Assembly (NCBI GenBank): GCA_003426165.1
Contig: QUAH01000004.1
Span: forward strand, 131,501 to 195,500
From: Candidatus Saccharicenans subterraneus
GTDB taxonomy: Bacteria > Acidobacteriota > Aminicenantia > Aminicenantales > Saccharicenantaceae
Reading direction: 5' to 3'
DNA length: 64,000 nucleotides
Shown here: positions 1 to 64,000 of the stretch, in pieces
Layout of the letters: each line of letters opens with the position of its first letter
Position numbering within the stretch: position 1 is the first letter of the stretch
The notes under the pieces: model-generated
Database searches by the model: none
Seen by the model: the letters and a program-made list of their open reading frames with translations, nothing else
Told to the model about the DNA's origin: nothing
Program-made: the position numbers and the translations under genes

Positions 1-1139
1 TCCTCCTTGATCTGAACCTGGTTAATCCCGGGAATATAGAATTCCACCGGGTCTTCGGCGGTCATGATATTGACATCGGGCGTGTTCAGGGTGGAAATGG
101 CCGAATACAGGGTGTTGGTCTTGCCGCTTCCGGTCGGTCCGGTAACCAGGATGATTCCCCAGGGCCGGTGGATGGCTTCCTGGAAAATTTCCAGCGACTC
201 CGGCTCAAAGCCCAGCTGGGTCAGGTCCAGGCGGAGCATTTCCTTGTCTAAGATACGAGCCACGATCTTCTCGCCGAACATGGTGGGCAGCGAGCTGACG
301 CGCATATCCACTTCTTTTTTCTTGCCGTTTTCCAGCTTAACCCTCATTTTGATACGGCCGTCCTGGGGCAGGCGCTTTTCGGCAATGTCCATGTTAGCCA
401 GGATTTTCACCCTGGACAGCACGGGGTTCTTGAACTTCATCGGCAGGTCGGCAATCTCATAAAGGTCGCCGTCGATGCGGTAGCGAATGCGAAACTGCTG
501 TTCGTAGGGCTCGAAATGAACGTCGCTGGCGCCTCTCTTGATGGCGTCTATAAAGGTCTGGTTGACCAGGGTGATGATGGGAGCTTCGTTGCTGGCCTGC
601 TCCAGCTCGGTGATGTCATAATCATTCTTGAGTTCGGTTTCATCAATGACGTTAACCCGGCCCTCGTCAGCCAGCTCGATATCTTTGATGAGTATCTTCA
701 CCTTCAGGGCATCGCTGGCGCCGTAATACTTATTGATGGCATTCATGACTCCGGTTTCGGTGGAGATGACCGGCTGAATGCTCAGAGATGTCCGGAACCT
801 GATGTCCTCTATGACTTCCAGGTCGGTGGGGTCAACCATGGCCAGCGTCAGGAAACTCTTGATCTTGTGGATGGGCATGACCATGTATTTTTTGGCCACG
901 TCGGCCGGAATCAGGCTTATGACTTCGGGGAAAACCTCGAACTGGTCCAGGTCGATGTAAGGATAGCCCAGTTGTCGGCTCAGCGCCTGAGCAATTTCCT
1001 CCTCGGTAACGAAGCCCAGGGCCACCAGAGCCGAACTGACCGGCAGATTATTCTTCTTTTGATAGTCCAGGGCCTGCTTTAGCTGGTCGGAATCAATAAT
1101 CTTTTCCCTCAGCAGGATGTCGCCAAGCTTCGATGCCAT
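1..1139 (-). CDS. pilB: Type IV pilus assembly / type II secretion ATPase PilB/GspE, C-terminus cut by window edge
   Basis: Minus-strand reading from the CAT at 1137-1139 gives MASKLGDILLREKIIDSDQLKQALDYQ... (MshEN-like N-terminus), then ...SDVHFEPYEQQFRIRYRIDG... and the Walker A VTGPTGSGKTNTLYSA; open to base 1. Confidence 0.93.
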   Translation of the reverse strand, partial: MASKLGDILLREKIIDSDQLKQALDYQKKNNLPVSSALVALGFVTEEEIAQALSRQLGYPYIDLDQFEVFPEVISLIPADVAKKYMVMPIHKIKSFLTLAMVDPTDLEVIEDIRFRTSLSIQPVISTETGVMNAINKYYGASDALKVKILIKDIELADEGRVNVIDETELKNDYDITELEQASNEAPIITLVNQTFIDAIKRGASDVHFEPYEQQFRIRYRIDGDLYEIADLPMKFKNPVLSRVKILANMDIAEKRLPQDGRIKMRVKLENGKKKEVDMRVSSLPTMFGEKIVARILDKEMLRLDLTQLGFEPESLEIFQEAIHRPWGIILVTGPTGSGKTNTLYSAISTLNTPDVNIMTAEDPVEFYIPGINQVQIKE

Positions 1140-1486
1140 TTTTTTAAAACCTTTCTACCATCAAAGACAAAATTTGTCAAAGAGAATTTTGCCCTTTACC
1201 ATCGACGCACCAAGTCTCTTCTTGTTATACCCGACGGTCAATCCTCAACCAAGACTATTCCCGGGGTGAAAATAACATTTTTTGTCTCACCCCTGCGGGA
1301 GCATAAAAGGGCTATTCTCGAACAATCCCTGTTATCCATCAGCCTCAACCCTTCTGCGTCATACTTTTAACCGGCACGTTTAATGATAATAATCCGGCCG
1401 GGTAATTTTTTCAAGATTTCGAATAAATTTCTCAACTTTTGTCGATCCCGACCGACTAAACTCTCGGAAGCGGGAGAGAATTTATT

Positions 1487-2488
1487 ATGACCGCTGATGA
1501 TATTAAGAATAACAGCCTCGAGATAATAAAGGCCATAATAGACAACACCAGAGACAGCATCTATGTGGTCTCTTCCCGAGGATTCGAATTCGTCAACCAG
1601 GCTTTCGAAAAACTTACCGGCTACGCCGAAAAAGAAATTTTATCTAATTCGTTTAATCTGTTAAAGCTGGTTCACCCGGAAGACCGGCACCTTTTTTCTC
1701 ACAGGAGAGCTCCGCTGGCCAGACCCAACCTGCCGGCTGATTCCGGCCTGATAGAGTTCCGGCTTATTACTCGCAGCGGTGAACTCAGATACGTGGAGGC
1801 CAGCACCTCCCGGCTGAAAGAAAATCCTGACCAGACCCTGACCATCCTGCGGGACATTACTTCCAGAAAGCAGGCTCAACAGGAACTCAACCAGACCCTG
1901 GAAAAACTGAGAAAGACCATGTCGGCCACCATTCAGGCCATCTCCCTGACGGTGGAATCCCGCGACCCTTATACCGCCGGTCATCAGCGCCGGGTTTCCG
2001 ACCTGGCCCGTTCGATTGCCACCAGGTTATTGTTGCCGACCGAACAGATTGATGAAATCAGGCTGGCTGCCCTGGTCCACGACCTGGGCAAAATTTCGGT
2101 GCCGGCGGAGATTCTGAACAAGCCCGGCCGCCTGAACGAACATGAATTCAGCCTGATAAAAGACCATCCCAGGGTCGGCTACGAGATAATCAAAACTATA
2201 GAGTTTCCCTGGCCGGTGGCTGAAATCATCTACCAGCACCACGAGCGGCTGGACGGCTCGGGCTATCCCCAGGGCCTGAAGAACGGTCAGATCCATCCGA
2301 TGGCCAGAATCTTAGCCGTGGCCGACGTGGTGGAAGCCATGCTCTCCCACCGCCCGTACCGTTCTGCTTTCAGCCCTCAGGAAGTCATCCGGGAAATAAC
2401 AGATAATCGCGGCCTGACCTACGACCCTCCGGCAGTTGACGCCTGCATTGACCTGCTGCGGGAAAAATACCAGCTGCCGCGAAGTTAA
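1487..2488 (+). CDS. PAS domain + HD-GYP domain protein (predicted c-di-GMP phosphodiesterase)
   Basis: PAS region (DSIYVVSSRGFEFVNQAFEKLTGY), HD motif LVHDLGK, intact GYP motif HHERLDGSGYP. Confidence 0.93.
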   Translation: MTADDIKNNSLEIIKAIIDNTRDSIYVVSSRGFEFVNQAFEKLTGYAEKEILSNSFNLLKLVHPEDRHLFSHRRAPLARPNLPADSGLIEFRLITRSGELRYVEASTSRLKENPDQTLTILRDITSRKQAQQELNQTLEKLRKTMSATIQAISLTVESRDPYTAGHQRRVSDLARSIATRLLLPTEQIDEIRLAALVHDLGKISVPAEILNKPGRLNEHEFSLIKDHPRVGYEIIKTIEFPWPVAEIIYQHHERLDGSGYPQGLKNGQIHPMARILAVADVVEAMLSHRPYRSAFSPQEVIREITDNRGLTYDPPAVDACIDLLREKYQLPRS

Positions 2489-2943
2489 ATGCCTTTTTCG
2501 CTTCTTTAGCTCCACGCCAGTTATCTTATCTTCCCTTCAATAATAACTGAAGCCGGCCTTATTCCCGCTTTATCAATAATATAATTCGCGGCGGCGCCGG
2601 ACGCGCCGGTCATAAAATTTTTTAAATTCCGTCCGGAAGATGGCCATGAGTTCGCCGGCTTCGGCCAGCTCCGCCTGACCGGCAGAGAAGATTTTCCGAT
2701 ATATGAACAGGTGTTCATATATCAGGGCATTTTAAGCCTAAAAGCACCCACAAAATTGTCCGCTCAGCCGGATTAAAAATAAGAGTTTACCTTAAAACAA
2801 ATGACGAAGCCGGTCCGGCTGCTTTACGGACCGTTTTTCCGGCGGGCAAAGAGGAATTTCATATGAGCCGTTTCAATCGGCGGGAAAATCCTTCCCGCGA
2901 CATCATTTTCGCCGATTGCTGAATTCAGGGGAAAAATAAAAAA

Positions 2944-3017
2944 CGCGCCTGGAGGGATTCGAACCCCCGACCCGCTGCTTAGAAGGCAGCTGCTCTATCC
3001 TACTGAGCTACAGGCGC
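2944..3017 (-). tRNA. tRNA-Arg (anticodon TCT)
   Basis: Reverse complement GCGCCTGTAGCTCAGTAGGATAGAGCAGCTGCCTTCTAAGCAGCGGGTCGGGGGTTCGAATCCCTCCAGGCGCG folds as a cloverleaf; TTCGAAT T-loop; TCT anticodon. Confidence 0.95.
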
Positions 3018-3039
3018 ACAGCTCTTACGTATCAGAAAA

Positions 3040-3114
3040 TCGGGGAGATCGGATTTGAACCGACGACCTCCTGCTCCCAAGGCAGGCGCGCTAACCAGGC
3101 TGCGCCACTCCCCG
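3040..3114 (-). tRNA. tRNA-Pro (anticodon TGG)
   Basis: Reverse complement CGGGGAGTGGCGCAGCCTGGTTAGCGCGCCTGCCTTGGGAGCAGGAGGTCGTCGGTTCGAATCCGATCTCCCCGA; anticodon loop CTTGGGA. Confidence 0.95.
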
Positions 3115-3312
3115 TTTCCGGGTCAGAAAATCAAAGAACAGGCCGGCATTCCTGCCCCGATTTTGAGCTAAAATGTTAACAGAAAGGCCCTTATATTGTC
3201 AATTTAAGGGGACTCCTTCAGGCTGCAGCCGACGGAGGCTGAAGCCCCCGCCCAACGCCGGCGCCGACCGCAACTTTGGGAAACTGAGAGGCTTACTGGC
3301 CCGCCCTGCTCC

Positions 3313-5094
3313 TTACTCGGTCAGCCGTCCCAGAGTTTTTTCTATCTTTGACCTGTCCAGTCGGATAACCACCGGGCGGCCGTGCGGGCAGAGGCCCGGA
3401 TTGGGCGTTGCCAGGAGCTCAGAAGCCAGGAACTCCATTTCCTCCGCCGAAAGAGGCTGGCCGGCCTTGACGGCCGCTTTGCAGGCCATGGTGGCCATCA
3501 TTTTTTCCCGTCGACTCCGGAACTTCCCTTCTTCTTCCTCTCCCAGCAGAGACAGCAGGATGCCGGCGGCTTCATCCTCCCGGAAAACGTCAGGGTATTC
3601 TTTCAGGGCAAAGCTGAGTCCGCCCATCGGTTCCAGCCTGAATCCCAGCTCTTCCAGCTCGGGCCGACGTTCCTGGTAATTAACCTGCTGTTTTGGCGTA
3701 AGTTCCAGCACCGCGGGAAAGAGCATCTGCTTTGAAATCCAGGCCCGCGCCCCCTCCAGCTGTTTGAATTTTTCGAACAGTATTCGCTCATGGGCATTGT
3801 GCTGGTCGATGATAAAAACCGCCTCTTCCGTAACCGCAATCAGATACGAATCAAGATACTGTCCCAGAACCCTGACCGTCGCCTTCCGCTCCCCGGACTC
3901 CGGCTCGGCCGCCGGCCCGATTCTGAAAGCAGCCGGTTCTTCGGCGGCCGCAAGAAGAGCCGGCTGGCCTTCGGCGGCCTCTTTCGGCCAGGCGACCCCG
4001 GGAACCTCGAAGCTCGTTCCCGCAGCCCGGCCGGTTCTCCCGACCCGGCCCGGCGCTTCTATTCCTTCCCCCTTTTCCCCGCTTACGATTATCGGCTTGA
4101 CCAGGCTTTCCTCCCGGGCAGACATTTCCACCGCTCTTAGAATCAGCCGGAAAACTTTTTGCGGCTCCCGGAATCTCACCTCAGATTTGGCCGGATGGAC
4201 GTTGACGTCGACCTGTTCGGCGGGAATTTCCAGGAAGATAAAACCTTCGGGCTGTTTCTGCTTTTCCAGGAGACCCAGATAGGCCTGGGTCAGGGCCACC
4301 GCCAGCATCCGGTCTTTAACCGGTCTCCGGTTGACATAAAAGAATTGATGCTGGCGGTCGAGCCGGCCGGCAAAAGGTCTGGAGCTTAGCCCGAAGATCC
4401 GGTAATTCTCCTCCTCATAATCCAGGCTCATCAGGCTGTCCAGGACCTTCTTTCCGAACAGTTGATAAACCCGCTCCCCCAGTGAAGAGACGACCGGACA
4501 GTTAATCAATTCTTTCTGATTGTGAACCAGAAGGAATCTCACCTCCGGAAAGGCCAGGGCGGTCGTGGTCAGATAACCGACCACCAGGCTCAGCTCGGAA
4601 CGGTCTGACCTTAGAAACTTGCGCCTGGCCGGCAGGTTGAAAAACAGGTCCCGAACCTCAACCGAGGTTCCGCGCGGAAAGGCGCTTTCTATAAAGCGCA
4701 GCAGCTTTTCCCCTTCCCTCTCCACCTGAAAGCCTTTTTCTCCCGAACCGTCGCTGGTCTTCAGGGTCACTCTGGAAACCGCCGAAATGCTGGCCAGGGC
4801 TTCTCCCCTGAAGCCGAGGGTGGAAATCCTCTCCAGGTCGACCTCGGTAGCGATCTTGCTGGTGGCATGACGCTTAAAGCACAGGGCGGCATCTTCCTGT
4901 GACATGCCGCTGCCGTTATCCTGAACCCTGATCAGCTTCTTGCCGCCCTCCAGCAGTTCAATTTTGATTTCCGTTGCTCCGGCGTCAAGAGAATTTTCGA
5001 CCAGCTCTTTAACCACCGATACCGGGCGCTCCACCACTTCCCCGGCCGCAATCTTGCCGGCCACATCTGCCGCCAGAACCCTTATTCTGCCCAT
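3313..5094 (-). CDS. mutL: DNA mismatch repair protein MutL
   Basis: IAAGEVVERPVSVVKELVENSLDAGA, DNGSGM, GFRGEALASI motifs; C-terminal CPHGRPVVIRL. Confidence 0.97.
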   Translation of the reverse strand: MGRIRVLAADVAGKIAAGEVVERPVSVVKELVENSLDAGATEIKIELLEGGKKLIRVQDNGSGMSQEDAALCFKRHATSKIATEVDLERISTLGFRGEALASISAVSRVTLKTSDGSGEKGFQVEREGEKLLRFIESAFPRGTSVEVRDLFFNLPARRKFLRSDRSELSLVVGYLTTTALAFPEVRFLLVHNQKELINCPVVSSLGERVYQLFGKKVLDSLMSLDYEEENYRIFGLSSRPFAGRLDRQHQFFYVNRRPVKDRMLAVALTQAYLGLLEKQKQPEGFIFLEIPAEQVDVNVHPAKSEVRFREPQKVFRLILRAVEMSAREESLVKPIIVSGEKGEGIEAPGRVGRTGRAAGTSFEVPGVAWPKEAAEGQPALLAAAEEPAAFRIGPAAEPESGERKATVRVLGQYLDSYLIAVTEEAVFIIDQHNAHERILFEKFKQLEGARAWISKQMLFPAVLELTPKQQVNYQERRPELEELGFRLEPMGGLSFALKEYPDVFREDEAAGILLSLLGEEEEGKFRSRREKMMATMACKAAVKAGQPLSAEEMEFLASELLATPNPGLCPHGRPVVIRLDRSKIEKTLGRLTE

Positions 5095-6341
5095 CAGACC
5101 ACTTCCCCTTTTGACAGCGCCGGGCCGGCCTCGGTAATCCTTACCAGGACGTCTTGACCGGGCCTCAAATCCCGGCCGTCTTCAACCATGACTTTTATAT
5201 AATTCCCGGTCAGAACCTCCAATCTGGAGCCTCTTTTTTTGATCACGACACCCGCCAGCGCCCGGCCGACGAATCCGGCCCTGAAGGCCAGGTTTTTTTC
5301 TCTCGAAAGTTTCCGCAGCTCCTCAGACCTTTTTTTCTTTACGTTTTCCGGAACCTGCTTCCAGCCGGCAGCCGGGGTGCCGGCCCGGGGAGAATATGAA
5401 AACACGTGGAAATAATTCAGAGGCGAACTCTTCAGGAAATCCCTCATAAACTCAAAATCAGCTTCTTCCTCCCCCGGGAAACCGACGATGATATCAGCAC
5501 CCAGTCCGGCTTCGGGTCTACCGGCTCTGAGAAAACTTAAAATTTCCAGATACCCGGCCGGAGTGCTTTTCCGGCCCATTCTTCTGAGCACCGGTTCGGA
5601 GGCATGCTGCAGCGACAGATGAAAATGCGGGCAGATTTTTTCTTCCTTGGCCAGATAGCCAAGAAGAGGCTCCGGAAGAAGCCGGGGGTCGAGGGAGCTC
5701 AGCCTGACCAGTCTGAGTTCCTCTATGGCCGTCAGCGCCCGGAGCAGGTCGAGCAGCGATTTTTCAGGCTCCAGGTCTCGCCCGTAGGCGCAGAGATGAA
5801 TCCCGGCCAGCACGATTTCTTTGTAACCCCTTTCGGCCGCCTCCCTGGCGCATTCTACCACCTGTTCCAGCGGCCGGCTCCGGCTTTTTCCCCGGAGCGA
5901 GGGAATTATGCAGAAGGTGCAATGGGAATCGCAGCCGTCCTGGACTTTAATCAGGGCCCTCGACCGGAAGAATCTTTTTTCCGCCCGACCGTCGCCGGCC
6001 CCGGTTAACTTCAACAGTTCTCCAACCAGATTTTCTTTCAGGAAATTCGGGATGACCCGGCAAACCGCGCTGTTTCCGGCCAGTTCTTCCCGAGTTTTAT
6101 CGGCCAGGCAGCCGGTGACCACGATTCTTGTCCCGGGCGATTCCCTCCGGACTCTTTTCAGAAACTGCCTGACGTCGGCTTCGGCCCTGGCGGTCAGGGC
6201 GCAGGCATTGACCACCACCCAGTCAGCCTGATGCCAGTCGCGGGCGACGGCTATGCCGGCCTCTCCCAGCCGGCAGGACCAGTCAAAAGCTTCGGCCTGG
6301 TTGACCCGGCAGCCGAAGTTGTGGATGAAGACCGAAGTCAT
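5094..6341 (-). CDS. mtaB: Threonylcarbamoyladenosine tRNA methylthiotransferase MtaB-like (MiaB family)
   Basis: NFGCRVNQAEAF N-terminus, radical SAM CDSHCTFCIIP, TRAM-like C-terminus. Confidence 0.9.
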   Translation of the reverse strand: MTSVFIHNFGCRVNQAEAFDWSCRLGEAGIAVARDWHQADWVVVNACALTARAEADVRQFLKRVRRESPGTRIVVTGCLADKTREELAGNSAVCRVIPNFLKENLVGELLKLTGAGDGRAEKRFFRSRALIKVQDGCDSHCTFCIIPSLRGKSRSRPLEQVVECAREAAERGYKEIVLAGIHLCAYGRDLEPEKSLLDLLRALTAIEELRLVRLSSLDPRLLPEPLLGYLAKEEKICPHFHLSLQHASEPVLRRMGRKSTPAGYLEILSFLRAGRPEAGLGADIIVGFPGEEEADFEFMRDFLKSSPLNYFHVFSYSPRAGTPAAGWKQVPENVKKKRSEELRKLSREKNLAFRAGFVGRALAGVVIKKRGSRLEVLTGNYIKVMVEDGRDLRPGQDVLVRITEAGPALSKGEVV

Positions 6342-6829
6342 AATTTCTCTTTGAGCTTTTTCGAGCTCTCCTCCACCTTCTCGGCCATTTTCTTCCGGTA
6401 AGCCAGAAGCTTCCGGTAAAGCCCGGGCTCAGAAATCGCCAGCATCGAAACAGCCAGCAGGGCAGCGTTGGCTCCGCCCGTTTTTCCCAGGGCCACAGTG
6501 GCCACCGGAATGCCCTTTGGCATCTGGACGATCGACAGCAGGGCATCCAGGCCGGCCAGGGCCTGACTTTCCACCGGCACCCCGATAACCGGCAGGGCAG
6601 TATGGGCGGCCACCACTCCCGGAAGATGGGCAGCTTTCCCGGCCACGGCGATAAATACCTTTGTCCCCTGTTCTTCGGCTTCTTTAATCAGCCTGACCGT
6701 TCTTTCGGGCGAACGATGGGCCGAAGTCACCTCCAGATTGAAAGGAACTTCAAACTCCTTCAGGGTATCCAGGGCTTCCTTGACCACCTCAAAATCGGAG
6801 TCGCTCCCCAGAAAAATCGTCACCTTCAT
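6338..6829 (-). CDS. purE: 5-(carboxyamino)imidazole ribonucleotide mutase
   Basis: GSDSDFEVVKEA...VTSAHRSPERT...AVAGKAAHLPGVVAAHT. Confidence 0.95.
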   Translation of the reverse strand: MKVTIFLGSDSDFEVVKEALDTLKEFEVPFNLEVTSAHRSPERTVRLIKEAEEQGTKVFIAVAGKAAHLPGVVAAHTALPVIGVPVESQALAGLDALLSIVQMPKGIPVATVALGKTGGANAALLAVSMLAISEPGLYRKLLAYRKKMAEKVEESSKKLKEKL

Positions 6830-8103
6830 CTTACCTCCTTCATGGCTCCGATGTCTTTTCGGTAAAACATGCCGTCAAAATTAATCACCGGAATGGTGTC
6901 GTAGATTTTTTTCATGGTCTGCTGCAGGTTTTCATCGCTGGCGCAGACGTTGAGCACCCGGCCGCCGTTGGTGTAAAACTGCCCGTTGGCCAGGCTGGTG
7001 CCGGCATGGAAAATGACCAGGCCCGGAACCTTCTCGGCTTCTTCCAGACCGCTGATCAATTTGCCTTTCTCGTAACTGCCCGGATAGCCGCCCGAGGCCA
7101 CCACCACGCAGCCGGCAACTTTCGGACTCCACTTAATTTCTTCCTTCAACAGGTCCTCGGTCACGGCCGACATCAGGACTTCAACCAGGTCGCTCTCCAT
7201 CCTGAGCATCTGGACCTGGGTCTCCGGGTCGCCGAAGCGGCAGTTGTACTCCAGGACCTTTGGCCCATCGTTGGTCAGCATCAACCCGGCATAGAGGGTA
7301 CCCTTGAAACGCCGGCCTTCTTCCAGCAACCTGGTGACCGTCGGGAAGATGATGGTATCCATTATCTGGGCATAGAGCTTTTCTGAAATAAAGGGCGACG
7401 GCGAAATGGCCCCCATGCCGCCGGTATTAGGTCCCTTGTCGCCGTCATAGGCGGCCTTATGGTCCATCGTGGTTACCAGAGGTTGCACCCTGGCCCCGTC
7501 GGTCAGGACAATAAAGGATAGTTCGCGACCTTTGAGAAATTCTTCGATCACCACCCTTTCGCCCGAGGTTCCGAATTTTTTCCTGACCATTATCTCGTTG
7601 ACCGCATCTTCGGCCCGTTTGACGTTGGCGCAGACCATAACTCCTTTGCCCGCGGCCAACCCGTCGGCCTTAATGACCACCGGAAATTCGAACTCTCCGG
7701 AATTTAATATCTTCAGGGCTTCTTCGGCGCTGCCGGCCACTTTGAACCGGCCGGTCGGAATGCGGTGCCGTTCCATGAATTCCTTGGCAAAGACCTTGCT
7801 CTTTTCAATTTCGGCTGCTTTTTTATTGGGTCCGTAAATCTTCAGCCCTCGCCTCTCAAATTCATCCACGATTCCGAGAGCCAGCGGCACCTCGGGCCCG
7901 ACCACCGTCAGGTCGATTTTCTTTTCTTCGGCAAATCTGGCCAGGAGAGAAATGTTGGTATCCTCAATCGGGACCACTTCGGCAATCCTGGCCATTCCTC
8001 CGTTGCCCGGGGCGCAGTAGAGTTTTTTGCAATGCGGGCTCTGAACAATCTTCCAGGCCAGGGCATGTTCCCGGCCGCCCGACCCGACTAACAGTATTTT
8101 CAT
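6826..8103 (-). CDS. purD: Phosphoribosylamine-glycine ligase
   Basis: MKILLVGSGGREHALAWKI...GPEVPLALGIVDEF...PNTGGMGAISPSP. Confidence 0.97.
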   Translation of the reverse strand: MKILLVGSGGREHALAWKIVQSPHCKKLYCAPGNGGMARIAEVVPIEDTNISLLARFAEEKKIDLTVVGPEVPLALGIVDEFERRGLKIYGPNKKAAEIEKSKVFAKEFMERHRIPTGRFKVAGSAEEALKILNSGEFEFPVVIKADGLAAGKGVMVCANVKRAEDAVNEIMVRKKFGTSGERVVIEEFLKGRELSFIVLTDGARVQPLVTTMDHKAAYDGDKGPNTGGMGAISPSPFISEKLYAQIMDTIIFPTVTRLLEEGRRFKGTLYAGLMLTNDGPKVLEYNCRFGDPETQVQMLRMESDLVEVLMSAVTEDLLKEEIKWSPKVAGCVVVASGGYPGSYEKGKLISGLEEAEKVPGLVIFHAGTSLANGQFYTNGGRVLNVCASDENLQQTMKKIYDTIPVINFDGMFYRKDIGAMKEVR

Positions 8104-8113
8104 CAGCCCTCCT

Positions 8114-9565
8114 TCAAGCGCTCAATTCTCTGGCCCTTCTGGCCATGTTCTCAGCCAGGCCGGCGGCCAGCGCCGGAGAAGGCAGAAGGCTCAGCAGCAA
8201 CCGGCCGGCCAGCTCCAGAGCCTGTTTCTCGGGCAGACAGTAGCGCATCTCCAGGAAATTCCGGCGGTAGCGGCTGACCTCCTCCCCGACTTTTTTATTG
8301 CGGATTATAACCTCGGCTATCAAGCCGGCCAGCACCTCAAAATCCTTCTCTTTCATCCCGAATCGGGTCATCTCCTGCACGCCCATCCTTATTCCGGAAG
8401 AGTCCAAGAAGGTGGCGTCATCGGGCAGCGCCTGGTAGTTGGTCAGCAGGTTGTTGTCTTCCAGGCGACGGGCGATTTCCTGCCCGTTTCCAAACTGCTT
8501 AACCCGGATCAACACCTGGTGGGTTTCGGTGAAGCCGTCCGCCTCTTCGCCTTCGACCGGAATCCCGGCCGCCTTGAGATAACGGGCAAAAGCCCTGGCG
8601 TTCCGGCAAACCTGGGCCTGGTATTCTTCCTTGAACTCGTTCATCTCGATGGCCGACAGCAACAGTCCCAGCAACGTTCCCAGGTGGTGGTTGGAAGTCG
8701 AACCCGGGAAGGCCCGGCCCTGAATGTCGGTCCAGAGCTGCTTGAAGGGGCTGTCGGCTGAAAAATTCCCGGCCACCAGTCCGCGCTGGGTGCCGAAGAA
8801 AGTTTTATGGGTGCTGCCGGTAACCAGGTCGGCCCCTTCGGCAAACGGCGCCTGGAACGCGCCGTACAGGCCGAGAACATGGGCCATGTCATACATCAAC
8901 ACCGGTCTGTCCGGCCAATCTTTCACCAGGTCATAGACAAAGCTGACCGGTTCCCGGTAGATGAACATGCTCTTGCCGAAGACCACCAGCTCCGGCCGGT
9001 GTTTTTTCAGCAACTCGGCCAGGCGGTCGAGGTCGGCCCGGTAGGGATTATCCCGGCGGACGGGAATGTTGACCACATTTTCCTTGCCGCTGGCCGGGTC
9101 CTCTTCCACCAGGTTAAACAGCGCCCCCATCGGCTGGGAACTGAGATGCCCGCCCTTGTTCAGGTCGTTGTTCATCACCAGCCGCAGCCGGCGGAAAGGC
9201 TGACCGGCGGCCCTCTTTCTATTGACGAACTTAACCAGTCCTTTGAAAACCACTTCGTTGGCCATCTGACCGCTGACCGGTCTCAGTTCTACATCGGTGC
9301 AGCCGAAATACCGGCTCAGCTCTTTTCTGGCCTCAAGTTCCACGTCCCGGATGAAATCGGTTCCCTGGTAAAAATATACTTCCTGGCCTTTCATGGTCCG
9401 ATGTTCGGCATAGCGGCCCGAGGGGTCGGCAATTTCTGCCAGCTTGACCAGGAGAGAGGGCGTGTTTTCCGACGGAATCAGGTTAAAACATTTTTTTTGC
9501 CGCCAGATGTTATTTTTCTCGATGCGGTCACACCAGGCGGAAATTTTATCGGCAAATTCTGTCAT
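8114..9565 (-). CDS. glyA: Serine hydroxymethyltransferase-family PLP enzyme (divergent)
   Basis: NLIPSENTPS...GRYAEHR...ELRPVSGQMANE...GSTHKTFFGTQRG PLP-lysine motif; next to rpiB. Confidence 0.8.
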   Translation of the reverse strand: MTEFADKISAWCDRIEKNNIWRQKKCFNLIPSENTPSLLVKLAEIADPSGRYAEHRTMKGQEVYFYQGTDFIRDVELEARKELSRYFGCTDVELRPVSGQMANEVVFKGLVKFVNRKRAAGQPFRRLRLVMNNDLNKGGHLSSQPMGALFNLVEEDPASGKENVVNIPVRRDNPYRADLDRLAELLKKHRPELVVFGKSMFIYREPVSFVYDLVKDWPDRPVLMYDMAHVLGLYGAFQAPFAEGADLVTGSTHKTFFGTQRGLVAGNFSADSPFKQLWTDIQGRAFPGSTSNHHLGTLLGLLLSAIEMNEFKEEYQAQVCRNARAFARYLKAAGIPVEGEEADGFTETHQVLIRVKQFGNGQEIARRLEDNNLLTNYQALPDDATFLDSSGIRMGVQEMTRFGMKEKDFEVLAGLIAEVIIRNKKVGEEVSRYRRNFLEMRYCLPEKQALELAGRLLLSLLPSPALAAGLAENMARRARELSA

Positions 9566-9650
9566 CAGAAAGCTCCTTTTATTGTAATCTCAAGCTCAAT
9601 CTCTTTCCCGACGCCGGGCCGGGGCCGGTCGGCCCGGGTCCCTCTCCGGC

Positions 9651-10106
9651 CTACTTAGATTTATGGAGTTCTTCCTCCAGGGCAAAAATCTTTTTTATCC
9701 GGCGTTCGTGCCGGCCGCCCTCAAAATCCTTTTCCAGCCAGATTTTGACGATCTTGATCGCCTGTTCGGAAGATAGCACCCGTCCCCCCAGTGCCAGGCA
9801 GTTGGAATTGTTATGAGTCCGGCTGACGGTGGCCGTGAATTCATCCCAGCAGGGGGTGGCTATTATTCCCGGAAACTTATTGGCCACCACGGCCATGCCC
9901 AGGCCGGTCCCGCAGAACAGGATGGCCCGGTCGAATTCGCCGCTCACCACCCGGCGGACCGCCTCGGCTCCGTAATCGACGTAGTCCACGCTTTCGCCGG
10001 GGCCGCAGCCAAAATCGGTAAAAGCTATCCCCGCCGATTGAAGATAAGCGACCACTTCTTTTTTTAATTCATATCCGGCATGGTCGGAAGCGATGGCCAG
10101 TTTCAT
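9651..10106 (-). CDS. rpiB: Ribose-5-phosphate isomerase B
   Basis: MKLAIASDHAGYELKK...FCGTGLGMAVVANKFPGI. Confidence 0.95.
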   Translation of the reverse strand: MKLAIASDHAGYELKKEVVAYLQSAGIAFTDFGCGPGESVDYVDYGAEAVRRVVSGEFDRAILFCGTGLGMAVVANKFPGIIATPCWDEFTATVSRTHNNSNCLALGGRVLSSEQAIKIVKIWLEKDFEGGRHERRIKKIFALEEELHKSK

Positions 10107-10154
10107 TGCCGACTCCTCAGGTCATCTTATACGGACAGCCGAACTGAAATCAGG

Positions 10155-11744
10155 TCAGCGGCTGTTCCGGACGAACTTCGCGGCTTCGGGCATGACTTCA
10201 ACCGCTTTAAGCACCACCGGGTCGGTCTGCCTGAAGGCCCTGATTCCCTCTTCCAGGCTGAAAACTGCCGAAAAAATCTCGCGCCTGAGTTCGTTCTTTA
10301 TTTCAGCTTCGGCCTCGCCCAGCTTGCTCAGGTCATACTTGATTCCGGTCGTGCCCACATATTCCAGAAAATCTTTGACCACCTCCGGCCCGACCTCAAA
10401 GCCGGCGTCAAAAATCCGGCGCCCGGCGGGAGGCGTCCCGTTTTTCAGTTCCTGGGGAAAAACATAACCGGCCGACAGCCGGGTCTGATGCAGGCTGAAT
10501 TTCCGGCCGTAGCTGAAAAAGGCGCCCCTGATCAGAAATTCCACGGTCAGGGGTTTATAACTGGTCTTAACTTCATAGTCCGGACTGATCCCGCCCTGCC
10601 CGAGAACCTTTCGGCCTTTGACCGTATATTTGATTTCTCGTTTCTCTTCCGGCGCTCTCCTGGCCAGGAGATAATCCTCAAGGTGAGAATAATCCCTCTG
10701 GATTTCGCGCCCGCTGGGAGTGAGGTACTTGGCCGTGGTGATGGCCACCGCCATATCGGCGGCCAGCGGGAAAACTGTCTGAACCAGTCCTTTGCCCCAG
10801 GAATCTTCGCCGACGATCAGGCCGCGGTCGTTGTCCATGATGGCTCCGGCCACGATCTCGGAAGCGCTGGCCGTGCCGGTATTGATAAGAATTACCAGCG
10901 GCAGGTCTTCATACTGGTTATCCTGGCTGGCAAAGAAATCCCGGTTGTAAGCGGTATTGCGGCCTCTCATGGACACGATCTTGGCCCCCCTCGGCAGGAA
11001 CAGGTCGGCCATGTCCACCGCCTGGAAAACGGGTCCGCCGGTGTTGCCGCGCAGGTCCAGGATAAGGCTTTCCATTCCTTTTTCAGAAAGCTCTTCCAGA
11101 GCCGCTTCCAGTTCATCGACGGTCTGGCGACCAAAATTGCGGACAAAGATATAGCCAATTTTCTTTTTTGTGTCCAGCAGAAAAGCATAGGGGACGCTTT
11201 TCAGCGGAATTTCCTCCCGGGTGATGGTCAGGTCGAACGGTTTGTCCAGCCCTTCTCTCTGGATGGTGATGGTAACTCTGGTGCCCTTCTCTCCCCGCAA
11301 TTTCAGCATGGCTTCGGTGCTGCTCAGGGGTTTGGTGCTTTCGCCGTCGATGTGGGTGATGACGTCCCCGGGTTGAATGCCCAGCCTCCAGGCCGGTGTG
11401 CCTTCTATCGGCGCAATCACCACCAGCCGGTCCTCCTGCTTCTGAATCTGGATGCCCAGACCGTAATATTTGCCGGTGTAATCCTCGGTAAAGGTCCGGG
11501 CCCCTTCCGGGTCCAGAAAATAGGAATGCGGGTCCAGGGTGTCCAGCATGCCCCTGATGGCCGAGAAAGTCAGCTTGCGGGCGTCTTTCTCTTCAAAGTA
11601 TTCCTTCTGGACCAGACCGGTGAGATTCAGCACCTTGTTCACACCCTGCTGCCAGGGGTCGATGGCCACCGAAGAGCGGCAGACCAGGAACAGCAGAGGA
11701 AATAAAACTATAAGGAGCGAAAACCGCTTTGAATTCTGGTTCAT
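10155..11744 (-). CDS. S41 family C-terminal processing peptidase with PDZ domain
   Basis: Signal peptide; PDZ (GLGIQIQKQ...GDVITHIDGEST); LDLRGNTGG; GTASASEIVAGAI. Confidence 0.93.
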   Translation of the reverse strand: MNQNSKRFSLLIVLFPLLFLVCRSSVAIDPWQQGVNKVLNLTGLVQKEYFEEKDARKLTFSAIRGMLDTLDPHSYFLDPEGARTFTEDYTGKYYGLGIQIQKQEDRLVVIAPIEGTPAWRLGIQPGDVITHIDGESTKPLSSTEAMLKLRGEKGTRVTITIQREGLDKPFDLTITREEIPLKSVPYAFLLDTKKKIGYIFVRNFGRQTVDELEAALEELSEKGMESLILDLRGNTGGPVFQAVDMADLFLPRGAKIVSMRGRNTAYNRDFFASQDNQYEDLPLVILINTGTASASEIVAGAIMDNDRGLIVGEDSWGKGLVQTVFPLAADMAVAITTAKYLTPSGREIQRDYSHLEDYLLARRAPEEKREIKYTVKGRKVLGQGGISPDYEVKTSYKPLTVEFLIRGAFFSYGRKFSLHQTRLSAGYVFPQELKNGTPPAGRRIFDAGFEVGPEVVKDFLEYVGTTGIKYDLSKLGEAEAEIKNELRREIFSAVFSLEEGIRAFRQTDPVVLKAVEVMPEAAKFVRNSR

Positions 11745-11864
11745 AATTTATCCGATTAAACTCTGTTTACAGACAATAAATCTTACCAGAGGGCTATCTT
11801 AAAGTAAAGCCGAATCTGGCTTGACTGCCCCCCGGTTAAAGGCTATAGTTTAACTGGCGGAAAA

Positions 11865-12170
11865 ATGTTTGGATCAATCGGCGTTCCGGAATTAATCGTT
11901 ATTTTCATCATCGCCCTGCTGGTGTTCGGGCCGAAAAAGCTGCCCGAGGTCGGCAAATCGGTGGGCCGCGCCATCAGAGAATTCAAGAAAGCCTCCGACG
12001 AGTTGCGCAACAAGGTGGAAGAAGAAATCAACGCCAGCGAAATTAAGTCCGAAATCAACGAGGTCAAATCCAACCTGACCGAGTTCAAGGACGACTTGAA
12101 CGAATTCCAGGACAACATCAAAAAGGACCTGAAAACCGATGAGCCCGGGGAAGGCCAGAAAGTCACCTGA
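11865..12170 (+). CDS. tatA: Sec-independent translocase protein TatA/TatB
   Basis: [43 protein letters not shown]. Confidence 0.93.
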
Positions 12171-12936
12171 CGAGATGACCTTCCTTGAACATCTCGAGGA
12201 CCTGCGCAAAAGACTGTTCTATTCTTTCGTGGCTATCATCGTGGCCGTTATTCCGGCCTGGATGTTCAGCCGCCAGCTCTATGCCATCTTAGCCCGGCCG
12301 GTCACCCAGTACCTGCCGGAAGGGACGAAACTGGCCTTCACCACCCTGACCGCTCCCTTCATGCTCTACCTGAAGGTTTCATTCCTGGCCGCCCTGTTCG
12401 CCACCTCGCCTTTTGTCTTTTATCAGCTGTGGATGTTCGTCTCTCCCGGACTATATCAAAAGGAAAAAAAATACGTTATCCCCTTCGTCTTTTTTACCAG
12501 TTTCTTCTTTACTCTGGGGGCGCTTTTTGGCTATTTCATCGTCTTCCCCTGGGCCTGCCGGTTCTTCCTGACCCTGGGCAGGGACTTCCAGCCGGTCATA
12601 ACCGTCGACCAGTACTTCAGCTTCGCCCTCAAAGTGCTGCTCGGAATCGCCCTGGTCTTCGAACTTCCGACCCTGGTTTATTTTCTTTCTAAAATAGGCA
12701 TCCTGACCTCACGCTGGATGGTCAAGAATTTTCATTACGCCGTCCTGGCTGCCTTTGTTATCGCCGCCGTCATCACCCCGACTCCGGATATGATCACCCA
12801 GAGCATCGTGGCCGTGCCGATGATCGCTCTCTACGGAATAAGCATCCTGATCGCCATGGTGGTCGGCCGCAACAAAGAGAAACGCAGAAAGAAAGAAGCC
12901 GCAGAAGCCGCCGGCCCCGACAATCTGGCCGGCTAA
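12139..12936 (+). CDS. tatC: Sec-independent translocase protein TatC
   Basis: [18 protein letters not shown]...six TM pattern...[10 protein letters not shown]; overlaps the tatA 3' end. Confidence 0.96.
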
Positions 12937-12949
12937 CCCCTCCCGAAAG

Positions 12950-13722
12950 CCTCTCTGTTTCCAGGATTGACGCCGATGGCGGCGGGCAGGCGGCAAGTCC
13001 GGCCTCCCGTCTCCCGGAGCCGCAAGGGCTCGCCGTGGGGGCATCGGTGAGCAAGGCCGGCTGAGTCCACACCGCAGCCGGACCCCCTTTCAAATCCGAG
13101 CCAAAAAATAATCATAGAAATATGCATGCCTGTTCATCTGGAAAGAAACATAGAGCCTTTTCTTGATTTTGTGGCCGACGCAAATAAAAACAGATGTTAA
13201 AAGAAGGGGGGATACGCATCCTGCCAATCCCAGGCCAAAAATAAACCGGGAGGCATGGTATTCGTGAACACAGCGAGGCCTGTCTCCAAGCCGCTGCAGG
13301 TCGCAACGCGGGTAATGGTAGGAACGGCCCGGCGCTCAGCGACGAGGCCCTAAAACAATAGCCACCAAATTAAAAAGGGCGAAATGACGCCCGCAGGCTT
13401 ATGCCTCGTGATAGTCCCCTCTTTCCAATTCGGGCCAATATTGAATCGCAGAGCCAGGGTTTTTATAGGGTGGCGCGGCGTGTCTCCGAACCGCCCGCAG
13501 CGGAAGGGGTTCCCCGCAGGGGGATCGGTAAGCGAGGACGGGAGGAGGCGCGCCGTGACAGGACCCTCTTCTTAATCCAGGCCAATCAAGAATCGGATAG
13601 GCAAGGCTTTCAGAGGGTGACACGGCGTGTCTCCGAACCGCCCGCAGCGGAAGGGGTTCCCCACGGGGGGATGGGTGGAGCGAGGACGGGAGGAGGCGCG
13701 CCGTGACAGGACCCTCTGAGCG
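12950..13722. repeat. Cluster of ~147-bp repeat units: two near-identical tandem copies (about 13428-13574 and 13575-13722) plus two degraded copies (about 12960-13105 and 13225-13370)
   Basis: TGTCTCCGAACCGCCCGCAGCGGAAGGGGTTCCCC at 13481 recurs at 13628 (147-bp offset), each followed by GAGGACGGGAGGAGGCGCGCCGTGACAGGACCCTCT; degraded versions GTCTCCCGGAGCCGCAAGGGCTCGCCGTGGGGGCATCGGTGAG and TGTCTCCAAGCCGCTGCAGG upstream. Confidence 0.85.
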
Positions 13723-13795
13723 GCGCCTCAACCTCCGCTTTGAATTTTCCCGAAGTTGGGATATATTCTTAATTTCAGGACCTGGTCCTAAAATC

Positions 13796-14350
13796 ATGCT
13801 GGAAAAAAAGAAACTCACCGCTTACAAACTGATCGGCTTGACCGGAACCAACGGCGCCGGCAAGGGCGAGGTGGCCAATTTTCTGAAAAGAAAAGGCTAC
13901 GGCTATGTTTCTCTGTCCGACGTCATCCGGGAGGAGTTGCGGTCGAAAGGTTTAGAGGCCAGCCGCGACCACCTGATAGCCTGCGGCAACGAGCTGCGGG
14001 AAAAATTCGGGCCGGACGTCCTGGCCCGGCGGGCGGCGGCCGGAATCCATGGTCCGACGGTTATCGACAGCATCCGCAACCCGGCCGAGGTGGCCTTCCT
14101 CAGAAGCCTGGGCAATTTCGTTCTGGTGGCGGTGGACGCCCCGCTCGAGGTCCGTTTCGAGAGGGCCAGAAAACGCGGCCGAAACGAATCAGCTTCCACC
14201 CTGGAGGAATTCAGGCGGAAAGAAGAGCAGGAGAAAACCCGGGAAGAAACCGGGCAGCAGCTTGACCTTTGCCTCAAGCTGGCCGACCTGACCATCATCA
14301 ACGACGGTTCGCTCGAGGAGCTGTGGCAAAAACTGGAGGAACTGGGATGA
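13796..14350 (+). CDS. P-loop nucleotide/dephospho-CoA kinase-like protein
   Basis: LIGLTGTNGAGKGEVANFLKRKGYGYVSLSDVIREEL (Walker A); ATG at 13796 preferred over the upstream ORF start that runs through the repeat. Confidence 0.75.
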   Translation: MLEKKKLTAYKLIGLTGTNGAGKGEVANFLKRKGYGYVSLSDVIREELRSKGLEASRDHLIACGNELREKFGPDVLARRAAAGIHGPTVIDSIRNPAEVAFLRSLGNFVLVAVDAPLEVRFERARKRGRNESASTLEEFRRKEEQEKTREETGQQLDLCLKLADLTIINDGSLEELWQKLEELG

Positions 14351-14955
14351 ACGGAAAAAAGCTCATACGGACAACAAAGGCCGGGGCCGGGAAGCCTCGA
14401 ACCGGAGGCCGAACCTCTCTCCGGGTTTCAAAAGACGAATATTATCTGGGCATCGCCCGGGAAGTTTCGCTCCGCAGCACCTGCTTTCGACGTTCCATCG
14501 GGGCCATCATCGTCCGCGACGACCAGATCATTTCCACCGGCTACGTCGGCGCCCCCCGGAAAACCCGGGACAGCCTGGAACACGGGTTCTGTTTGCGCGA
14601 CCGCCTGGGAATTCCTCACGGCCAGCGCTACGAGCTCTGCCGCTCGGTTCACGCCGAGCAGAACGCCATCATCAACGCCGCCCGGGCCGGAGTCAGTCTG
14701 CTGGGTGGCGACATGTTCATCTACGGCCGCGACCCGCGAACCGGGCAGGAGATAGACGCCTTCCCCTGTTTCATCTGCAAGAAAATGATAATCAACGCCG
14801 GTCTCAACCGGGTGGTCTGTTCCACGGCCTCGGGCGGCCTCCAGGTTTTTCTGGTGGCGGACTGGATTAGAGACTGGCAGACGAACGACATTTTAGACGA
14901 CACCCATCAGTATGGAAAACCGAATGAAAATGAGCCGACCGGGAAAAAAAGATAG
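14347..14955 (+). CDS. dCMP deaminase / ComEB-like cytidine deaminase
   Basis: HAEQNAII and PCFICKKMI zinc motifs; ATG at 14347 overlaps the upstream stop. Confidence 0.9.
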   Translation: MNGKKLIRTTKAGAGKPRTGGRTSLRVSKDEYYLGIAREVSLRSTCFRRSIGAIIVRDDQIISTGYVGAPRKTRDSLEHGFCLRDRLGIPHGQRYELCRSVHAEQNAIINAARAGVSLLGGDMFIYGRDPRTGQEIDAFPCFICKKMIINAGLNRVVCSTASGGLQVFLVADWIRDWQTNDILDDTHQYGKPNENEPTGKKR

Positions 14956-17134
14956 GCCGCGGGCTGCCCGGGCGGCCGGACTGCTGCTAATTCCTACTAT
15001 TTTAGTAGGATTTCTGCTGGCCGCCGAGTCCGGCCGGCAGGAACAGCAGGCCCAGGCTCCTCCCGGCCTGCTGCCGCTTCTGGGCCTGGAAGTATCGGCC
15101 GAGTCGCTCGATTACCTTCAGAACAAAACCCAGTTCCATCTTCATACCCTGCTGACCGAGCAGCGCCACCCGAAGACCTGGAACCTCAGCGAAAGAATCA
15201 AAACTGATATTCCGGCCGCCCTGCACATGCTGTTTTCGGTCGACGAGGACATCGCCGACCGGCTGGAAGAGCTGGCCGCCGAGCCGCGGGACCTGCTGCT
15301 CCTGGCCTCGGAAATCAAGCAGTCGATCCTGGCCGGCCGAAAAATCTATATTTACGGCTGCGGAGCCACCGGCCGCCTGGCCAAGCAGATGGAAAGCACC
15401 TTCTGGCGTCCTTTCTGGAATTCCCTCCGCCGGGATAAAGCCCTCTGGTCAAAAGTGGAAAAAAACCTGGGGCCGGACATTGCCGACAGGCTGGTCGGAG
15501 AAATGACCGGCGCCGACCGGGCGCTGATTTCTTCTCTTGAGGGTTTTGAAGATTTGCAGCTCATCGGGCGGCTGCAGCTTCAGGACCACGGAATAAAAAA
15601 GGGCGACCTGGTGATCTGCGTCACCGAGGGCGGGGAAACTTCCTCGGTCATCGGCACCATTCTCACCGCCCTGGAGCAGTGGAAGGAAAGCCCCGGCTAC
15701 AGCCCGGAAGAAAGTCGCCGGAAACTTTATTTTATCTATAACAACCCCGACGACCGCCTGAGACCCTTCGACCGGAGCCGGGCGGTAATTGAAGAACCGG
15801 GCATAACCAGGATCAACTTGACCACCGGGCCGATGGCCATAACCGGCTCCACCAGAATGCAGGCCACCACCATTGAAACTTATGTGGTGGGAGCAGCCCT
15901 TCAGTCGGCGGTTTATGAATTACTGTCCGGATTTCTCAGCCCCAAAGAATTGCAGCGGGCAGGGTTCAGCCGCCGGTATGACCCGGTCGCGACTCTCCGC
16001 GAGTTTAACCGGATTCTATCCAGAGTAAAAAATGCCGTGCCCAGGATAGCGGCCTGGACAGAACTGGAAGCTGAAACCTATGCCGGGAATCATTTTTCAA
16101 CCTACTTTGCCGACAAGGCCCTGATCACCGTTTTTATCGACAGCACCGAGCGCAGCCCGACTTTCAGGCTTTATCCGCTGGACACCGTCAACGAACCGGC
16201 CCGCCGCTGCTGGATTCAGGTCTGGACTCCGGCCCGGGACAAGCATCAGGCCTGGCTGAATTTTCTGGGGCGTCCTTTCCGGGGACTGCGGGAAGATTTT
16301 TACCGCTCGCCTTTTGAAGAGCAGGTGGACGACCCCTACCTGCGCCGGGCGGCTCTGGACAGCCTGAAGAAAGCCGGCGACAACCAGCATGAACTCTACG
16401 ATTTTTCCTTTTCGGAATTCAACCTGACGAAACGCGGCCCTCAACCCGGAGACCTGGGAGTTATGGTCTGCCTGGCGCCTGAAGAAAACAACCTGCTCGA
16501 CCCGGCCTCGGCTTTCAGCCGTTTTATGAGTTTGTTCCTGGAAAAACAGGCCGGACTGGTTCTGGTCAGCGTCAGCGACCTCAACGAAAAGCAGACCGTG
16601 GCGCTGGAAAAGAAAATCCAGGATTATGGCCGAAAGTTCCTGCAGTCAGGTCAGGCCGGCCCCATCCAGGTTTTCCTCAATCTCGACCGCCGGAACGACC
16701 CCTTCCTGCTGAAGCAGAACACCGGCCTGAAGATGGTGCTGAACGCCCATTCGACAGCCGTCATGGCCAGGCTGGGCCGGGTCATCGGAAACACCATGAC
16801 CAACGTCAGCCCCAGCAATCTCAAGCTGATCGGCCGGGCCACTTACCTGATTCAATCGCACGTCAACGACTGCCTTAAAAAACCGGAGTGGATAAAAAAA
16901 TACGGACACCGCGCGGAAATCAGCTACGGCGAGGCCAACGCCGTTCTTTACGACTCGATTGAGTTCCTCAGGGATAAACAGGCGGTGGCCGGGCAGACAG
17001 CCGAGGTAGCCCTGTCAATAATAAGAATTCTGGAGGCGCTGAAGCAGAAAAAAGCCGTCGGCAACGAGGAAGCCCTGGCCATTCTGCAGCAGGTCGGTCT
17101 GGCCGAATACCTCCGCCAGTCCCAGCAGCCGTAG
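14912..17134 (+). CDS. Large SIS-domain (MurQ/sugar isomerase-like) protein with N-terminal hydrophobic signal/anchor
   Basis: ITEGGETSSVIGT-type SIS motif (CVTEGGETSSVIGTIL), MAITGSTRMQATTIE; N-terminal AAGLLLIPTILVGFLLAAES. Confidence 0.72.
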   Translation: MENRMKMSRPGKKDRPRAARAAGLLLIPTILVGFLLAAESGRQEQQAQAPPGLLPLLGLEVSAESLDYLQNKTQFHLHTLLTEQRHPKTWNLSERIKTDIPAALHMLFSVDEDIADRLEELAAEPRDLLLLASEIKQSILAGRKIYIYGCGATGRLAKQMESTFWRPFWNSLRRDKALWSKVEKNLGPDIADRLVGEMTGADRALISSLEGFEDLQLIGRLQLQDHGIKKGDLVICVTEGGETSSVIGTILTALEQWKESPGYSPEESRRKLYFIYNNPDDRLRPFDRSRAVIEEPGITRINLTTGPMAITGSTRMQATTIETYVVGAALQSAVYELLSGFLSPKELQRAGFSRRYDPVATLREFNRILSRVKNAVPRIAAWTELEAETYAGNHFSTYFADKALITVFIDSTERSPTFRLYPLDTVNEPARRCWIQVWTPARDKHQAWLNFLGRPFRGLREDFYRSPFEEQVDDPYLRRAALDSLKKAGDNQHELYDFSFSEFNLTKRGPQPGDLGVMVCLAPEENNLLDPASAFSRFMSLFLEKQAGLVLVSVSDLNEKQTVALEKKIQDYGRKFLQSGQAGPIQVFLNLDRRNDPFLLKQNTGLKMVLNAHSTAVMARLGRVIGNTMTNVSPSNLKLIGRATYLIQSHVNDCLKKPEWIKKYGHRAEISYGEANAVLYDSIEFLRDKQAVAGQTAEVALSIIRILEALKQKKAVGNEEALAILQQVGLAEYLRQSQQP

Positions 17135-17488
17135 CCAATTCCCGGCTTTTTCCCGGAAAAATCTCAGCCGGCGCGGAAATAACTCTCCGCGGGTCTTATC
17201 TTTTTCTTATTCCGGCCGATTCTCAACGCCCGCAGTTCTTAAAGCCCGGCTTCCGCCCTTTCCTCCCGGGTCCGAGCTATTACACCCGGCAGTCAACTTA
17301 TTCCAAAACCGGAATTCCGGATAAATCGGCCACGCCGACCCCGGGGAGAACGATAATGATGACGCCGACAAAAAACAAAAAAGGTTATAAACCTCTTTGC
17401 CTCCGGCGCGGCCGGCCAGAATCGAGAATTAAGAGGCGGCGAAGAAAGATAGTTCTTCTTCGCTCGTCTTCAACCGGCTGAAGCGCGG

Positions 17489-18592
17489 TTAAAGCTGCTG
17501 GCTGGGAGCCGCGTAACAGGGCGGCTGCACCCGGGGTCTTCTCTTCTTCGGGCTCTTGACCTGAGGATAGACATAGACTTCCCCGGCGTAATTCCTCAGC
17601 ACCACTTTTTCATCGGAAATAGACTGCACATATTCCGGAATCAACGGTATCTTGCCGCCGCCGCCCGGAGCGTCGATGACGTACTGGGGAACGGCCAGGC
17701 CCGAAGTCCAGCCTCTCAGGCCCTGGTAAATTTCCAGGCCCTTCTCCACGGTCGTCCGGAAATGGTCCGTCCCCTTCACGTAATCCGCCTGGTAAATGTA
17801 ATAGGGGCGAACCCTGACCGTCAGCAGCTTCTGCATCAACCTTCTCATGACCGGAACCTCGTCGTTGATACCCTTGAGCAGGACGGTCTGGTTGCCGAGG
17901 GGGATGCCGGCATCAGCCAGCAGGTTAAGGGCCCGGGCTGATTCCGGGGTGATTTCATCCGGGTGATTAAAATGAACATTCAGGTATAGCGGGTGGTACT
18001 TTTTGAGCATGTTGACCAGTTTCTCGGTTATTCTCTGCGGCAGGAAACAGGGCACCCGGCTACCCAGGCGCACGATTTCCACGTGGGGAATGGCCCGCAC
18101 CTGGCTCAGGATGGCTTCCAGCTTGTCATCGCTCAGGATGAGCGGGTCGCCTCCGGAAATGATCACGTCGCGGACCTCGGGGTGGTCCTTGATGTAGTTG
18201 ATCCCGTCTTCGATGTAGCGGGGATGGATCTTGCTGGGGTCGCCGACCTTTCTCTTCCTGGTGCAGAAACGGCAGTAAGAGGCGCAGCTGTGGGAAACCA
18301 GGAACAGCACCCGGTCCGGGTAGCGGTGGACGATGCTGGGAACCGGGGAGTCCAGGTCTTCCTCCAGCGGGTCCTCCTGGCCAGAATTCTCGGCCAGCTC
18401 AGCCAGGTCCGGCACCACCTGTTTATAGATGGGGTCACCCTTTTTCTTGATCAGGCTCGCATAGTAAGGAGTAATCTGGATCTTGAAGGCCCGGCCGATT
18501 TTCCTGACCTCTTCCAGGTCCAGGCCGAAATGTTCGGCGATGTCTTCGGGCGTGCGCAGGCTGTCGCGTAAGATTCGTTGCCAGTCTTCCAT
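17489..18592 (-). CDS. KamA family radical SAM protein (lysine 2,3-aminomutase-like)
   Basis: CASYCRFCTRKRKVGDP radical SAM motif; SGGDPLILSDDKL; GNQTVLLKGINDE; APGGGGKIPL. Confidence 0.92.
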   Translation of the reverse strand: MEDWQRILRDSLRTPEDIAEHFGLDLEEVRKIGRAFKIQITPYYASLIKKKGDPIYKQVVPDLAELAENSGQEDPLEEDLDSPVPSIVHRYPDRVLFLVSHSCASYCRFCTRKRKVGDPSKIHPRYIEDGINYIKDHPEVRDVIISGGDPLILSDDKLEAILSQVRAIPHVEIVRLGSRVPCFLPQRITEKLVNMLKKYHPLYLNVHFNHPDEITPESARALNLLADAGIPLGNQTVLLKGINDEVPVMRRLMQKLLTVRVRPYYIYQADYVKGTDHFRTTVEKGLEIYQGLRGWTSGLAVPQYVIDAPGGGGKIPLIPEYVQSISDEKVVLRNYAGEVYVYPQVKSPKKRRPRVQPPCYAAPSQQL

Positions 18593-18604
18593 TGTCTCCT
18601 TTTC

Positions 18605-19117
18605 TCACTCCTTTGAGCGAAAATATTTTCCGAAGATGACCCGGTCGTCTCCGGGACGGTAAAAATCCCGGATGCGGGCCACTTCGGTATATCCAAGTTT
18701 TACGTAGAATTTTCTGGTCGGTTGATACTTGGGCTGGGAAGAAGTTTCTATCAAGACCAGGCGGCCGTTATTTTTCTTCACTTCATCTTCCAGCCAGCCC
18801 ACCAGCTGCTGTCCGTAACCACGGCCCTGGGCCCCGGGAGCCACGGCAATCCAGTACAGGTCCCAGGTGCCTTCGGTAAGAGGTGTCGGACCGTAGGTCA
18901 TGTAGCCAACCACTTCTCTCTTTTCGTTTTCCACAACCACTATGTAATAGTCGCGCTGCTCCGGATTATTAAGATAAATATCTATCAATTCTTCAGCCAC
19001 CTGGATTTCGTCCGGCGTGAAAAACCCGGTGGCCCGGATGAGGTCGAGCACCGGCTGGCGGTCAGCTTTTGCCATTGGGCGCAACATTGCCTTCCTTCCT
19101 TTTCCTGGCGTTGGCAA
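18605..19117 (-). CDS. GNAT family N-acetyltransferase
   Basis: IAVAPGAQGRGYGQQLVGWLEDEVKK acetyl-CoA binding motif. Start uncertain; internal ATGs at 19087 and 19075 would reduce overlap with the upstream gene. Confidence 0.88.
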   Translation of the reverse strand: MPTPGKGRKAMLRPMAKADRQPVLDLIRATGFFTPDEIQVAEELIDIYLNNPEQRDYYIVVVENEKREVVGYMTYGPTPLTEGTWDLYWIAVAPGAQGRGYGQQLVGWLEDEVKKNNGRLVLIETSSQPKYQPTRKFYVKLGYTEVARIRDFYRPGDDRVIFGKYFRSKE

Positions 19118-20093
19118 TCAGCAGCTTCCAGAAATCCGCATAATCGATGCCAGCCGCATTCAGGGCCCGGGCATAGCCGGCATCCAGGCTGATGTCCGGG
19201 TTGGGGTTGACTTCCAGGATGAAGACCTCCCCCTGCTGGTTCATGCGGAAATCCACCCGGGCATAATCGCGGCAACCCATGGCCTTGAAGGCGTTGACTG
19301 CCAGATCCTGGAGCTTCAGGCTGAGCTCCTTCTTGATCGGCGCCGGGCAGATGGGGGGAGTCGACTTGTAGAGTATGTGATCCGGATACCACTTGGCTTC
19401 ATAACTGCAGATGTGGGGAAAGCCCTCCGGCATCTTGGAAAAATCTATTTCGGAAACCGGCAGGGCTCGGGGCTCGCCGTCCTCCAGGACGGCCACGTTG
19501 AACTCCCGGCCATCGATGTACTCCTCGACGATGGCCGGCTGGTTGTAGGTCCTGACGATTTTTTCCACCCTGGCCGACAGTGACTCCTGGTCGTGGACCA
19601 CCGATTCCGGATGGACCCCGATGCTGGCATCCTCGGAATTGGGTTTGACAATCACCGGGAACTTGAGGTCGACCATCTCCTCGGCCGAGGTGATGAGCTG
19701 GCTGGCCGCCACCGGCAGGTTGAAGGAGCTGAGTATGGCCTTGGCCTGGTGCTTGTCCTGGCAGAGGGCCAGCGTCCGGGAGCCGTTACCGGTAAAAGGA
19801 ATGTGCAGCATTTCCATGACCGCGGCCACGTTGGCTTCCCACTGGGGATTGCCGAAGAAGCCCTCGCACAGGTTGACCACCACCTCCACGTTCAGCTCCT
19901 TGAGGCGGCGCAGAAAGGTAAACATGCTTCTCTGCAGGGGAATGATGGTGGCTTCCACCCCGGCCTTGACCAGGGTCTCGCAGACGACCTCGGCCACCCT
20001 GGCCACCGAGTCCTCGGAAACTTTTTCCGGGCGGTAGATGAAAGGCTCGTAGGTGTTGAAAGCCACTCCGACTTTAGGACCGTCAGTGGCCAT
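19062..20093 (-). CDS. D-alanine-D-alanine ligase-like ATP-grasp protein
   Basis: IPFTGNGSRTLALCQDKHQAKAIL...FPVIVKPNSEDASIGV...VEEYIDGREFNVAVL...ILEVNPNPDIS. Confidence 0.9.
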   Translation of the reverse strand: MATDGPKVGVAFNTYEPFIYRPEKVSEDSVARVAEVVCETLVKAGVEATIIPLQRSMFTFLRRLKELNVEVVVNLCEGFFGNPQWEANVAAVMEMLHIPFTGNGSRTLALCQDKHQAKAILSSFNLPVAASQLITSAEEMVDLKFPVIVKPNSEDASIGVHPESVVHDQESLSARVEKIVRTYNQPAIVEEYIDGREFNVAVLEDGEPRALPVSEIDFSKMPEGFPHICSYEAKWYPDHILYKSTPPICPAPIKKELSLKLQDLAVNAFKAMGCRDYARVDFRMNQQGEVFILEVNPNPDISLDAGYARALNAAGIDYADFWKLLIANARKRKEGNVAPNGKS

Positions 20094-21201
20094 CGGCTCC
20101 TCCGAGACCCAGGGAACTGGCCGCCGGCCTGAACACCTCCCGGTAAAAATCCACCGGGAGACCGTATCTCTTGCCGGCTTCCCAGACCACCCGGTTGATG
20201 AGCTGGTCGTAGTTATAACCGGCCGCCCGGGCCGCCTTGGGCAGGCAGGAATTCTCTTCGGGATTGGGCAGGATGCCGGGCAGCGGATTGACTTCTAAAA
20301 TGTTGGGCACACCCTTTTCATCGAGCCTGACATCGATCCGGGCCCAGTCGCGAATTCTCAGCACCCGGCAGGTATTTCTCACGGTATCTTCAATTGCCTT
20401 TTTCAATTCATCCGAGATGTCGGCCGGGCAGCAGAAGATTTCCAGGGGCCGGTCGGGAGTGTCCCAGACCCACTTGGCTTCGTAGGAATAGATTGGCCTG
20501 GCCCCGGCCGGTAGCTGGGAATGGTCAATTTCCACGATGGGCAGTATCTCCAGGTCGGGATAATTGCCCAGCACCCCGACCGTGAATTCCCGGCCGGTCA
20601 GGAATTTTTCCACTATCGCCGGCTGGTCATACAGTCTCTTTATCTCGGCAATCTTGGCCTTGAGTTCCCGGCGGTTGCTGACCACCGAGTTATCCTTGAT
20701 ACCCTTGCTGGAACCCTCATAAAGGGGTTTAACTATCAGCGGGTATTTCAGCCGGGGAGGAATCTCCTCGACACTCTCTATCACTCTGAAGTCGGGATTA
20801 GGTATTCGATGGTAACTCAGAATTTCTTTGGCCCGGGACTTGTCCAGGCAGATTCCCAGGGTCAGCGGGTCGGAGCCGGTGTAGGGAATGTTCAGCATCT
20901 CGCAGATGGTCGGGATGTGGGACTCGCGGTTGGGCCCGAAAAGTCTTTCGGCAATGTTGAAGACCAGGTCGGGCTTTTCTTCCATCAGGCGCAGGTAGGC
21001 CTGGTCGTCGGATTCAATCAAGACCACCCGGTGAAACTTCTGGAGGGCTTGCTGAACGGCAGTGATGGTCTCATCGCTGTCACATTCAGCCAGCAAATCA
21101 GGTGGGGGCTCTTCCCCTTCTTCGGCCCGGTCTTCAAAGAGAACCGGCCCCAGTGTCCTGGCCATTCCCTGCTTGGAACTGAAAAGCAAAGCGATTTTCA
21201 T
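20083..21201 (-). CDS. D-alanine-D-alanine ligase-like ATP-grasp protein (second paralogue)
   Basis: IPYTGSDPLTLGICLDKSRAKEIL...YPLIVKPLYEGSSKGI...VEKFLTGREFTVGVLG...ILEVNPLPGI. Confidence 0.9.
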   Translation of the reverse strand: MKIALLFSSKQGMARTLGPVLFEDRAEEGEEPPPDLLAECDSDETITAVQQALQKFHRVVLIESDDQAYLRLMEEKPDLVFNIAERLFGPNRESHIPTICEMLNIPYTGSDPLTLGICLDKSRAKEILSYHRIPNPDFRVIESVEEIPPRLKYPLIVKPLYEGSSKGIKDNSVVSNRRELKAKIAEIKRLYDQPAIVEKFLTGREFTVGVLGNYPDLEILPIVEIDHSQLPAGARPIYSYEAKWVWDTPDRPLEIFCCPADISDELKKAIEDTVRNTCRVLRIRDWARIDVRLDEKGVPNILEVNPLPGILPNPEENSCLPKAARAAGYNYDQLINRVVWEAGKRYGLPVDFYREVFRPAASSLGLGGADGH

Positions 21202-21387
21202 TTTCTTTTCTTCACCCGTCGTAAAAAAAATTTTTAAATGCCTTCCCCCAAAAATTTTTTAATCGCCGCTTTCAGTTTCATTTTTATTTTTCATTTTCAA
21301 TTGTATATATACAGCATTTTTTCCGGATGTCAATACTTTTTTGGCTTTTTTATACTTTTTTTTGTGTAAAGGAATTTTAGGCCACTA

Positions 21388-21999
21388 TTAGTGGTGGCGA
21401 ACGATCTCCTTCACCCGCATCAACTGAACCTGGTAGGAACGCTCGATTTCCTCCAGGCGGGAGGAGATGGAGTGGATGGTTTCCTTGAGGCTGGGAATTA
21501 AAATGTATTCCAGGGCGTTGACCCTTCTCCTGGTCACTTCAATTTCGTGGGCCAGGAGTTCCAGCTTTTTCCAGAGGCTGCAGAACTCCAGGAGCTCCGG
21601 CAGAATTTTCTTAAAGTGTTTCACGGCCACGTCCAGCTCGCTTTCGGTCAGAAACAGGTCATAAGCTCCCGGCTCAAAACCGACCAGCTGAAACTCCGGC
21701 ACGACCAGGTTAAGCAGCCGGCCCTTCTCCACGGAAAATTCGAGCTGGCCATCACCCAGGAGCTCCGCCATTTCGGAGGCCGGTTGAGCAACGCGGACGG
21801 CGGCCGTGGCCCCGGTGATGATTTCAAATTCCCGGTCGACCTTTTCGTGCAGCTCGGCCAGCCGCCGTGAGGCTTCCAGCAGCTGCCGCATCAGCTCTTC
21901 CAGCTTGTCCTTGAGCAGCTTGTGACCCCTCTCGGCCAGGGACAGGCGTCGGCGGAGCCGGAGCAGCTCCATCCGGTTGGGGTTGACCTTAAGCTTCAT
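21388..21999 (-). CDS. atpD: V/A-type ATP synthase subunit D
   Basis: [48 protein letters not shown]. Confidence 0.94.
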
Positions 22000-23404
22000 T
22001 TGCTTTCTCGCCTCCCGCTGCTGCGGCCGGGGAATAATATTTTTCCAGGTACTCCGGCCTGATCCTCTTCAGCTCTTTCTTCGGAAGCTGGCGCATCAGT
22101 TTCCAGCCGAGCTCTATGGTCTCCTCGATCGTCCTTGCCTCGAATTCGCCCTGCCGGACAAATTCCGTTTCGAACAGGTCGGCAAACTTCAGGTACAGCC
22201 GGTCCAGGTCACTCAGGGCCGCCTCGCCCAGGATCAGGGCCAGTTCCCGGGCTTCCTTGCCGCGGGCATAGCAGGCAAACAGCTGGTTCAGCACGTCGGC
22301 GTGGTCTTCCCTGGTCTTGCCCGCGCCTATTCCTTTATCTTTTAAGCGCGACAGGCTGGGCAGAACGTCTATCGGCGGGTAGATGCCCTTGCGATGAAGT
22401 TCCCGGCTCAGGATCACCTGCCCCTCGGTGATGTAACCGGTCAGGTCGGGAATGGGGTGGGTCTTGTCGTCTTCCGGCATGGTCAGGATGGGGATCATGG
22501 TGATCGAGCCTTTCTTGCCCTTGATGCGGCCGGCCCTCTCGTACATGGTGGCCAGGTCGGTATAAAGGTAGCCGGGATAACCACGCCGGCCCGGAATCTC
22601 CTTCCTGGCGGCCGAGATTTCGCGCAGGGCCTCGGCGTAGAAGGTCATGTCCACCAGGATGACCAGGACGTGCATGTCCAGCTCAAAGGCCAGGTACTCG
22701 GCGCAGGTCAGGGCCAGGCGCGGGGTGGCGATTCTTTCGATGGCCGGCTCGTTGGCCAGATTCAGGAACAGCACCGCCCTCTCCAGGGCCCCGGTGTTGC
22801 GGAAATCCTCGATGAAGAAGTTGGCCTCTTCGAAGGTGATGCCCATGGCCGCAAAGACCACGGCAAATTTTTCTTCCTTGCCCAGGACCCTGGCCTGGCG
22901 GGCAATCTGGGCGGCAATCCGCGGGTGGGGCAGGCCGGAACCAGAAAAAATCGGCAGCTTCTGGCCGCGGACCAGCGGGTTCATGCCGTCGATGGAAGAA
23001 ATCCCGGTCTGGATGAACTCCGAGGGGTAATCCCGGGCGTCGGGGTTGATGGGGCTGCCGTTGATGTCCAGGCGCTTGCGGGCGATGATCTGCGGGCCGT
23101 TATCCCGCGGCCGGCCGGAGCCGTCAAACACCCGGCCGATGATTTCTTCCGACACCGGCAGCTGCTGCGATCGTCCCAGGAACCGGACCCGGGACTTATC
23201 GATGTCCAGGCCGACCGTTCCCTCGAAGACCTGGACCACAGCCTGGTCGGTAGAGACTTCGAGCACCGTCCCGCGGCGCAGGTGGCCCCGGGAGTCTTCT
23301 ATTTCCACCAGCTCGTTGTATTTGACGTCGGCGATCTTTTCCACGATGACCAGCGGCCCGACTATGTTGGAAACTGTCAAGTATTCTTTGTGCATGGGCT
23401 TCAC
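21989..23404 (-). CDS. atpB: V/A-type ATP synthase subunit B
   Basis: [45 protein letters not shown]. Confidence 0.97.
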
Positions 23405-23411
23405 CTTAAAA

Positions 23412-25157
23412 CTAAAGTGCCTTGAAAGAAGCGTCCACTTCTTTCTCCACCTGGAGCAGGGCTTCTTCCTCCTCCGGCAGATATTTCATCTTGGAAATCC
23501 GGTCGCGGACTTCCAGGGAGACGATGTCGCTGAATTCCTTCCCGGCCTCCAGGGCCTCGTTGGCCCGGTGGTGAAAGTGAAGGATGGTCCGCAGCATCAG
23601 GTACTGCTTGCGCATGGAGGTATAAGTGTCCTGGGGATGGAAGGCGTTCTGGTGCAGAAAATCCTCGCGGATGGAGCGGGCCGTTTCCAGGACCAGCCTT
23701 TCCTTGAAAGACAGCGATTCCAGCCCGATCAACCTGGCAATTTCCTGGAGCTCGGCCTCCAGCTCCAGCAGCTTCATGGCCTCCTGGCTGAGTTCCACAA
23801 AATCCTCGGCCACCTTTTCGGCAAAATACTTTTTAAGAGAATCTCGGTAGAGCGAATAACTCTGCAGCCAGTTGATGGCCGGGAAGTGCCTCATGTTGGC
23901 CAGCCGGTCGTCCAGGGCCCAGAAGACCTTGACCACCTTGAGGGTGGCCTGGACTACCGGGTCGGACAGGTCGCCGCCTGGCGGGCTGACCGCCCCGATA
24001 ACGCTCAGGGCCCCGATTCTTTCTTCCGAGCCAGGACAGATGACCTTGCCGGCCCGCTCGTAAAACTCGGCCAGGCGGCTGGCCAGATAAGCCGGGTAGC
24101 CTTCGTCGCCGGGCATTTCTTCCATTCGCCCGCCGATTTCCCTCAGGGCTTCAGCCCATCGGGAAGAAGAGTCGGCCATCAGGGCCACCGAGTAACCCAT
24201 GTCGCGGAAATACTCGGCAATGGTCATCCCGGTATAGATTGAGGCCTCGCGGGCAGCCACCGGCATGTTAGAAGTATTGGCAATGATGACCGTCCTTTCC
24301 AGAAGCGGGCGCCCGGTGTTGGGGTCCTTGAGTTCCGGGAAGCTAAGGAGAAGGTCGGCCACCTCGTTGCCGCGTTCCCCGCAGGCCACGTAGACTATAA
24401 TCTGGGCATCAGACCACTTGGCCAGCTGGTGCTGGACCACGGTCTTGCCGCTGCCGAATGGACCGGGGACGCAGGCCGTGCCACCCTTGGCCAGCGGAAA
24501 CAGGGTGTCGAGTATTCGCTGGCCGGTGATCAGGGGCTCAAAGGGCATCAGCCTTTCTTTAACCGGCCGCTGCTTTCGGACCGGCCAGACCTGGAACAGG
24601 TTCAGCTCTTTGATTTCGCCCGATTCCTTCTTTATCCGGCAGACAACTTCACTTACCTTGAATTCTCCTTCCTTGATCTCGATAATTTCACCGTCGCCGT
24701 TTTCCGGCACCATGATCCGGTGCTGGATGAGCGGGGTTTCCTGGACGTAGCCGATGATGTCTCCGGCCAGGATCCTGTCGCCAGCTTTTTTTATCGGTTC
24801 AAAAGTCCAGCGCCGCTCCCGGTCGAGAGCTGGTACCTCGATTCCCCTCGAAACGAACTCTCCGTGCCGGGCCCTGATGACGTCCAGCGGGCGCTGGATT
24901 CCATCGTAGATAGACCCCAGAATTCCAGGCCCCAGCTCCACCGACAGGGGCTTTTCTGTCAGCACCACCGGCTCCCCGGGGCCGACACCGGTAGTATCCT
25001 CGTAGACCTGGATATAGGCCTGGTCATTATTGAGTTCAATTATTTCTCCGATCAAGCCCAGGTGGCCAACCCTGACCATGTCGTACATCTTGGCGCCGAG
25101 ACACTCGGCCGCCACCACCAGGGGACCGGCCACGCGAATTATTTTACCTTGTCTCAT
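23412..25157 (-). CDS. atpA: V/A-type ATP synthase catalytic subunit A
   Basis: [17 protein letters not shown] Walker [33 protein letters not shown]; start [14 protein letters not shown] preferred (25157) over upstream ATG at 25187. Confidence 0.97.
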
Positions 25158-25494
25158 TTTCTTTCCTTCCTCTGGTAAAGAGTGCATCCGAACCTATGGC
25201 TTTGATTGAAAGCTCCTTCATCAGGTTTTCTACCGATTCCGAGCTGGCCCGGAAGTCGGAAAAGCCGACACAGACCGGGGCGAACCGGTAGCTGAGCTCG
25301 GCCACTTCTGGCTTCAGGACTTCCAGCCAGGTTTCCTGGATCAGGCAGATGGCGTACTTTTCCTCGACCACCTGGGCCAGCAGGGCCCGGGCCTCGTCCG
25401 GGTTGCCCGGGGTCAGGACACTCAGGCCCAGGATTTTAAACGGGGCGCAGAAGTCCCGGTCTCCGATTACGGCAATACGTCCGACTTCAGACAT
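25144..25494 (-). CDS. atpF: V/A-type ATP synthase subunit F
   Basis: RIAVIGDRDFCAPFKILGLSV; operon position between C and A. Confidence 0.88.
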   Translation of the reverse strand: MSEVGRIAVIGDRDFCAPFKILGLSVLTPGNPDEARALLAQVVEEKYAICLIQETWLEVLKPEVAELSYRFAPVCVGFSDFRASSESVENLMKELSIKAIGSDALFTRGRKENETR

Positions 25495-26275
25495 AGGTCT
25501 GACTGATCCTCTCTCTTAAGAACTGGGCCGGAAGCTGCAGGAATTTTCCGGCCAGGACTATCCGGACGAGCTTCAGCTCGTGCCGGCGGGCCAGGCCGTA
25601 GGCAAAGAGCGGCTCGGGTCCAAAGGTTATCTGCCTGGCCTGCCTGAGATAATTCAACGACAGGTTTTCTATTTCCCGTTCCAGCACGGCCAAACTCTCC
25701 CTGGAAACAAGATGCTCCGTGGCCAGCTTCCAGAGTTCTCCAAACTGGCCGGACCGGAGCAGCTGGTAAAATTCATCGAAACCGGCCTGGTAATTTTCCT
25801 GGAATATTTTCTTTTCCAGCCGACCACCCGCAAGAAAGCTCTCGGCCAGCCGGTCTTCCGGCAATTCCAGGTAACGGCAGCGCAGGAAGAGCTTCAGGTT
25901 GGCCAGGTCCAGGCGAAGCCGGAAGTAATCCCGGATAAAAACGTTCTCGGTCTCCTCCAGCCTGCTGGACATCTCGACCGGGTTGTCAGCGGCCAGGTAG
26001 GCATGGTAGAGGGGCTTTTCCAGGAACAGCTCTTCCAGGTTAAAATCCAGGGCCATTCTTTCCTTGAGCAGGACCCGGTCCAGCTGGTCGGCATTTTCAA
26101 CCAGCAGCAGGTCTTCGCCGAACTTGCCGGCGTCGGAAACCAGCTCCAGGGCCCTTTCCGCCGTTTCCGCCTCGGCCGCTTCCCGGAAAACCTGGTAAGG
26201 TATAAGGTAGTTTTCCAGGGCCCGGACCCGTCCGACGGCAAAGGCATAATCCAGAACAGCCACTCTTGTTGTCAT
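25487..26275 (-). CDS. atpC: V/A-type ATP synthase subunit C (AC39-like)
   Basis: Length and operon position; YFRLRLDLANLKLFLRCRYL typical of V-ATPase subunit C. Confidence 0.82.
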   Translation of the reverse strand: MTTRVAVLDYAFAVGRVRALENYLIPYQVFREAAEAETAERALELVSDAGKFGEDLLLVENADQLDRVLLKERMALDFNLEELFLEKPLYHAYLAADNPVEMSSRLEETENVFIRDYFRLRLDLANLKLFLRCRYLELPEDRLAESFLAGGRLEKKIFQENYQAGFDEFYQLLRSGQFGELWKLATEHLVSRESLAVLEREIENLSLNYLRQARQITFGPEPLFAYGLARRHELKLVRIVLAGKFLQLPAQFLRERISQTYV

Positions 26276-26276
26276 C

Positions 26277-26693
26277 TCAGATTTTCAACCACTCCAGAAT
26301 ATCGTTCTCCACTTCCTGGGAGAGCTCCTCGAGCAGCTTCCCCGAGGGCAGGGCTTCCTGCTTGAGCCCTTCCCTGGAAACGATCTCCTTTTTCAGCCTG
26401 ACCCTTTTCAGCTCGTCTTTCTCCAGGGCCGCGGCCAGAACCTTATTGATCAGGGCCCGCCTGGTCTTGAGCAGTTCCATTCTTCTTTGCAGCTGGGCCT
26501 GGGTCACAATCCGGCTGGCCTCCAGCCGGCCCTCGGCCTCGGCCTGGCGCAGGATGGTCTCGGCCTGTTCGCGGGCTTTCTGTTCTGCTTCTTTCTTTAT
26601 CTGTTCGGCTTTCTCCCGGGCTTCGGATAGAATCCTTTCCACCTCCTGCCGGGCTTCCAGCTCGATTTTTTCCAGGATTTTTTCCAGACTCAT
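26277..26693 (-). CDS. atpE: V/A-type ATP synthase subunit E (peripheral stalk)
   Basis: Coiled-coil LEARQEVERILSEAREKAEQIKKEAEQKA; operon context. Confidence 0.82.
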   Translation of the reverse strand: MSLEKILEKIELEARQEVERILSEAREKAEQIKKEAEQKAREQAETILRQAEAEGRLEASRIVTQAQLQRRMELLKTRRALINKVLAAALEKDELKRVRLKKEIVSREGLKQEALPSGKLLEELSQEVENDILEWLKI

Positions 26694-26710
26694 CGGCTTC
26701 CTGGTTCCTA

Positions 26711-29137
<2,427 letters not shown>

Positions 29138-29138
<1 letters not shown>

Positions 29139-29518
29139 CAGTCAACCTTCCTTGACTCCACCAGTTCCAACAACCTGGCCGCAGTCCTGCTCACCGCCTG
29201 CTCAAAGTTACTTTCGGCAGTCTTCAGTATCTCGGCTTTCTCGGCCTCGGCCTGCTGGCTTATGGTCCCGGCCTCGGTCCTGGCTTTTTCCACCATTTCT
29301 TTCTTCAACTGTTCGGCCTGCTTTCTGGCTTCAGCCAGCATTCTTTTCCGGGCTTCTTCCGACTCTTCGGCCGCCTGCTTCACCAGGTTGGGAGCGGTCC
29401 GGGTCCGGGCTTCTTCCACCATCTGCCGGGCCCGCTCCTCGGCTTCCCTGACCTGTTGCAGGGCCTGCCAGGCCTCATCCCGGGCCGGGGTTTCTGACTT
29501 TAATTCTTTTTCTTCCAT
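29138..29518 (-). CDS. V/A-type ATP synthase subunit G/H-like coiled-coil peripheral stalk protein
   Basis: Ala/Glu/Lys-rich helix (EERARQMVEEARTRTA...EARKRMLAEARKQAEQLKKE) abutting subunit I; alternative start at 29542. Confidence 0.7.
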
Positions 29519-29624
29519 GGCTCTATCCGCCTTTGATTTCAAAAATCATATTATATCTTAGTCGCCGGCCATTTGAATCTTTTTCGTCCTGATTTTGAGA
29601 CCGGCCGGACTGGCCGGCTTCGGC

Positions 29625-30404
29625 TCAGGCCATAATTTCCCGGTAGAGGTAATAAGCTTTTTCCGGCAACTTTTTCTTCTGCCAGCTTTCGGCCAGGGAA
29701 AATATCTTCGAGCCCGGCTCCAGCGGTGGCAGGTTAAATTCCAGGAAAGCCCCGGCCTCCGCCAGTTGTCTTAAAAAATGATAGGACTGGCCACGGTCGA
29801 TATGAATGACCGGGCGGCCTCCGTATTTTTTTATTTCTTTCAGCAGGTCCAGGATCATGATTTCTGCGTCTTCTTCAAGATTCTTGTTAGAAACATGAAG
29901 CCAGCAGTTCTTTAGACAGACCTGGACCAGATTTTCTTCCGGTTTCTTATGATGATAATAGACAAGAGCGCCCCGGCTCCGACTGACCTCCTCGGCCAGG
30001 CGGGCCAGGGTTTCCAGCGGCCTGTCTTTTTCCCGGCCGGAAACATAAATCGCCTGAAAAAGCTCTACATTATTCCAGAGTCCCGATTCCTCCTTAAGCT
30101 CGCCCTGAAGGAAATAGAAAAGGCCGCAACCCAGGGGCTTTAAGGCAAGACTGATATGGTTCAAGACCTGAAAATCAGGCCGGGAAGCATCGGAAGTATA
30201 AAGAGAAAATGGAAATTCTCCAAGCCATTCCAGTTCCTCGGGAGACAGGCGGCCGGTGTCCAGCAGGGATACCCGGATTTTTCCGGTCACGCTTTTTTCC
30301 AGGATGTCCTTAAGGGGTGATAGATCGTACAGGTCATCCCTCAGGATCAAACGGCTGCCTTTCGGCATCCGTGCCAGCTGAAGTTCCAGGTTTTCCATGG
30401 TCAA
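29625..30404 (-). CDS. Hypothetical protein upstream of the V-ATPase operon
   Basis: 259-aa ORF in the same orientation as the V-ATPase operon; no family recognised. Confidence 0.6.
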   Translation of the reverse strand: MTMENLELQLARMPKGSRLILRDDLYDLSPLKDILEKSVTGKIRVSLLDTGRLSPEELEWLGEFPFSLYTSDASRPDFQVLNHISLALKPLGCGLFYFLQGELKEESGLWNNVELFQAIYVSGREKDRPLETLARLAEEVSRSRGALVYYHHKKPEENLVQVCLKNCWLHVSNKNLEEDAEIMILDLLKEIKKYGGRPVIHIDRGQSYHFLRQLAEAGAFLEFNLPPLEPGSKIFSLAESWQKKKLPEKAYYLYREIMA

Positions 30405-30635
30405 GGAATATAAAACTTAACATCTAAGTCGGGTTATGTCAATGATACGGGGAAGGTCGGTCACGGACAATTTGCTCCAACTTTCCACCCGGGCCCAAAG
30501 CCGGCGGGAGAAAAAGGATTCACTCTTCAAAATATTTAAGCTGGGCCAGGGCAAAATCAGGTTGCAAACCTAAATATCTCTAATCCTGGCATCCGGGACC
30601 TGACCGGTACCAATGAGACACCCTGAAAGTGGCGA

Positions 30636-31343
30636 TTATTCGACGACGTAGCTGATGACCAGAAGAAGCTGGCGGCTGCGGACCCGGGCCGGGCTGACCC
30701 CGGGCTCTGTTACTAACCCATTATACAGGTTGGCCAGCCCGAGCTCGTATCGGCACTCGACCGCTACCCTTCTCCTGTTGACGGCCGCCTCGAATCCCAG
30801 CCCCAGGACCAGGGCCAGGTCCATCTTGCCGGTGTAGCCTTTTATGTCCGCTTCCTCAACTTTCTCGAATATCCGGCTGGCTTCGGCCCTGTGGAAAAGC
30901 TGGTAACGATGGGACAGGATAAAGGAAGGGTTCAGTCCGGCCAGAATAAACGGACGCGATTTTTTCCATAGGTGCCCCCTGAGGAGCAGGGGAAAGGAAA
31001 GCTCTCTCATTTGAAACTCATAACGGTAGGAATCAAAGAAGCCGGTGTCGAAACGGTACTGCCCCCCGGTTTCTTTATAGAGCACATCAACCTCAAGCTC
31101 CAGTATCCGCGATAGGGCAAACTCCAGGCCCAGGCCGCCGAAGAAAGAAAACCGGCTATTCCGGAAGGGATTCAGGGTGCTGCCATCATCCAAGAGAGGG
31201 GGATAATTGCCGGAAAAAGGGCCGGGCCAGGGCCGGGAATAGCTGGAAAAAATCGGCCCGAGCATTCTCTTGAATTCAGCCGCTTCGAGTGAGCCCAGCA
31301 ACAGGAAAATCATTAAAATTGAAAACCATGCCCTCTTTTTCAT
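30636..31343 (-). CDS. Putative outer-membrane beta-barrel protein
   Basis: Signal peptide (AWFSILMIFLLLGSLEAAE), alternating strands, VALECRYELGLANLYN-type beta pattern. Confidence 0.7.
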   Translation of the reverse strand: MKKRAWFSILMIFLLLGSLEAAEFKRMLGPIFSSYSRPWPGPFSGNYPPLLDDGSTLNPFRNSRFSFFGGLGLEFALSRILELEVDVLYKETGGQYRFDTGFFDSYRYEFQMRELSFPLLLRGHLWKKSRPFILAGLNPSFILSHRYQLFHRAEASRIFEKVEEADIKGYTGKMDLALVLGLGFEAAVNRRRVAVECRYELGLANLYNGLVTEPGVSPARVRSRQLLLVISYVVE

Positions 31344-31531
31344 CCTGGCCTCCAGCCAGACACCTGAATGACCTGCAGGTATAACTTCTTGATAGGCCGG
31401 CCTTAAAAACCGGCATTAAAAAAATATATTCCACTTTGGCCTTTGTCAATTGCCGGCCCGGTTCTGTTCTTAATTGGGGTTGAGAGGCGGGGCGGTCTGG
31501 GGTATGATTTAGCCGTTCAGGTTAATCAGCA

Positions 31532-32278
31532 ATGAAAAGAATGCCTCGGTCTGGCCACAGCTCCGCAGTTGAGATTTCAAAGCCTAGGGCCTGCCTGGTG
31601 CTGCTTTCTGGCGGAATTGACTCCACCACCGCCCTTCACTGGGCACTTAGGCGATATGGCCGGGTACAGCCGGTGATCTTCGATTACGGACAGCGGCACC
31701 GGGTGGAGATTGAGATGGCCAGGAAGACCTGTGCCCGGCTGGGGCTGAGGCCAAGAACCATCAAAGTTGACCTCCGCCAGGTCGGTGGTTCAGCCCTGAC
31801 CGACAAAAAATTATCCGTTCCACAATTCAAGAAGCCTGAAGATATAAAAAAGGGCTTGCCGGCCACCTACGTCCCCTTTCGCAACGGAATATTCATCTCG
31901 CTGGCTGCGGCCCTGGGTGAAAGCCTGGGGATTTTTGATATTGTTTGCGGATTTAACGTCATCGACTCTCCCAATTACCCTGACACCACGGCTGCTTTTG
32001 TCAGGGCCATGAACAGAACGATAAACACGGGGACAGGGGCAATATTCGGCCAAAAAAGGTTCAGGATAATAGCACCATTCATCAACATGAAAAAATCTGA
32101 AATAATAAGGTTAGGCTTAAAAATGGGCGCTGATTATTCTTATTCCATAACCTGCTATGCGGGCCGGGAAGTGCCCTGCCTCCGCTGCTCGGCCTGCCTG
32201 CTCCGGGCCAGGGCCTGGAAAGAAGCCGGACAGGAAGACCATTTGCTGGCACGCCTTAAAAAGGAGGGAAAAATATGA
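31532..32278 (+). CDS. queC: 7-cyano-7-deazaguanine synthase
   Basis: LVLLSGGIDSTTALHWAL PP-loop; C-terminal CYAGREVPCLRCSACLLRARAW. Confidence 0.94.
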   Translation: MKRMPRSGHSSAVEISKPRACLVLLSGGIDSTTALHWALRRYGRVQPVIFDYGQRHRVEIEMARKTCARLGLRPRTIKVDLRQVGGSALTDKKLSVPQFKKPEDIKKGLPATYVPFRNGIFISLAAALGESLGIFDIVCGFNVIDSPNYPDTTAAFVRAMNRTINTGTGAIFGQKRFRIIAPFINMKKSEIIRLGLKMGADYSYSITCYAGREVPCLRCSACLLRARAWKEAGQEDHLLARLKKEGKI

Positions 32279-32619
32279 GCTGGAAACTTAAAGTCCGGGA
32301 TAAATTTTCCGCGGCTCATTACCTGCGGGAATATAAAGGGAAATGCGAAAAGCTCCACGGCCACACTTTCCAGGTGGAAGTGGAAATCACAGTCAAAGAA
32401 CTGGACAACACCGGGATTGGAATTGACTTTACAGAGATAAAAAAGAAGCTGGCAGAAATCCTGCCGGACCACACCCTGCTGAATGAAGCTTTTAACTTCA
32501 ACCCGTCGGCCGAGAACCTGGCCCGCGAAATATACAGGAGGATGAAAGAATTCTATCCGGTGACCGCGGTCACGGTCTGGGAGTCGGAGGATGCTGCCGC
32601 CACCTACACTGAAGATTAG
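32275..32619 (+). CDS. queD: 6-carboxytetrahydropterin synthase
   Basis: FSAAHYLREYKGKCEKLHGHTFQVEVEI; DFTEIKKKL; DHTLLNE. Confidence 0.94.
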   Translation: MSWKLKVRDKFSAAHYLREYKGKCEKLHGHTFQVEVEITVKELDNTGIGIDFTEIKKKLAEILPDHTLLNEAFNFNPSAENLAREIYRRMKEFYPVTAVTVWESEDAAATYTED

Positions 32620-33220
32620 CGAGATTTTCTTCTCGGCTGCGGGGGAGGGCCTGCGCCAGGGGCAGCCGACTATTTTCGTTCGTTTCTCCGGATGTAACCT
32701 CCGCTGTTCCTTCTGCGACACGAAGTATGCCTGGAAGGGAGGAAAAGAGCTTCTACCAGAAGAAATCCTGGATAGAATTGCGCCCCTCAAGAACAGGTAT
32801 AAAACAAACTGGGTTTGCCTGACCGGCGGGGAACCGCTGCTGCAGGATGTCGGGGCATTGGTTCGCCTGCTGAGACGAGTCAGCTTCCGGGTTCATATTG
32901 AAACCAACGGAACCCGGCCCGTGCCGGTTAAACCCGACTGGCTGACCGTTTCGCCAAAGCCGCCTGTTTATAAAATTACCTCCGATTGCCTTCGGCTGGC
33001 CTCCGAAGTCAAGCTGGTGGTCACCAGGAGTCTGAAGCCGGGAGAAATCGGGAGAATAAGGGAGAAGTTTTCTGAAAACATCCCGCTCCTGCTCCAGCCC
33101 CAATCCCACGCCGCCTGGAGTTATAAGAAAGCCTGGAAGCTCTACATTCAGGCTATCCAGGAAGGTCTGCCTAATATCAGGCTGTCCGGCCAGCTCCATA
33201 AAATCTACGGAATAAAATAG
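32591..33220 (+). CDS. queE: 7-carboxy-7-deazaguanine synthase (radical SAM)
   Basis: EIFFSAAGEGLRQGQPTIFVRFSGCNLRCSFCDTKYAW; CLTGGEPLLQ. Confidence 0.94.
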   Translation: MLPPPTLKISEIFFSAAGEGLRQGQPTIFVRFSGCNLRCSFCDTKYAWKGGKELLPEEILDRIAPLKNRYKTNWVCLTGGEPLLQDVGALVRLLRRVSFRVHIETNGTRPVPVKPDWLTVSPKPPVYKITSDCLRLASEVKLVVTRSLKPGEIGRIREKFSENIPLLLQPQSHAAWSYKKAWKLYIQAIQEGLPNIRLSGQLHKIYGIK

Positions 33221-33222
33221 CG

Positions 33223-34272
33223 CTACTGGGTTTTTTTCTTGAAGAGATGGTGGCCGTTGCGGGTCAGGTAAACGCCGAAGAAAATTACCAGGGCGCTCAG
33301 GACCTGGAGCCAGCTTATCCGGTCCCCCAGGAAGATTACCGCGGAAAGGACGCCGAAGACGGGAGTCAAATTGCTGTAAACTCCGGTTCTGGCTCCGCCC
33401 ACCCGCTCCACCGACTTATACCAGACGACAAACCCGAAGACCAGGGCCAGGGAGCCAGAATAGACCAGTCCCAGCCAGCCGCCCGGAGTCACCCGCGAAA
33501 AATCGGCCCTGGAAAATTCCCTCCAGGCAAAGGGCAGGTAAAAAGCCGTCCCGATGATGTTGGTCAGCCCGGCCAGCTTGGTGGGCGAAATTTTCTTCAG
33601 CACAGGCCGGGCAAAAATTGTGTAAAAGGCCCACATCAGGCCGGCCAGCAGAATCAGGAAAACGCCGGAGACTTCGGCCCCCTTCAGGTTAAAGCCGTTG
33701 GGCCGGCCCAGGACTATTCCATAAAAGCCGATAACCGATAGCACTATTCCCAGCCAGCCGGTCCAGCGCAGCCGCTCCAGGCCGAAAGCTGTGCTCAGGA
33801 CGGCGATAAAAATTGGTGTCATGGCATTACCCATGGAAACCAGCGAAGCTGAAGTCCGGCTCAGCCCGGTAATGAAAAACACCTGGTAAAGGGTGATGCC
33901 GGTCAGGGCCAGGAATACCACCCGCGGCAGGTCCTTCCGGCTGATGGCAAAACCTTCGCGGCTGCGCCAGATGATGAAGGCATAGATCAGGGCCGAAAAC
34001 AAGAACCGGGCCAGGTTAAAAGCATGAGGCGAAAGCGCGGAAAACGACACCTTGATAACCGAAACATTCGCCCCCCAGACCATGGTGGTCAGGAGCATCA
34101 GCAGGTCGGTCAGGCCAAAGGCCGGGGGGCGCTCGGCCCCAGGCTTAGAGCTTACCGCGTTTCTATCGACCGAAGAGCCGGGCTGTCCGGGAGCTGACGA
34201 CTCCGAACCCGAATCACCGCCGAGGCCAACCGGCTCGTTCTGGTTTTTTATAATCGTATTCTCTCTTTCCAT
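33223..34272 (-). CDS. EamA/DMT family transporter
   Basis: About 10 TM segments, MTTMVWGANVSVIKV...duplicated EamA pattern. Confidence 0.88.
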   Translation of the reverse strand: MERENTIIKNQNEPVGLGGDSGSESSAPGQPGSSVDRNAVSSKPGAERPPAFGLTDLLMLLTTMVWGANVSVIKVSFSALSPHAFNLARFLFSALIYAFIIWRSREGFAISRKDLPRVVFLALTGITLYQVFFITGLSRTSASLVSMGNAMTPIFIAVLSTAFGLERLRWTGWLGIVLSVIGFYGIVLGRPNGFNLKGAEVSGVFLILLAGLMWAFYTIFARPVLKKISPTKLAGLTNIIGTAFYLPFAWREFSRADFSRVTPGGWLGLVYSGSLALVFGFVVWYKSVERVGGARTGVYSNLTPVFGVLSAVIFLGDRISWLQVLSALVIFFGVYLTRNGHHLFKKKTQ

Positions 34273-34311
34273 ATTTATTATTGCTAAATTTAAGGGTAGG
34301 AACTTACCTCG

Positions 34312-34731
34312 TCAGCCCCGGGGGTAGCGGGCTTCAACCGTGGATTTCAGGCCGCCCCGCGGGGTGAACTCTCCCCTGACCAGGGCCTTCTTCGGCTTAC
34401 AGGCCCTGACCACATCTTCCAGGATGCGGTTGACGGCGTTTTCATAGAATATGCCCAGGTTGCGGTAAGCCAGGATGTACATCTTCAGGGACTTGAGCTC
34501 GATAACCTTCTTGTCCGGAACGTACCACAGGGTAACCTTGCCGTAGTCGGGCAGCCCGGTCTTGGGGCAGACCGAGGTATATTCCGGAATTTCAATGGTA
34601 ATCTCGTAATCCGGAAACTGGTTGGGAAAGGTCTGAAGCTCGGGCAGCCTGGTTTTGAGCCCGGCCCGGGCTTCTTTTTCCCCATATTCTAACTTCTGAG
34701 TCGCTTTCTTACCGGCCATTTTCCTTCTCAC
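34312..34731 (-). CDS. queF: NADPH-dependent 7-cyano-7-deazaguanine reductase
   Basis: EYTSVCPKTGLPDYGKVTLWYVPDKKVIELKSLKMYILAYRN. Confidence 0.93.
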   Translation of the reverse strand: MRRKMAGKKATQKLEYGEKEARAGLKTRLPELQTFPNQFPDYEITIEIPEYTSVCPKTGLPDYGKVTLWYVPDKKVIELKSLKMYILAYRNLGIFYENAVNRILEDVVRACKPKKALVRGEFTPRGGLKSTVEARYPRG

Positions 34732-35073
34732 CTAAATGATTAATTTTCAGTCATTAATGATAGCCCAAATCGGGATTTCCGGCAACCCACGAATTGCCTC
34801 ACTTAAAATCTATTTGAAAGCGATTCGTTGCCTCACGAAAAAATCTACACGAAATAATTCGGGAGAGGTATTAAGAATCGCGGTGAGATTAGTCAGGAAA
34901 CGAGGTTATGGGGTTCAAGATGCGAATTAAGAGAGCGACTTAAATGATTTGTTTCAGAGGCCTCAGTGGGTTCCCAGGAAGTGTCATTTTGTAAAGACCG
35001 GGAATTCTATTATAATCATCGGGCACCTGATTTTTCAGCCTTTCAGGCGGCAAACTGTCAAGGAGGAGAAGGA

Positions 35074-35277
35074 ATGGCCGAATGCCGGGTGGAAAAGAAC
35101 CTGAAAAGATGCAACTGCTCCTGGGAACCCTGCGAGCGCAAGGGAATCTGCTGCGAGTGCCTGGTCTATCACTGGAGCCACCGGGAGCTTCCGGCCTGCT
35201 TTTTCCCGGATGATGTTGAAAAAACTTACGACCGCTCCCTGGAGAGGTTCATAGAAGTATACAGGAACAAGAAGTAG
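35074..35277 (+). CDS. Small Cys-rich cytosolic protein (DUF6485-like)
   Basis: AECRVEKNLKRCNCSWEPCERKGICCECLVYHWSHRELPACFF; strong SD AAGGAGGAGAAGGA before ATG 35074. Confidence 0.78.
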   Translation: MAECRVEKNLKRCNCSWEPCERKGICCECLVYHWSHRELPACFFPDDVEKTYDRSLERFIEVYRNKK

Positions 35278-35559
35278 ACAATAGAAAACGGCCGGGGCCA
35301 TTCTCGGCTTTACCTGTGCCCTAAACCGCATCAACCCATTAAAAAATCCCTCATAAAAGGATACTTGGCCGTGTTTTTATAATCAATAAACCCGGGTCAG
35401 ATTTCTTGGTAAGAGTAATTTCCTTTCGCTACATTACGTTGTTTGTCTCGATAACACGGGTAGTTAGCTGAAATCTATAAGAGATGAATGTCCAGGGCCC
35501 AGCTCCAGGCCAAAACACTTCAAGCAGAAGGTCAGCCTGGCCTGGATACGATCCCCCGC

Positions 35560-36012
35560 TCAGGAAGTATGGTCGTGGGTGATGCGCCAGCCTTCGGGAA
35601 AACGCTTCAGAATCAGCGTGAACACGCCGCCCTTCTTTTCTTCCTTAATGGTAACGCTCCACCTGCCCAGGACCAGGGCATGATCGCGGCCAAGAACTTT
35701 AACTTCCAGGTCGGAGAAATCGAGCTGGCCCATTTTGTCGCCCGAATAACCTTTCTTATACCTTTCCAGAAGTGTCTCCCAGCCCCGGACCCGGTTGGCC
35801 CCGGACTGAAAGGTCAGCTGGTCCGACTTCCAGTAATATGCCATGTACCCTTCCAGGTCGCCCCTGTTCCAGGCTTCCTTCTGAAGTTCCAGAACCTTAA
35901 TGACCTCGGCTGCTTCCGCCGGGGCCTGTGCCTGATCCCGGCAGCCGGACGAAATGAGCGGCAAGATCATCGATACGAGTAAAATAACGACCCGGCCTGA
36001 CTTTCCTTTCAT
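35560..36012 (-). CDS. SnoaL/DUF4440 (NTF2-like) putative lipoprotein
   Basis: LPLISSGC lipobox-like; ELQKEAWNRGDLEGYMAYYWKSDQLTF; GWRITHDHTS. Confidence 0.82.
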   Translation of the reverse strand: MKGKSGRVVILLVSMILPLISSGCRDQAQAPAEAAEVIKVLELQKEAWNRGDLEGYMAYYWKSDQLTFQSGANRVRGWETLLERYKKGYSGDKMGQLDFSDLEVKVLGRDHALVLGRWSVTIKEEKKGGVFTLILKRFPEGWRITHDHTS

Positions 36013-36283
36013 TGAGCGCCTCCTGTTCTGGTTTCCTGATTCTTAATCATGGCCTCGCGGAAACCTGATAGCTGCGATCAGCCCTGCCCCCGATTATATC
36101 CCGGCCAGCCCGGGATGTCTAAAATTTATGGAGCAAGCCGATTATTTCCCCGGGAACAGGGCAGGTCTTAATAAATTGACACCGGGCTTTCGGTGATTTA
36201 TATTGCCTCACTGAGAACATGGTCCTCGGCAGAATCATTTGCCCCGGCCATGGCTTGCTGGAAATTTCACCCGGAGAGAATGC

Positions 36284-36667
36284 GTGTCTGAAAAAAGATT
36301 CGTAACAGCCATCAACTGCATGGACGGAAGAGTTCAGGACTGCGTCAACCGCTGGATTAAGAATCTCTACCGGGCCGACTACGTTGACGTCATCACCGCC
36401 CCCGGGCCGGTAAAAATCCTGGCCGCCGGAGAGCCGGAGTTCATGCTAACCTCAATCAAGCGCTGCCTGGCCGTTTCAACCGAAAAGCACCACTCGCCGG
36501 CCGTGGCCATCGTCGCCCACCACGACTGTGCCGGTAACCCCCTGTCCAAAGAAGAACAGCTCAGTCAGCTGTACCTGGCCGCCGAGAAAATCAGGGAAAA
36601 CTTTCCGGGACTCAAGGTTCACCTGCTCTGGGTAAACGAAGACTGGCAGGTCGAAGAAGTTATATAA
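36284..36667 (+). CDS. Short beta-carbonic-anhydrase-like protein
   Basis: INCMDGRVQ (CxDxR) and AHHDCAGNP (HxxC); GTG start at 36284 preceded by GGAGAG; longer ATG ORF starts at 36239. Confidence 0.68.
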   Translation: MSEKRFVTAINCMDGRVQDCVNRWIKNLYRADYVDVITAPGPVKILAAGEPEFMLTSIKRCLAVSTEKHHSPAVAIVAHHDCAGNPLSKEEQLSQLYLAAEKIRENFPGLKVHLLWVNEDWQVEEVI

Positions 36668-36682
36668 TAGCTGGGAAGAGAC

Positions 36683-37618
36683 ATGAACGATAAAGGGTTC
36701 CCCCACCTGTATGGGCCGGTGCCGTCAAGGCGCCTGGGGTATTCTCTCGGGGTGGACTTGCTCCCCTTCAAGACCTGCAGCCTGGGTTGTGTTTATTGCC
36801 AGCTGGGACGTACTAAGAAAGCCACAATCAGGCGCGGCCAATTCTTTTCAGCCAAACAAATCCTGCAAGAAGTGCAAGAATTTTTAAAGAGTGGAGCCCG
36901 GGTTGATTTCATCACCTTCTCCGGCTCCGGGGAGCCTACCCTGAATAAATCGATCGGCTGGCTGATCAGAAAAATAAAAAAGATGACCGGCGTTCCGGTG
37001 GCTGTACTGACCAACGGCACCCTTCTTTCCCGCCCGGAAGTAAGAAAAGAACTGGCCGCCGCCGACGTGGTTGTGCCCTCGCTCGACGCCGCCAGCCAGG
37101 AAGTCTTTGAAAAAGTTAACAGGCCGCATCCCTCGCTACGGGCGGAGAAGATTATAGACGGTCTGGTTAAATTCCGCCGCCAGTTCAAGGGGCAGCTCTG
37201 GCTGGAAATCCTGCTGGTAAGAGGAATCAACGACGCCCCGGCCCATCTTAAGAAGCTCAAAGCCGCGGTTGAGAAAATAAACCCCGACAAGATCCACCTC
37301 AACACCGTGGTCAGGCCCCCGGCCGAAAGCCGGGCCCGCCCCCTTTCGCCTGAAAAGATGCAGGAAATCAAGAAATTTTTTGGAGAAAAGGCGGAAGTGG
37401 TGGCCAGCTTCAGGAAGAAAGAGCAGGACAGGGCCCCGGAGAACGTTGCCCAGGCGATACTCTCGATTGTCCGCCGGCGCCCGGTCAGCCTGGAAGACCT
37501 GGAGCACTCCCTGGGCCTTACCAGGGAAGAATTGAGCCTTCATCTCCAGCACCTCATGGAACAAAAAAGGGTCAGGATGGTCAGGCATCTTGACCGGGAG
37601 TACTTTGAACCGGCCTGA
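36683..37618 (+). CDS. Radical SAM protein with C-terminal helix-turn-helix-like domain
   Basis: LYGPVPSRRLGYSLGVDLLPFKTCSLGCVYCQLG; FITFSGSGEPTLN. Confidence 0.88.
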   Translation: MNDKGFPHLYGPVPSRRLGYSLGVDLLPFKTCSLGCVYCQLGRTKKATIRRGQFFSAKQILQEVQEFLKSGARVDFITFSGSGEPTLNKSIGWLIRKIKKMTGVPVAVLTNGTLLSRPEVRKELAAADVVVPSLDAASQEVFEKVNRPHPSLRAEKIIDGLVKFRRQFKGQLWLEILLVRGINDAPAHLKKLKAAVEKINPDKIHLNTVVRPPAESRARPLSPEKMQEIKKFFGEKAEVVASFRKKEQDRAPENVAQAILSIVRRRPVSLEDLEHSLGLTREELSLHLQHLMEQKRVRMVRHLDREYFEPA

Positions 37619-37876
37619 AACCTGTTTATCCCAGCCTGAGCTTGAGCTTTTCCCCTGCTTTTAGTCTCAGAATCCGCCCACTCCAGAAATCAAGCGGGCA
37701 ACCTAACTTCTCTTAAGGAGAGGCCAGGAGTTTCATGCCCATTGCCTGCTGATTTTAGAGCCTTATGAGCCCCCGATTTTATTTCCCGAAATCCGGGCCG
37801 GGGGTTCCGGGAACTAAAGCTTAGCCCAAAATTTTTAAGATAAAAAATTTGAATTTTCTAAAGGAATTTTTATAAA

Positions 37877-38320
37877 ATGTTCATGCTCAGCAAAATCCAA
37901 CTAAGGAGTATGCCCATGACTTTGCTTAAGGCTATTGAAGGAATCGGCGATGTCTTTATGGAAAAGCTGAAAGAAGCCGGGGTTTACAACGTCAAGCAAC
38001 TGCTCAGGGCGGGAGCCACTCCAGCCGGCCGCAAGGAACTGGCCGAGAAGACCGGCCTCAGCGAAGCCCAGATCCTTAAATGGGTTAACCGGGCTGACCT
38101 GATGCGGATTAGAGGCATAGGAGAAGAATACAGCGACCTGCTAGAAATGGCCGGCGTGGACACCGTGGTGGAGCTGGCCCAGAGAAATGCCCAGAACCTC
38201 CACCAGAAACTCCTGGAAATCAACCAGGAGAAAAAGCTGGTGCGCCGTGTTCCGGCCCTCAGGATGGTGCGTTACTGGATAGAAAGGGCGAAAAAGCTCC
38301 CGAGAATTGTAACCTACTGA
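37877..38320 (+). CDS. DUF4332 / helix-hairpin-helix protein
   Basis: AIEGIGDVFMEKLKEAGVYNVKQLLRAGATPAGRKELAEKTGLSEAQILKWVNRADLMRIRGIGEEYSDLLEMAGVDTV. Internal ATG at 37913 possible. Confidence 0.82.
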   Translation: MFMLSKIQLRSMPMTLLKAIEGIGDVFMEKLKEAGVYNVKQLLRAGATPAGRKELAEKTGLSEAQILKWVNRADLMRIRGIGEEYSDLLEMAGVDTVVELAQRNAQNLHQKLLEINQEKKLVRRVPALRMVRYWIERAKKLPRIVTY

Positions 38321-38751
38321 GCCGCCGCCGGACCCGATTCGTTCTCAGGCATACTGCCAGCATCCTGAAGCGGGGGTTTTCTCTTACATTTTTAATTTTT
38401 CATATTTTCTTGTAGCCTCAAGTTGCCATTCCACGGCCCTCAGGCATTGAGTCTTCAATGACCGGGAGCTTCCCTAAATAAATCTTGTCGTTTCCAGTGT
38501 TTTTAAGGCCGGCAACCAACATGAACATCGCCAAGATATCATAAAACTGATTTTGCTCTCCCGTGGCCATCACCGGGTACCGATAACCAATCTCCTGGTG
38601 ACGGCAAAAGCCTTAACATATGAATGGTTATTCATATATCAGGTGCCAGGGCGCGGGCTCAAGGTGCTGAACATCTCTCCGGGCTGTCAACATTTCAGGT
38701 ATCGAAATTCTGATCAGCATTACCCAAGGCCGAAAAAAGCTTCTACTGCTC

Positions 38752-40116
38752 TTAATTGTATTTTCTTTTAAAAAAATAATAGGCGGGGAGCCCGGCCAGG
38801 ACGGTCAGGATGGCCACGCCCGACGGTCCGGGGCTCTGCAGCAATCCCAGCACGAGGATACTCACCCCGGCCAGCAGGTAAATGACCTGCACCAGCGGAA
38901 AGCCCGGCAGCTTCAGGTTGTCCGGATGATTCTTTCTCAGCTTGAAAACTCCCACCACCGCCAGGATGGGAAAAATTCCCAGGGAAAAGCCCATGTAAGT
39001 CAGGATGTGCTCAAAAGTCCCGGAAACGACGATGACCGCAGCAATCGCCCCCTGAAGCCAGATGGAAAGGGCCGGCACCCGGCTGACCGGGTGGACCCTG
39101 GCCGCGAACGGAAAAAACAGCCGGTCCGAGGCCATGGCGTAATAGACCCTCGGGCCAATGATGATAAAGGCACTCAACGAGGAGAAAAGGGCAAAGGCAA
39201 TCATTATGGACAAAAACTTTTCCCAGCCAGCCCCCAGGAGCTTACCGGCAGCCAGCCCGCCCACCGAAATCACGCCCTTCATCTCCGCCGGTGGAACGGC
39301 ATAGACATACAGCAGGTTCAGTCCCAGGTAAAGCAGGATGACCACACCCGTGCCCAGGAGCAGCGACAGCGGCAGGTCCCGGCGTGGATTTTTTATCTCC
39401 GACCCCAGGTAGGCCGAGGCGTTCCAGCCACTGTAGGCGAACATGATCCACATCAGCGACAGGCCAATCACCTTGAGCGAGGAAAAATCGGCCGGAAGCC
39501 AGTCGCCGCTCGTGAAATGACTCCAGCTTCCCCGGCTGCTGGCAAAACCGATGGCCACCAGGAAGAGAATCAGTCCCACCTTGCCCGTGGTCAGAATGTT
39601 CTGGACCCGGGCTCCGGGCTTCAAACCCTGGACGTGAACCAGGGTGAAGGCAAGAATCACCAGGATGGCTATGGCTTTCTTGGTGACCACTGGCAGGACA
39701 GTCACCCCCAGTTTCAGGGGCTCATCCAGAACCGGGAAAGCCCGGGCCAGGTATTCGCTGAAGCCCACAGCCGAGGCGGCAATCGGCGCCGAAAAGCCCA
39801 CGAAGAAGGAAACCCAGCCGCTCAGGAACCCGGCCAGTGGATGGAAGAGGCGCGATAGAAAGTAATACTCTCCCCCAGCCCGGGGAAAGGCAGCCCCCAG
39901 CTCGCCGTAGCTCAGGGCCCCGCACAGGGCAATGAGTCCCCCGCCCACCCAGAGCGCCAGCATCAATAGCGGATGGCCCAGGTCGCGAAGCAGCAGCCCG
40001 GAAGTGGTGAAGATTCCGGCCCCGATCATGTTGGCCACCACGATGTTACTGAGCGACACCGGCCCCAGGGTCTTCTTCAGTTCCGGTTCGTTCCTGCCGG
40101 GAACATCCATCTTCAA
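38752..40116 (-). CDS. APC family amino acid permease
   Basis: NMIGAGIFTTSGLLLRDLG; GALSYGELGAAFPRAGGEYYFL; multiple TM segments. Confidence 0.92.
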   Translation of the reverse strand: MKMDVPGRNEPELKKTLGPVSLSNIVVANMIGAGIFTTSGLLLRDLGHPLLMLALWVGGGLIALCGALSYGELGAAFPRAGGEYYFLSRLFHPLAGFLSGWVSFFVGFSAPIAASAVGFSEYLARAFPVLDEPLKLGVTVLPVVTKKAIAILVILAFTLVHVQGLKPGARVQNILTTGKVGLILFLVAIGFASSRGSWSHFTSGDWLPADFSSLKVIGLSLMWIMFAYSGWNASAYLGSEIKNPRRDLPLSLLLGTGVVILLYLGLNLLYVYAVPPAEMKGVISVGGLAAGKLLGAGWEKFLSIMIAFALFSSLSAFIIIGPRVYYAMASDRLFFPFAARVHPVSRVPALSIWLQGAIAAVIVVSGTFEHILTYMGFSLGIFPILAVVGVFKLRKNHPDNLKLPGFPLVQVIYLLAGVSILVLGLLQSPGPSGVAILTVLAGLPAYYFFKRKYN

Positions 40117-40365
40117 CCTGCCTTTTTTCAGATGAGCAAAATCTACTTTATGGGCGGCGGGTGGTCAAGGATTTTTTTGCGTGGCCCCGCCCCCAGGCCA
40201 TACCCAGCCGAGGCAGAGCCTGGCTAATCTGCCTGGAGCGGGGCGAAGAGAGAGGACCAGTTTATTGAGAACGACCCCTTCCTTAACAACTTTTGACAGC
40301 AAGTCAGCTATTGTGGTACTTGAATAGATGACTCCGGGTCACAAATTCCATCGGAGGGAGATACC

Positions 40366-41253
40366 ATGGGGAAAACAAGAAAGATAGTTCTGGTGTTGTT
40401 TTGCTTCATATTGATTTCATCCAGTTTTCCTCCCGGCCAGGGCCTCCTGGCCCAGGAGGTCCGCCTGGATGTGCCCTTTGTCCCAACACCCTACGAGGTC
40501 ATTGAAGACATGCTGAGGTTTGCCGAGCTCAAGAAAGGTGACATTCTCTACGACCTGGGCTGCGGCGACGGAAGGATTGTCATCGAGGCTGCCCGCCGGG
40601 CCGGAATCAGGGCGGTTGGCATTGATATCGACCCGGAAAGAATTAGGGAAAGCCGGGAGAACGCCAGGATAGCCGGCGTGGAGAACCTGGTAGAATTCCG
40701 CAGGGCCAATATCTTCGAGGCCGACTTCAGCGAGGCCACGGTGGTCACCATGTATCTCCTGCCCGACGTCAACATCCGCCTGCGCCCCACCATACTTAGC
40801 CTCAAGCCCGGAACCCGGATCATCTCCCACCAGTTTGACATGGACGAATGGCAGGCCGACCGCATGACCTACGTGCCCATAGACCTTTACGTTCATACCG
40901 TTTTCCTGTGGATTGTCCCGGCCAACATTTCCGGCACCTGGGACTGGAGCCTGAACTTAAACCAGAAGAAAACGGACTGCCGCCTGGAAGTCAACCAGGC
41001 CTACCAGTACTTCTCGGGAAAGCTCTACCTGGGAGAACAGGTCCTCCACATTCCCGAAACCAAGGTAGTAGGGCCAAATGTGGAATTTTCGGTAATTCTG
41101 CCCGGCACGGCCGACACCGAGCTCATCTTCAGCGGCCAGGCCGAAGGCGATCAACTGAACGGCACAGCCACCCTGGTCCAGGGGAAAAAGAATGCCCGGC
41201 AGACCTGGAAAGCAACCCGCCGTCCCGGGACCGCCACCTCGATAGAGCGCTGA
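40366..41253 (+). CDS. Exported class I SAM-dependent methyltransferase-like protein
   Basis: Signal peptide (IVLVLFCFILISSSFPPGQGLLAQ) then KGDILYDLGCGDGRIVIEAARRAGIRAVGIDIDPERI. Confidence 0.85.
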   Translation: MGKTRKIVLVLFCFILISSSFPPGQGLLAQEVRLDVPFVPTPYEVIEDMLRFAELKKGDILYDLGCGDGRIVIEAARRAGIRAVGIDIDPERIRESRENARIAGVENLVEFRRANIFEADFSEATVVTMYLLPDVNIRLRPTILSLKPGTRIISHQFDMDEWQADRMTYVPIDLYVHTVFLWIVPANISGTWDWSLNLNQKKTDCRLEVNQAYQYFSGKLYLGEQVLHIPETKVVGPNVEFSVILPGTADTELIFSGQAEGDQLNGTATLVQGKKNARQTWKATRRPGTATSIER

Positions 41254-41576
41254 TAGCCTGTAGATTCCGGAGTTCAATAGCCCTAGGGATTTCTAGTTCC
41301 CTGGATTTTATGACGCGGTTCCGAGTCTTATCAACCAGGCTAAATTCTTATTTTACTTTTATCTTACCTTTCCCGACTAATCCGTCATTCCCGTGAGTAA
41401 TAGCGAGATTTCTCAAGGCACCGAGCACGACCCGAACCTGGAATAGCACGGCAGTTGGTTCGCCAACGGTACGAGTCTAACCAAATACCTAAGGCGCGAC
41501 TTGAGTTATCCTCCAGGGGCCCCTTAACCGGTGGCTTGATCTTGCCCCGGGGAGTGATAATTGCCCGGTTTTACCC

Positions 41577-42296
41577 TTAAAAATCCGGAGGAGTTTTTTT
41601 CTTGAAGCTCAATGAGATTCCAGACCGGCTGCGGGAATCAATAGTCGTCTCCAGCTCGGGCTGCGAGTAAGCATAATCCAGAAACTCCCTGATCCCGGGC
41701 TGAAGCCAGCGGCTGCCCCGGCCCTGCCCGACATTGTGGGCAGCAAAACAGCCACCCGCTTCGAGCCTGGGCAGCACCGCCTCCAGGTAATTCCTGTACC
41801 ACTCCTTGTCGGCATCGCAAAAAACAAAATCAAAGGGCCCGGGAAGAGCCGGCACAATTTCATGGGCATCACCCAGCCTGGCTTCAATCAGGTGGTCCAG
41901 GCCAGCTTCCTTGAAGTTGGCCACCGCCTGGCGGTAGCGGTCCTCGTCAATTTCTATGGTTACCAGCCGGCCGCCGGTTTTGCTCAGGGCCCAGGCAATC
42001 CAGATGCCTGAATGGCCGGTTGAGGTGCCGATTTCCAGCGCCCGCCTGTAGCCATGTTTGATAATCAGGTCATAAAGGATCTGCCCGTCGCTTTCCGGGA
42101 CATTCATGTCGTGCCAGGTATAACGCCGGCTTTCCAGGAATTTTTTTACCCGCCGGTCAAGGGCCGTTTCCTCGCTCTGCGCCTTCCCGCCGCCCGAGGA
42201 TAGGGTGACGGCTCCAAGCAAGATGAAGGCCAGCAGAAGCAAAAACGCAGCCATCCTGTTGATAATACTAAGTTTAGCTTTCGCTGTCATTTTCAT
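41577..42296 (-). CDS. O-methyltransferase-like protein with N-terminal signal/anchor
   Basis: MAAFLLLLAFILLGAVTLSSG then RRALEIGTSTGHSGIWIAWAL...FVFCDADKEWYRNYLEAVLPRLEAGG. Confidence 0.85.
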   Translation of the reverse strand: MKMTAKAKLSIINRMAAFLLLLAFILLGAVTLSSGGGKAQSEETALDRRVKKFLESRRYTWHDMNVPESDGQILYDLIIKHGYRRALEIGTSTGHSGIWIAWALSKTGGRLVTIEIDEDRYRQAVANFKEAGLDHLIEARLGDAHEIVPALPGPFDFVFCDADKEWYRNYLEAVLPRLEAGGCFAAHNVGQGRGSRWLQPGIREFLDYAYSQPELETTIDSRSRSGISLSFKKKTPPDF

Positions 42297-42659
42297 GGGT
42301 TTCAGCTTTCAGACTTTGTTACCATCAATGTTCATATTTCACCACTCCAGTTTACCAGATTTTGCTTTCCCGGGCCCGGCATTTCTTCTGTCCTCAATTA
42401 GACTAGACCCGGACCTGGGACTGGCTGGCAGAAGAAACTACCTTCTGACAGCAGCCTTCCATGCTTTTATTTGTTATCTACCCGGGCTCTGCCGGCAAAA
42501 TTTTACTTTTCTTTTTTTTGCTTTTATGTTATTAGTAATTCTCAAAGCTTAAGGTCTTATAAGTGATAACCGAAATAAAAGAACCGGCGGTTGATCCCTT
42601 TTTTAGTGCCAGTCCGGCACGGTTTTTAACGATAAACAATTCGGAACAAGGAGTCTTTC

Positions 42660-43625
42660 ATGTTTCCTAATACCCACTTCAAGAATGCCAAGAAATACTG
42701 GTACATGGGCAAGCTTTACGACTGGTCAGAAGGCATCTTCCACCCCATGATGCACGCCCTGCATTATGGAACCTGCACCTTTGAGGGTATCAGGGCCTAT
42801 CCCACCTCCAGGGGCCCGGCCATTTTCCGGCTCAAGGAACACATCGACCGCTTTTTCCACTCGGCCCAGGTCATCAAGATGAAAGTCCCCTATACCAAAG
42901 AAGAGGTCATAGAAGCCTGCCGGCTGATCGTGCGGGAAAACCAGCTCGACAGCGCCTACATCAGGCCGCTGCTGTTTTATTCTTACGGCAACCTGGGCCT
43001 GGTGCCCAAGTTTTGCCCGGTGGAAATGCTGGTCGGGGCCTGGGAATGGGGCGCCTACCTCGGCGAAAAAGCCAGGCTGGGTGTCAATGCCTGCATCGTC
43101 CCCAAGCGCCGGATTCACATCTCGCAGCTCGACCTGTCAGCCAAGCTGGGCGGGGTTTACGTTCAGTCGATGATCAACGGCACCGAGGCCCGGGAAAGGG
43201 GCTACGATGAAGCCATCTTCCTCAACCTGGAAGGCCGGGTGGCCGAAGGTCCGGGCGAAAACCTGTTCGTGATAAAGGATGGCGTGTTCCACACCAACGA
43301 CCGCTCGGAATCGATCCTGGAGGGTATCACCAGGACCAGCCTGCTGGAGATTGCGTCCGACCTGGGCTACAAGACCAGGGTGGCCCCGATTACCAAGGAC
43401 GACCTCTTCCGGGCCGACGAGGCCTTCTTCTGCGGGACGGCGGTTGAAGTAACCTCGGTGGTTAAAGTGGCCGATTTCTCTGAAAACCCGGTTGATGGCC
43501 CGGTCTATATTCTTGGCAACGGAACTCCCGGACCGATTACCACCAGGATTGCCGAAGAGTACAGGAAGGTGGTCACCGGCCAGAACCCGAAGTTCGAAAA
43601 GTGGCTGACCTACGTCAGGGATTAA
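42660..43625 (+). CDS. ilvE: Branched-chain amino acid aminotransferase
   Basis: HYGTCTFEGIRAYPT...EATERGYDEAIFLN-type motif (EARERGYDEAIFLNLEGRVAEGPGENLFVI). Confidence 0.94.
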   Translation: MFPNTHFKNAKKYWYMGKLYDWSEGIFHPMMHALHYGTCTFEGIRAYPTSRGPAIFRLKEHIDRFFHSAQVIKMKVPYTKEEVIEACRLIVRENQLDSAYIRPLLFYSYGNLGLVPKFCPVEMLVGAWEWGAYLGEKARLGVNACIVPKRRIHISQLDLSAKLGGVYVQSMINGTEARERGYDEAIFLNLEGRVAEGPGENLFVIKDGVFHTNDRSESILEGITRTSLLEIASDLGYKTRVAPITKDDLFRADEAFFCGTAVEVTSVVKVADFSENPVDGPVYILGNGTPGPITTRIAEEYRKVVTGQNPKFEKWLTYVRD

Positions 43626-43804
43626 CCGGCCGGCAACTTAGCTCCTGACAGTTAAGTTCTCTGTCTTTCTCGGCTTGCGCCCCGATAAAAATACCATAAC
43701 TTGCCCGGCCTCCCGGACAGCTTGTGACTTGCCACTTATGGATTTAACGGAAGGAAAAAAGTTATAATTTTATAACTTAGAATTTCTCAAAAAGAGGCTA
43801 CCCG

Positions 43805-45994
43805 ATGAAAACTCTAAGGCCGGGAAGAAAAGACCCTATCAGGAAAATGAAAAAAGCGCATTGGTTCTGCTTATCTTTCATACTCTTTCTTTTATTCAGC
43901 CTGGCTTATGGCCAGAATATTCTGTCCTCGCTGGGCGAAAAACAGAATTACCGCAGCAAGAGGATTTCATCCTTTGACCCGACCGGCGGCAACCGCGACG
44001 CCATAAGCATTGCTCCCGGCCAGACCGCGGTCCTGGCCGAGATCAAGGGGCCGGCGGCCATCCACCATATCTGGTTTACCATCTCGGCCGAAGCTTTTTA
44101 TGGTCGCAAGCTGGTACTGCGGATGTACTGGGACGGTGAGGATACCCCCTCGGTTGAGGTTCCCGTGGGCGACTTTTTCGCCGTCGGTCACGGTCTAAAC
44201 CGCAACCTGGTCTCGGTGCCCATCGTCCGTTCCTCCGAGGGCCGGGCCCTCAACTCTTACTGGTTCATGCCCTTCCGCTGGTCTGCCCGTATTACCGTGA
44301 CCAACGAAGGCAGCCGCCCCGTAGGCTCCTTCTATTACTACATAGATTACCGGGAAGTCGACGACCTCAAGCCTGAAGTCCCCTACTTCCATGCCCAGTA
44401 CCGGCAGGAATTTCCCTGCGAGCCCGGGAAAAACTACCTCATCCTGGACGCCGTCGGCCGTGGACACTACGTGGGCTGCAACCTGAGCGTCCTGCAGAGG
44501 TCCATGGGCTGGTGGGGTGAGGGGGATGACATGATTTACGTGGACGGGGAAGAGTCGCCGTCCCTTCACGGCACGGGCAGCGAGGATTATTTCTCCGACG
44601 CCTGGGGAATGAGAGAGGGCAATAATCTTTATTACGGCTGCTCGCTCCAGGAAGAAGACTTCCAGGTGGGGGCCAAGGCCACGGTTTACAGATTCCACCT
44701 GCCCGACCCCATCCCCTTCTCCCGGTCGATAAGGGTCACCATAGAGCACGGCCACGCCAACGATCGCTCGGATTTCTACAGCTCGGTGGCCTACTGGTAC
44801 CAGGCCGAGCCGCACAAGCCATTCCCACCCTTCCCGCCGGTCGACCGGAGACTGCCCTTTGCCCTGGAGACCAGTGACAATTTTACCCAGCCGCTCTGGG
44901 TGAAAATCAATAACGTTGAAGGCAACGAAATAACCTACCAGGACAATGTCAGCGGAACCAGGATAACCGCGCCGACCCTGGCCACGATTCTTACTTCCTA
45001 TTATGACCAGGGGGGACAGCGTTACCAGGCAGTCGGCACAGAAGGAGCCAGCACCGGTTACCGGGCGAAACTCACTCTCAAAGCCAGCCTGCACGACATT
45101 TACGATATCCAGGTTTATTACCTGAAAGGGCCGGGAATCGGCAACTGGTCCATCCTGAAAGAAATTCCAAAGACGGAAGAAAAGGCCATCTCAGAAGAAG
45201 AAAAGAAAAGCGACGAGACGCAGGAAAAGGTCCAGGAAAAGATAAAAGAAGAGGAAAAGAAAGAAGTCGAGGAAAAGCAGGAACAGGTGGAGCCCGTAAC
45301 CCCACCCGAGCCCGAATACCAGACCCTGGCCAGGGTCAATGGCTATGGGCCGGAAACCTCGATCGAAACCCTGACCATCAAGGCCCAGGAACTCGTGATG
45401 GGAGAAAATGTTTTCTGGCTGGAAGTCGCCGGAAAGGACGTCAGGTCCACGGCCTCCGACCTGGCCATCGTCGGGGTGAATCTCATTCCGGCCAGGCAAA
45501 ACTTCGCCCTGGACTGGTACCTGATAGGACCCTTTGACGCGCCCGACATGAACAACCTGACCACCGTCTATCCGCCGGAGCAGGAAATAAAGCTTAACAG
45601 GTCCTACCAGGGCAAAGGTGGATTGCCCGTTGCCTGGAAGCAGGTTAAAGCCCCGGCCAGCGGCTACGTGGCCCTGAGCCAGCTGGTCCAGCCCAATGAG
45701 CAGGCCATCGCCTACGGCCTGACCTACCTGTATTCCCCCGAAGACCGTGAAGTGGTTCTTCTCCTGGGGAGCGATGACGGGGTCAGGCTGTGGGTAAACG
45801 ATAACCTGGTCCACACCAACCCTTCATACCGCGGGGCCTATCCCGACCAGGACAGGGTCAAAGTCAGGTTGCAGGCCGGCTGGAACAAGGTGCTGATAAA
45901 GGTGCTGCAGGGTGCCGGGGGCTGGGGTTATTACCTGAGGATCCCCGACCCGAAAGGCGAGTACCGCTGGAGCGCCCGCCCGACTGACAAGTGA
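43805..45994 (+). CDS. Exported DUF2961 / GH172-like protein with charged linker and C-terminal beta-domain
   Basis: Signal peptide; IAPGQTAVLAEIKGPAAIHHIWFTI...VEVPVGDFFAVGHG...GTGSEDYFSDAWG; E/K-rich linker; GSDDGVRLWVNDNLVHTN. Confidence 0.85.
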   Translation: MKTLRPGRKDPIRKMKKAHWFCLSFILFLLFSLAYGQNILSSLGEKQNYRSKRISSFDPTGGNRDAISIAPGQTAVLAEIKGPAAIHHIWFTISAEAFYGRKLVLRMYWDGEDTPSVEVPVGDFFAVGHGLNRNLVSVPIVRSSEGRALNSYWFMPFRWSARITVTNEGSRPVGSFYYYIDYREVDDLKPEVPYFHAQYRQEFPCEPGKNYLILDAVGRGHYVGCNLSVLQRSMGWWGEGDDMIYVDGEESPSLHGTGSEDYFSDAWGMREGNNLYYGCSLQEEDFQVGAKATVYRFHLPDPIPFSRSIRVTIEHGHANDRSDFYSSVAYWYQAEPHKPFPPFPPVDRRLPFALETSDNFTQPLWVKINNVEGNEITYQDNVSGTRITAPTLATILTSYYDQGGQRYQAVGTEGASTGYRAKLTLKASLHDIYDIQVYYLKGPGIGNWSILKEIPKTEEKAISEEEKKSDETQEKVQEKIKEEEKKEVEEKQEQVEPVTPPEPEYQTLARVNGYGPETSIETLTIKAQELVMGENVFWLEVAGKDVRSTASDLAIVGVNLIPARQNFALDWYLIGPFDAPDMNNLTTVYPPEQEIKLNRSYQGKGGLPVAWKQVKAPASGYVALSQLVQPNEQAIAYGLTYLYSPEDREVVLLLGSDDGVRLWVNDNLVHTNPSYRGAYPDQDRVKVRLQAGWNKVLIKVLQGAGGWGYYLRIPDPKGEYRWSARPTDK

Positions 45995-46421
45995 TGAGCC
46001 AGGACAATCCGCTCTCTGCCTAAGCAAGAAGACCATTGCCGGCCCAGAGGCAGAGAATTTTTAAGTGGCAATCCGCGCGGGTGAGTTCCATTGTTAAGGC
46101 TCCCTTTCCCTGAGAATTCATTATTCGTAATATTATCAATTAAGAGCACGCCTGCTTTTTGAAAACTTTGAAATTAAAATTTGAAGTCTGGCTTTTTCCC
46201 TGAATTTCCTGTCTTTGAACGGGAGAGGTCACCATCGCCCCTGATGGCGAACGATTTGATTAAATAGGGGGACGCGGGCAAATCTTTCTCGAAAAATAAA
46301 GAAAATGAAATGAAAAATTTATAACCTCTCTGGAAAGGGCTATCTTAAGTATTTTAAGAATAAGAGAAAAGACTGCTGCCCTAACCACCCGGGAATGGAA
46401 AATCTTAAGAGTTCTTAAGAG

Positions 46422-47837
46422 TTATGAAAATTTCAACAGCTCGTCGGCCTTCTGGCGGATTATTTCCAGGGCCTGGCGCACATGGCGTTCCTCGGTAGTT
46501 CTCTGCCCGACGACCAGCCGAATTGTGTACTTTCCATTAAGCGTGGTATGGGTCATGAACAGCTTCCCGGTGGAATTTACCGCCTCCAGCAGCTTCCGGT
46601 TGAGTTCGTTAAGGCCATCCTCCGGGCGCCCGTCATTCAGCCTGAAGCAAACCAGGCTGAAGTAAACCGGGGCCAGGATTTCAAACCGCCGGTCCTGCTG
46701 CAGTTCATCGCGGAAGAGCTCGGCCAGGTGAATGTGGCGGCGAATAATTTTCTTGATCCCTTCCACCCCGTAGCTCCGCAGCACAAACCACAGCTTCAAG
46801 GCCCGGAAGCGGCGCCCGAGTTGAATGCCCCAGTCCCGGTAATTCTTGACCACGGCATCAACCCCGGTCTTGAGGTATTCGGGATGAATTTCAAAGGTCC
46901 GGGTCAGGACTTCCGGGTCCTTGACAAAGAAGGCCGAGCAGTCAAAGTTGGTCAGCATCCACTTGTGCGGGTTAAAGACCAGGGAATCGGCCAGCTCCGC
47001 CCCTTCCAGGACCCAGCGTTTCTCGGGCAGGATGGCCGCCGTGCCGGCATAGGCGGCATCCACGTGCAGCCAGAGGCCGTATTTCTGGCAGATTTCACCG
47101 ATGGGTTTTAAGGGGTCCACGGCCCCGGAAGAAGTGGTGCCGACTGTGGCCACCACGCAGGCCGGCTTGAGCCCGGCCTTGAGGTCGTTTTCAATGGCCC
47201 GTTCCAGCTCGCCCGGAATCATGGCAAACTCGTCATCAACCGGTATGTGCACCAGATTCTTTTTACCATAGCCAGCAATCTTTACCCCCTTGTCCACGCT
47301 GGAATGGGCTTCCCGGGAGGCATAAACGCGAAGGGTTTCGATGAAGCCTTCATCATTCACCCTGAAACCGGTGATTTTTTCCCGGGCCGTGAGCAGGGCG
47401 CACAGGGTGGCGGTGGAAGCCGTATCCTGGATGACCCCGGCATAGCCCTCGGGCAGTCCGATCATCTGCCGCAACCAGTCCATGACCACCTCCTCCAGCT
47501 CGGTGGCCGCCGGGGAGGTCTGCCAGACCATGCCCTGGGTACCCAGTCCGGCCGCCAGCAGCTCTCCCAGGATGGAGGCCGGGCTGTTATTTGATGGAAA
47601 GTAGGCAAACCAGCCCGGATGCTGCCAGTGGGTGATCCCGGGCAGGATAATCCTGTTAAAATCTTCCAAGATCCTGTCCATTTCCTCCGGGTGGGATGGG
47701 GGCGAAGGCGGTAACTGGGCTTTTATTTCTCCGGGCTGGACGGTGGATTTGACCGGGTACTTTTCCGCATTTTCCAGGTAATCGGCCACCCAGTCCACCA
47801 GTTCATGGCCATATTTCCTGAATTTTTCCTTGTTCAT
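46422..47837 (-). CDS. Group II pyridoxal-dependent decarboxylase (aromatic-L-amino-acid decarboxylase-like)
   Basis: HVDAAYAGTAAILPE; NPHKWMLTNFDCSAFFVKD; GVIQDTASTATLCALLTARE. Confidence 0.93.
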   Translation of the reverse strand: MNKEKFRKYGHELVDWVADYLENAEKYPVKSTVQPGEIKAQLPPSPPSHPEEMDRILEDFNRIILPGITHWQHPGWFAYFPSNNSPASILGELLAAGLGTQGMVWQTSPAATELEEVVMDWLRQMIGLPEGYAGVIQDTASTATLCALLTAREKITGFRVNDEGFIETLRVYASREAHSSVDKGVKIAGYGKKNLVHIPVDDEFAMIPGELERAIENDLKAGLKPACVVATVGTTSSGAVDPLKPIGEICQKYGLWLHVDAAYAGTAAILPEKRWVLEGAELADSLVFNPHKWMLTNFDCSAFFVKDPEVLTRTFEIHPEYLKTGVDAVVKNYRDWGIQLGRRFRALKLWFVLRSYGVEGIKKIIRRHIHLAELFRDELQQDRRFEILAPVYFSLVCFRLNDGRPEDGLNELNRKLLEAVNSTGKLFMTHTTLNGKYTIRLVVGQRTTEERHVRQALEIIRQKADELLKFS

Positions 47838-48044
47838 GAGGCTTTCTCCTCCAAAACGGGCCTCTGGCCGGGGTTTTCAGGCACAAAAAGGCAATTATTC
47901 CGTCAGACATCGTTATTTTAACCCCGGAAGGGCTCAAAATTAAAGCCTTGACCCCAAAAATTTGCATCAAGGACCTGTTTTTTCCCCATATAGCAGCATC
48001 CGTCAGAAACTTTCAGGAAAATTTTAAAAACTGTGAAATTTTTC

Positions 48045-48073
48045 TTGCAAAATTTTTTTATTTATGGTATAAT
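48045..48073 (+). promoter_or_regulatory. Near-consensus sigma70-type promoter
   Basis: TTGCAA (48045-48050), 17-nt spacer, TATAAT (48068-48073) in an AT-rich intergenic region. Confidence 0.55.
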
Positions 48074-48706
48074 TATATTGTTGTTAGCAAGGGGAAAAAG
48101 ATAATTATTAGAAAAAGCGGCTTTTTATTTCATTCTCTTAAATTTTTTTAACCCTCGCTTCCTTTCAATCCCTTTTTTCCTTATTTTTCCTTATATGATT
48201 CTTTAATTTTTATAGCCTTCCCCTTCAAAATATCCTTCATTTCCCTGCAACCAAAACGGCTCCCCGTTTGTTTATCCAATTGAGCAAAGATGAGAATACG
48301 AGGAATATTAAGGTTTAATCAGGAGTTAAACCTCAACGCCTCCTTCTCTTAATCCCCTCCTTTCCTTGCCCTTCACCCAGGCCCTGCTTCCAACCGAGCA
48401 GGGCTGTATTTTCATTACCTAAATGACCAGAGAGCGCGAAACTCTGGTTCATAACCTCATGTCACTATGACAGGCATGCCCAAAAAAGGTCATCTGTTTT
48501 CTTTCATAATAATCTCGTTACACGTTCTAACGATGGATTCTTTTCTCTGGCGGCGTTTCCTCTTTTCTTCTGCCCTGAGGGCCTTTAGCCCTAACCACCG
48601 CGCCGCTTCCAAACAGGCCCATTAGACTGGATACTATGTCTTTACCGGAAAGAACGAGGGACTTGACATATTTTTTTTGCTAAAATTGTTTTGAAAAAGG
48701 AAAAAA

Positions 48707-49666
48707 ATGCATGGGGTTGGGAAAACCCTGATTTTTCTAACCCTGTCCTTTTCTTGCCTCCGCAGCCTGGTTCCTGGAGTCATCAACCCCCAACAGGTGG
48801 TTAGTGATAGGTCACATCGCCAGCATGAACTATTCTTAGTTTTTGATCCCAAAAACCTCTCTCACAGATTCTCGATTATGTATGCCCAGGCTCTATGGAA
48901 AAGATTTAAGATGTTCAACTTATCCGTATTCGGAATTTCAACCGGAAATTACCAAGACACCGAAGAAGCCAAGCAGCTATGCCGGGTATCTTTTCCCGTA
49001 ATACAGGACGGAGGAATCAAATTTATCGAAAAGCATAACCTGAATGGGTGCTGTGGCGCCACCATGCTTGTCAGTCCTGACCAAGAAATACTTTTAAAGG
49101 AAAGCGAGCTTCTCCCGCCTGAGCTGTTGAGACAACTAATAGAAAGACACCTGAACATGGTTGAAATGCGAGCGGAGCCCCCGGTCTGGTCACCGCCTTT
49201 TATTGAACGGGATATTATTCCCGACTTTATGATTTATGGAATAGATGGGCAAAGAAGGACCCTATCTGAAGAGTTAAAAAAATTAAACATTCTCACATTT
49301 TTTTCTTCATATTCTTCCTGCCTTTCCTGCAAACATGTGAGCCGGCTTGAGACGCTCCGGAAAATTTCCACGAATGCGGGTGATGGCCCCTTCCTCAGTG
49401 TTTTTTTCATGGAGCCTTTTTCTGTGAATGACGTCAAGACAATTAGAACCTCCCGGGGGTGGAATTTCCCTACATATTTGATTCAAAACTTCATGCCAGA
49501 AGAGAACATTTTTATAACAGAGGAAAGATTAAAGTGTGATCCCTGGTCTGTTCTTATCGATGATAACAGGGTGGTTATCTGGTCTGAATATCCGGGATTC
49601 TCAGAAGAAAGGATAATTAAAGAAATAAACCAGAGAATTAGTAAATTAAAAACGAAGCTGAAATGA
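48707..49666 (+). CDS. Exported tandem thioredoxin-like protein (second domain with CLSC motif)
   Basis: N-terminal hydrophobic segment; GATMLVSPDQEILLKESELLPPELLRQLIERHL; IIPDFMIYGIDGQRRTLSEELKKLNILTFFSSYSSCLSCKHVSRLETL. Confidence 0.7.
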   Translation: MHGVGKTLIFLTLSFSCLRSLVPGVINPQQVVSDRSHRQHELFLVFDPKNLSHRFSIMYAQALWKRFKMFNLSVFGISTGNYQDTEEAKQLCRVSFPVIQDGGIKFIEKHNLNGCCGATMLVSPDQEILLKESELLPPELLRQLIERHLNMVEMRAEPPVWSPPFIERDIIPDFMIYGIDGQRRTLSEELKKLNILTFFSSYSSCLSCKHVSRLETLRKISTNAGDGPFLSVFFMEPFSVNDVKTIRTSRGWNFPTYLIQNFMPEENIFITEERLKCDPWSVLIDDNRVVIWSEYPGFSEERIIKEINQRISKLKTKLK

Positions 49667-50757
49667 TAAAACGTAGAAGACCAAGCTTTTATATACCCTA
49701 TCCATTCATCATGTTATTTTTCTGTCTTTCCACTTCCTGCCACCAGGAAAACCCTGTGCCGGGGGGCCGCAACTTACCAGAAATGGTCATCGCGGCCCGG
49801 ATATTTTTGGATCTACAGACCCTGGGTACAGACTTCGAAATTTCCCGGACTTTTTTTCAGACCAAGCTATTCCACATGACCGAAGATTTAACCGCATACC
49901 TGATTGATTCTAACAGGCACAGGATCCTGGAAATTGATAGGGAGGGGAGGCTAAGAAGAGTAATTGGGGGTATAGGTCAGAGAGAGATAGATTTGTACTA
50001 TCCCGTGGCGGTCACCGCAAACGATAAGATGTTGGCCGTCATAAACAACTCCGGTGGAGAGATAAAAATATTCGATCGGTTTGCCCCAAAGATAAGGGTG
50101 ATATCCAGGAAAGAAACCTATTTCCTTCCCTCACTCATCATCGGCCAGGAAAATGAATTGATTGCGCCGGCGAGAAAGGTTACCCGGTCTATCGCCGAGA
50201 TGAATGAGGAACCCATTTTCTCCATATTTGATTTCAATTTCAACCAAATCCGCACTTTTGGTAAAGCCATAAAATGTTCCTCCCACATAGCTCACCTTCA
50301 CTTTAACCTGGTTGAGCTGTTTGCTGATGGGCAGATCATCTACGGTGCTTATGCCTGCCTGCCGATACTATTCGCCTTTGACCGGCATACTGGAAAGGAG
50401 CTATTCAAAAGGGACCTGCGCCTATCAGATATTCCTGAGATTAACCGCGCCCTGGAACGAGAAAGAGAGATCATGGCTGACACGCCGGAAAAACAGAATA
50501 AACCAAACCAGATCCGGCTGGTCAGAATGAACAGAGGGATTGGAGTTTATAAGGGGTCCATCTACTACCTTGGGTATGAGAAATTTCTACTGTTCGGCCC
50601 GCAGGCCGAGTTCCTCGGAACGCTCAAGATAACTCTGAATGACCAAGATATAACCTCTTATATAGATTGCTTTGTCATTTTGCCGGCCGGAAGGATGTTT
50701 GGCCTGGCGACAAGGCCGGAAAACCGGCAGCCCATAATCTTCGAGGCTGATTTATGA
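49663..50757 (+). CDS. Putative 6-bladed beta-propeller (lipo)protein
   Basis: Signal ending in LSTSC; AYLIDSNRHRILEIDREGRLRRVIGGIGQREIDLYYPVAVTAN repeated blade pattern; overlaps the upstream stop. Confidence 0.72.
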   Translation: MIKRRRPSFYIPYPFIMLFFCLSTSCHQENPVPGGRNLPEMVIAARIFLDLQTLGTDFEISRTFFQTKLFHMTEDLTAYLIDSNRHRILEIDREGRLRRVIGGIGQREIDLYYPVAVTANDKMLAVINNSGGEIKIFDRFAPKIRVISRKETYFLPSLIIGQENELIAPARKVTRSIAEMNEEPIFSIFDFNFNQIRTFGKAIKCSSHIAHLHFNLVELFADGQIIYGAYACLPILFAFDRHTGKELFKRDLRLSDIPEINRALEREREIMADTPEKQNKPNQIRLVRMNRGIGVYKGSIYYLGYEKFLLFGPQAEFLGTLKITLNDQDITSYIDCFVILPAGRMFGLATRPENRQPIIFEADL

Positions 50758-50785
50758 ACTTATAATTTCATTAAGGAGGGTTAAC

Positions 50786-51064
50786 ATGCCAAAATTTAAG
50801 CGGCTGGCGATACCAATTCTCATCGTCAGCTCACTCATTGCTGGCTTTTTCTTCACAGTCAGTCGGCCCGCTCTTAGCTGCGGCATTAATTTCTTATGCG
50901 GGGACGGGACCTTGCTTTTCTGCGAAACTTTTGGAAATTGCGGCGGACATGAGGTCTGTGGTTATTACAGGTATTATTCGGGAGGGCCCATAAGAGGTAT
51001 TTTCTGTGAGTGCGGCGGAGCCTGGTGGGGCTCATATTGTGAGGCCGTGCCTCCGATGGTGTAA
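50786..51064 (+). CDS. Secreted small 8-cysteine peptide/mini-protein precursor
   Basis: 92 aa, excellent SD (AAGGAGGGTTAACATG), signal peptide LAIPILIVSSLIAGFFFTVSRPALS, then 8 Cys in CGINFLCGDGTLLFCETFGNCGGHEVCGYYRYYSGGPIRGIFCECGGAWWGSYCEAVPPMV. Confidence 0.82.
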   Translation: MPKFKRLAIPILIVSSLIAGFFFTVSRPALSCGINFLCGDGTLLFCETFGNCGGHEVCGYYRYYSGGPIRGIFCECGGAWWGSYCEAVPPMV

Positions 51065-51107
51065 GACACTTTATCTTGACATTAACTAACTCAGAATAGA
51101 ATTTGAG

Positions 51108-52205
51108 ATGCGGCAGAGGGGAGCGGTACTTATTGCGATCATTTTCGTTGCCATGCTCATAGGTATTGGATTTTTTAAATTGCACCAATCTACGCAGTTT
51201 GAAGAACTAGAATTTATAAAGGAAGGCGAGGAGGAGATCTTTATAAACACGAGAAAATCGGGAGCCAAACTCATCCAGGAATTTTATCTAAGCCGATGGG
51301 GAAAATATTATGTGCTGGAACAGGATAAAATTACCGAATGGGACGCCAGTGGAAATTTATGCGGAGAAATTGGATCAACCGGCCAAGGGCCGGGCGAGTT
51401 TACAGGGATAATTGGCATGGGGGTTAATGAAGAAAAGATATTCATCAACGACCAGGGAAGGAAAATAATAATATACTCAAGAAAAGGAGAGTTCTTGAGA
51501 CAATTCCCACTGGACACATTTCTCGCGGGCAATTTTGCCGCCAGCAATGATGATGAAATAATAGGTGTAACCTTATCAAGCACTGAATCAGGCAAGATTG
51601 GTCAAATCACCGGATTAGATGCAAAGGGAAGAATAAAATATTTTCTTCAGGAACCTAAGGATCACGGCCTCTGGACTTTGAGGTTCAGTAAAGAAGGGGG
51701 AGTGGCGGGTGGGATTATTAACCCCGAGAACCTCCCGGCTTTTATCATATGCCCTGCCGGAAATGGAGTGTGGTTAGCTCACAACTCGCAGTACTTTATC
51801 AGGTTTTACGATTATTCTGGAAACCTGGTCAGAACAATTGAGGGGCCTCCTTTTTCGAGGGAGACAACCCCGGATATTTCAAGTCAAAGGACAAGAAATG
51901 ATGTCCATCGTAGAAACCCAGCGCCTCTTTTCAGTGCATTGATTTTGGATGAATCGAATAGGTTATATGTGATAACCACATCTCGGAAAAGGCGCAAACA
52001 AAAAATCTACATAGCAGACATTTATAGTGAAGAAGGCAACTATTTACTATCCGCTAAGTGCCAGGCCAAACCGAAATTGATAAATAATGGATTCTTGTAT
52101 TTCATCTCGGAAGACCGGGAAGGTTGGCCGGTGATAAAAAGGATCAAGATAAAGAATTACCATGAGATTCTTTCAAGAAGGCCAACCGGGATTCATAAAA
52201 ATTAA
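51108..52205 (+). CDS. Membrane-anchored 6-bladed beta-propeller protein
   Basis: N-terminal TM; GSTGQGPGEFTGIIGMGVNEEKIFINDQGRKIIIYSRKGEFLRQF (GxGPGEF hallmark). Confidence 0.85.
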   Translation: MRQRGAVLIAIIFVAMLIGIGFFKLHQSTQFEELEFIKEGEEEIFINTRKSGAKLIQEFYLSRWGKYYVLEQDKITEWDASGNLCGEIGSTGQGPGEFTGIIGMGVNEEKIFINDQGRKIIIYSRKGEFLRQFPLDTFLAGNFAASNDDEIIGVTLSSTESGKIGQITGLDAKGRIKYFLQEPKDHGLWTLRFSKEGGVAGGIINPENLPAFIICPAGNGVWLAHNSQYFIRFYDYSGNLVRTIEGPPFSRETTPDISSQRTRNDVHRRNPAPLFSALILDESNRLYVITTSRKRRKQKIYIADIYSEEGNYLLSAKCQAKPKLINNGFLYFISEDREGWPVIKRIKIKNYHEILSRRPTGIHKN

Positions 52206-52271
52206 ACTGACCTTGTCGGCCAAAATTCTACTTCAATAATTGACACAGATACGGAATTTGATAAATTATGG

Positions 52272-52422
52272 ATTAGGGTTTAAGAAGCAGGGAAGTCCGT
52301 GAGAGGCGGACACAGCCCCCGCTACTGTAACTGGCGACGAATCCCTGATGCAGCCACTGCTCTCCGGAGTGGGAAGGCCAGGGAGGAGGAGGACCCGGGA
52401 GTCAGGATACCTGCCCTCAACC
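52272..52422 (+). promoter_or_regulatory. Cobalamin (B12) riboswitch
   Basis: GGGAAGTCCGTGAGAGGCGGACACAGCCCCCGCTACTGTAACTGGCGACGA...GCCACTG...GGGAAGGCCAGGGAGG...GGGAGTCAGGATACCTGCC; upstream of a TonB receptor. Confidence 0.94.
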
Positions 52423-52501
52423 CGGCAGCCTCTCTTTTCTTCGGGCGGAAGAAAAGAGGAGCGGCTCAGAAATTTTATCAAGCGGGGGGAAAGGAAGATG
52501 A

Positions 52502-54454
52502 ATGAAACGAAACCTTTCTGCCCGGTTACCCATCCTGCTTTCTCTTTTTCTCTGTCTTCTCAGCAACCTTTCAGCAGCGGCGCTGGCTGATGACGAAACC
52601 CAGCCGCCAAAAATCCAGCACGAGATAGTGGTCACGGCCACCCGCCTGGAAACCCCGGTCAAAGAAACCGCCTCGGCCATCAGCCTGGTCCAAGCTGAAA
52701 AGCTGCCACCGGGTGCCACCGTCAGGCCGGAGAGCGTTTTTGCGGGCCTCCCGGGCATCTTTTTCATCCAGACCGGCCTGGCCGGTGGGTCTGGTTCACT
52801 TTTTATCCGCGGCGCCAACTCGGAACATGCGGTCTTCATGATTGACGGACTGGAACTTAACGACCCGGTCTCCCCTTCCCGCTCTTTCAACTTCAACCTG
52901 TTTAACCTGGCTCTTATCGAACGGGTGGAAGTCCTGCGCGGACCGCAGAGCACTCTTTACGGCTCTGACGCCCTGGCCGGTGTGGTGAACATGGTCACGG
53001 CCGACCCCGAAAAGAACGAAGCCAGCCTTTCCGGCCTTTTCGGAACTTTCCGGACCGGGCAGGGAAATTTCAGGCTGGCCCGGGTCTGGCCAAACTTCTT
53101 TCTTCAGGCTGAATTCAACACCTTCACCACGGCCGGCATTTCCCAGGCCGGGAGCCGCTATCCGGGGAACAGCGAGGCCGATGGCTACAGCCAGCAGAGC
53201 CTGGCCCTTAAGATAAGCTACCGCTTCTCTCCGGACTTTCGCCTCAACTGGCAGACCCGCGGCCTGCTCGGCCGGGCCGAACTCGACACCTTCGGCGGAC
53301 CTTACGGAGATGACCCCAACTCTCTCCAGAAATCCCGCTTCCTCTTTAACCGCCTGGAGCTCGACGGTTTTTTTCTCGGCCATCGCTGGCAGCAAAAACT
53401 GGTCTTCGGCCTGGAAGCCGGGCGCCGGGAAAATGACAACCCGGCCGATACGGCCCACCCGGACGAAGGAGATTCAGCCCTTTACCGGAGCCGGCTCTTC
53501 AAGATTGACTGGCAGAACAATTTCTTCCTGGCTCCGAACCATACCCTCGTTTTCGGGGTCGATTTCCGCCAGGAACAGGGCAGCTCCTCTTATCTCTATT
53601 TCAGCCCCTGGGGAAACTACGAAAGTAGCTTCCCGCAGAAAACCGCCTCCCTGCTTGGCCTCTATCTCCAGGACCAGTGGAAACCCTGGAAGAGGCTGTC
53701 TCTGACCGCGGGCCTTCGCTCTGACCATCACCGGCGTTTTGGCCGCGCCCTGACCTTCAGGGCGGCAGCCTGCCTGGACCTGCCTGAAATCGGGGCCAGG
53801 CTGAAAAGCACCGTGGGCAGCGGCTTCAAGGCCCCTTCTCTCTACCAGCTCTTCGCCCCGGCGGATTATTATGGACCGGTCGGCAACCCTGACCTTCAAC
53901 CGGAAAGAAACCTGGGCTGGGATGCCGGGATTGAGAAGGAATTCGGCAACAGCCTGGCCCTCTCTCTCACCTATTTTGAAACCCGTTACCGCAACCTGAT
54001 CCAATTCTACTTTGGCTCTGGCTACCAGAATGTCGGCCGGGCTATAAGCCGCGGTCTGGAAGCCTCACTGGAAGCCAGGTTATTTAAGAATGGAAACATC
54101 AGCGCCGGCTGGACTCATCTCAGCTCCCGGGACCTGGACACTGGCAGCCCGCTCCTTCGCCGGCCGGAGGACAGCTTCAATGTTAGCTTTAACCTATCCC
54201 ATAAATCAATAAGCCTGGCGGCCGAGCTGAACTATATCGGTTCCCGGCTGGACGTGGACTATTCTTCCTATCCGCCGCAGACTGTAAAGCTCAAAGCGGC
54301 CACCATCGCCAACCTGCTTTTAAGCTATGACCTCAAAGAACCCCTGACCCTTTTCCTCCACGTCCAGAACCTTTTTAATACCCGCTACGAGCTCGTTTAT
54401 GGCTACGGTTCGCCGGGCACTACAATTTCCACCGGATTTAAATTAAAATTGTGA
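52502..54454 (+). CDS. btuB: TonB-dependent vitamin B12 receptor BtuB-like
   Basis: HEIVVTATRLETPVKETASAISLV TonB box/plug; RVEVLRGPQSTLYGSDALAGVVNMVT; riboswitch upstream. Confidence 0.92.
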   Translation: MKRNLSARLPILLSLFLCLLSNLSAAALADDETQPPKIQHEIVVTATRLETPVKETASAISLVQAEKLPPGATVRPESVFAGLPGIFFIQTGLAGGSGSLFIRGANSEHAVFMIDGLELNDPVSPSRSFNFNLFNLALIERVEVLRGPQSTLYGSDALAGVVNMVTADPEKNEASLSGLFGTFRTGQGNFRLARVWPNFFLQAEFNTFTTAGISQAGSRYPGNSEADGYSQQSLALKISYRFSPDFRLNWQTRGLLGRAELDTFGGPYGDDPNSLQKSRFLFNRLELDGFFLGHRWQQKLVFGLEAGRRENDNPADTAHPDEGDSALYRSRLFKIDWQNNFFLAPNHTLVFGVDFRQEQGSSSYLYFSPWGNYESSFPQKTASLLGLYLQDQWKPWKRLSLTAGLRSDHHRRFGRALTFRAAACLDLPEIGARLKSTVGSGFKAPSLYQLFAPADYYGPVGNPDLQPERNLGWDAGIEKEFGNSLALSLTYFETRYRNLIQFYFGSGYQNVGRAISRGLEASLEARLFKNGNISAGWTHLSSRDLDTGSPLLRRPEDSFNVSFNLSHKSISLAAELNYIGSRLDVDYSSYPPQTVKLKAATIANLLLSYDLKEPLTLFLHVQNLFNTRYELVYGYGSPGTTISTGFKLKL

Positions 54455-54539
54455 TTGCCCTTTACGGTTTTCTGCCCCGAAGCAGCCTGCGAGGGAACTT
54501 TTAATCTTTTAGCTGAGCGAATGATTCCGGAGTCCCGAG

Positions 54540-57227
54540 ATGGAAGAACTGGAAACCCTGGATAAGATATTCAAGCCGCAGCGAATCGCCCTGGTCGGGG
54601 TCACCCCCAACCCCAAGAGCGTCGGCGGCAAGATCCTGTCCAACCTGATTACCGGAGGCTACCGCGGCGTGGTCTACCCGGTGAACCCCACGGTGGAAGC
54701 GGTCATGGGCATTCCCTGTTTTACCGGCGTGGCCAGCCTGCCCCGCACCCCCGACCTGGCAGTCATCTGCACTCCTGCTCCCCAGGTGCCCAGAATCGTG
54801 GCCGAATGCGGCCAGGCCGGAATCACGGGCATAATCATCATCTCGGCCGGCTTCCGTGAAACCGGGCCAGAAGGCCGGGCCCTGGAAGAGCAGATCCTGG
54901 CCGAGAAGAAAAAATACCCAGGAATGCGCATCCTGGGGCCCAACTGCCTGGGTGTCATCTCGCCCGGTCTCAACCTCAACGCCAGCTTTGCTGCTGACAT
55001 GCCGCTCAACGGGCACATTGCTTTTATTTCCCAGTCGGGAGCCCTGTGCACCTCCATTCTTGACTGGTCGCTGGAAGAAAAAATCGGCTTTTCCTATTTT
55101 GTGTCCATCGGCAATGCCCTGGATATAGACTTCGGCGACCTCATCGATTACTTCGGCGAGGACGAAAACACCAGGTCCATCCTGATGTACATAGAATCCA
55201 TCTCCAACCCCAGGCGCTTCATGTCGGCGGCCCGGGCCTACGCCCGGACCAAGCCCATCATCGCCTACAAGGCCGGCCGTTTCCCGGAATCGGCCGAGGC
55301 CGCCTCTTCCCACACCGGGGCCATGGCCGCCGAAGACGCCATCTACGAGGCTGCCTTCCAGCGGGCCGGGATGGCCAGGGTGTTTGAAATCGGCGAGATG
55401 TTCGACGTGGCCGAGCTGATCGGTCGCCACAAGATACCCAAGGGCCCGCGGCTGGCCATCGTCACCAACGCCGGTGGTCCCGGGGTCATGGCCTCCGACG
55501 CCCTGATCGAGGCCGGCGGCCGGCTGGCCGAGCTCAGCCTGCAGACCGTTGAATTCCTTGACCAGAACCTGCCCCCGGCCTGGTCGCACCGCAACCCGGT
55601 CGATGTCCTGGGAGACGCCAAGAGCAAGACCGTGGCCAAGGCTGTCAATGCCGTGCTCCAGGACGAGGGCGTGGATGCGGTTCTGCTGATCATAACTCCC
55701 CAGGCCATGACCAACCCGCCCGGAATCGCCAAGGAACTCATACCCATAGCCGCCGAAGCTAAAAAACCCGTCCTGGCCGCCTTCCTGGGCGGGCCCAGCA
55801 TGCGCGAGGGCAACCGCCTTCTCAACGAGGCCGGAATTCCCACCTACGGCACGCCGGAACAGGCGGTCCGGGCCTTCATGATCCTGGTTAACTATGCCCG
55901 AAACCTGGAAAACCTCTACGAAACGCCGCGGGAGATTTCGGTGGAATTTCCGGTGGAAAGGGAGAAAATCCGCGAGAAGGTGCTTCCCTGGCTGACCGAG
56001 GGGCCTGAAGTCCTGAGCGAAGAAACTTCCAAGAAAATCATCGATGCCTACGGCATTCCCACCACCCTGCCCCGCCTGGCCAGGACCAGTGAAGAGGCGG
56101 TCAAACTCAGCCGGGAAATCGGCTACCCCGTGGTTCTCAAAATCCACTCTCCAGACATCACCCACAAGACCGATGTCGGCGGTGTGGTCCTGGACCTCGA
56201 AGACGACCACATGGTGGAAGCCGCCTACGACCGGATGATGCACACGGTCAGAGAAAGGATGCCGGAGGCCCGGATTGAAGGCGTGGTCGTCCAGAAGATG
56301 GTCAAGGCCCGGGATGCCCTGGAAATGATCATCGGCAGCAAGAAGGACCCGACCTTCGGCGCGGTGATCATGGTCGGGCTGGGCGGAACGGCGGCCGAAG
56401 TCCTCAAGGACCGGTCCATCTGCTTTCCGCCGCTCAACGAGCGCCTGGCCCGGAGGGCCCTGGAGCAGCTCAAGAGCTGGCCGCTGCTCAGGGGTTACCG
56501 CGGGAGGCCTCCGGCCAACATCGACCGGCTGATTGAAATCATCATCAGGTTTTCTTACCTGGTGGCCGATTACCCGGAAATCAAGGAAATCGACATCAAC
56601 CCGCTCCTGGTCAGCCCGGAAGAGGTGGTGGCCCTGGATGCCCGGATAATCGCCGACCGGACCGTGGCGCCGGAACTGGTTCAGCCCTACCAGCACCTGG
56701 TGCTCCGGCCCTACCCGGAGGAGTTCATCAGGAAGGCCAGGATGCGCGACGGCACCGAAATCACTCTCCGGCCAATCCGCCCCGAAGACGAACCGCTCTG
56801 GTTTGAGCTTCTCGGGAGCTGTTCCAGGGAAACCATCTACTCGCGCTTCCGCTACTTCTTCTTCTGGCAGTCGCACGAGGTGGCTTCCCGCTATTGCTAC
56901 ATCGATTACGACCGGGAGATGGCCATCGTGGCCGAGCTCCAGGATGGCCAGAAACGCCGCATCCTGGGTGTCGGCCGCCTGACCGCCGACCCGACCCGGA
57001 CGGTGGCCGAGTACGCGGTCCTGGTCCAGGACGACTGGCAGAACCGGGGACTGGGCGGAATCCTCACCGATTACTGCACCGAAATCGCCCGGGCCTGGGG
57101 GGTCAAAAAGATTATCGCCTACACCACGACCGATAATCCCCGGATGATTGCCGTTTTCAAGAAGCGCGATTTCGAAATCCGCCAGGACCCGCAATCCACC
57201 CTGGTGGAAATCCAGAAAGCCCTTTAG
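54540..57227 (+). CDS. NDP-forming acyl-CoA synthetase (alpha+beta fused) with C-terminal GNAT domain
   Basis: IALVGVTPNPKSVGGKILSNL; EAASSHTGAMAAEDAIYEAAFQRAG; ATP-grasp (PVVLKIHSPDITHKTDVGGVVLDL); GNAT VLVQDDWQNRGLGGILTDYC. Confidence 0.93.
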   Translation: MEELETLDKIFKPQRIALVGVTPNPKSVGGKILSNLITGGYRGVVYPVNPTVEAVMGIPCFTGVASLPRTPDLAVICTPAPQVPRIVAECGQAGITGIIIISAGFRETGPEGRALEEQILAEKKKYPGMRILGPNCLGVISPGLNLNASFAADMPLNGHIAFISQSGALCTSILDWSLEEKIGFSYFVSIGNALDIDFGDLIDYFGEDENTRSILMYIESISNPRRFMSAARAYARTKPIIAYKAGRFPESAEAASSHTGAMAAEDAIYEAAFQRAGMARVFEIGEMFDVAELIGRHKIPKGPRLAIVTNAGGPGVMASDALIEAGGRLAELSLQTVEFLDQNLPPAWSHRNPVDVLGDAKSKTVAKAVNAVLQDEGVDAVLLIITPQAMTNPPGIAKELIPIAAEAKKPVLAAFLGGPSMREGNRLLNEAGIPTYGTPEQAVRAFMILVNYARNLENLYETPREISVEFPVEREKIREKVLPWLTEGPEVLSEETSKKIIDAYGIPTTLPRLARTSEEAVKLSREIGYPVVLKIHSPDITHKTDVGGVVLDLEDDHMVEAAYDRMMHTVRERMPEARIEGVVVQKMVKARDALEMIIGSKKDPTFGAVIMVGLGGTAAEVLKDRSICFPPLNERLARRALEQLKSWPLLRGYRGRPPANIDRLIEIIIRFSYLVADYPEIKEIDINPLLVSPEEVVALDARIIADRTVAPELVQPYQHLVLRPYPEEFIRKARMRDGTEITLRPIRPEDEPLWFELLGSCSRETIYSRFRYFFFWQSHEVASRYCYIDYDREMAIVAELQDGQKRRILGVGRLTADPTRTVAEYAVLVQDDWQNRGLGGILTDYCTEIARAWGVKKIIAYTTTDNPRMIAVFKKRDFEIRQDPQSTLVEIQKAL

Positions 57228-57294
57228 GAAGCGCGACTCTCCCGGCCGCAGAGCATGGACTGCGCCACGGCAATTTGCTATAAATACAAGCATT

Positions 57295-58560
57295 ATGGGT
57301 AAGACAAATTCGAATAAATCAATTAGTCCGAAAGTCGCGGTAATTCTATGCCTCTTTTTTTTCATGCTGGACGCTTCAGGCCTGCGGGCCCAGGGCAGAG
57401 ATGATGATAAGATTACCCTGAGCCTCAGCGGTTTCATCAAGACCGATGTCCTGTATGATACCCGCCAGACCACGAGCATCAGGGAAGGGCATTTTCTCCT
57501 TTACCCCAAGGACCGGGCGCTGGATCCCGAGGGAAACGACCTTAATGCCCAGGACACCTTTCACATCCTGTCCATCCAGACCAGGCTGGCCCTGAAGATA
57601 ACCGGACCAAAGGCCCTCGGCGCCAGGCCCACCGGGTATATCGAGGGAGAATTCTTCGGCCATTCTGAGGCGGACATCAACGGCTTCAGGCTGAGGCATG
57701 CCTACCTGAAGCTGAACTGGGAAAAAGCCGAGCTGATAGTGGGGCAGTTCTGGCACCCGATGTTTATAACCGAGAGTTTTCCCGAAGTCGTGTCCTTCAA
57801 CACCGGCGCTCCCTTCGAACCTTTCTCGCGGGCCCCACAGGTTCGCTTCACCTGGACGGAAAAGAAGCTTTCGTTATCTTTAACCGCGCTTTCCCAGCGA
57901 GACTTTGCCTCAACCGGCCCGGACGGAGTGAGCACTGTCTATTTTCGAAACGCCGCTTTTCCCGAACTGGACTTCAAGGCCGCCTGCGCCGGCAGGGATT
58001 TCCTGGTGGGAGCCGGTGTAAACTCGCTCCGGCTTGTTCCGCGCCTGGCCACTTCAACCGGCTATGAATCCGGCGAATCGGTGACCTCAAGCGCGGCTTA
58101 CGTTTTCGGGCGATATAAGACCCGGCCGCTGACCATCAAGGCCCAGGCCGTCTACGGCGGAAATCTCCATCACCTGACCATGCTCGGGGGCTATGCCGTC
58201 ACGGAAATCGGAGACCCGCCGACACTCAGATGGCAGTACACTCCGGTTAACACCGGCTCGGCCTGGATAGAGCTTCAGACCAATGGGAGTAAGTGGCAGG
58301 CTGGGATTTTCGGCGGCTACAGCAAGAACTACGGCGCGCGCCAGGACATCGTCGGCTCAATTTACAGCCGCGGCGATACCATAGATCATCTCTTCCGCCT
58401 CGCCCCGCGAGTTATCTTTAATGCCGGGAAGGTGCGCCTGGCCCAGGAAATCGAGCTGACCTCGGCCGCTTATGGCCCGCGCGACGTGCGGGGACGGGTC
58501 AGTCCCGAGCGAACCGTGACCAACCTGCGCCTGCTCCTGGCCGCCTATTACTTTTTCTGA
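57295..58560 (+). CDS. DcaP/porin-like outer-membrane beta-barrel protein
   Basis: Signal peptide after ATG 57295; LSLSGFIKTDVLYDTRQ; INGFRLRHAYLKLNWEKAELIVGQFWHPMF; C-terminal aromatic LLLAAYYFF. Confidence 0.8.
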   Translation: MGKTNSNKSISPKVAVILCLFFFMLDASGLRAQGRDDDKITLSLSGFIKTDVLYDTRQTTSIREGHFLLYPKDRALDPEGNDLNAQDTFHILSIQTRLALKITGPKALGARPTGYIEGEFFGHSEADINGFRLRHAYLKLNWEKAELIVGQFWHPMFITESFPEVVSFNTGAPFEPFSRAPQVRFTWTEKKLSLSLTALSQRDFASTGPDGVSTVYFRNAAFPELDFKAACAGRDFLVGAGVNSLRLVPRLATSTGYESGESVTSSAAYVFGRYKTRPLTIKAQAVYGGNLHHLTMLGGYAVTEIGDPPTLRWQYTPVNTGSAWIELQTNGSKWQAGIFGGYSKNYGARQDIVGSIYSRGDTIDHLFRLAPRVIFNAGKVRLAQEIELTSAAYGPRDVRGRVSPERTVTNLRLLLAAYYFF

Positions 58561-58661
58561 AGTGTGGCCATTCCCTGTTATTTCCCCGCGCAGGTAGTCC
58601 TGATAGCCAATCAAAGACCCGGGCCCTTCCCTGCTGAAGACGATGTCATTGTCGAAGGCCG

Positions 58662-59528
58662 TCAGATAACCTTAATACGCCTTACGATATCCAGAAAAAA
58701 TTCTCGTGACCAGACTTCCAAGGCAGCCGGATTGCTGACGAAGGGCTCCACCTCCCTCTTTATTTGCTCCACATCCACCGATTTTACCCTGCCAATCAGC
58801 AATTCTCGAAAAGTGCTCTCGTCCAGGGGACTTGATCCCTTCCAGTGACCGGTCTGGCGCATCCTCTGCTCTAAATGCGATAATCTCAACTCTGGGTGAT
58901 GAGCGGTAAACCAGACCAGGTCATACCAGTCCCGGCCCTTGAGCCGGCTTTTCCATTGACGGCAGAGAACCGCGTGCATCTTGCCCGCGAACATGTCCGG
59001 CAGGGTAAAGGTCCTTACGGAAAACGGAATCGGTTTTAGAAGATAACGCATCTCAGTTGAGAATCCGGGCGGCGGGGTCACGTCGACCTCGAGCTTAATT
59101 TTTAGCACCTGGTTAGGCGGGATCTGCTTAACAAGTTCAGGCTTAATTCCCACAGAGATCATCTGCTCACGGGTATCGGTTTTAAGAAAGGCCGACTGAA
59201 CGGTTGTTTTCTCCTTTTTTGTTTTGCTTTCAACTTCAACAGAAAACCCAAAGGAAAGCAGCTCCCGCTTCAGGGCCTGGCCATAATCGGCCAGGCAGAA
59301 AGCCGGGTCCGCCTCGAGGAGGGAGAAATCCAGGTCCTCGGAAAACCGGTCGATCCCATAAATTATCCTCAGGGCCGATCCCCCATAAAACGCGGCCCTT
59401 TCAAAAAACTTGCTTCTCCACAGCCCGAGAAGGGCCACCTGTTGAATTATTTCGCGCAAGGCCCAGAGCGAATCGCCCGGGGATTTAATTTCATATTCCC
59501 CCAGCATTTGCCTGACGGCTTCATTCAT
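58662..59528 (-). CDS. AbiEii/AbiGii-type nucleotidyltransferase toxin
   Basis: FYGGSALRIIYGIDRFSEDLDFSLLEAD (GGxxLR...DxDF nucleotidyltransferase signature); MFAGKMHAVLCRQWKSRLKGRDWYDLVWF. Confidence 0.93.
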   Translation of the reverse strand: MNEAVRQMLGEYEIKSPGDSLWALREIIQQVALLGLWRSKFFERAAFYGGSALRIIYGIDRFSEDLDFSLLEADPAFCLADYGQALKRELLSFGFSVEVESKTKKEKTTVQSAFLKTDTREQMISVGIKPELVKQIPPNQVLKIKLEVDVTPPPGFSTEMRYLLKPIPFSVRTFTLPDMFAGKMHAVLCRQWKSRLKGRDWYDLVWFTAHHPELRLSHLEQRMRQTGHWKGSSPLDESTFRELLIGRVKSVDVEQIKREVEPFVSNPAALEVWSREFFLDIVRRIKVI

Positions 59529-59529
59529 T

Positions 59530-60183
59530 TTATTTCTCCCGGTTCGCGGCCAGTTTTTTTACCATGGCAGCCAGGTACCTAAGCTTGCGGGAACGATACC
59601 CGGCGGCAAATTCTTCAAGTTTGGCCACTGAGAAAGAACGCAGCGCCTCCAGATCTATTCTCAAATCTTCCTCGAGAAAACGAGCGACTTCCCTGGTTGA
59701 ATTGAAGGCGAGCCCGCGCAGGGAAGCGACCTTATCAGCCAGGGCCTTCTCGGGAATGGCAATTAGATAGGCCTGGTTATTATCGGCCTCAACCCTGGTC
59801 AGGCCATTTATGTAAGCACCATGCGGTATCTGTCTGTAAGTGAAAAGACCAACCGGCGTGGCAAATCGGCGAGACCGATTGGGGGTAACCGAGGTCAGGA
59901 CTTCAACCTTTTCCGGTATGAGGCCGTAATAGGCCAGGGCATAATCAAGAGAGAGATAGGATGGGCCATATATAAGGTTGGCCAGCAGTTCCCTGGAATA
60001 GGCATGCTTACGATACTTTTCGCCAAATACGTAAAGCCCCTTCTTAACCCTTATAATTATCCCGCTCCTCAGCAGTTCTGTAATCTTATCCCTGGGAGAT
60101 GACAGGCTGCCGAGCGTACTGGTTAGAGTCTGGTAGTCAAATATTTCAGTCTGAATTCGGCTTCGCAGCTCAAGCGCGTTCAT
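59530..60183 (-). CDS. AbiEi-type antitoxin (winged-helix transcriptional regulator)
   Basis: LIRVKKGLYVFG-type motif (IIIRVKKGLYVFGEKYRK), YLSLDYALAYYGLIPE, TSVTPNRSRRFATPVGLFTYRQIP; directly upstream of the toxin gene. Confidence 0.9.
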   Translation of the reverse strand: MNALELRSRIQTEIFDYQTLTSTLGSLSSPRDKITELLRSGIIIRVKKGLYVFGEKYRKHAYSRELLANLIYGPSYLSLDYALAYYGLIPEKVEVLTSVTPNRSRRFATPVGLFTYRQIPHGAYINGLTRVEADNNQAYLIAIPEKALADKVASLRGLAFNSTREVARFLEEDLRIDLEALRSFSVAKLEEFAAGYRSRKLRYLAAMVKKLAANREK

Positions 60184-60189
60184 GTTTCT

Positions 60190-60224
60190 GCATAGTATGT
60201 CGACTATTTATCGACATACTATGC
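60190..60224. promoter_or_regulatory. Perfect 14-bp inverted repeat (7-nt spacer), putative AbiEi operator
   Basis: GCATAGTATGTCGA-CTATTTA-TCGACATACTATGC, 6 nt upstream of the abiEi start codon. Confidence 0.85.
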
Positions 60225-60244
60225 TTATTTATGCAATTTGTCAA
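60216..60244 (-). promoter_or_regulatory. Predicted abiE promoter
   Basis: Minus strand TTGACA (60239-60244), 17-nt spacer, TAGTAT (60216-60221) inside the inverted repeat arm. Confidence 0.75.
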
Positions 60245-60265
60245 GCACGATTATATTGTTCTGGC

Positions 60266-60532
60266 CTATTTATTCTGGCTTAAAATTGCCGGCCCTTCCT
60301 GTACATCTTTCAGGGCCACTGACGGCGATAAAAAGCGCCAGCAAGCATATTTAGTTGTTATATCCAGAACCACCCGGGTGGAGTTAACCTGGTCGGTGGT
60401 GTAGTAGTAATACTTGCCCGAAGCCGGCTGGTACTCAGCCACCATCTTCGCCCCTATGTAGACATACTCACGCAGGCAATTCCCATATCCATCATGCCAA
60501 GCAAGCAATTGCCCATCTTCATCATAAGGCAA
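60266..60532 (-). pseudogene. Fragment of RHS-repeat protein
   Basis: YGNCLREYVYIGAKMVAEYQPASGKYYYYTTDQVNSTRVVLD resembles the RHS core (Y-DHLGSTR-V-D) but lacks the rest of the gene on both sides. Confidence 0.65.
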
Positions 60533-60742
60533 CCTGGTAACATTAATTTTAAGCTACTCTAACATTGATTAAAATATCAAGAGGCCATCACTGCAACTCG
60601 TTTTTTAGACGAATTAATCTCCTGGCCAGGCGCCAGTCTAAATAAATGTATAGAATCACCATTGCGGTTAATACAGGATAAGCAATATAAATGTTTCCGC
60701 TTTCCTCATACTTGAACCTGAAAAAATACGCAACGACTACCC

Positions 60743-61087
60743 CTAAAAAATGATAAACAAGAGTAAAAACAGGAAAGCGTTTATTCTTCTTTGCCAGCCT
60801 GGAATTAATACCACCAGGCTAATTAGATAAATTAGCATTAACGCCCCAACGAAAAGAATATAGACGATCGAATAGATAAATAAAAAATCTATATTTATGA
60901 TTCTCCCCAGATAGGGCGTTAGAAAGAAAAGGAAACTACCCCAGGAAAAGAAAATACTCATGGGGACAGCTGAACCAGACGAATCCATCATGAAAGCGAG
61001 TGATAAAAAATAGCCCAGAGAAAAATAAACCAAGAAGCATAAAAGCCGACTTAACCAATAACTTGATAATTTATCTTTCATTATCAT
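60743..61087 (-). CDS. Small multi-TM hypothetical membrane protein
   Basis: 114-aa ORF with several hydrophobic helices in an AT-rich accessory stretch. Confidence 0.5.
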   Translation of the reverse strand: MIMKDKLSSYWLSRLLCFLVYFSLGYFLSLAFMMDSSGSAVPMSIFFSWGSFLFFLTPYLGRIINIDFLFIYSIVYILFVGALMLIYLISLVVLIPGWQRRINAFLFLLLFIIF

Positions 61088-61158
61088 CCCCCGAATAAAT
61101 CATAATCCGCGGAATGCACCACATCGCCCAGGGCTTTCAACTTTGACCTCGCCAAATG

Positions 61159-61695
61159 CTACTTTAACCAGTTATTTAAATCCTCCGCTAAGACGTTAAG
61201 GTTCTTTTGTGCTTCTTTTTTCGCGAGCAAAAAATCGAGAAAAAGATACACGGAGACAACAACTGCGCCGATAATAGCGATCGCGGCAGAAAAATTATCA
61301 ATTCCCATGGGAGCTAATAGGCTGAGACCCACACCCGCAAAGTGAATCAAAAAAACATTCACCGGAAATTTGGCCTTCCCCCGCCTGGCCTGTTTCGTAT
61401 TAATATTGATAACAATGGCATAATAAATCAAGCCTAAAACCGCAAGAGAAGCAACAAAAAAGGTCCAGGATATTTTTGAATATATATTCCCTTTTATCAG
61501 CTGAGAGAATGCCATCCCTGTTAAGAGTAACAACTTGGTAGCCACGCTTGCCCAAGAAAAAACCACATCTGCCGGTAGAATTGAGTACCCTAAGAATCCC
61601 CCATAAGATATCAGCAGAGATACGGAAACAATAATTAAATACAGACTTATTCTCGCTAAGAAAACACCCCGAAGGCAAAGAAATTGCCTTATCAT
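61159..61695 (-). CDS. Multi-TM hypothetical membrane protein
   Basis: 178-aa ORF, about 5 hydrophobic segments. Confidence 0.55.
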   Translation of the reverse strand: MIRQFLCLRGVFLARISLYLIIVSVSLLISYGGFLGYSILPADVVFSWASVATKLLLLTGMAFSQLIKGNIYSKISWTFFVASLAVLGLIYYAIVININTKQARRGKAKFPVNVFLIHFAGVGLSLLAPMGIDNFSAAIAIIGAVVVSVYLFLDFLLAKKEAQKNLNVLAEDLNNWLK

Positions 61696-61790
61696 CTTAT
61701 ATAATTAAAAAGTGATCACCCGCCCTTAGCGCCCTGCTCATCGCAGGATATTTTCAACTGTCAATTCAACAGTAATGCTATCCGGAATAC

Positions 61791-63038
61791 TTACATCCCG
61801 TATTTTTCTATGATTTCCTGCTTGGTCTTGTGGAGGATGTCGAACTTCTTCCCGACCTTGATGAAGGCCTCCAGGGCCCTGTCCAGGTGGTGGATCTCGT
61901 GGGCTGCGGAAATCTGGGTTCTGATCCTGGCCTGGCCCTGGGGAACAACCGGGAAGAAGAAGCCGATGGCATAAATGCCTTCCTCGTAGAGAGCCTTGGA
62001 GAATTCCTGGGCCAGCCTGGCGTTGAACAGCATGACCGGGACAATCGGGGTATCGCCTTCCTTCAGGATGAAGCCGGCTTCCTTCAGGCCCTTTCTCCAG
62101 TACTCGGTGTTCTTCTCCAGCTTGTCGCGGCGCTCGGTGGTGGCCGAGAGAATCTCCAGCACCTTGAGGATGCCCACGATTATGACCGGGGCGATGGTGT
62201 TGGAGAACAGGTACGGCCGGGCCCGCTGCCGGCACATCTCCACGATTTCCCGCCTTCCGGACACGCAGCCGCCCGTGGCCCCGCCGAGGGCCTTACCGAA
62301 GGTGGTGGTGATGATGTCAATCTTGCCCATGACCCCGTACTTCTCGTGGGTCCCCCGCCCCGTTTTCCCGATGAAACCGGAGGCGTGGGAATCGTCAACC
62401 AGGAGCATGGCGTTGTACTTTTCGCAGAGCTCGACCATCTGGTCCAGCTTGGCCGTATCACCGTCCATAGAGAAAACGCCGTCGGTCACCACCAGCCGCA
62501 GCCTCTTGTCCTGGTACATCTTGAGCTTTTCCTCGAGGTGGGTCATGTCGGAATGCTTGAAAGTATCGTGCATGGCGCTGCACAGCCTGATGCCGTCGAT
62601 CAGCGAGGCATGAACCAGGCGGTCGGAGATGATGACATCATCCTTGGTCAGGATGGCCTCGAACACCCCGGCGTTGGCATCCATGCAGGACGGGAAGAGG
62701 ATGGTGTCTTCCGTACCCAGGAACTCGGTCATCTTCCTTTCCAGCTCCTTGTGGATGTCCTGGGTGCCGCAGATAAAGCGCACCGAGGACATTCCGAAGC
62801 CCCGGGTTTCCAGCCCCTCGTGGGCGGCCTTGATCACCTCGGGATGGCTGGACAGGCCGAGGTAATTGTTGGCGCACATGTTGATGACCTTCTTCAGCGA
62901 AGAACCGGCCGGAAATTCCACCTCGATGTCGGCCGATTGCGGCGAATGAATGAACCTTTCTTCCTTGAACAGCCCGCCCTCCTGCAGGGCCTTGAGCTGG
63001 GCCTGGTATAATTCCCGCACGCTATCTGGAAAAGCCAT
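61791..63038 (-). CDS. kbl: Glycine C-acetyltransferase (Kbl)-like alpha-oxoamine synthase
   Basis: GLFKEERFIHSPQSADIEV...NMCANNYLGLSSHPEVI...GFGMSSVRFICGTQDIHKELE...TTFGKALGGATGG...GQARIRTQISAAH. Confidence 0.92.
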   Translation of the reverse strand: MAFPDSVRELYQAQLKALQEGGLFKEERFIHSPQSADIEVEFPAGSSLKKVINMCANNYLGLSSHPEVIKAAHEGLETRGFGMSSVRFICGTQDIHKELERKMTEFLGTEDTILFPSCMDANAGVFEAILTKDDVIISDRLVHASLIDGIRLCSAMHDTFKHSDMTHLEEKLKMYQDKRLRLVVTDGVFSMDGDTAKLDQMVELCEKYNAMLLVDDSHASGFIGKTGRGTHEKYGVMGKIDIITTTFGKALGGATGGCVSGRREIVEMCRQRARPYLFSNTIAPVIIVGILKVLEILSATTERRDKLEKNTEYWRKGLKEAGFILKEGDTPIVPVMLFNARLAQEFSKALYEEGIYAIGFFFPVVPQGQARIRTQISAAHEIHHLDRALEAFIKVGKKFDILHKTKQEIIEKYGM

Positions 63039-63094
63039 GGTTTCCTCCTTTGGCTCTATGAATACCCGCCGGTTATCTTAAGTCCGACGGCAAC

Positions 63095-63343
63095 TCAAGC
63101 CTTTACGAACCGCCTGACCAGGTCGGCAATCTTGTTGACCGAGTCAAAGGCCTCGGGCGTGGCCTGGTCGTCGGGAATCTGGATGTTGTACCTGTTCTCC
63201 AGGAACCTCTTCAGCGAGACCATGGAGAATGAATCCACGATGCCGCCTGAAATGAGCGGGGTATCGTAGTCGATGGGGTCGCTGTCCGGCTCCAGGTACT
63301 CGTTGATGACGTAATTCTTGATGATTTCCTTTAAGTCGTCCAT
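63095..63343 (-). CDS. Acyl carrier protein
   Basis: 82 aa; LISGGIVDSFSMVSL (DS phosphopantetheine site) and ACP-like helices. Confidence 0.9.
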   Translation of the reverse strand: MDDLKEIIKNYVINEYLEPDSDPIDYDTPLISGGIVDSFSMVSLKRFLENRYNIQIPDDQATPEAFDSVNKIADLVRRFVKA

Positions 63344-63388
63344 AGCTTACTCCTTTTTCTATTTTATTCTAATAAATTTTTCAAGTCC

Positions 63389-64000
63389 TCATTCGTTTTC
63401 CAGGGTGGAGGTGTCGCCGATCTCCTCGCCCCATTCCTTAGCGTGCAGAATCCGGCGCATGATCTTGCCGCTCCTGGTCTTGGGCAGGGAGTCGACGAAC
63501 TCTATTTCCTGGGGCATGGCCAGCGGCGAGAGTTTCTTGCGGATGAAGTTCATGATGTCGAGCTCCAGGTCCTTGGAAGCGGTGAACCCGGGCTTCACGG
63601 TGACGAAGGCCTTGACCACTTCCATGTTGATGGGGTCGGGCTTGCTGACCACCGCCGACTCGGCCACGGCCGGGTGTTCCAGCAGGGCCGATTCCACTTC
63701 AAAGGGACTGACCAGGTGGCCGCCGGTGTTGATGACATCGTCGTCGCGACCCACAAACCAGATGTAACCGTCCTTGTCCATCCTGGCCCGGTCGCCGGTC
63801 AGGTACCAGCCGTTGCGGAACTTGTTCTTGTAGGCTTCCTCGTTGTTCCAGTAGGTCCGCATCATCGAGGGCCAACCCGGCTTCAGGCCGATCAGGCCGA
63901 TGCGCCCGGGCTCCGGGTATGGCTCGTGGTTGCCGGGATTGAGGATGGTGGCGGTGATGCCGGGGAAAGGACGCCCCATGGAACCGGGCTTAACCGGCAT
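63389..64000 (-). CDS. AMP-forming acyl-CoA/acyl-ACP synthetase, N-terminus beyond window
   Basis: GWYLTGDRARMDKDGYIWFVGRDDDVINTGGHLVSPFEVE; LPKTRSGKIMRRIL. Confidence 0.92.
   Translation of the reverse strand: MPVKPGSMGRPFPGITATILNPGNHEPYPEPGRIGLIGLKPGWPSMMRTYWNNEEAYKNKFRNGWYLTGDRARMDKDGYIWFVGRDDDVINTGGHLVSPFEVESALLEHPAVAESAVVSKPDPINMEVVKAFVTVKPGFTASKDLELDIMNFIRKKLSPLAMPQEIEFVDSLPKTRSGKIMRRILHAKEWGEEIGDTSTLENE

What the first reader, a model, noticed from the sequence alone, without database searches (positions are those of the whole stretch)
48660..52210. Candidate undescribed secreted-peptide system: 8-Cys mini-protein between two 6-bladed beta-propellers, with a tandem thioredoxin-like protein
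Seen: four co-directional genes (48707-52205), two of them overlapping by 4 nt: exported thioredoxin-fold protein with CLSC, beta-propeller, a 92-aa signal-peptide precursor with 8 Cys and a near-ideal Shine-Dalgarno, and a second beta-propeller with the GxGPGEF hallmark. Known: in Bacteroidetes, small exported NVEALA-type Cys-containing peptides lie next to 6-bladed beta-propeller proteins of unknown function. This looks like an analogous arrangement with a different peptide outside that family. Inference: CLSC oxidoreductase forms or isomerises disulfides in the peptide and the propellers anchor, export or sense it.
Basis: partly seen in the sequence, partly recalled or inferred. Interest (0 to 1): 0.88.

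Follow-up and report, generated by a model that had tools for sequence, protein, structure and literature searches.

The report
Disulfide-peptide, propeller and thioredoxin gene cassette
A little-studied group of uncultured bacteria carries, in many versions, a small set of genes that appears to export a cysteine-rich mini-protein together with its own bond-forming enzyme and one or two propeller-shaped partner proteins; the set recurs across the group and parallels an unexplained arrangement in gut bacteria, which makes its function testable.

Summary
Four co-directional genes at 48707-52205 encode a tandem thioredoxin-fold protein (CLSC), a propeller, a 92-aa signal-peptide precursor with 8 Cys, and a PF17170 propeller. 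The host is a Ca. Saccharicenans-like Aminicenantia genome.

(1) Recurrence: searching with the thioredoxin-like protein alone retrieved loci that mostly also carry a propeller and a small exported Cys-rich ORF (14 of 18 non-seed loci, against 3 of 22 propeller-only loci; Fisher P = 7e-5). (2) Conservation: nine homologous precursors from six genera keep seven Cys invariantly and the eighth in eight of nine, while identity falls to 21-30%.

Several sister cassettes add MauE, partner of thioredoxin-like MauD in methylamine dehydrogenase maturation. Two Bacteroidota plasmid cassettes pair NVEALA-type peptides and propellers with a CxxC thioredoxin-fold gene.

Best reading: the thioredoxin-like protein (with MauE where present) forms or proofreads disulfides in the exported mini-protein, and the propellers bind it. 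The disulfide step is well supported by gene content; the propellers' role and the peptide's purpose are inference. The peptide matches no Pfam, NCBIfam or PDB entry.

The parts
48707..49666 (+). Exported tandem thioredoxin-fold protein (319 aa): domain 1 with vicinal CCG (C115, C116), domain 2 with CLSC (C205, C208)
   Evidence: profile match of domain 1 to ResA/peroxiredoxin and domain 2 to a thioredoxin-like structure; CxxC of domain 2 in nearly every full-length homologue (L152's lies elsewhere), CCG in all six full or near-full homologues beside the same peptide type
49663..50757 (+). Propeller 1 (364 aa), overlaps the previous gene by 4 nt (ATGA); N-terminal hydrophobic segment
   Evidence: no meaningful Pfam hit; homologous to cassette propellers in G002 and G007 (alignment A3); blade number not verified
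50773..50779 (+). Shine-Dalgarno AAGGAGG, 6 nt before the ATG of the peptide gene
   Evidence: Sequence; most peptide genes of the related cassettes also have AGGAGG-like sites
50786..51064 (+). 92-aa precursor of a Cys-rich mini-protein: residues 1 to about 31 signal-like, then C-x5-C-x7-C-ETFGN-C-x5-C-x15-C-x-C-x8-C
   Evidence: nine-member family with 7 invariant Cys and the 8th in 8 of 9; 10 of 142 Aminicenantia genomes; no Pfam, NCBIfam or PDB relative
51108..52205 (+). Propeller 2 (365 aa), PF17170 type, GQGPGEF motif, N-terminal membrane anchor or signal
   Evidence: PF17170 33.7 bits; homologues across the family

Best explanation
The four genes are one expression unit for a disulfide-rich exported mini-protein. 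The 92-aa precursor enters the periplasm through its signal peptide (inferred from sequence). The tandem thioredoxin-fold protein forms or isomerises its disulfides, working with a MauE-type membrane oxidoreductase that is encoded in sister cassettes (here it would have to be one encoded elsewhere in the genome). This parallels MauD/MauE maturation of the Cys-rich light chain of methylamine dehydrogenase. The propellers, themselves membrane-anchored or exported, are the dedicated binding partners that hold or present the folded peptide at the cell envelope (inferred). The cassette exists in many diversified versions, several of them in some genomes, each pairing its own peptide type with its own thioredoxin-like protein and propeller.
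For: Thioredoxin-only searches recover peptide plus propeller: 14 of 18 non-seed loci against 3 of 22 propeller-only loci, P = 7e-5. Separate thioredoxin and peptide searches hit the same contigs, e.g. G386:C798 at 155-1036 and 2157-2345. Seven Cys are invariant in nine peptides at 21-30% identity outside the genus. The CxxC of domain 2 is present in nearly every intact thioredoxin homologue. MauE PF07291 (53-92 bits) sits in five cassettes: L119, L185, L187, L198, L203. Thioredoxin clades track peptide types: the thioredoxin proteins of the CWC/DECC-type cassettes fall in one 100/99-supported clade. The mature peptide is under purifying selection. Bacteroidota NVEALA-type cassettes with thioredoxin-fold plus propeller: L138, L225. 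Published precedent: decRiPPter found Streptomyces clusters with mauE/mauD and precursors of at least 8 Cys and proposed that they modify the precursor (PMC7794033).
Against: No MauE is in this cassette; the own genome has two elsewhere. Some thioredoxin-propeller loci lack a detectable peptide (L188, L152). Many propellers occur with no peptide, so propeller binding of the peptide is unproven. There is no direct evidence of disulfides, export, or complex formation. The oxidoreductase could instead reduce the peptide.
Confidence: 0.55

Rival explanations
1. A methylamine-dehydrogenase-like two-part enzyme: the Cys-rich mini-protein is a small subunit that stays bound to the propeller, possibly carrying a modified residue, and the thioredoxin-like protein and MauE mature it, as MauD and MauE do for the light chain.
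For: Same gene-content logic as the mau operon: propeller, Cys-rich small protein, thioredoxin-like protein, MauE.
Against: No peptide matched the methylamine dehydrogenase light chain in Pfam or PDB. No tryptophan position is invariant in the nine-member alignment, so a TTQ-type cofactor is unlikely. No MauG-type or radical SAM enzyme was recognised beside the cassettes, though neighbours were not all classified. Propeller 2 matches PF17170, and no propeller scanned was named a MADH heavy chain.
Confidence: 0.15
2. A conflict system: the peptide is an antibacterial or self/non-self peptide, with the propellers as immunity or receptor.
For: Patchy presence (4 of 19 genus genomes), remnant of propeller 2 only in G026, broken genes in G033 and G019, tandem duplicated peptides (L119, L120, L190), several diversified cassettes in one genome, Bacteroidota versions on plasmids.
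Against: Within the genus the mature peptide is conserved under purifying rather than diversifying selection. No dedicated exporter gene was recognised beside the cassette. Decayed relatives could equally reflect loss of any accessory trait.
Confidence: 0.15
3. A cell-envelope sensor: peptide and propeller form a redox or ligand sensor that feeds an AraC-type regulator.
For: Stand-alone AraC-type HTH genes lie beside several sister cassettes (L120, L122, L127, L198, L203).
Against: No regulator is next to this cassette; no membrane signal transducer was recognised in the cassettes.
Confidence: 0.1

Closest known systems
Bacteroidota NVEALA (PF14055) peptide next to PF17170 6-bladed propellers, e.g. 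Phocaeicola plasmid NZ_CP096966.1
   Same: Small exported Cys-containing precursor, one or two PF17170 propellers, and a thioredoxin-like protein with CxxC (L138: NVEALA, propeller, CYPC protein, propeller; L225: NVEALA-like peptide, propeller, CNVC protein).
   Different: The peptide has no EALA motif, no PF14055 hit, and no mature-region similarity by profile comparison. It has 8 ordered Cys, and the thioredoxin protein is a tandem of two domains with CCG plus CxxC.
mau operon (methylamine dehydrogenase: propeller heavy chain, disulfide-rich light chain, MauD thioredoxin-like, MauE)
   Same: Propeller plus Cys-rich small protein plus thioredoxin-like protein, and MauE in five sister cassettes. 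A role of MauE in disulfide formation of the light chain has been proposed (cited in PMC7794033).
   Different: No light-chain homology found, different propeller family, no invariant Trp, no MauE in this cassette.
decRiPPter Streptomyces candidate families with mauE/mauD and precursors of at least 8 Cys (PMC7794033)
   Same: Cys-rich precursor beside MauE and MauD-type genes, proposed to modify the precursor.
   Different: Actinobacterial. Not compared by sequence here; whether those clusters contain propellers was not checked.

Membership tests
NVEALA (PF14055) peptides | PF14055 profile match | tested here: not met
   No hit for the peptide at E up to 10, none in the own genome at E up to 1; a Phocaeicola NVEALA peptide scores 47 bits as positive control
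NVEALA (PF14055) peptides | EALA-type motif after the signal region | tested here: not met
   Present in all four Bacteroidota peptides, absent from the window peptide and from the nine-member family alignment
NVEALA-type gene cassette (peptide plus PF17170 propellers) | Small exported precursor directly next to PF17170-type propellers on one strand | tested here: met
NVEALA-type gene cassette (peptide plus PF17170 propellers) | CxxC thioredoxin-fold gene in the cassette (seen in some, not all, Bacteroidota cassettes) | tested here: met
   Window 48707-49666; Bacteroidota L138 10052-10582 and L225 5986-6411; not seen in L224
PF17170 (DUF5128, 6-bladed beta-propeller) | Profile match above the curated cut-off, propeller 2 | tested here: met
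   33.7 bits against 22.9
PF17170 (DUF5128, 6-bladed beta-propeller) | Profile match above the curated cut-off, propeller 1 | tested here: not met
   No PF17170 hit, although it is homologous to other cassette propellers
PF17170 (DUF5128, 6-bladed beta-propeller) | Six blades in the fold | tested here: inconclusive
   AlphaFold2 model of propeller 1 at pLDDT 40
Methylamine dehydrogenase light chain | Light-chain sequence homology | tested here: not met
   No Pfam or PDB relative
MauD/MauE-type maturation | MauE partner gene in the cassette | tested here: inconclusive
   PF07291 in five sister cassettes; absent from this one; two copies elsewhere in the genome, one of them in a second cassette
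Thioredoxin-fold oxidoreductases | CxxC active site in a thioredoxin-like domain | tested here: met
   CxxC in nearly every intact homologue; profile similarity to solved thioredoxin folds
Thioredoxin-fold oxidoreductases | Oxidase, isomerase or reductase activity on the peptide | not testable with these tools
   Needs biochemistry

The most novel reading that the evidence does not exclude
A large, uncatalogued class of exported disulfide mini-protein cassettes exists in Aminicenantia and, built from the same kinds of parts, in Bacteroidota. In each, a private thioredoxin-fold protein (often with MauE) folds the peptide and propellers display or sense it, so that families now listed as propellers of unknown function and NVEALA peptides would be parts of one kind of peptide-handling system.
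Probability: 0.35. Interest if true: 0.82.

Novelty: new variant of a known kind. Interest (0 to 1): 0.66.

Why it matters
PF17170-type propellers are abundant in Aminicenantia and occur widely in gut Bacteroidota, and no paper in the searched library explains them or NVEALA peptides. Finding that a Cys-rich exported peptide, a CxxC thioredoxin-fold protein and a propeller travel together in two phyla with unrelated peptides gives a concrete hypothesis (dedicated disulfide maturation of a propeller-bound peptide). It can be tested in cultivable Bacteroidota on the Phocaeicola plasmids. It would also extend MauD/MauE chemistry beyond methylamine dehydrogenase, as has been suggested for Streptomyces clusters.

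Tried and rejected
Single-sequence peptide search: only near-identical genus copies; distant members came from gene neighbourhood and then profiles. Chance ORF: rejected by purifying selection, Shine-Dalgarno and recurrence. Peptide as NVEALA member: rejected. Peptide as methylamine dehydrogenase light chain: no support. Cassette tied to the neighbouring decarboxylase or TonB receptor: rejected, because in G026 those neighbours remain while the cassette is gone except for a propeller 2 remnant. AlphaFold2 of propeller 1 and the thioredoxin protein: too poor to use, so no fold search was run. Thioredoxin tree: CET-type cassettes cluster (9 of 500 shuffles as low) but a single origin is not resolved. 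Literature searches for NVEALA and for propeller plus peptide clusters found nothing on such a system. The G002 peptide (6 Cys) was first aligned with the family, but the later nine-member profile does not recover it, so it is treated as a separate peptide type.
Full report
WHAT IS THERE. The window lies in a 2.9-Mb genome (handle G000) whose nearest named relative at this locus is Ca. Saccharicenans sp. (identical peptide), class Aminicenantia. They form a tight co-directional run: 4-nt overlap between genes 1 and 2, 28 nt between 2 and 3, 43 nt between 3 and 4. Upstream on the other strand is a pyridoxal-dependent decarboxylase, and downstream a cobalamin riboswitch (RF00174, 108 bits, 52259-52432) precedes a TonB-dependent receptor. 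These neighbours are not part of the cassette: in G026 they remain in place with only a 46-residue propeller 2 remnant between them.

IS THE PEPTIDE A GENE. Yes. The 92-aa ORF has AAGGAGG 6 nt before its ATG. It is identical in two other genomes of the genus and 88% identical in G033. Codon differences against G033 are 24 synonymous and 11 non-synonymous, and in the mature part 12 and 4. In G033 one Cys (C76) is Tyr and propeller 2 is interrupted, so the cassette may be decaying there.

DOES IT RECUR. Outside the genus the single-sequence search fails, but the neighbourhood does not. G007 (another genus) has thioredoxin-like protein, propeller 1 and an 8-Cys peptide in a row, and G002 has propeller, 6-Cys peptide, propeller. 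A profile of the thioredoxin-like protein alone then retrieved further loci in 297 phylum and 142 class genomes. These include G380 (thioredoxin, propeller, 8-Cys peptide, propeller: the window order exactly), G386 (thioredoxin, propeller, peptide), G143, G093 (three loci), G152, G328, G216, G021 and G031. Scoring every locus with one fixed rule (signal-like ORF of 45 to 130 aa, at least 4 mature Cys making up at least 5.5%, within 300 nt of a propeller on the same strand) gave 14 of 18 non-seed thioredoxin loci and 3 of 22 loci fetched for a propeller alone (Fisher P = 7e-5). The rule and its thresholds are mine, and some loci come from the same genome, so the P value is indicative.

PEPTIDE FAMILY. 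Nine precursors from six genera (window type) share an ordered 8-Cys pattern that opens C-x5-C and ends C-x-C...C. Seven Cys are invariant, and the eighth is missing only in G033. A C-[ED]T-x-G-x-C core is frequent. The profile finds 10 of 142 class genomes. A second peptide type with 10 to 12 Cys (CWC...DECC...DCC) occurs in L121, L185, L187, L191 and L193. The thioredoxin proteins of that type that went into the tree (L121, L185, L191, L193), with L122, L188 and L189, form one 100/99-supported clade, so peptide and thioredoxin types appear to be inherited together. No peptide matches Pfam, NCBIfam or PDB at a meaningful level.

THE OXIDOREDUCTASE. The protein is a tandem of thioredoxin-like domains. 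The CxxC in the second domain is present in nearly every intact homologue. A vicinal CCG in the first domain, near where thioredoxins have their cis-Pro loop (my reading of the alignment), is present in all six intact or near-intact proteins next to the window-type peptide; two others have CCG or CCE there. Five cassettes also encode MauE (PF07291, 53 to 92 bits), including a second cassette in the window's own genome: AraC-type HTH, MauE-containing protein, 11-Cys peptide, propeller (L203). MauD and MauE mature the disulfide-rich light chain of methylamine dehydrogenase, whose heavy chain is also a propeller (general knowledge; the MauE role is described as speculated in PMC7794033). That paper reports Streptomyces clusters with mauE or mauD and precursors with at least 8 Cys, and proposes modification of the precursor.

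PARALLEL IN BACTEROIDOTA. On Phocaeicola plasmids an NVEALA peptide (PF14055, 47 bits) precedes propeller, a hypothetical protein, propeller. The hypothetical protein carries NCYPC in a thioredoxin-like sequence with an N-terminal membrane segment; no Pfam model names it, so the fold call rests on the motif and its context. Another plasmid has peptide (LTDLEALADD), propeller and a homologous NCNVC protein (L225). So a CxxC protein of this kind is part of at least two Bacteroidota cassettes. Other Bacteroidota propellers have no peptide annotated beside them, and one cluster (L224) has NVEALA and propellers without a thioredoxin recognised in the stretch read. Profile comparison shows no mature-peptide relationship; the thioredoxin proteins align over domain 2 with the CxxC in register but without significance.

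HOW IT WORKS. Shown: gene content, linkage, Cys conservation, purifying selection. Strongly suggested: disulfide handling of the peptide by the cassette's own oxidoreductase. Inferred: that propellers bind the peptide, and that the product acts at the envelope or outside. The direction of the redox reaction (oxidation, isomerisation or reduction) is not known. Rivals are a methylamine-dehydrogenase-like bound small subunit, a conflict peptide, and an envelope sensor.

LIMITS. Blade number was not verified; the structure jobs failed on shallow alignments. Genomes are mostly MAG-like, and some broken genes (G019, G093, G143, G216) may be assembly errors; the G143 peptide lacks a clean start. Bacteroidota could be sampled only through plasmid records. 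The literature library lacks most subscription journals.

Noticed in passing
L203 (G000:C18:173000-187000), 4818-8034: Second cassette in the window's own genome: AraC-type HTH, MauE-containing 359-aa protein, 76-aa peptide with 11 Cys, propeller.
   Followed up: partly
L188 (G000:C3:50000-64000), 6781-9026: Another thioredoxin-fold plus propeller pair in the own genome, with no Cys-rich peptide recognised.
   Followed up: partly
L120, L122, L127, L198, L203: Stand-alone AraC-type HTH proteins of about 115-175 aa recur beside these cassettes, a possible dedicated regulator.
   Followed up: partly
window 52259-52432: Cobalamin riboswitch (RF00174, 108 bits) upstream of a TonB-dependent receptor at 52502-54454.
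   Followed up: yes
L119 7119-7708, L190 8421-8995, L120 11205-11688: Tandem duplicated Cys-rich precursors inside cassettes; in L190 the signal regions are almost identical while the mature parts differ more.
   Followed up: no
L138 10052-10582 (NZ_CP096966.1): A hypothetical protein between two propellers in a Phocaeicola NVEALA cluster is a thioredoxin-like protein with CYPC and an N-terminal membrane segment; the annotated start is probably too late (ORF opens at 9962).
   Followed up: yes
L118 10409-10642 (G143): Peptide of the window type runs out of frame from a truncated propeller 1, as if a deletion joined the two genes; could be decay or an assembly error.
   Followed up: no

What the first reader, a model, noticed from the sequence alone, without database searches (positions are those of the whole stretch)
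50786..51064. The 8-Cys precursor itself as a novel ribosomal peptide family
The mature part (CGINFLCGDGTLLFCETFGNCGGHEVCGYYRYYSGGPIRGIFCECGGAWWGSYCEAVPPMV) is Gly/Cys/aromatic-rich with an even number of cysteines, low charge and no recognised domain. It could be a disulfide-rich toxin, signal or metal-binding peptide.
Basis: partly seen in the sequence, partly recalled or inferred. Interest (0 to 1): 0.7.

Follow-up and report, generated by a model that had tools for sequence, protein, structure and literature searches.

The report
Secreted Cys-rich peptide beside propeller genes
A small exported protein with eight cysteines is a real, selected gene that belongs to a recurring gene cassette (thioredoxin-like protein, beta-propeller, cysteine-rich mini-protein) in an uncultured group of Acidobacteriota; the mini-protein family matches nothing described, and its job is probably to dock, disulfide-locked, onto its partner propeller outside the cytoplasm.

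Summary
The ORF 50786-51064 is real: a strong ribosome-binding site, a signal peptide, eight Cys, and strong purifying selection against an 88%-identical orthologue (mature part dN/dS 0.064). Pfam, NCBIfam, PHROGs, PADLOC and PDB sequence searches find no relative. It sits in a co-directional run, tandem thioredoxin-like / beta-propeller / peptide / beta-propeller, bounded downstream by a cobalamin riboswitch and a TonB-dependent receptor. The same order (Trx-propeller-8-Cys peptide) recurs in another genus and, partly decayed, in another family. Across about 95 Aminicenantales genomes, small exported Cys-containing peptides of several unrelated frameworks lie next to propeller genes about 40 times more densely than in distant DNA, always on the same strand, and those propellers have a thioredoxin-like gene nearby far more often than the others. 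MauE was found beside two such loci. Best reading: a Sec-exported, disulfide-locked mini-protein that is the dedicated partner of its propeller, matured by the co-encoded thiol-disulfide protein. Binding, disulfides and biological role are inferred. A toxin or signal role has no direct support but is not excluded. An even Cys number is not a fixed feature of the family.

The parts
48707..49666 (+). Extracytoplasmic tandem thioredoxin-like protein (319 aa): hydrophobic N-terminus, a CC site in the first half, a CLSC (CxxC) site in the second
   Evidence: AhpC-TSA (PF00578) weak match at residues 59-128, below cut-off; homologue in G037 hits AhpC-TSA at 3.5e-9; home-built thioredoxin HMM; sequence
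49663..50757 (+). PROP1, exported beta-propeller (364 aa), overlapping the preceding gene by 4 bases
   Evidence: No Pfam propeller hit of its own; found by an HMM built from DUF5128-type propellers, E 1.6e-31; nearest in the propeller tree is the G023 propeller, which is also followed by an 8-Cys peptide
50773..50779 (+). Ribosome-binding site AAGGAGG
   Evidence: sequence
50786..50878 (+). Signal peptide, residues 1-31 (cleavage near ALS|C; a lipobox reading is weak but not excluded)
   Evidence: n-region KFKR, hydrophobic core 7-25 (sequence); by rule, no dedicated signal-peptide predictor run
50879..51061 (+). Mature 8-Cys mini-protein, 61 aa, Cys spacing 5-7-5-5-15-1-8
   Evidence: selection
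51062..51064 (+). Stop codon of the peptide gene
51108..52205 (+). PROP2, second beta-propeller (365 aa) with N-terminal hydrophobic segment
   Evidence: PF17170 DUF5128, 33.7 bits against cut-off 22.9
52259..52432 (+). Cobalamin riboswitch: downstream boundary, start of the next unit (TonB-dependent, BtuB-like receptor 52502-54454); not part of the module
   Evidence: Rfam RF00174, 108 bits

Best explanation
50786-51064 encodes a small Sec-exported mini-protein that is disulfide-bonded outside the cytoplasm and works as the dedicated partner (small subunit or ligand) of the beta-propeller encoded just before it (PROP1), possibly also of PROP2. The tandem thioredoxin-like protein encoded first in the run forms, shuffles or proof-reads its disulfides. 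It is one instance of a cassette type that is widespread and diverse in Aminicenantales: propeller scaffold, interchangeable Cys-rich mini-protein and thiol-disulfide enzyme (twice with a MauE-like membrane protein). Shown by sequence: the gene is real and selected; the gene order; its recurrence; the association with propeller and thioredoxin-like genes. Inferred: export, disulfides, co-transcription, binding to the propeller, and the role of the thioredoxin-like protein. What the complex does outside the cell (sensing, binding, electron transfer) is not settled.
For: Tight co-directional run: 4-bp overlap Trx/PROP1, 28 bp PROP1/peptide, 43 bp peptide/PROP2. The mature peptide is the most constrained gene compared in the locus against the 88% orthologue: omega 0.064, versus 0.17 PROP1, 0.35 PROP2 (first 170 codons), 0.13 TonB receptor. 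Same order Trx-propeller-8-Cys peptide in G023, another genus (L255: propeller 23% id, E 7e-17; Trx 22%, E 3e-9; peptide 12 bp behind the propeller, Cys spacing 5-4-4-4-8-1-8). Same order Trx-propeller-peptide-propeller in G037, another family; window-G037 peptide shuffle p 0.003, G037-G023 0.001, window-G051a below 0.001 even with Cys fixed. Order-wide: 30 exported peptides with 3 or more Cys within 400 bp of a propeller, all same strand, versus 3 beyond 2.5 kb (about 42-fold per kb); 26/143 propellers versus 12/583 other genes (p 2e-11). Thioredoxin-like gene within 2.5 kb: 19/26 with a peptide versus 8/118 without; motif-only test without the seed loci 10/17 versus 7/118, p 7e-7. MauE (PF07291) at two peptide loci. 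Peptide type follows the propeller tree: 11 changes against a minimum of 14 in 500 shuffles.
Against: No physical evidence of binding or disulfides; AlphaFold2 models of the peptide (pLDDT 58) and PROP2 (42) are too poor to use. About 80% of propellers in the set have no such peptide (32 of 175 have one), so it is not a general propeller subunit. The window's likeness to the G051/G070/G042 group is marginal by profile (about 2% of shuffles score as high). The module decays or is absent elsewhere in the genus, so it is dispensable. Peptide criteria were set after seeing the first examples, loci in related genomes are not independent, and the thioredoxin HMM was seeded from peptide loci.
Confidence: 0.55

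Rival explanations
1. A secreted antagonistic (bacteriocin-like) or signalling peptide; the propeller is its receptor, carrier or immunity partner and the thioredoxin-like protein folds it.
For: Diverse peptide frameworks on a common scaffold, tandem copies (L209, L161, L162, L145, L033), ABC-2-type permease and ATPase genes (named from their sequences) behind the 4-Cys cassettes, patchy presence in the genus.
Against: No ABC or immunity-like gene in the window's own operon; no match in PADLOC, PHROGs or viral contigs. The window's mature peptide is strongly constrained between species (omega 0.064), not diversifying. Low net charge, unlike most cationic bacteriocins.
Confidence: 0.2
2. Works like methylamine dehydrogenase or quinohemoprotein amine dehydrogenase: a crosslinked small redox subunit (with Trp80/Trp81 or Cys-Trp as a protein-derived cofactor) bound to a propeller subunit, with MauD/MauE-like maturation proteins.
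For: Cys- and Trp-bearing small exported protein plus propeller plus thioredoxin-like protein; MauE at two sister loci; a sister thioredoxin hits MauD weakly (E 0.049). QHNDH has a ~9-kDa crosslinked gamma-subunit (PMC7876137).
Against: No match to any amine-dehydrogenase family in Pfam; no MauG, radical SAM or c-type haem gene recognised in the operon; Trp is not conserved across the relatives at one position.
Confidence: 0.08
3. Cys-rich lipopeptide or metal/haem-binding peptide: Cys32 is lipidated (PALSC) or Cys pairs bind metal, and the propeller is only a neighbour.
For: Cys32 directly follows the signal sequence; G037 has VSGC, a good lipobox; C76Y leaves an odd Cys count in the orthologue.
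Against: The lipobox is not conserved (G023 has EELC); the propeller and thioredoxin linkage would be unexplained; no metal-transport gene in the operon other than the separate B12 receptor unit.
Confidence: 0.1
4. A relic: the cassette is decaying in this genus and the peptide has no present function.
For: In G004 the thioredoxin-like gene is truncated, PROP2 frameshifted and the peptide has lost a Cys; only remnants in G015 and G005.
Against: Intact in three near relatives; purifying selection on the peptide; intact Trx-propeller-peptide order in G023.
Confidence: 0.07

Closest known systems
NVEALA-motif small proteins (Pfam PF14055) of Bacteroidota
   Same: From memory, a lead only: small exported Cys-containing proteins encoded next to 6-bladed propeller lipoproteins
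   Different: No NVEALA match in any of the peptides scanned; no paper on them in the library searched; no such motif in the leader here
Streptomyces candidate RiPP families with MauE and precursors of 8 or more Cys (decRiPPter, PMC7794033)
   Same: Small Cys-rich precursor next to a MauE homologue, read by its authors as modification of the precursor
   Different: The paper's text mentions no propeller and no thioredoxin; other phylum; the window locus itself has no MauE
Methylamine dehydrogenase and quinohemoprotein amine dehydrogenase (MauA/MauB/MauD/MauE; QhpB/QhpC)
   Same: Small exported crosslinked subunit paired with a propeller subunit (from general knowledge) and, for Mau, thioredoxin-like MauD and membrane MauE
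   Different: No sequence match; propeller is DUF5128-like; no cofactor-making enzyme recognised in the operon
EGF-like and cystine-knot mini-domains
   Same: C-terminal C-x-C-x8-C fits PROSITE EGF_1 (recalled pattern); a different peptide type (L030, L107) gives a sub-threshold EGF_Teneurin hit
   Different: 22% of Cys-fixed shuffles also fit the pattern and none of the four G051/G070/G042 sequences does; no EGF or knottin HMM match for the window peptide

Membership tests
NVEALA (PF14055) | Profile match | tested here: not met
   hmmscan at E up to 10, no match for any peptide
Amine dehydrogenase small subunits (MauA, QhpC) | Profile match in Pfam/NCBIfam | tested here: not met
Amine dehydrogenase small subunits (MauA, QhpC) | Protein-derived quinone cofactor | not testable with these tools
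   needs mass spectrometry or quinone staining
EGF-like domain | Profile match | tested here: not met
   no hit for the window peptide at E up to 10
EGF-like domain | Cys spacing C-x-C-x8-C preceded by three Cys | tested here: inconclusive
   fits in the window and G023 spacing, but the motif is common by chance once Cys are fixed and absent in relatives
RiPP | Modifying enzyme encoded nearby | tested here: inconclusive
   none recognised among the operon genes and the neighbours scanned; not every gene of the window was scanned
Anti-phage defence system | PADLOC match in the operon | tested here: not met
DUF5128 6-bladed propeller (partner genes) | PF17170 match over cut-off | tested here: met
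   PROP2 33.7 bits against 22.9; PROP1 only through a home-built HMM
Aminicenantales propeller-linked Cys peptides (the group proposed here) | Exported peptide with 3 or more Cys within 400 bp and on the strand of a propeller, with a thioredoxin-like gene nearby | tested here: met

The most novel reading that the evidence does not exclude
Aminicenantales run an undescribed, lineage-wide system in which a family of secreted 6-bladed propellers is loaded with many different, interchangeable disulfide-locked mini-proteins, each with its own thiol-disulfide enzyme: a modular extracellular binding or redox apparatus built from a common scaffold and variable Cys-rich subunits.
Probability: 0.35. Interest if true: 0.85.

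Novelty: new variant of a known kind. Interest (0 to 1): 0.62.

Why it matters
Aminicenantia are common in sediments, aquifers and oil-associated habitats and are largely uncultured. Most genomes of the order sampled carry many propeller genes (up to about 30) of no known function. Linking a subset of them to dedicated Cys-rich mini-proteins and thiol-disulfide enzymes gives a first testable idea of what those propellers do, and supplies new disulfide-rich mini-protein frameworks that profile libraries miss because the peptides diverge so fast.

Tried and rejected
Profile searches of the peptide (Pfam, NCBIfam, PHROGs, PADLOC) and PDB sequences: nothing. AlphaFold2 of peptide and PROP2: low confidence, so no fold search was run. 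L006, the weak hit in G001, lies in a long ORF of a membrane-assembly-like protein and was rejected. EGF-like reading: dropped as a claim. Profile A7 (G023+G037) found no further clean members. Viral contigs: no relative. Propeller loci outside the order (28 looked at): no convincing adjacent exported Cys peptide, so the link appears largely limited to this order; one 4-Cys peptide in another Acidobacteriota class (L267) precedes a protein that looks propeller-like to me but gave no Pfam or HMM hit. Papers: nothing found on this system.

Full report
What was checked. The ORF is present as described: 92 codons at 50786-51064 on the + strand, AAGGAGG six bases before its ATG, a basic start (KFKR), a hydrophobic core and then a 61-residue part with eight Cys. 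Shuffled windows gave no such ORF. The window lies in a 2.9-Mb genome; its nearest named relative is a Candidatus Saccharicenans MAG of the Aminicenantes. The peptide is identical in two near relatives. A third (L004/L009) has 88% identity with 28 synonymous against 13 non-synonymous changes (dS 0.68, dN 0.064; mature part omega 0.064), lower than PROP1 (0.17), PROP2 (0.35 over its first 170 codons) or the TonB receptor (0.13) in the same comparison. So it is a gene under purifying selection. In that relative, however, one Cys (C76) is Tyr, the thioredoxin-like gene is cut short and PROP2 is frameshifted, which looks like a module in decay, though errors in a metagenome assembly cannot be excluded.

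What surrounds it. It is the third of four co-directional genes: tandem thioredoxin-like protein 48707-49666, propeller PROP1 49663-50757, peptide, propeller PROP2 51108-52205. A cobalamin riboswitch and a TonB-dependent receptor like BtuB start the next unit. PROP2 is over the Pfam cut-off for DUF5128, a 6-bladed propeller; PROP1 joins the same family with an HMM built from the genome's other propellers. In the genus the flanking decarboxylase and receptor stay in place while the module is intact in three genomes, decaying in a fourth, remnant in two more, and not seen in the others inspected.

It is not solitary. Eighteen propeller ORFs were examined in this genome and eight have an adjacent exported Cys peptide on the same strand; all eight also have a thioredoxin-like gene within 2.5 kb. 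Over 96 regions (1.19 Mb) around propellers from the order, 30 exported peptides with three or more Cys lie within 400 bp of a propeller, all on its strand, against 3 beyond 2.5 kb, about 42-fold by length. Two or three of the 30 are themselves thioredoxin-like proteins or doubtful ORFs (L128, L162). By gene, 26 of 143 propellers against 12 of 583 other genes have such a neighbour; some of the 12 may be neighbouring genes of the same cassettes. Propellers with a peptide have a thioredoxin-like gene nearby in 19 of 26 cases, those without in 8 of 118. Because that HMM was seeded from peptide loci, a plain motif test was run without those loci: 10 of 17 against 7 of 118, p 7e-7. These p-values treat loci as independent, which related genomes are not. 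The usual order is peptide-propeller-Trx, or Trx-propeller-peptide as here. MauE domains occur at two peptide loci: fused to a redoxin-like part in L028, fused to a rhodanese in L145.

Relatives of this peptide. The best evidence is gene order. G023, another genus of the family, has the same Trx-propeller-8-Cys peptide run; its propeller and Trx are homologous to the window's (E 7e-17 and 3e-9), its propeller is PROP1's nearest neighbour in the tree, and the peptide lies 12 bp behind it with Cys spacing 5-4-4-4-8-1-8 against 5-7-5-5-15-1-8 in the window. G037, another family of the order, has Trx-propeller-peptide-propeller; the peptide (CGGTQVAFCETWGYC against CGDGTLLFCETFGNC) overlaps the end of a propeller that lacks its last third. 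Pairwise shuffles support window-G037 (p 0.003), G037-G023 (0.001) and window-G051a (below 0.001) but not window-G023 directly. A second group (G051, G044, G070, G042; propeller, peptide, then a large exported protein that looks like a VWFA-related protein) was drawn in by profile A1; its link to the window is marginal by profile.

Other types. The commonest propeller-linked peptide is a 4-Cys type with two C-x6-C units, found in 82 of 95 genomes of the order and in only one genome outside the order in a phylum sample. Others have 4 to 10 Cys in unrelated spacings. Peptide type follows the propeller tree better than chance, which fits inherited pairing but not necessarily contact.

How it most likely works. 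The simplest reading is a Sec-exported mini-protein, oxidised by the co-encoded thioredoxin-like protein, that docks on its propeller. Rivals are a secreted antagonist or signal, an amine-dehydrogenase-like redox subunit, a lipopeptide or metal binder, and a relic; the evidence on each is in the fields above. Nothing here measures binding, oxidation state or activity.

Novelty. No library profile, PDB sequence or paper searched describes this family or cassette. It resembles in outline, without membership, the NVEALA-propeller loci of Bacteroidota (from memory), the MauE plus 8-Cys candidates of Streptomyces (PMC7794033) and amine dehydrogenases (PMC7876137). I rate it a new variant of a known kind, with a real chance that it is a kind of its own.

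Noticed in passing
L027:4077-5306 (G000:C12), compared with L028: A paralogous cassette in the same genome where the MauE-redoxin and peptide genes appear to be deleted and the MauE start is fused to the propeller; the AraC-type gene upstream is nearly identical to the one at L028.
   Followed up: partly
Order-wide; for example L033, L161, L162: A 4-Cys peptide family with two C-x6-C units, often in tandem pairs about 200 bp apart, next to propeller, thioredoxin-like and sometimes ABC-2 genes; in 82 of 95 genomes of the order.
   Followed up: partly
L169:1501-1800 (G044, two contigs): The relative of the G051 13-Cys peptide has an in-frame TGA where G051 has Trp; either a nonsense mutation or something odder.
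   Followed up: no
window:52259-52432: Cobalamin riboswitch (Rfam RF00174) in front of the BtuB-like TonB receptor at 52502.
   Followed up: yes
window:58662-60183 (- strand): AbiEii-type nucleotidyltransferase toxin gene (PF08843) with an upstream gene that looks like its AbiEi partner but has no Pfam hit at 1e-5.
   Followed up: partly
L097, L102, L127; L146; L145; L030, L107: Several other propeller-linked Cys frameworks (for example CPC..CGCCPEY; CLCPS..CYC; CDQGK.FCW; GGCGAQSGWxGQDC), each in two or more copies, none characterised.
   Followed up: no
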